This document shows positions 1 through 23,361 of a stretch of DNA of 23,361 nucleotides, piece by piece (positions within the stretch are counted from its first letter, which is position 1; each line of letters begins with the position of its first letter). The notes beneath the pieces are model-generated. The model saw only the letters and a list, made by a program, of their open reading frames with translations, made no database searches and had not been told where the DNA came from. The position numbers and the translations under genes are program-made. Origin of the DNA: a virus; IMG/VR virus record IMGVR_UViG_3300047362_001154, positions 1-23,361 of that record; one strand, written 5' to 3'.

Positions 1-3000
1 GATGCAATAATTCTTGAGTTAAATGTGGAAGATGGTATGATAGAAGATTTGAAATCAATTGATGGTTCTGTTGCTACAACACCATCCATTCTACCAAGTC
101 TTAATCTAGCTGTTCCTGAGTCACTCTCTAATTGAGCAACATCAATTACGTTATCATCTTCAATAGAAAAATCTTGGAAAATTACATTAGTGGAAGCAGA
201 ACCAATTTTCAGTGCAGTTTGAAAACCACCACTAGTCAATCTGCCGATAAGAATTGTGTAATCGTTAAAATTATCAATTGTATCATCGTTAATTATTACA
301 TTGTCAATAGAAAATACACCAACTGCTTGGTCGTTAATATTGTATAGATTAACTGTATCACCTGGAGTAAAAGTTCCTACAGGGGAAGTATCTAAAATTT
401 GACCAGAAACATAAACTCTATACTTTGGATCTCCGTTAGTGGATTTAATTTTGATAGCATTTTGGAAATGCGTTTGACTAATATACCTAGGAAGTCTTTG
501 TTCTGATAAAGTTCCGAAGTTAATGTTTAGTGCATTTTGATACCACTGACCCTGTTTATTATCTAATCTGTCAGCATCAAGACCAGAAGAAACACCATCA
601 TTTAATGATGTCCAAACTTTTGCCCATGATTCGAATGTTAATACACCAGTTCCTGAACCACGAAGATACATATTATTGTTATCTGTAAATGCTAATTGCT
701 TAACACCACCATCAACTGTAAATCCGGTTCCTCCTGGTCTAAATGTTAATATTTGAACTTTATTTCCACCATCACTGAGTCCAGCAGCAGTATTGAATAT
801 AGTGTTGGATACAATACCACGAACAAAAGTATCGGGTGATGGCGAAGAAGTTGGATTGTTTATTCCTGTTTCTACCCTTAATGTGTTACCTGAAGAACCA
901 CTAACATTAATATTGTAGTTTCCTTGAAGTCGATCTTGTGGTATTGTCCCACTAAACAGATTGGTCGCACTGGTATAAAAAGATCCCTGCTGACCATCTA
1001 ATAAATCTGCATCTAATCCGCTATCAGCACCAACTTTAAGATCAATTGAACCATTTCCTGATTCTCCAATTGTGAATTGTGATTTTTTAAATCTAGAAAC
1101 TCCAATTGTTCCGTAAAGGTCACTGGAAATAGTTAAATTTGTTACTCTATCAACATCAATAGAGACATTTGCATATTGTCTACTAACTGTAGAAATTTTT
1201 ACGTCAAGTACTAAAGAAGAACCAGATCCAATAGAAACTGGAGCTTGTGTAGTTTGAAAGTCCGAACTATACCCACTGCCACCATCTGTTACTGTTACTT
1301 CGGTTACTGTATTTCCAGCAACCGTAATATTTGCTTTTAAACCAGTTCCACTTCCACCAAACAATGGTTGATCAAAATATTGACCATTAGTATATCCACT
1401 ACCACCATTGCTGATAATAATATTATTTACAAAATTTCCTTGAGTGAAAGTCGATTCAAATGATATTGGAGATCCTCCTCTTTCAAACTCAATAATACTT
1501 CCCAGAGGAATTGTTTGAGTGATCGGATTGTTTATAGATACTGTTGTTATACCAGCAGCAGTTATAACACCTGTAATATTTGTATTTGTTTGAATACCAA
1601 GAACAGTAGTTTTTACTTCGTGTCCAATTAAAGTGTTTGAATTAGTATCAAATTGTAATTGACTTGCTCCAATATTTGCTTGAGCAGTTGTTCTTGCAAA
1701 ATATCTAACTTCAGATCCTTTAATTGATTGTGTTGCTAAAGCGTAACTTTGATCTCCTCTTAAGAAAGTGAATGAATTAGCAGCACCACTGTTAGCGAGT
1801 CTATCAGATTCAATAACGCCTGATGTAATGTCTGCCGCTGCAATTTGATTAGTAGATAAAGATACCCAATTATTTGCTACAGTTGAAGAAGTATTTACTA
1901 CTCTATTAATATTAACTGTATTATTAGATGGAGTAGTAGAATCTTGAATAGTGTCAGTATCTTCTATTTTAAGTTGATTAACAATATTTCCATATAGTCT
2001 GGATTCTACTAAAGCATCACCAGTTGCATCTGTTCCTCCAGATGGAGCAGCAGAGAATGTAATTGTTGGAGCAGTAGTATAATTAAAACCACCAATATAA
2101 CCATTGAATAGAATTAATTCAACAGAAACAACTTGTCCATTGGCAATAGTTGCTGTAGCAGCAGCTGATACTCCACCCGGATCTGGATTTCCTCCACTAA
2201 TAGTGATAGTTGGTGTAGATACATATCCAGATCCACCATTCGTTATGTTGATTTTATATACAACACCTTTTCTATATTCGGTTGCTTGAATACGACCGTT
2301 AGTTAAACTTCCTGTAAATACATCAGAAATATTAAAACTTAAAGTTGGGTCTACTGAAAATGCTAGATATAAACTATCTAAATCATTATTAAGAATAAAT
2401 GATTGTGAAGTATCTTGTTGTACAGCAATATCACCAGCAAGTGCTCCTTCCAAAGCAAGTCTTTCCGATTGGTCTGCAACTGTAAATACTTCAAATGGTC
2501 TCAATGCAGGAATTTGGTCTACAGAAATTTTTCCACTGTCAGTCAATTCTACCAATGCTCTTGGGACAGCATTAGTAGAGTATGGTTTGTTAATATATGG
2601 ACCTAGGTTATTAGTAATATAGTCTTTAACTGCTTTTTGTGTTGGTAACTTAGAATCAGTAGAAGCGGAACCACCAAGTGTATTGGATGCGTCAAAACCA
2701 GTAACAACAACGTCGCCACCTTTTAGTTTCAAAAATTCAACTTCTGAAATTGTAACCGTGCCAGTAAAGGTAATATTACCAGTTCTGTTTTCAATTCTAG
2801 CGAATGTTCCTACTTTAAAATCTCCTAGTTCATCTGTTCCAGAAACATACACTCGACCATAGTCTTCAGATACTTGCTCGTTTGCTTCAACTTTAACGCC
2901 GCCATTCTCTGGAAGGGCATTATAGTCATTTCCCGAACCTGCAAATTCCCACGTATGAGAAGAAGAGTTAACAATAGATGGTCTATGTAAAGCAATATTT

Positions 3001-6000
3001 TCACCTAGTAAAGCACCAGTGCTAATCACATTTCCATCAGAATCTCTAGTCAAGTCCATTGCTTGACCAGTTCCATCATCAATTGTTAATAATGCACTGA
3101 AAGGAGGTCCAACAGTTACTTCTTCTACAACATCAACAAAATATTCTATATCAGAATTAGTATTTGAAAAACCATCAATCTTTACAATATAATGTTCTAA
3201 AGGTTCTCTGCCGATGTTAGTAACTCTTAATTTTGTTCTCCCTGTTGGAGTTGATGTTACTTGAGAAATAGTTGCTCTTGTATAAGTTCCTGCAAATATG
3301 TCTCCATTACCCGCATCAAAACTATAAGCTTCATTACTGAATCCTGTTCCTCTTAGAGCAAAAGTTCCAAAGTTAGTGGCAGAGTTGGTGATAGATGCAT
3401 AACCACCAGATTCACAAAGAACACCATCTTGACAGAAGATAACGAAAACAGAAACTAACTGTGTATAACCATCATTGATAACTTTATATCCTGTGCCACC
3501 AAAGGAGACAATCGTGAATGCCGCAGCAACCATTGATTTACCCTGATTGGGGAATGATGCTGATCCATCTAGTTCAAGACCAGGGAAAGGACAGTTAGGT
3601 TGCTTAACTTTATTACCATCAATTTCAGCACCGCCACCACCTAGGAAGGAGATAACAGAAGCGTTCTGAGTATATGGTGATGCTTCAACAATTGGATAAT
3701 CATCATAATCAGCACGGATTGTTATTTTATGTCCATCTTTATCACTAATAAAATTATCTACAACATTTTCTATATTTGTTGTGTTATAAAGAACACCATA
3801 AGTTTGAGTCGTGGATCCAGATGTAATAGTTCCATCTAAAATATCTTCAAATAAATCAAATGCGGTTGTAATTGTGGATGCTACATTTGCACAAGATGGG
3901 TTTGCACTATCTTCTAAAATACTCCAATCTTCGAATTTTGGTATTGGTGATGTGGTTGCAACTGGACCGTAAATAATTTTAGTTCCATTTGATAAGGCAC
4001 TTACGAACGTATGTACATCTGTGTTAGATCCAGCAACTCCAACATTAGCAGTAATTGTAGTATTTCCTCCAGAAGATGAAACATTTGTAAGCGCAAAACT
4101 TTTTCCAAAATTTAGATCAGTTCTATAGGGACTTGCGTCATTACCACCACCGTTAGCAGCACAACTATATGTAATAGCTCCTTCAGAAAAAGCAATCCTA
4201 TCCTGAAGGGATGGTGTGATAGCAAGATCGGGGAAAGTTACTGTAAATACTCCAGTAGTTGGAGCATATGTAGATCCTGTTGGTGTTGTAGATACAACAT
4301 CTCCGTCACTCCAATTACGCATTGTATTGATTGCGTATTCTTTTACTCTTTGGAAAGCATAAATTGTTTCATCTCTTTGTGCTTCAGGGATACCAGTTAA
4401 AGCTGTTCCTGTGAAATAAGATTCAGCACTAGAAACAATTCCATGGTTTCCTCCAAGAATTAAATCGCGAACAAGACCTTTAATTACAATTTTAATATCT
4501 CTACGACACTTTCTTTCATTTACATCTGAAAGATTTAAAGAAGGATATTGAATTTTTGTATCTAAGTATGCTTGGTCAGCAATCAAATCTGAATTTCTGG
4601 CAATTAAATAAGCCGCATCAATATATGTTCCTGTGGCATTATTTGAAATAATATCCACCCAAAGATATGATAATGTGTCTATGGCAGATCTTACATCATC
4701 ACAAACTGGAGTTCCTGCAGTTGTTGAGATTACCGTAAGATCAAAGTATCTTGGGATAGAGGACCATTCACTTTCATATATTGGATCTGCACCAGTTCCA
4801 TCTTTAATTCTCCAGTTTCGCATCGCATAGATGCACAATTCTCTAGCGTATTCGATTGCTCTAACACATTGAGTAATTTCATCTTCGATATATGCAATTT
4901 TCCCATCAACAATATATTTTTTTGCTGCTTGAATTATATTATAGTTTGTTCCATATTCAAGGTCTCTAATTAGTGCATTAACAAAATGTCTCGTATCTTG
5001 ACGACACTGCTCATCTCCATCTGTTCCAGTATTTGATCCTGATGTTGGTGAACTATAAGAAGGGTAAATTTTAGTTCCTGCATCACAAGAAATTTCAAGA
5101 CCAGCAAGTTGAACAGTATCATCTTCTGATAGTAAGTTAATTAATGTATCAGCAGTAGTAACTGTAGCAATACCAGTAGCACTTGTGTTGTATACAAAAT
5201 TTGTTATGTTATATGATGTATTGTTAAATCTTACTGTTCCGGTTGGATTTGCACTATCATAGATATTTGTATGATCTAGTGTTCCTAAGTAAATATCAAA
5301 AGTATTTTCTTCTGTACTAATATTAAATATAGAATAATAATCTGTCTTAAATTGATCGTTAATTTTTCCTACTACTTCATCTGCAATATAATCTATATTA
5401 TTGCGTAGTAGATTACACGCATCTTGAAATCTTCTATTTCTTGGCGTTGCTATTGGAAAACTATTTGGTGAATTTAATAGTGAAATTGTAACAGATTTTG
5501 AAAATGATCTTACAGTAGCAAAAGATCCTGGTTGGACATTAGGATCATTGGTTCCTGCATATTTTTTAGGAATTACAAATCTTCTGGAACGACCGTCAGC
5601 GTCTTCAATAACTTTGTAAATTCTTTGTTTGCCATTTAAAGCAGATAAATCAGGACCTACTGTTGGAAGTCCTGAGATTTCTATTTCTTGACCTTCTTTA
5701 AAATTATGAGTATTATCTCTACCAATCAATGAATTTGTATAGAAAACAATACCACCAAGATCTTCGGCATTACCATACCTGTCACTTTGGAAACCACCGG
5801 TAGCAATTGATGGATCTCCTTGCAGAGAAAAATCAATTCTTGAAATTGGTAATGTGCTAGTAATATCAGTATCATAAGATACTACTTCACCTTCTGCTCT
5901 AATAGAACTGATATCTATAGAATCAAATGTTTGATCGGATACTGTAATTTCTGTTGCTGCAGTTACAGATATCGACTCTCCATCAGAAGTCCATCCAGTA

Positions 6001-7754
6001 GTTGATAAAATTGGAGCAAGAGTTAATTTGTATGGAGAAGAAGTTCCTATACTGATAACTTCATAATCACCACCAATTGCCTGTCCACTCGCGGTGTTTC
6101 CTGCAGTTAATCTTATAAAATTACCAGGGTTGATTTGACCAGATGGATCCGAAGATAATAATAGTGCATTTAAACCATCAGTTTCAGTTGCAGTTAGTAA
6201 TGTGCTATATGTTGTTGCAGTTGGTGTTGCTCCAGTTAAATATTGAAATTGTTCACCTTGTAAGAAAGAACCACTAATCAATCTAACATCAACTTTTCCT
6301 GCTAGATATGCACTAGCTCCAGTAGTAGTAGTAAAATCTACTGCATTTATTTTTGCTCTAGATCCAGTATTTAAACCTTTTACTAATCTTCCGGATACTA
6401 ATTGTGCAAGACCTGTATTTTGGGAAAAAGAAACTCTAAATTCATCTGGTCCGAAGATTTGATGTCCAATTGGAAAGTCAACTCCAAAATCTCCATTGAC
6501 TTCATTATCGATGATAATTCTTTGTTTATCATCAAATACCATAGCAAAATCCCAAGTAGCTACAGAATCTCCATTGGAATCAATTTGATCTCTGTATGTT
6601 ACACCAGTAACATAATTTTTATCACCAAATTTGAAAATATGTTTCTTTGGGTTAGCTGGTCTGATAATTACAAGACGAAGATTATCTCCAACAACTGAAG
6701 CATCTGGTGGTAATGAAATTGGATTATCTTCTACATAATCTCCACCAGAAACAATTAAAGTTTCTTTTACACCAACTGTAGACCAAGCAAGTTGTGCTGC
6801 TTTTTTAATTGTTCTGACTGGATTTACAGCAGAACGACCATCATTTAAGTCGGAACCAATTTGTGCAGAAACATATATGCGACCACCAACGTCATTCGTT
6901 GCTAGGTTGAGAACGTATTCTGTAGTTGCAATCTTGTCAGATCTATCACCAAGTAGTGGTGTAATAGAACGGGGGAATTCACCAGAATCTCCAGTTTCTG
7001 AAAACTTATATTTTGCAGGATCAATTACTCTAAAACCAATATGCTTAAATGATACAGTGCCATTTTCTTCAACTCCATCTACATGGGATGGAGCAGAAGA
7101 ACTAGTTTGTCCAGAATTTAATGCTTGATATACATTACTTCCAAAATATCGATATGAATCTTTTTGGACAATAACATTTGCATCCCAAACAATACCGGTA
7201 TTATTTACATAAGTTTTTAAATTTGGTGCTCTTAATGATAAATTTGGCGTTACGAAATTTTCAACATCTAGATTTAGAACTCTAGCAGTATCAGAAATAA
7301 TTGATGTTGATGTTCTAATAGCACCATTAATATCTAATTCGAAATCTACACTGTCGAGCGCAGATTCAGCAGCAGCACCCGTTCCACCTCCCCCGGAAAT
7401 TTGTACAATAGGATTGCTAGAAAAATTACTTCCTGGTGTATTTACTGCAATAGAAATAACTTGTCCGTTGAAAATAAAAGCAGTGGCAGTAGCACCAGAA
7501 CCTCCTCCACCAATTAAAGTAACTGCAGGAGGAGAACTATATCCAGTTCCACCCGCAGTTACCGTTATATTATTAACTTTTTGACCAGTTCTGTTAATAC
7601 CAACACGGGCGAAACCGTCAGAATTAAGTTCTGTTCTTAAAATCTCTTTTTCATCTGAACCAGTTCCCCCACGTATGGTTAGTTCATTATTACCGATGAG
7701 ACTGGGATTTACACCTCTGATCTTTTCCTTATCGGAATTAATGTTAAAACTCAT
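1..7754 (-). CDS. Giant tail-fibre-like virion structural protein, 3' end outside window (at least 2584 residues)
   Basis: The frame opens at the ATG at 7754-7752 (MSFNINSDKEKIRGVNPSL) and I find no stop down to base 1, so the C-terminus lies outside the window. Segments seen, in order: a Gly-rich pair GGTGYSSPPAVTLIGGGGSG near residues 66-130; a probable right-handed beta-helix entry at 290-390 (GGRIYVSAQIGSDLNDG, then NPIS, VTYRDQ); two long tandem modules with helical segments at about 774-1310; a conserved block TWEFAGSGNDYNALPENGG near 1590; STDSKLPTQKAVKDYI followed by NAVPRALVELTDSGKI near 1690-1730; further GGSGY repeats; LRGDQSYA; and two LDADLLDGQQG-type repeats at 2246 and 2391. 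The last visible part (IDFKSS...NSRIIA) resembles the receptor-end region of phage fibres. This combination is typical of cyanophage tail-fibre-like proteins. The role in adsorption or baseplate periphery is inferred. No T4 gene is clearly homologous. Confidence 0.85.
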   Translation of the reverse strand, partial: MSFNINSDKEKIRGVNPSLIGNNELTIRGGTGSDEKEILRTELNSDGFARVGINRTGQKVNNITVTAGGTGYSSPPAVTLIGGGGSGATATAFIFNGQVISIAVNTPGSNFSSNPIVQISGGGGTGAAAESALDSVDFELDINGAIRTSTSIISDTARVLNLDVENFVTPNLSLRAPNLKTYVNNTGIVWDANVIVQKDSYRYFGSNVYQALNSGQTSSSAPSHVDGVEENGTVSFKHIGFRVIDPAKYKFSETGDSGEFPRSITPLLGDRSDKIATTEYVLNLATNDVGGRIYVSAQIGSDLNDGRSAVNPVRTIKKAAQLAWSTVGVKETLIVSGGDYVEDNPISLPPDASVVGDNLRLVIIRPANPKKHIFKFGDKNYVTGVTYRDQIDSNGDSVATWDFAMVFDDKQRIIIDNEVNGDFGVDFPIGHQIFGPDEFRVSFSQNTGLAQLVSGRLVKGLNTGSRAKINAVDFTTTTGASAYLAGKVDVRLISGSFLQGEQFQYLTGATPTATTYSTLLTATETDGLNALLLSSDPSGQINPGNFIRLTAGNTASGQAIGGDYEVISIGTSSPYKLTLAPILSTTGWTSDGESISVTAATEITVSDQTFDSIDISSIRAEGEVVSYDTDITSTLPISRIDFSLQGDPSIATGGFQSDRYGNAEDLGGIVFYTNSLIGRDNTHNFKEGQEIEISGLPTVGPDLSALNGKQRIYKVIEDADGRSRRFVIPKKYAGTNDPNVQPGSFATVRSFSKSVTISLLNSPNSFPIATPRNRRFQDACNLLRNNIDYIADEVVGKINDQFKTDYYSIFNISTEENTFDIYLGTLDHTNIYDSANPTGTVRFNNTSYNITNFVYNTSATGIATVTTADTLINLLSEDDTVQLAGLEISCDAGTKIYPSYSSPTSGSNTGTDGDEQCRQDTRHFVNALIRDLEYGTNYNIIQAAKKYIVDGKIAYIEDEITQCVRAIEYARELCIYAMRNWRIKDGTGADPIYESEWSSIPRYFDLTVISTTAGTPVCDDVRSAIDTLSYLWVDIISNNATGTYIDAAYLIARNSDLIADQAYLDTKIQYPSLNLSDVNERKCRRDIKIVIKGLVRDLILGGNHGIVSSAESYFTGTALTGIPEAQRDETIYAFQRVKEYAINTMRNWSDGDVVSTTPTGSTYAPTTGVFTVTFPDLAITPSLQDRIAFSEGAITYSCAANGGGNDASPYRTDLNFGKSFALTNVSSSGGNTTITANVGVAGSNTDVHTFVSALSNGTKIIYGPVATTSPIPKFEDWSILEDSANPSCANVASTITTAFDLFEDILDGTITSGSTTQTYGVLYNTTNIENVVDNFISDKDGHKITIRADYDDYPIVEASPYTQNASVISFLGGGGAEIDGNKVKQPNCPFPGLELDGSASFPNQGKSMVAAAFTIVSFGGTGYKVINDGYTQLVSVFVIFCQDGVLCESGGYASITNSATNFGTFALRGTGFSNEAYSFDAGNGDIFAGTYTRATISQVTSTPTGRTKLRVTNIGREPLEHYIVKIDGFSNTNSDIEYFVDVVEEVTVGPPFSALLTIDDGTGQAMDLTRDSDGNVISTGALLGENIALHRPSIVNSSSHTWEFAGSGNDYNALPENGGVKVEANEQVSEDYGRVYVSGTDELGDFKVGTFARIENRTGNITFTGTVTISEVEFLKLKGGDVVVTGFDASNTLGGSASTDSKLPTQKAVKDYITNNLGPYINKPYSTNAVPRALVELTDSGKISVDQIPALRPFEVFTVADQSERLALEGALAGDIAVQQDTSQSFILNNDLDSLYLAFSVDPTLSFNISDVFTGSLTNGRIQATEYRKGVVYKINITNGGSGYVSTPTITISGGNPDPGGVSAAATATIANGQVVSVELILFNGYIGGFNYTTAPTITFSAAPSGGTDATGDALVESRLYGNIVNQLKIEDTDTIQDSTTPSNNTVNINRVVNTSSTVANNWVSLSTNQIAAADITSGVIESDRLANSGAANSFTFLRGDQSYALATQSIKGSEVRYFARTTAQANIGASQLQFDTNSNTLIGHEVKTTVLGIQTNTNITGVITAAGITTVSINNPITQTIPLGSIIEFERGGSPISFESTFTQGNFVNNIIISNGGSGYTNGQYFDQPLFGGSGTGLKANITVAGNTVTEVTVTDGGSGYSSDFQTTQAPVSIGSGSSLVLDVKISTVSRQYANVSIDVDRVTNLTISSDLYGTIGVSRFKKSQFTIGESGNGSIDLKVGADSGLDADLLDGQQGSFYTSATNLFSGTIPQDRLQGNYNINVSGSSGNTLRVETGINNPTSSPSPDTFVRGIVSNTIFNTAAGLSDGGNKVQILTFRPGGTGFTVDGGVKQLAFTDNNNMYLRGSGTGVLTFESWAKVWTSLNDGVSSGLDADRLDNKQGQWYQNALNINFGTLSEQRLPRYISQTHFQNAIKIKSTNGDPKYRVYVSGQILDTSPVGTFTPGDTVNLYNINDQAVGVFSIDNVIINDDTIDNFNDYTILIGRLTSGGFQTALKIGSASTNVIFQDFSIEDDNVIDVAQLESDSGTARLRLGRMDGVVATEPSIDFKSSIIPSSTFNSRIIA
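480..1019 (-). repeat. Two fibre repeats of the GLDADLLDGQQG type
   Basis: At residue 2246 the giant protein reads GLDADLLDGQQGSFYTSATN followed by GTIPQDRL. At residue 2391 it reads GLDADRLDNKQGQWYQNALN followed by GTLSEQRLP. The copies are 145 residues apart. This motif is a widespread building block of phage tail fibres, often at knobs or trimer interfaces of the shaft. Confidence 0.7.
3890..5435 (-). repeat. Two tandem modules of about 270 residues with conserved Cys-Arg-x-Asp helices
   Basis: Copy 1 starts at RRFQDACNLLRNNIDYIADE (D778). It has CRQDTRHFVNALIRDLEYG at C917, YAMRNW, and ends with VCDDVRSAIDTL at C1018. Copy 2 starts at YIDAAYLIARNSDLIADQA (D1046). It has CRRDIKIVIKGLVRDLILGG at C1083, NTMRNW, and SCANVASTITTAF at C1288. 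The module-to-module distance is 268-270 residues at both ends, but the internal spacing differs: copy 1 has about 100 extra residues before its central Cys and copy 2 has about 100 extra after it. The motif CxRDIxxxxxxLxxDLxxGGN is common in marine phage structural proteins. Its function is unknown to me. Confidence 0.65.
6585..6887 (-). other. Probable right-handed beta-helix segment in the giant fibre-like protein
   Basis: Residues 290-390 of the protein starting at 7754 read GGRIYVSAQIGSDLNDGRS, then a PVRTIKKAAQLA helix-like stretch, ETLIVSGGDYVEDNPISLPP, VVGDNLRLVIIRP and NYVTGVTYRDQ. The order (IYVS, GSD.NDG, P..TI..A, G.Y.E) is the usual N-terminal cap and first coils of pectate-lyase-like beta-helices found in phage tailspikes. 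No catalytic residues could be assigned, so a structural or adhesive role is more likely than an enzymatic one. Confidence 0.55.
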
Positions 7755-7766
7755 GGTGCTGCCGTA

Positions 7767-7771
7767 TCCTT
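7767..7771 (-). promoter_or_regulatory. Shine-Dalgarno-like AAGGA with unusually long spacing
   Basis: AAGGA on the minus strand ends 12 nt before the ATG at 7754. That is longer than the usual 5-9 nt. No alternative in-frame start codon lies between it and the ATG, so the ATG is still the best start. The other genes here have even weaker matches, so a strong Shine-Dalgarno sequence seems not to be required. Confidence 0.4.
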
Positions 7772-7788
7772 GACTTTTTCCTATCTTC

Positions 7789-7796
7789 TATTTATC
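7789..7796 (-). promoter_or_regulatory. Candidate T4-type late promoter (GATAAATA)
   Basis: The minus strand reads GATAAATA, 7 of 8 matches to the T4 late -10 element TATAAATA. It lies just after the stop of the 166-residue gene, with 34 bp between it and the ATG at 7754. That spacing is almost the same as for the exact element upstream of 21742. The 43-bp gap has no visible terminator, so read-through from the upstream genes is also expected. Confidence 0.5.
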
Positions 7797-7797
7797 A

Positions 7798-8298
7798 TTA
7801 TGCCCAATCAATACTAACAACTTGTGTTGATGCAACCCATTTAATATTTTGAACAGTTCCAGTTCTTCCAGTATTATAAGTAAAATTATTTGTAGATCCT
7901 TGAGGAGAAACAGTCCAAGACTCACCATTTGGAATATCATCTTTAATAATAGTAGTTAGAGATGATAGAACAGATACATTACCGAGACTGTTACATCCAA
8001 CTGTACTCTCAATTTTCAAAGAGTAAACAGTTCCTGATGGATTTACTGCTAATATATTACCAGTAATAAAATTGACAGTTGAATTTTCAATTGGTATTCC
8101 AGAACCGATATCATCAATTTGCAAAGACGTTGTATTTAAACCCCTAAGAATATAATTTGTAGTTTTACTATCAGAATGAAATCGATTTTTTAATTCAAGT
8201 GTGTTTAGATTCTTAAAATCGCGAAACTCATTTGCGACTTGTGTATTTGATATAGAGAATCCTCCTACGGAATCAAACTCTTTATTAGTAATTGCCAT
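7798..8298 (-). CDS. Conserved cyanophage-type protein, probable small virion component (166 residues)
   Basis: The complete frame begins MAITNKEFDSVGGFSISNTQ and ends with TAA at 7798-7800. The N-terminal phrase, with TLELKNRFHSDSKTTNYILR and GLNTTSLQIDD in the middle and WTVSPQGSTNNF towards the end, matches my memory of a conserved protein of cyanophage structural clusters with no assigned function. No transmembrane segment, signal peptide or catalytic motif is visible; the composition is polar and beta-rich. It starts 3 bp after the stop of the 1705-residue gene, so the two are almost certainly translated from one transcript. It has no separate promoter that I can see. A role as a small fibre or baseplate accessory is inferred from position only. 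Confidence 0.85.
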   Translation of the reverse strand: MAITNKEFDSVGGFSISNTQVANEFRDFKNLNTLELKNRFHSDSKTTNYILRGLNTTSLQIDDIGSGIPIENSTVNFITGNILAVNPSGTVYSLKIESTVGCNSLGNVSVLSSLTTIIKDDIPNGESWTVSPQGSTNNFTYNTGRTGTVQNIKWVASTQVVSIDWA

Positions 8299-8301
8299 TT
8301 T

Positions 8302-11300
8302 TTATCTCTTGTAGATGTTTGTAGTAGTTGTAACAATAACATTATCTCCTGTAGTCAATCCACTCGCTGAAGTGATTGTCAATCGCACATTATTTCCAGC
8401 ATCGATATCAAACACTGATGTAAATTGATCTATGCCGGTTTTGACGTTTCCGAAATCAGTATATGAGATATCGGATCCGTTATTGACAACAGTAAATTCT
8501 ACAATCTCTTTTTCACCTGAAGTAATATTTAAAGCAGCAACAGTAACTTTACATCCAATAGCAATACTTGGGTCATAGAGAACAACCGCTCCAGTATCTA
8601 CAGTTCCAACAGTGAATGATAAATCTTTTGTTAAAATTTTATAATCGGAAAGCTCAAATTCTTTCAACTCCGTATCAAAAATTTTAACTCCATTATAAAT
8701 TCCTGTTCCAAATCCAAGATTAAAGAAAACATCACCTTGATCATCTAGTCTTAAAATAGCATCATTATTTACTCCAGAAGATACTCCTAAATCTAGGAAC
8801 TCTCTTGAAGTAAAGATAAATGATCTATCTGAATTGGCACCATCTCCATTTAGAATAGTAAGAGAATTGTTCTCAAGAACAAAATTTTGTGTTTCTATAT
8901 TTAATGTTTCTCCGGAAACATTAATTGTATCTATAGATGAAAAGGTGAATCCATTTGTATTTAATGTTACCGTTTCTGTTCCGGCATTAAAGAAATACAA
9001 AGTGTCTTCATCCGAACCCGGAGAAATTTCTGGTTTAATAAACGTATCTTGATCAATATCTTTTACACCACCCAATGATCCCCAGTTAGATCCATCATAT
9101 CCCTCAAAAATAGTATCAGATGTATTAAATCTTATTGATCCTACTTCTGCAGATCCTTTTTGATTTTGATCTCCAACAGGAATTACTAAAGAAGAAGTTG
9201 CATCAACTTTTAATTTTTGACCACTATTTGGTCTGAGAACTAAATCACCTATATCTGTAGAAATAGAATTTCCGGTAAGTCTCAAGTCTTGACTGATTAC
9301 TAGAGGAGTATCGTCAGTTGCACCTATTCTTACCTCAGATATTTCTTCAAATGATAATTCTGATACTGCAGTTACATTCCATTCTAGTTGAGCAGTTCCA
9401 TTTGTTTCAGTTCCTGTTGTGTGTGTTGGTGCAGTAGTTCCTGTCGTTCCACTTCCACCTACTGGAACTATGTAAATATTTTTTTTATATTTGATGAATG
9501 TACCATCAGAAATTGTGGTATTTGCTGCCCATTCTGTGGAGTTTGGAGCAGAAATATTAATAGACTTAATCTTTTTAACAGTATTAAAGTCTAGAGAATT
9601 TGGTGTTAATTTTATAGTGTTATTATTATCATTATAAAAATATAATGTATTGTCATTAGCACCAACAGTTTCTTCTGCTACAATATAGGTATTTCCATCC
9701 AGGTCACGAACTCCTCCAAGAGAAGACCACGAAGAAGATGCAGCACTATAACCTTCATATTGATTAGATTCTGTATTAAATCTAATCGCTCCATTTTGTG
9801 CAATAGGTGAGATTGGTCTTTGTGAACTATCTCCAGATGGAATAACAAATGCAGTTGTTCCTGTTACTTTCGCTACTCTGTTTGAGGCAGGCGAGAACAA
9901 TAAATCTTCTGATCCTAATGTAGATATAGTAGCGTTTGAAATTGTAAGTAATCCGTTAGAATTGATTTGATTATTACTTCTTAAAACACCACTTGTTGTA
10001 ATATTTCCTGAACTATTTGTAATTGATACATTAGTTCCAATGTTTACATCTGGGGAAGTAAAACTAACACTAGAACCTATTACGTTTAAATTTGTAGTAT
10101 TTAAAGTTGATAACGTTAACGAATTTGCAGTTATAGATGTTATATTACCTGTAGTTGAAGTTAACGTAGTTACATTGCCAGTAACTGCAGTAATTGCATT
10201 TGCGGTAATTCTACCTTCTGAAATTTCATTCTTGATGATATCAATAGAACTAATTGTAGATACCTGAATTTCTAATCCAGAACCAAAAACTTTTGGATTG
10301 TTTGTATCTACCGTTAAAGTTGCTTCATTTCCAGGACTACCGCCAATGTTTGCATAATTTACATTTGAACTATTGTTTGCATAGTAATATAAAGTTGGTG
10401 TATCTGATAAAACTTTGATTGTTAAACCAGAAGTTCCTAGAGATACTCCATTTTCATATGCATATCCACGGAAGTTCAATACACATGATCCATTTGCAGT
10501 AGGTGATTTGTCTACTGTAATATTACTTCCATCTACAATAGAAACAACTTTAGTATCACTTTGCAAAGATCCATCACCACTAACTAAAGAAAGTCGCATT
10601 CCTTGGATAATACCAGTGCTGCTACCAACGTTTATTGAAGTACTTCCAGCAACCAAAGTTGCATTAACATTTTCAATAAAACTATTTCCCCAAATACCGC
10701 CCGGAAACTGTGAAAGTTGAAAATCAAGTGGAGAAATACTGGCATCTCCTATGTTAAAAGTATAAGAATTTCCTTCCAATAGAGTTAAATTTGGATTATA
10801 TACTGGACCGGAACCAGTATCTATAGTAAACCCAAACCTTTCTGCAGATCCAGTTGCAGTAAGAGCAGTATAAATTGGAGTAGTTGTTCCTACAACAATA
10901 AACTGTGAAGTATTACCAAATCCACCTACATCAACTAATAATGAAGTTGTGAATCCACCAGACTCTGTTACTTCTCTTACTTGAGCAGATGTAGTTTCTG
11001 AAACGTCGTCAATAGTTACAACTGCATCATCTGCTGGAGAAGATCCACCAACTAAGTTTCCTGCAATAGTTAATGTATCCCCGGCAGCATAAAAGAATCC
11101 AGATCCAACAATTACAACACTAGAAATAACACCTTCGGCATTTCTAGATATATTTAAAGTTTCGTTAATTCCATTTGCACTATTTGTAGTAGTAGCAACA
11201 CCACTGTATGTCGCAGTTTTGTCTTCTGTGAATGTGAGGTTTGCTAAACCAGAAGCAATTGGATTTGCTGATAATGTTATTTCTCCAGTTCCTAGATTCA

Positions 11301-13419
11301 CACCAGTAACTGTAATATTGGGACCCACAGAACCAGTTCCTGTAGATGTTACTCTATAACCAATTGCAATTCCTGCAGCATTAGATACTGTTGTTAGATT
11401 TGTAGTTGTAGTTAATGTTGCTGATAGTGGTCCTACTGTATTTGGAGTTAATGTAGTAGAAGATGTTAAGTTTGATGAAACAGGAGTTCCATCTCTAAGT
11501 TTAATAGATTGACTTGTGGTAAATGTCCCACTTGGAATTGTAGATGCTCCAAAAGTTAATTCTTGTAAATCAATTACTCTAGCAGTATAAGAAATTGGTT
11601 GTACTAAGTCAGTATTTGTTACACTGATCAAATCATCTTCAAAATAACCAATACCACCATTAGATACAGAAACTGATGATACAACACCAATATTATTAAT
11701 AGTATATGTAAATGCTGATGTTGGAGTTCCGTAAGGTGGTGTGAAAGTTAATGTGCCACTACCAGAAGTTGCTGGGTTATTATTAATTGTTATGCTATTA
11801 GCATCATAATCAATAGCCTCTACTAGAGTTTCTCCTGAACCTAAAGATCCAGTTCCAGCAGTTAAAGTTACAACAGATCCAGGAACAATTAGGGAAACAT
11901 CACTTACAGTAAATGTAAGTTCTGGATCAGTATTTCCACCATCACTACCAACTAAAGTGGTAGTTACACCAGTCTGTGTTGCTGGCAAAGAAATGATATC
12001 ATTTGCAAGATAATCATTAGCAGCATTATTGAATGTAAAATTTCTTAAAATTCCTGGTTGTGAAGTAATAGTAAAAGATGCATTACTTCCAGTTGATCCA
12101 ACATCTGCAGCTGCTACAGAAAGAACATCATTTTGGATATAATTTTGACCGCTATTTACAATAGTTAATGCAGTAATTGTTCCATTTGGATTAATACTAT
12201 TAATAGTATACCCTCCACTAGTTCCTGCTCCAATTGTAACTGGTGGGATTTCTAATACATCCGTTGCTTGATAATTGGAACCAATAGATGTAAATGTAAT
12301 TGCTGAAATATTTCCAGTGTTATTAACAGTTACGTCAGCAGATGCACCCGTTCCAAATTGTTGGGGAGTTCCTGTGGTAAAATTAATATCTGCACCAGCA
12401 GTATTGGCAATTCCGATATAAGAAGCAGTAGTCAAAGAGTAACCACTTTCAACTATTACATCTACAAATGCACCTGCTTGTCCAACTGTTCCAACTGAAA
12501 TTGTAGTTATACCACTAGGGGGTGTTCCAACACCTCCAGCACCCCTAATAATTAGAGAATCATCAACGCTGGGGTCTGATAGATCAAATCTATAAGTACT
12601 TGCTGCTTCAAAATTTAAAACGGGTTGTTGTGATCCATCTATAAAGTAATCACCAAGTTGTTTGGTTACTACAAAAGTTTGTTTTGCTTGGTTTCTTAAA
12701 TTTACATTACTATAAACTCCTTCAGTATATCCACTACCTGCAGCAATAGAACCAGAATACGATATACCACCAGAAACTGTGATATCTGCAGTAGCATTTG
12801 TTCCGGTTCCTCCCGTTAATGATACTCCAGTATAACTTCCGTCAGTATACCCAGAACCAGCGTTAGTAATATCTACTACAATTGGATCAACTGTAAATGA
12901 TACAAAACTTCTAGTAGACGTTGACCCACCGGTTGTTGGTATGTTACTAAAATTTCCTGGTGTGTAGTTTGTTGATGAACTTGATGTTCCTACAAAGTCA
13001 TCTACAGTTAGACTTAAAATTCCACTTTGTCCAGTTCCACCAATAGCAGAAATTTGATTGTATGTTCCTGGATCATAATTTTGACCTCCGGAATTTATGA
13101 CGAGTCCTTCAGTGAATAATTCGGTTTTTCTAAAGACAAAATCTCTATAAGAAAGAAATCCACTATCTTCTAGTTCATAAAGCAATTTGTCATTTGAAAC
13201 ATATCCAATAATACCTTGAGATTTTCTGTAAAATCCGAGTGTATTTTCGGAATCAAAAGATAACGATGGAGAAGAAATTGTTCCGTTGCCGAGTTTTAAG
13301 TTACCTGTAGATAAATCACTACCACCAGATGTTACGTTGAAAACTTGTGTGCTGATATTATTAATTTTTTGCCTTTGAATCTCAAAGGTATCGGTTCTTG
13401 CTACATTAATTGCTGGCAT
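8302..13419 (-). CDS. Large modular virion structural / tail-fibre-like protein (1705 residues)
   Basis: The N-terminus (MPAINVARTDTFEIQRQKIN, then GGSDLSTGNLKLGNGTI and SLSFDSENTLGFYR) is a signature I know from cyanophage structural proteins and may be the virion-anchoring part. Residues 105-620 hold many Gly-Tyr repeats (GSGYTDGSYTGVSLTGGTG; GSNYQATDVLEIP; GQNYIQNDVLSV; GIGYFEDDLISV). A YFIDG...LNF segment lies at 248-296 and a longer relative at 862-1028 ending LYYYANNSS. Three copies of an AGS...GTLTF-type module occur near 516-559, 665-730 and 920-983. A Thr/Asn/Ile-rich stretch at 1065-1145 (TGNVTTLTSTTGNITSITAN) looks like a repetitive beta shaft. Two RFNT...SLGGV domains lie near 1188-1275 and 1409-1490. 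The start overlaps the 68-residue gene by 14 bp, and a late-promoter element lies 54 bp upstream. The protein is probably an oligomeric fibre or spike of the baseplate; the exact position is unknown. Confidence 0.88.
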   Translation of the reverse strand: MPAINVARTDTFEIQRQKINNISTQVFNVTSGGSDLSTGNLKLGNGTISSPSLSFDSENTLGFYRKSQGIIGYVSNDKLLYELEDSGFLSYRDFVFRKTELFTEGLVINSGGQNYDPGTYNQISAIGGTGQSGILSLTVDDFVGTSSSSTNYTPGNFSNIPTTGGSTSTRSFVSFTVDPIVVDITNAGSGYTDGSYTGVSLTGGTGTNATADITVSGGISYSGSIAAGSGYTEGVYSNVNLRNQAKQTFVVTKQLGDYFIDGSQQPVLNFEAASTYRFDLSDPSVDDSLIIRGAGGVGTPPSGITTISVGTVGQAGAFVDVIVESGYSLTTASYIGIANTAGADINFTTGTPQQFGTGASADVTVNNTGNISAITFTSIGSNYQATDVLEIPPVTIGAGTSGGYTINSINPNGTITALTIVNSGQNYIQNDVLSVAAADVGSTGSNASFTITSQPGILRNFTFNNAANDYLANDIISLPATQTGVTTTLVGSDGGNTDPELTFTVSDVSLIVPGSVVTLTAGTGSLGSGETLVEAIDYDANSITINNNPATSGSGTLTFTPPYGTPTSAFTYTINNIGVVSSVSVSNGGIGYFEDDLISVTNTDLVQPISYTARVIDLQELTFGASTIPSGTFTTSQSIKLRDGTPVSSNLTSSTTLTPNTVGPLSATLTTTTNLTTVSNAAGIAIGYRVTSTGTGSVGPNITVTGVNLGTGEITLSANPIASGLANLTFTEDKTATYSGVATTTNSANGINETLNISRNAEGVISSVVIVGSGFFYAAGDTLTIAGNLVGGSSPADDAVVTIDDVSETTSAQVREVTESGGFTTSLLVDVGGFGNTSQFIVVGTTTPIYTALTATGSAERFGFTIDTGSGPVYNPNLTLLEGNSYTFNIGDASISPLDFQLSQFPGGIWGNSFIENVNATLVAGSTSINVGSSTGIIQGMRLSLVSGDGSLQSDTKVVSIVDGSNITVDKSPTANGSCVLNFRGYAYENGVSLGTSGLTIKVLSDTPTLYYYANNSSNVNYANIGGSPGNEATLTVDTNNPKVFGSGLEIQVSTISSIDIIKNEISEGRITANAITAVTGNVTTLTSTTGNITSITANSLTLSTLNTTNLNVIGSSVSFTSPDVNIGTNVSITNSSGNITTSGVLRSNNQINSNGLLTISNATISTLGSEDLLFSPASNRVAKVTGTTAFVIPSGDSSQRPISPIAQNGAIRFNTESNQYEGYSAASSSWSSLGGVRDLDGNTYIVAEETVGANDNTLYFYNDNNNTIKLTPNSLDFNTVKKIKSINISAPNSTEWAANTTISDGTFIKYKKNIYIVPVGGSGTTGTTAPTHTTGTETNGTAQLEWNVTAVSELSFEEISEVRIGATDDTPLVISQDLRLTGNSISTDIGDLVLRPNSGQKLKVDATSSLVIPVGDQNQKGSAEVGSIRFNTSDTIFEGYDGSNWGSLGGVKDIDQDTFIKPEISPGSDEDTLYFFNAGTETVTLNTNGFTFSSIDTINVSGETLNIETQNFVLENNSLTILNGDGANSDRSFIFTSREFLDLGVSSGVNNDAILRLDDQGDVFFNLGFGTGIYNGVKIFDTELKEFELSDYKILTKDLSFTVGTVDTGAVVLYDPSIAIGCKVTVAALNITSGEKEIVEFTVVNNGSDISYTDFGNVKTGIDQFTSVFDIDAGNNVRLTITSASGLTTGDNVIVTTTTNIYKR
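8950..9858 (-). repeat. Duplicated RFNT...SLGGV attachment-type domain
   Basis: Copy 1 (residues 1188-1275) contains FVIPSGDSSQRP, AIRFNTESNQYEGY, WSSLGGVRDLDGNTYI and DNTLYFYND. Copy 2 (1409-1490) contains SSLVIPVGDQNQKG, SIRFNTSDTIFEGYDG, WGSLGGVKDIDQDTFI and EDTLYFFNA. The copies are about 220 residues apart and align without large gaps over about 80 residues. (S/A)IRFNT...EGYxGSxWxSLGG is a common domain in phage fibre proteins. Confidence 0.7.
10336..10836 (-). other. Cupredoxin-like phage domain interrupted by another module
   Basis: Residues 862-918 (FGFTIDTGSGPVYNPNLTLL, SYTFNIGD) and 984-1028 (LSDTPTLYYYANNSS ending NIGG) look like the two halves of the phage domain that usually runs YxIDGxxxPxLxLxxGxTYxFD to TLYYYCxxHSGMGG. 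Between them, residues 919-983 form a complete copy of a different module (ATLVAGSTSINV through GSCVLNF). The Cys, His and Met expected in the terminal motif are absent. An N-terminal half-like copy also occurs at residues 248-296 (12532-12678). Assignment is from motif memory only. Confidence 0.45.
11592..13113 (-). repeat. Array of Gly-Tyr beta repeats in the 1705-residue protein
   Basis: Between residues 103 and 610 the pattern I..(A/S)G.GY....(Y/D)..(V/I)...GG.G..A...V recurs at least seven times. Clear centres are GGQNYDPGTY, AGSGYTDGSY, AGSGYTEGVY, IGSNYQATD, SGQNYIQND, AANDYLAND and GGIGYFEDD. The first copies end in (G/V)xY and the later ones in xND or xDD followed by a hydrophobic strand, so there are two subfamilies in order. 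These repeats are common in marine phage fibres and probably form stacked beta hairpins. Confidence 0.6.
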
Positions 13420-13612
13420 TTCTTATTAGCTCGCGCAGAAGGGATTTTATTTCAGAAACTTCATTCTTCAACATATTTATATCTTCTAACGCGGAATTCA
13501 AATGTTTTGATTTGCGTCTAGATTCTATGGCAGAATCATCGAGATTGATTATAGCACCTGTGGTCTCGTCTCTTACGAGACCATCATAACCTTCAACTTT
13601 AGTATAACTCAT
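13406..13612 (-). CDS. Small coiled-coil protein conserved in T4-like cyanophages (68 residues)
   Basis: The frame starts MSYTKVEGYDGLVRDETTG and ends with TAA at 13406-13408. The N-terminal half contains the phrase VEGxxxLVRDExTGAIIN, which I recognise from short proteins of T4-like cyanophages that have no named function. The C-terminal half (residues about 38-66, LNSALEDINMLKNEVSEIKS and on) shows heptad spacing of Leu/Ile/Val and is a likely coiled coil. The gene starts 9 bp after the stop of the 2706-residue gene and its last 14 bp overlap the start of the 1705-residue gene, so translation of the two is probably coupled. No clear Shine-Dalgarno precedes it. An assembly or linker role between two large virion proteins is an inference. 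The 9-bp hairpin at 13561-13583 lies within its first 20 codons. Confidence 0.85.
   Translation of the reverse strand: MSYTKVEGYDGLVRDETTGAIINLDDSAIESRRKSKHLNSALEDINMLKNEVSEIKSLLRELIRNASN
13474..13481 (-). promoter_or_regulatory. Candidate late promoter inside the 68-residue gene (TATAAATA)
   Basis: The minus strand reads GATATAAATATG, an exact TATAAATA. It has 54 bp between it and the ATG of the 1705-residue gene and encodes part of the coiled coil (EDINMLK) of the small gene. An exact octamer of only A and T can arise by chance in DNA this AT-rich, so support rests mainly on its position ahead of a giant gene. Confidence 0.5.
13561..13583 (-). repeat. Perfect 9-bp inverted repeat early in the small gene
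   Basis: TGGTCTCGT and ACGAGACCA flank a 5-nt loop, giving an uninterrupted 9-bp stem with five G-C pairs. In mRNA it covers codons for DGLVRDETT of the 68-residue protein, about 30 nt from its start. No U-run follows, so it is not an intrinsic terminator. Confidence 0.6.
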
Positions 13613-13621
13613 ACGCGGAAA

Positions 13622-16600
13622 TTAGAAAGCTGCTACAGCACGAATATCCTGAATCTTGGGAACAAATGCTGGATCAGTTCCCATCATGACAATTTTAATA
13701 GAAAAAGCAGAAAATTCTGGTAAATTAGAAACACTATATTTAATATCCTGATATGATGATTGCTTTTCTAATGTGGACGATATTGTATTTTCTGGAGTAG
13801 AAATAACTAAACTGTCAGGTTCTCCCGATTCGTTAAAATATTCCCAATCAATATCTTCAAAATTTTCTTGACTAGATGCAGTTTTATACTTATAAAGAAC
13901 GGCAACATCAGAAATCTCTTTGGTGTTCAAAGTTAATTGGACATTGATAGCAGTTCCTGGATTATTGATCGTAACTTCTTTTGTAACATATTTTGCAATA
14001 GATGAAGTGTTTCCAGAAGTATTTTCTGGAACAAATTCTACACCATTTGTATATGTAAGTTTTCCAATTTCAAGTAATTTTGCATCAGCATCTTCTTGAC
14101 CTGGATATTTTACAAAATCTCCAACTCTAAAGATATCTTTTAATTGATCTGCCGTAATAGCATTTCTATTAAATGCTACCGAATCAATAATTCTTCCATC
14201 GAAGTCATCATTAATTGGTTGAATATCATTTTTCAAAATTAAATCTTGAGTTTTATTATTCCAAATTACAGTTCTTCCGGTAATATTATTATCGTAAGTT
14301 TCTGTAAAAACAGATGGGTTTCTAGCAACGATTGTAGAAGCATCTTCAATATCAATAAACAATTGAATTGGGTTTGTATCTACAGTAGCTCGTGGAACTT
14401 CGATTCCATTGACAGTTTCAATTAAAGTTGGTTGATTACCAAGTGCTAATCTTTCACCTCTTTTAAAATACTGTGCAGTTTTTACTCGTACCCATACAGT
14501 GTTGCCATCTACTTTTGCAATTGTTCCAATTGCTTTGGAAGTTTGACCTTCTATTGATTGATCATCTTGGATAGAAGATCCACCTAGATTTGATAAGTTA
14601 AATTTATAGATAGGGAAAAATTGAATTATTTGATCTCTTCTTCCATATCTGTTTTCTTTACCGGTTGATTTTTCAATTCTATTTGTGATAGTCTTAACAC
14701 TTGCAGTTGAAAGATCAATTACTGGAGAAAGATATGATACTTCAGAAGATAAAGATAACTTATAAGTTAACGAATTATCAATATTATTAAAAGTTTGATT
14801 TACTTCAGATAAAATCATTTTCTGATTTGTGAAATAATGTGGTTCATTCAAAAATGTTTTTTCGTAATTATTTTGATTATATGATGTATATGTTGATGTA
14901 GTAGAGTCCACAGGAATAACATCCGTAGTCTTAACAGTAGATTCTAACTTAGTAGAACTAAATGTTAAATATTGAATTTGTGGATAAAGAACTTCAAATT
15001 TTCTGTTATAGGTAGCATAAAGATTCTTTCCTCCCCCAACAGTATTATTTGCTGAAGATGTTGTAGATGTAATATTATAAGTATCAATTCCACTATTCGA
15101 AATTGTAAACAATCGACTATTTAAAACATTAGCGGTGATACCACCAGTTCCCAATGCCGTTCTGAAAAATACCTTAGAGTCTCCGCTATCTTCAAATCCA
15201 TGATTTTTATGTTGAACTTGTATAATTTTGTTATTATTTTTAAATAGTTTTGCCGTAGCATTTGTATTCGATCCGGCGCTAGTTTCTAATGGATTGTTTT
15301 TTAGCAATTCGTAACCAAGAGATTCGTTCTTTAAAATTAATTCAGATGTTCTACTAATATCAAATTCTGCTCTATACAATGAGAATTTAAGATCTTCAAA
15401 ATTATCTTCAGTCCAGTTATCAATATTTTGTGATTTGTAAACAGAACCTAAAGATGGTTGCGTGGTAATAACCGTACTAGTAGAAATGTCAGTTTCGCCT
15501 AGTCTAGATGCCCAAAGTTCATAATCTACAGAATCGGTTTCTACAGCAAGTGCATATTCAGTATCATTTTGCAAATAAACTGGATGATCAAAGATAAATT
15601 TAGTTGGTGTAGTAGACTCTGTAACTCCTTCGAAATCGGTTGCTACGCCCATCCTAACAGCAGGTGTATCAATTGATATAGAAGTCTCCATAACACACCC
15701 TCCAGCACCATTTCCAACGCCTTTGATGACAACTGAAGGTGCTTCTGTATATCCAAATCCTGTTAATGAAACTTCAGCATTATAAATTTTTCCTTCAGAA
15801 ATTTCAATTCTAGAGGTTGCAACAGATCCTCCTGGAAGTCGAGGACTCTCGATAGAAATAATTGCACTGTCATAATTATCTCCGGTGTTGACAATTCTGA
15901 TATCAGATACACTTCCACTATCTTTAGCAATAGTTACTAGTCCAGTTTCTCCTTGTGTAGCATTTGTTAAAGTAACTGATGGAATTGTTAAAGATTCATT
16001 TTGGTTAAATGAACGACCATTATGATTTGAAAGAACCATGGTATACACTTGCTCATTCGTTAACAAAAATCTTCCTGTTGAAGATGGAACTAAATCAACT
16101 CCATTTTTGTCAATAATTTTTTCAATTGGACCACTTGCAGCAGTTGTAGACCCAACCACATTTTCGCCTTTAGTCACATTAACATTACCATTCGTATATA
16201 CTTTTAAGAATGTTAAAGGTGATAGAATTCTTTCTGTTCCAGGAACAATATTTTTTCCTGGTTTATCAGAATCTACATTTGAAAGATATACTTTGATTGG
16301 GATAACAGTACTCTTTTTCTTGAAGTAGAGGTCAACCCCTGTTGTGAATACACCACCATCATAATTTTCAATCTTGAATGTTTGTGCCAATGGATTTGGT
16401 CTTATCGGATTGTCGGTATTAGAATCGATAAATTGGATACCCTCATTGGCTTTAAAGTATGCTGGTTTTGTTGAAATAATATTAGAAGGATTATTTGGTA
16501 AAATTCCTGTAGCATAATACTTAACTTCTGCATATGTATCTACTTTAAGTTTATCGGAATCTGTAGAACTAGATGTAAATCTAAAAGTTTTGATTCCTGT

Positions 16601-19600
16601 GCTTATTTTAATTTCTTCTGCAGAATCATCGTAATCTACCGTGTCTATATCACCAGTCCATGTAGTATTTTCGGATGGTGGTAAACCTGCAGGAATAATA
16701 ATTAATCCACTTGCATTTCCATCAGAATCTGTAACAATTTTTCCATTGAAAGAAGACAATGAATTTGTGGCCACACCAGTAAATCTCAAATCGGGATTAA
16801 CCCAACGACTAACATTTCTTCCTTCTAAGAATACACTAATCTCTGTATTTGGTTTTAATCTTTGGAGAACATACTTAACTGGAATACTCCTTGCAAAAAA
16901 CTGCAATGAAGAAGAAACATTTCTTTCTCTAGTTGTAGTAATTTGAACTCCCTTAGCAACGTCATTATTATTAGGACTAATATTAGAAGAACTAGAAATA
17001 GATGCAGATTCTACAGTTGCTTGTGAGTCAATGCTATTGACACCACCGAGAGAATTAATTGAAGTAAATGATGGCGAAGAACCAACCCAGTTTATAATAA
17101 ATGAATTATGTAAAGATGAAAAACTCTCTGTTACATCTACTTTAGAAAGGAAAATTTTATATAAATCAGTGTTGGTATCTACAATCAAAGGTGTTGCAGT
17201 TTGATCATACCACTGATCAATACTTGGTGATATACTTACATCTCCAACATATTGAAGGACAACGAACGGATTAGGGTTTAGTGGTTTTGAAGCAAAACTA
17301 TTTCCTAATAGTTCTATATTTGTGTATGGTAAAGTAACAATATCTCCAGATCTTTTATATCCAGAAACAACTCTTTGATCTTCCCTTTCGTTGTTTTCTT
17401 TAAGGATGAAAGAATCTTCTTTTGATTGTGGACGTAATACAGACTGTTGAGAATCAATAGAACATTGATAATCAGCAGATACTAAATTACCAGATCTATG
17501 TGATTCAAAATTATCTACTAAGAATCCACTCTTAAATCTATCAAAACCAATTTCATCTTTAACTTGCATATTTAGAGCTTGCTGCTCTAGAATACTTAAT
17601 GTAGTATAATACTCTAAACGTTCAATACGTTTTTCTAGTTTACCGATATCACGCATTGTATAACGACGGTTATCGATGTTGGTAATTCTTACATCTTTAC
17701 TGTTAGTTGTATATGCAGGAATGTATGCATAGAAAAGTGGAATCGCATCATCAACAGGATCAGGTTTCGTTGGATTCAACGAAGAGTTTCCTTCTTTGGT
17801 AATAAATTGCCCTTTCTTATTAAGAAAAATTCCATCAATTCTATCGAGATACTGAATTTGACTGAATGATAATGTGTATTCCAAGTTAGAATCTGATGCT
17901 GGTGAGGATGCAATAACTGCTCCAGAATTAGCAAAACTTCCAATAGTATTTGATAAAGAAGATTTATTTTGGAATCCCGAAATAGTTGAGGTTGAATCTA
18001 CCTTAGGTCTGAAATCGATAACATTCTTAAGATTTACAATTCCATGGACTGTAGAATTGAATGAAGGAATTTCGTCTTCAGGAACTCCTGCTTCATGGAG
18101 ATAACTATCGATAGTGCAAAAATCTCCTTGTGAATGTTCAAAATAATCGAAAGCAACTACTAATTGACCAGTAGTTTCTACTGCTCCCGATTTTAATACA
18201 ATCCTAGAAACATCATATACTGTATCTCTTTGACCATTATCGAAAGTAAATCTATCAGTTACATCAGTTCCGGAAACTAAGTTACCTGCAGTATCAACAC
18301 TGGGTGGTTGTGTTTGACTTCCTTCGTAAACATATCTTAACTTGTAAGCATCAGAATATGTAATAACTTCTACTACATCACTATCGTAGTCTTTTCCTCT
18401 GAATGGAATTACACGATCTCCAGAAGAAGTAATTACAATTCTTTTGTTATCGACAGAAGTTTTTAATCTTGGTTTTGCATTTTCTACTTCTAAAGTAGCA
18501 CTTAATTTTAATGTTGGATATGTTCCGTTACTTGGGATTGCTCCAAAATAAGTAGAAGACAGATTTAAACTGATACTTCCAGAAGTAAGACCACTCGAAG
18601 TATCTGTAGATGAAGTAATCGTAATAAAATCTTTTTCAACATAAACAATATCACCTCTTTGTATATTTGGAGCATCCCCTGGATTTAATACGGTAATAAT
18701 ATAATTATTTTCTGTAAACTCAGCAAACTTTTGAGTTCCAAATGGTAGTTGTGCAGCGAATGTGATAGTTCCACCAGAAGATGCTGCTGTAGTTACAAAA
18801 TCTCTACGGAAAAAATATTTAATATCAGTTTGCTCAGGAGTTGTAGAAATTTTTTGGATCTGCTTACTACCAGTAGGAAATACTAAAGAACCTTGACTTG
18901 AATTAACTACTGTAGGTCGTAAACGAACAACACTAGTGTTAACAACATCTCCTGGTAAAGCTATATCTAAGTAAATTCTTGTCTTTGCAGAACTTTCTGC
19001 AATTGTCGCATATTGAACAATTGAACGAACAATTCTATTGTCTACGTCAGTAAACTGTACTAAATCTCCTTGTTGTAAAACTAAACTAGCATCTGCGTTA
19101 AAACTAGTAGATTCTACAAAATTAGAACCTTTACTTCCAAAGAAAGTAAATTCAGTTACAGATTTAATTTCTGCAAATTCTTTATCGTCTATTACAACAT
19201 CTGCTGTAAATACATTTTCATTTCCAGAACCGTATTCTGATGCAAGAGATTTAACATTTTGAGGGGAATACGTTGTTACAGAATTCCTATAAAGAACGGG
19301 AATGATAGAAGCACCAACAGAAGGATCAGATGATCCTGATGGTTGAACAACTGTTACAGCTGGAGGTTGTGAATACTCAACTGATAAAGCATTTCTATTA
19401 TTAACAATTACTCTGTAAAAACCACCATTACTTTGTCTTTGTAGTTCTGCAACACCAGCGTCATATTCTACTCCGTTAATAACTAGAGCAGAATTGCTTG
19501 CATATCCAAGTCCTGGATTAGCAACAATAAAATGTGAAATTGTATTGTCTTTTGCAATCCTAGAAACATTGCTATTTTCATCTCGAATACTTTCTCCAGA

Positions 19601-21742
19601 AACAAATCTTCCAGATAGAGTTTTGACGAAAAGGATTGGTCCAATAGAATATTTACCAGAGGGACCTCCTTCTACAACACCATATGCACCGCTGGTTAAA
19701 CCAAAAACATAATCCCCTAAATTGAAACTGCCTTCAGATGGGGCATTGTCTAAAATAAGTTTAGTGAAAAACTCAGGATCGAAATACGACAATCCAAAAA
19801 TAGAATTATATGACGGAGAACCATCTGGTAAACGACCTTTAGATATTACAATATCAGAATCTGAATTAAATCCAGTTCCTCTCTTCTTAAGGAAAAAATT
19901 ATTTGGTTTTGCTCTTCCAATTAAAGGAGTAATAGTTTCACTATAATCTACAATATAACCTAACTCACCAGTATCAGCAGCTGCAGCTGCTTGAGTTGTG
20001 TATATTTTTCTCCTCTTTCCAGCATCACCTTCATCATATTCTTTCAATAAAAGTTCTACATCTGCTTTGTCTCCAAAAACAGTTATTTCTAAGTATTTTA
20101 CATTATCATTAGTATTAAGTAATGGTTTATTTACTTTTGCAAATGCTAAAGATTTTAATGACCCTGTTGCAACAGCTGTTCCAGAATCATCTCTAGTCTT
20201 AACAAAATAAAGAGTTCCTAATTCAGATTGAAAATTAGCTCCGGTAAATCCTACAATTGGATTGTTTGTATCTGTTACATCAATAGTAATAGTTTTTACA
20301 CCATCATCGACACTAAAAGACTCACCTCTTCTAGATAAAGTTTGTCTGTGTGCAGTTGATAATTCTGTATCGTTCAGACCAATCGATCCGTCACTAAATG
20401 TGGTGTACAAATTTACAAATGGATATGCTGTTAATTCAGCACCTTCTTTGTTAAGTGGAACACTACCGTAGTTATTGGTAATATTAAAAGTTGGTAAAGA
20501 TTTTGTTTTTAACCTTATGTTATCACTAGTAAGACTTTCTCTTGCTTTATTTACTTCAATATATTTTGTTTCTTTATTAACAATTTCAAATCCACGGATA
20601 TATGCTTTTCCTGGACCAATACTAGCAATTAATTTTCTTGATGCTTCTGCTTCAGTTAATCCATTAATTTTATCAAATTCATCTTTGCTATAGATACCGC
20701 CATTTCCATTTTTTTGTGCATATTCTCTAATATCTACAGAAAAATTATCTACAATGTAATCGCCACTTTCATCATAAGTTCTTCTGGCAAGTGTCTTTTC
20801 AATTAAACTGTAATTAGTTACCGATACTTTTTTTTGTATAGATCCTTTATATACTGTAATTAGTTGAATAAAATTTTTGTCTGTTTTTTCATTCAAATCA
20901 AATCTTGTTAGATTTAAACTAATCTTTAACCTATGTGCTCCAGGAGAAGTAAAATTTGAAGCTCCAATAGAATTGTCATAAAGACTTGAGTCTTCTTCTG
21001 GGGTAATAATATCTTCGCTAATAGTAAATCCTACTTTAGCAGATGGAATATCATAGTAATTGTCTATGATTAAAAGTTCTCTTTCATTTCTAACAAAAAA
21101 TCCATTTACAAAATATATTCCTTCTTCTACTTCAACAGCAGAAGAAAAACCCATTGCTGGACTTTCTAAAGAAGTAGATTCTTGTGTGTCCGGATCAGTA
21201 ATACTAATACTAGTAGGCAAAACACTACCATCTGTTCCAACCACTAAAAGTGGAGTATTTACTCCATCAACAACTTCTAAAGTCTCACCTTGACGGAAAG
21301 TTGGTTCTGTATTAGAGTCGCCGCTATTTAAATAATTTACATACAATGTATCTGATCTAGTATCATTGCCTAATTTACTTTTTAATACAGTAGCAATAAC
21401 ACCAGAACTTAAACCTTTTAATTTCAGTCCTATAAGTTGAGTAATATCATATTTTTTATATACAATATCATTTCCTTCATTGACAGCAACTTCTGATACG
21501 GAAGATAACTTTACATAGTCTAATCTAGTATTAAGTCCAACTTCTCCAGGAACAACTAGGTCGCCTTGTTTAAAAGCATACTTGCCATAACTTTCAATCT
21601 GATTCTGTAGAATAGATTGTATTTGTGTTAATTCTCTAGTTTGAATAGAATATCCAGGACGGAATAGAATTTTGTAAAAATTCTTACTTGCGTCAAAGTC
21701 CTCGAAATAAGGATTTACGTTAAGGTTTGTCTTCTGTGGCAT
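13622..21742 (-). CDS. DUF4815-type giant baseplate/tail structural protein (2706 residues)
   Basis: The N-terminus (MPQKTNLNVNPYFEDFDASK, then FKQGDLVVPG) is the hallmark of the DUF4815 family of phage virion proteins. The central part has VIDFRPKV near residue 1240 and RYTMRDIGKLEKRIERLEYY near 1360-1380, with a short helical, coiled-coil-like segment. Next come LQRLKPNTEISVFLEGRNVS near 1630, then a domain with IPIKVYLSNV and TKFIFDHPVYLQNDTEYALA near 2050, and NIDNWTEDNFEDLKFSLYRA. Gly-Tyr segments occur near residues 734-800 and 1940-2020. I saw no peptidase, hydrolase or signal-peptide motif. A late promoter stands 36 bp upstream and the start context is GGCGGA 5 nt before ATG. The gene sits directly after gene 8, where T4 has genes 9 and 10, but I see no convincing T4 gp9 or gp10 similarity. 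A peripheral baseplate position is inferred. The DUF name is from memory. Confidence 0.88.
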   Translation of the reverse strand: MPQKTNLNVNPYFEDFDASKNFYKILFRPGYSIQTRELTQIQSILQNQIESYGKYAFKQGDLVVPGEVGLNTRLDYVKLSSVSEVAVNEGNDIVYKKYDITQLIGLKLKGLSSGVIATVLKSKLGNDTRSDTLYVNYLNSGDSNTEPTFRQGETLEVVDGVNTPLLVVGTDGSVLPTSISITDPDTQESTSLESPAMGFSSAVEVEEGIYFVNGFFVRNERELLIIDNYYDIPSAKVGFTISEDIITPEEDSSLYDNSIGASNFTSPGAHRLKISLNLTRFDLNEKTDKNFIQLITVYKGSIQKKVSVTNYSLIEKTLARRTYDESGDYIVDNFSVDIREYAQKNGNGGIYSKDEFDKINGLTEAEASRKLIASIGPGKAYIRGFEIVNKETKYIEVNKARESLTSDNIRLKTKSLPTFNITNNYGSVPLNKEGAELTAYPFVNLYTTFSDGSIGLNDTELSTAHRQTLSRRGESFSVDDGVKTITIDVTDTNNPIVGFTGANFQSELGTLYFVKTRDDSGTAVATGSLKSLAFAKVNKPLLNTNDNVKYLEITVFGDKADVELLLKEYDEGDAGKRRKIYTTQAAAAADTGELGYIVDYSETITPLIGRAKPNNFFLKKRGTGFNSDSDIVISKGRLPDGSPSYNSIFGLSYFDPEFFTKLILDNAPSEGSFNLGDYVFGLTSGAYGVVEGGPSGKYSIGPILFVKTLSGRFVSGESIRDENSNVSRIAKDNTISHFIVANPGLGYASNSALVINGVEYDAGVAELQRQSNGGFYRVIVNNRNALSVEYSQPPAVTVVQPSGSSDPSVGASIIPVLYRNSVTTYSPQNVKSLASEYGSGNENVFTADVVIDDKEFAEIKSVTEFTFFGSKGSNFVESTSFNADASLVLQQGDLVQFTDVDNRIVRSIVQYATIAESSAKTRIYLDIALPGDVVNTSVVRLRPTVVNSSQGSLVFPTGSKQIQKISTTPEQTDIKYFFRRDFVTTAASSGGTITFAAQLPFGTQKFAEFTENNYIITVLNPGDAPNIQRGDIVYVEKDFITITSSTDTSSGLTSGSISLNLSSTYFGAIPSNGTYPTLKLSATLEVENAKPRLKTSVDNKRIVITSSGDRVIPFRGKDYDSDVVEVITYSDAYKLRYVYEGSQTQPPSVDTAGNLVSGTDVTDRFTFDNGQRDTVYDVSRIVLKSGAVETTGQLVVAFDYFEHSQGDFCTIDSYLHEAGVPEDEIPSFNSTVHGIVNLKNVIDFRPKVDSTSTISGFQNKSSLSNTIGSFANSGAVIASSPASDSNLEYTLSFSQIQYLDRIDGIFLNKKGQFITKEGNSSLNPTKPDPVDDAIPLFYAYIPAYTTNSKDVRITNIDNRRYTMRDIGKLEKRIERLEYYTTLSILEQQALNMQVKDEIGFDRFKSGFLVDNFESHRSGNLVSADYQCSIDSQQSVLRPQSKEDSFILKENNEREDQRVVSGYKRSGDIVTLPYTNIELLGNSFASKPLNPNPFVVLQYVGDVSISPSIDQWYDQTATPLIVDTNTDLYKIFLSKVDVTESFSSLHNSFIINWVGSSPSFTSINSLGGVNSIDSQATVESASISSSSNISPNNNDVAKGVQITTTRERNVSSSLQFFARSIPVKYVLQRLKPNTEISVFLEGRNVSRWVNPDLRFTGVATNSLSSFNGKIVTDSDGNASGLIIIPAGLPPSENTTWTGDIDTVDYDDSAEEIKISTGIKTFRFTSSSTDSDKLKVDTYAEVKYYATGILPNNPSNIISTKPAYFKANEGIQFIDSNTDNPIRPNPLAQTFKIENYDGGVFTTGVDLYFKKKSTVIPIKVYLSNVDSDKPGKNIVPGTERILSPLTFLKVYTNGNVNVTKGENVVGSTTAASGPIEKIIDKNGVDLVPSSTGRFLLTNEQVYTMVLSNHNGRSFNQNESLTIPSVTLTNATQGETGLVTIAKDSGSVSDIRIVNTGDNYDSAIISIESPRLPGGSVATSRIEISEGKIYNAEVSLTGFGYTEAPSVVIKGVGNGAGGCVMETSISIDTPAVRMGVATDFEGVTESTTPTKFIFDHPVYLQNDTEYALAVETDSVDYELWASRLGETDISTSTVITTQPSLGSVYKSQNIDNWTEDNFEDLKFSLYRAEFDISRTSELILKNESLGYELLKNNPLETSAGSNTNATAKLFKNNNKIIQVQHKNHGFEDSGDSKVFFRTALGTGGITANVLNSRLFTISNSGIDTYNITSTTSSANNTVGGGKNLYATYNRKFEVLYPQIQYLTFSSTKLESTVKTTDVIPVDSTTSTYTSYNQNNYEKTFLNEPHYFTNQKMILSEVNQTFNNIDNSLTYKLSLSSEVSYLSPVIDLSTASVKTITNRIEKSTGKENRYGRRDQIIQFFPIYKFNLSNLGGSSIQDDQSIEGQTSKAIGTIAKVDGNTVWVRVKTAQYFKRGERLALGNQPTLIETVNGIEVPRATVDTNPIQLFIDIEDASTIVARNPSVFTETYDNNITGRTVIWNNKTQDLILKNDIQPINDDFDGRIIDSVAFNRNAITADQLKDIFRVGDFVKYPGQEDADAKLLEIGKLTYTNGVEFVPENTSGNTSSIAKYVTKEVTINNPGTAINVQLTLNTKEISDVAVLYKYKTASSQENFEDIDWEYFNESGEPDSLVISTPENTISSTLEKQSSYQDIKYSVSNLPEFSAFSIKIVMMGTDPAFVPKIQDIRAVAAF

Positions 21743-21778
21743 TGTTTTCCGCCAAATACTAGAATTCTTTGTCCTTAG

Positions 21779-21786
21779 TATTTATA
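21779..21786 (-). promoter_or_regulatory. T4-type late promoter upstream of the 2706-residue gene (TATAAATA)
   Basis: The minus strand reads CTCTATAAATACTAAGG, an exact TATAAATA -10 element with no recognisable -35 box, as expected for gp33/gp55-type sliding-clamp-activated late promoters. It lies in a non-coding gap 36 bp before the ATG at 21742 and just 5 bp past the terminator U-tract of gene 8. This is the best-supported promoter in the window. Confidence 0.75.
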
Positions 21787-21791
21787 GAGAT

Positions 21792-21818
21792 AAAAAAAAT
21801 CCCCCCTAGGGAGGATTT
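21792..21818 (-). terminator. Intrinsic terminator after gene 8
   Basis: On the minus strand the sequence is AAATCCTCCC, a short TA-centred loop, then GGGGGGATTT running into eight T residues (21792-21799). The stem pairs over nine to ten positions, including one G-U. It begins 17 nt after the gene 8 stop codon. The T-run lies only on the minus-strand exit side, so it acts on the leftward transcript. Confidence 0.82.
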
Positions 21819-21835
21819 CAAATTGTTTAATAAAA

Positions 21836-23361
21836 TCAGAACTCAATGACCAGTTTAATATCTTCAATTTGGTCAGCAGCACGAGTAATTAGGCGACGAT
21901 TTTCTAAGTAAATAACTTCACCCGAATTATTTTCGATTTCTGGATTTGCCAATCCAGTTGCGCTAGAAGCATCAACTCCAGGAAACTGAGTGCCCAAAAG
22001 TGAACCAAAGTAGTTTGTATCAACATTACCAGACGCTGCACTAAGACCACCAGTAATTGCGTTGGCAGTGCTTTCAAATGCTCTTACAACACCCTGATCT
22101 TGATCACTATCAACTGTTTGGATATACTTAAGAACTCCTGCAGTAGTTGAACCGCTATCTAGAGTCCATGAAACAACAGTTCCTTTTGCAGTTCCACCAC
22201 TTACAGTTTGAGTAATTTGCTCATCTGGAATAAAGTTGGCAGATCCTCCAGTGATCTTGACTGCCTTTAGACCCGAACGGGTGTCAAGAGTGCATGGAGT
22301 AGTTGTACCAAAGTCAAAAGGATCCTTAAGAATACCAATACGACGGAAGTCATTATCTACTGGGAAGTCACCAGAACCTTCAGAATAAGTAAGGCGAATG
22401 TTAGTCATTACACGCTTACCATTTAGTTCTTGCTCGTGGTCAGAACCATGTCCACCCTTAGGCGACATAATAACTTCAATAGCACCAACCGCAGAAGCAC
22501 CAGTAGCGACAGAATTTGATAAAGTAGAGTCGGAGAATAAATTACCGTTTCCTAGCAGAACTTGACCATATGTGTATCCAGTTCCTTTAGTTTGAATGCT
22601 AGCAGAAGTAATAGTTCCACTGCCATTTGTTTCAAACTTAACTACTCCACCAACTCCATCACCTTTAATAGAGGTATATAAAGTAGTAGAAGCAGGAAGA
22701 CCAGTTCCCGCTTTTTCAATAATAGCAACTTCAACTGCACCATCAATAGCAGCAGAAACTACGTTTGTACGTGAATTGTTACTTGGAAGGACAATAGGCA
22801 TGAAGTCCGAAGAAAGGAATCTTAGAACATCATCGGTAGGCATAGTATACATATACTTCCAGATATATCCACTAGCATCTGATGCTGTGTAAATTCCGTT
22901 AGAATAGTTACCCGAAGAAGTCGATGGTTCTTCTACAGCATTTTGACCACTGGGAAATGTCTCATTCTCTCCATTATAAAGACACTTGAATACTTCATAA
23001 TCTGAGTTTAGAACATAGAATTTAGCATTTGAAATGGAGTCTTCACCAGTTGCAGTTGTCTTGCCAATTTGACCACTGCCTGCAGGACTTGCAGAATAGT
23101 CAGGTTTCCACATATCAAACTTAGGATTTACAGCTACATCCCAGTTATAACGACGAATTACAGTTCTAGCAAATGCACTAGTAATACGTTTTGCTGCAAT
23201 TAATTCGTCATAAATTTCTACTTTTTCTCTCTGATTGTCTAGAGGTGCAGGCGGAATTTCTTCTGTAGCATAACGATATACACCAGAAAATGCAGTTGCG
23301 TCAGCAGTAATAGTACTACCAGCATCTGATGTTTCTCTAAGTGAGGAATTAATTGGTGGTT
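21836..23361 (-). CDS. gp8: Baseplate wedge protein gp8, 5' end outside window (at least 507 residues)
   Basis: T4 gp8 is a baseplate wedge subunit that joins gp7, gp10 and gp6. The C-terminus here, SGEVIYLENRRLITRAADQ then IEDIKLVIEF, aligns with the T4 end SGEMIYMENRPPIIMAMDQ then TEEINILFTF. SGYIWKYMYTMPTDD matches T4 DGYVWEYLFEIPPD, and NDFRRIGILKDPFD matches KGFRQISIITNPLE. GGHGSDHEQELNG plus GDFPVDNDFRRIG are features I recall from cyanophage gp8. The first Met at 23113 is internal: the frame stays open for 82 more codons to the window edge, including ARTVIRRYNWDVAVNPKFD, which parallels the T4 region before the PY motif. At 507 or more residues it exceeds T4 gp8 (334). The extra length includes a Gly-rich GTGYTYGQ segment and a region before the C-terminal motif. 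A TGA stop and a terminator follow. Confidence 0.9.
   Translation of the reverse strand, partial: PPINSSLRETSDAGSTITADATAFSGVYRYATEEIPPAPLDNQREKVEIYDELIAAKRITSAFARTVIRRYNWDVAVNPKFDMWKPDYSASPAGSGQIGKTTATGEDSISNAKFYVLNSDYEVFKCLYNGENETFPSGQNAVEEPSTSSGNYSNGIYTASDASGYIWKYMYTMPTDDVLRFLSSDFMPIVLPSNNSRTNVVSAAIDGAVEVAIIEKAGTGLPASTTLYTSIKGDGVGGVVKFETNGSGTITSASIQTKGTGYTYGQVLLGNGNLFSDSTLSNSVATGASAVGAIEVIMSPKGGHGSDHEQELNGKRVMTNIRLTYSEGSGDFPVDNDFRRIGILKDPFDFGTTTPCTLDTRSGLKAVKITGGSANFIPDEQITQTVSGGTAKGTVVSWTLDSGSTTAGVLKYIQTVDSDQDQGVVRAFESTANAITGGLSAASGNVDTNYFGSLLGTQFPGVDASSATGLANPEIENNSGEVIYLENRRLITRAADQIEDIKLVIEF

Follow-up and report, generated by a model that had tools for sequence, protein, structure and literature searches.

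A predicted cupredoxin-like domain of a cyanophage virion protein that has lost its putative metal site and hosts a nested barrel module

The window analysed here, a virus record of 23,361 bases, encodes a 1705-residue virion structural protein, P0001, in which a predicted cupredoxin-like domain (D2) is interrupted by a small beta-barrel module and has lost its expected metal ligands. We put at roughly three in four the probability that D2 is a dead cupredoxin-like domain kept as a scaffold carrying the module, with loss of the site separate from the insertion. Under this reading, the ancestor of D2 would have been a putative metal-binding domain with ligands in the order His...Cys-x2-His-x2-Met, and would already have carried the module after the strand following the first His. 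The whole four-residue site would then have been lost in the window lineage, as one of many losses in the family that look independent of each other, and the fold probably survives there only as a building block: its beta-sandwich would now be a purely structural segment of the virion protein, hosting the module as a second small domain.

The large open reading frames of the window, which are on the minus strand, correspond to the structural gene cluster of T4-like cyanomyoviruses, while the overlapping plus-strand frames in the region are mechanical. Their products are a gp8-like baseplate wedge, a DUF4815 protein (2706 aa), a 68-aa virion protein, P0001, a 166-aa virion protein and a tail fibre, and the window appears Kyanoviridae-like from its cyanophage relatives. 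P0001 and its parts are placed as follows.

8302..13419, minus strand: P0001, 1705-aa virion structural protein (PHROG 6005), host of D2; orthologues in 13 cyanophage records
12352..12699, minus strand: D1, uninterrupted cupredoxin-like domain, residues 241-356, ligands lost in the window; profile match 3.7e-21
11740..11925, minus strand: module-like stretch, residues about 499-560; profile match, read on L016 with a one-residue offset
11182..11454, minus strand: module-like stretch, residues about 656-746; profile match, read on L016
10288..10872, minus strand: D2, predicted cupredoxin-like domain with nested module, residues 850-1044; alignment, model (pLDDT 89.8, pTM 0.82), fold comparison
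10684..10872, minus strand: N-terminal half of the outer (cupredoxin-like) sandwich, residues 850-912; alignment, model, fold comparison
10726..10728, minus strand: Leu898, position of the first ligand His in intact relatives; alignment
10462..10683, minus strand: nested module, predicted small beta-barrel, residues about 913-986; fold comparison, similar stretches in P0001
10288..10461, minus strand: C-terminal half of the outer sandwich, residues 987-1044; alignment, model, fold comparison
10378..10380, minus strand: Ala1014, position of the ligand Cys; alignment
10354..10356, minus strand: Tyr1022, position of the second ligand His; alignment
10345..10347, minus strand: Ile1025, position of the axial Met or Glu; alignment

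The orthologue of P0001 is flanked by a large structural protein on one side and by a small virion protein and a tail fibre on the other in 12 of 13 cyanophage records, the 68-aa gene being unannotated in four of those 12; S-B43 is the exception, with a different upstream side. Since PHROG 6005 is categorised as 'head and packaging', the probable place of P0001 in the tail/baseplate region of the virion rests on these neighbouring genes. The 68-aa gene and P0001 share 14 bases (window 13406-13419), as they do in S-H9-1 and S-CAM4. P0001 itself matched no Pfam family.

An earlier note on this DNA had singled out window 10336-10836 (residues 862-1028 of P0001) as a nested module in a cupredoxin-like domain whose terminal Cys, His and Met were gone. 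Alignment places Ala1014, Tyr1022 and Ile1025 at those three positions and adds a fourth loss, Leu898 in place of the first His, so that all four expected ligands are replaced and the type-1 copper set of two His, a Cys and an axial Met or Gln at canonical places is absent. From residue 1009 the end of D2 reads TLYYYANNSSNVNYANIGG. An assembly error behind this loss was considered and is unlikely, because a second IMG/VR contig shows a single mismatch to the window across 9,424 bases and because the neighbouring lineages share the loss of Cys, His and Met. The ending TLYYYCxxHSGMGG that the note gave as normal is seen, as LYYYCxxHSGMG, in L268 (a contig of a marine Verrucomicrobia MAG) and Pelagibacter phage Baldr; the C..H spacing, and hence CxxHxxM, is absent from all six window proteins, of which P0003 and P0004 are cut by the edges of the window, and homologues alone therefore show the intact form. 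We regard it as extremely improbable that the D2 of the window still binds a metal through other residues: we found no supporting evidence, and P0001 has two Cys (979, in the nested module, and 1623) and a single His among its 1705 residues.

As the note had expected, structure prediction of D2 (residues 850-1044) gave two nested folds rather than one continuous unrelated one: a cupredoxin-like sandwich and, set within it, a small beta-barrel. The corresponding model of an intact relative, L052, reached a pLDDT of 94.7, and its outer half aligned with residues 29-135 of nitrite reductase 2dv6 (Z 9.0, 2.5 Å over 93 residues); rusticyanin 2cal also matched (Z 8.2). The outer part of the window model aligned less closely with 2dv6 (Z 7.0, 3.2 Å over 99 residues), within the range that the tool flags as possibly no more than a common arrangement, and in both models the alignment runs across the insertion. 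In the L052 model, His 47 precedes a strand at 49-52, the module follows at about 63-132, and Cys 163 closes a strand at 158-163, an arrangement we take to be the ligand layout of cupredoxins. The L052 model supports a cupredoxin fold, a Greek-key beta-sandwich of about eight strands, for the outer part; the D2 of the window may share it.

An alternative is that these residues form a site for another metal, such as zinc or iron, or a protein contact, and that the outer part is a beta-sandwich of a generic kind. Searched with Foldseek alone, neither model had a match at E <= 0.001; the best match of the L052 model was a phage endosialidase, followed by the cupredoxin AcoP (E 9.4e-3), and the best rows of the window model were immunoglobulin-like domains, with AcoP 13th. 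Copper binding is itself putative, and an axial Glu replaces Met in 47 of 107 intact domains, nearly all of them with a longer loop; a Cys-His-His-Glu set would suit metals other than copper. Against this stand the matches of the L052 model to nitrite reductase and rusticyanin and the type-1 copper-like spacing His...Cys-x2-His-x2-Met, with Cys at the end of a strand and His and Met in the next loop. We therefore consider the alternative unlikely, though not negligible; intact family members would bind copper. Ten D1 domains, moreover, carry an axial Gln, as reported for stellacyanin (PMC4059628).

In its predicted outer fold D2 would resemble cupredoxins such as the first domain of the Hyphomicrobium nitrite reductase 2dv6, rusticyanin and AcoP, and intact relatives of D2 share their ligand order His...Cys-x-x-His-x-x-Met. 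The ligand loop of amicyanin resembles the short loop of these relatives. Unlike cupredoxins, D2 lies in a phage virion protein, gave no significant sequence match and carries a module after the strand following the first His; its relatives often have an axial Glu and a longer loop, and the window copy lacks all ligands. No Pfam or NCBIfam cupredoxin profile scored above its curated cut-off, and neither PDB nor Pfam sequence profiles recognised the domain. Profile searches with 37 intact D2 domains found no cupredoxin family, the matches being stray ones such as SLT (0.00033, two members). With 30 D1 domains, Cu-oxidase (0.025, two members) and rusticyanin (0.016, one member) gave weak hits, alongside stray families whose E-values were as good or better.

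The model shows the nested module as a compact barrel flanked on each side by half of the outer sandwich, and the module resembles P0001 residues about 499-560 (profile match 1.7e-7) and 656-746 (2e-10), both read on L016, whose D2 is identical to that of the window with an offset of one residue. The model supports the nesting claimed by the note. Cys979 (window 10483-10485), inside the module, is one of just two Cys in P0001. Residues 64-135 of the window model matched 8eci_1 (Z 8.8, 1.7 Å over 67 residues), as did the inner part of the L052 model (also Z 8.8); further matches of the window model were 9n71 (Z 7.7) and, for residues 56-139, P22 9pgg_Ab (Z 7.1). The module is thus predicted to share its fold with small barrels of phage virion proteins, namely 8eci_1 of Bridgette, the Mystique tail tube (9n71) and the P22 coat protein (9pgg), and to have the form of a phage I-domain-like inserted barrel of about 65-75 residues in a virion protein. 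It differs from them in that its host domain is cupredoxin-like and in that similar stretches recur in P0001. Since non-phage domains, for example in ubiquitin E1 enzymes, also resemble the barrel (Z up to 7.0 with the window model), homology to the phage barrels does not follow from likeness alone.

A tblastn search with D2 (E <= 0.1) matched 48 phage records, every one of them named as a cyanophage or as a phage infecting Synechococcus or Prochlorococcus. When 13 orthologues were aligned with the window, the module was present in 14 of 14; five have His and CxxHxxM, three a longer loop ending HxxE, and six have lost the Cys. A narrow DNA pattern for CxxHxxM, which missed variants with other flanks, found one site in six of 13 phage genomes and none in seven. 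A larger set of 250 IMG/VR locus records, contig repeats included, was fetched through a conserved downstream stretch by four scans, each taking the best 80 of 408-494 candidates, and is thus a similarity-ranked sample. Full D2 with the module occurs in 244 of them. Five (L151, L169, L170, L175 and L188, from four contigs) have a different N-terminal half that lacks D2 and, by eye, contains an extra intact uninterrupted CxxHxxM domain and a ligand-less D1-like one; these and the truncated L215 were set aside. With identical domains counted once (L016 merged with the window, L096 with S-RIM44) and the 14 aligned sequences pooled, the set comprised 158 distinct module-bearing orthologous domains; L018 and L020, misaligned by MAFFT, were classed from their loops. 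Outside this count, D2 of Sf-FP1 and Sf-FR1 is of the intact Met type with the module, and S-RIM32 has the module but a lost site; S-WAM2, likewise not counted, has lost the site and has no module.

These data support the idea that the lost residues had formed one ligand set. Cys is kept in 107 of 158 domains, and all 107 keep both His (two by reading of the loop) together with an axial Met (60) or Glu (47), so intact Cys-His-Met versions, which the note had wanted looked for, exist among the homologues. In the 51 domains lacking Cys, the second His is found in none, an axial Met in one, an axial Glu in one and the first His in ten. When sequences are weighted (effective number 81), the six ligand pairs occupy ranks 1-6 of 16,471 column pairs by covariation, the weakest scoring 0.443 against 0.414 for the next pair, and the ligand residues therefore behave as one site. 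As about 116 residues, the module among them, separate the first His from the Cys, this covariation supports, independently of the models, the view that the two halves of D2 form one domain around one site. The closest pair of intact and lost domains, S-CAM4 and L051, is 70% identical.

The note implied that the site was lost as a result of the insertion, or that the insertion permitted its loss, and the two features do occur together in the window. However, 107 of 158 module-bearing domains retain the full site, while the orthologous D2 of the S-WAM2 lineage (L275, L280 and L281) has neither module nor ligands, which argues that the insertion was not the cause of the loss. By this comparison module and site are separable both ways, and we consider a causal role of the insertion highly improbable. 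Loss from an intact ancestor, separate from the insertion, fits better. Related domains with a CxxHxxM-like site, intact and without the module, occur in tail fibres of Pelagibacter phage Baldr and Methylophilales phage Melnitz-2, in gp7 of P-HM1, and in contigs of Prochlorococcus and two marine MAGs (seven of seven genome-contig loci). Because such intact uninterrupted relatives exist, loss of the site appears more plausible than gain, and the ancestor of D2 would have had the site. Large proteins on contigs from Prochlorococcus single cells (L269-L272) have the same domain with an intact CxxHxxM, and may be cellular.

Site loss looks recurrent in the gene family. On trees of the region downstream of D2, the site state changes at least 17 times among 151 rows, against 38, 42 and 44 in three shuffles, and Cys presence changes at least eight times in the first 80 sequences, although such trees carry no direction of change, weak branches are numerous in them and mosaicism among phages could look like repeated loss. 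By a simple pairwise estimate, shell dN/dS runs from 0.142 to 0.270 in four clades that have lost the site, which include the sister clade of the window but not the window itself, compared with 0.180-0.384 in three intact clades. These low values indicate that the fold is still selected in those four clades, and such purifying selection fits the structural role that the note had proposed and that the D2 of the window would have.

P0001 contains a second cupredoxin-like domain, D1, whose ligands are lost in the window; His and CxxHx4M are kept in the sister clade (Sf-CH1b and others). D1 was scored as intact where it has a CxxHxxM, CxxHx4M or CxxHxxQ pattern, and after exclusion of six proteins with unknown and two with unclear D1, 150 could be scored. 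The first His is present in all 86 intact D1 domains (84 by pattern, two by eye). At least one intact site is found in 141 of the 150 proteins and none in nine, the window among them, so the site is not essential. Where D1 is intact, D2 is of the Glu type in 39, lost in 41 and of the Met type in six; where D1 is absent or lost, D2 is of the Met type in 47, of the Glu type in eight and lost in nine. In 84 clusters at 70% identity, seven of which fall in more than one cell, Fisher tests gave p = 4e-7 (Met) and 0.002 (site presence), while tree-based independent pairs showed no significant association (median p 0.125 and 0.625; median p 1 in the 80-sequence set). The apparent trade-off of one intact site per protein, striking by count, is thus no more than a lead.

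The axial residue varies with the loop as well: axial Glu comes with a long loop in 46 of 47 domains and axial Met with a short one in 55 of 60, the association of Glu with loop length having a median p of 0.25 in independent pairs. D1 ends in CSVHPxQGG, with Gln for the axial Met, in L161, L171, L172, L173, L177, L183, L184, L202, L204 and L205, and all ten proteins carry a Glu-type D2. Gln is an axial ligand in stellacyanin, and loop length and nitrosocyanin are treated in the same source (PMC4059628). In the titles and abstract openings of open-licence literature among the matches listed, we found no description of this domain or of a probable metal site in a virion protein of these abundant marine phages; the main text of a cyanomyovirus virion proteomics study (PMC3037559) does not contain the word copper.

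The wider family, with its covarying and naturally varied putative copper site in a virion protein, is the more interesting result. We suggest, tentatively and as something short of probable, that T4-like cyanophages have true mononuclear copper centres in their virions, in a protein of the tail/baseplate region, tuned by an axial Met, Gln or Glu and by loop length, that selection usually keeps at least one working site per protein, and that the window lineage is among the minority that has dispensed with both. The intact-Met, intact-Gln, intact-Glu and dead forms within one gene provide a natural series for studying the role of the site in infection and for comparing the evolution of cupredoxin loops and axial residues, with the window as a clear dead end. 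In L036, D1 is half-decayed, with Cys and Met remaining and both His replaced.
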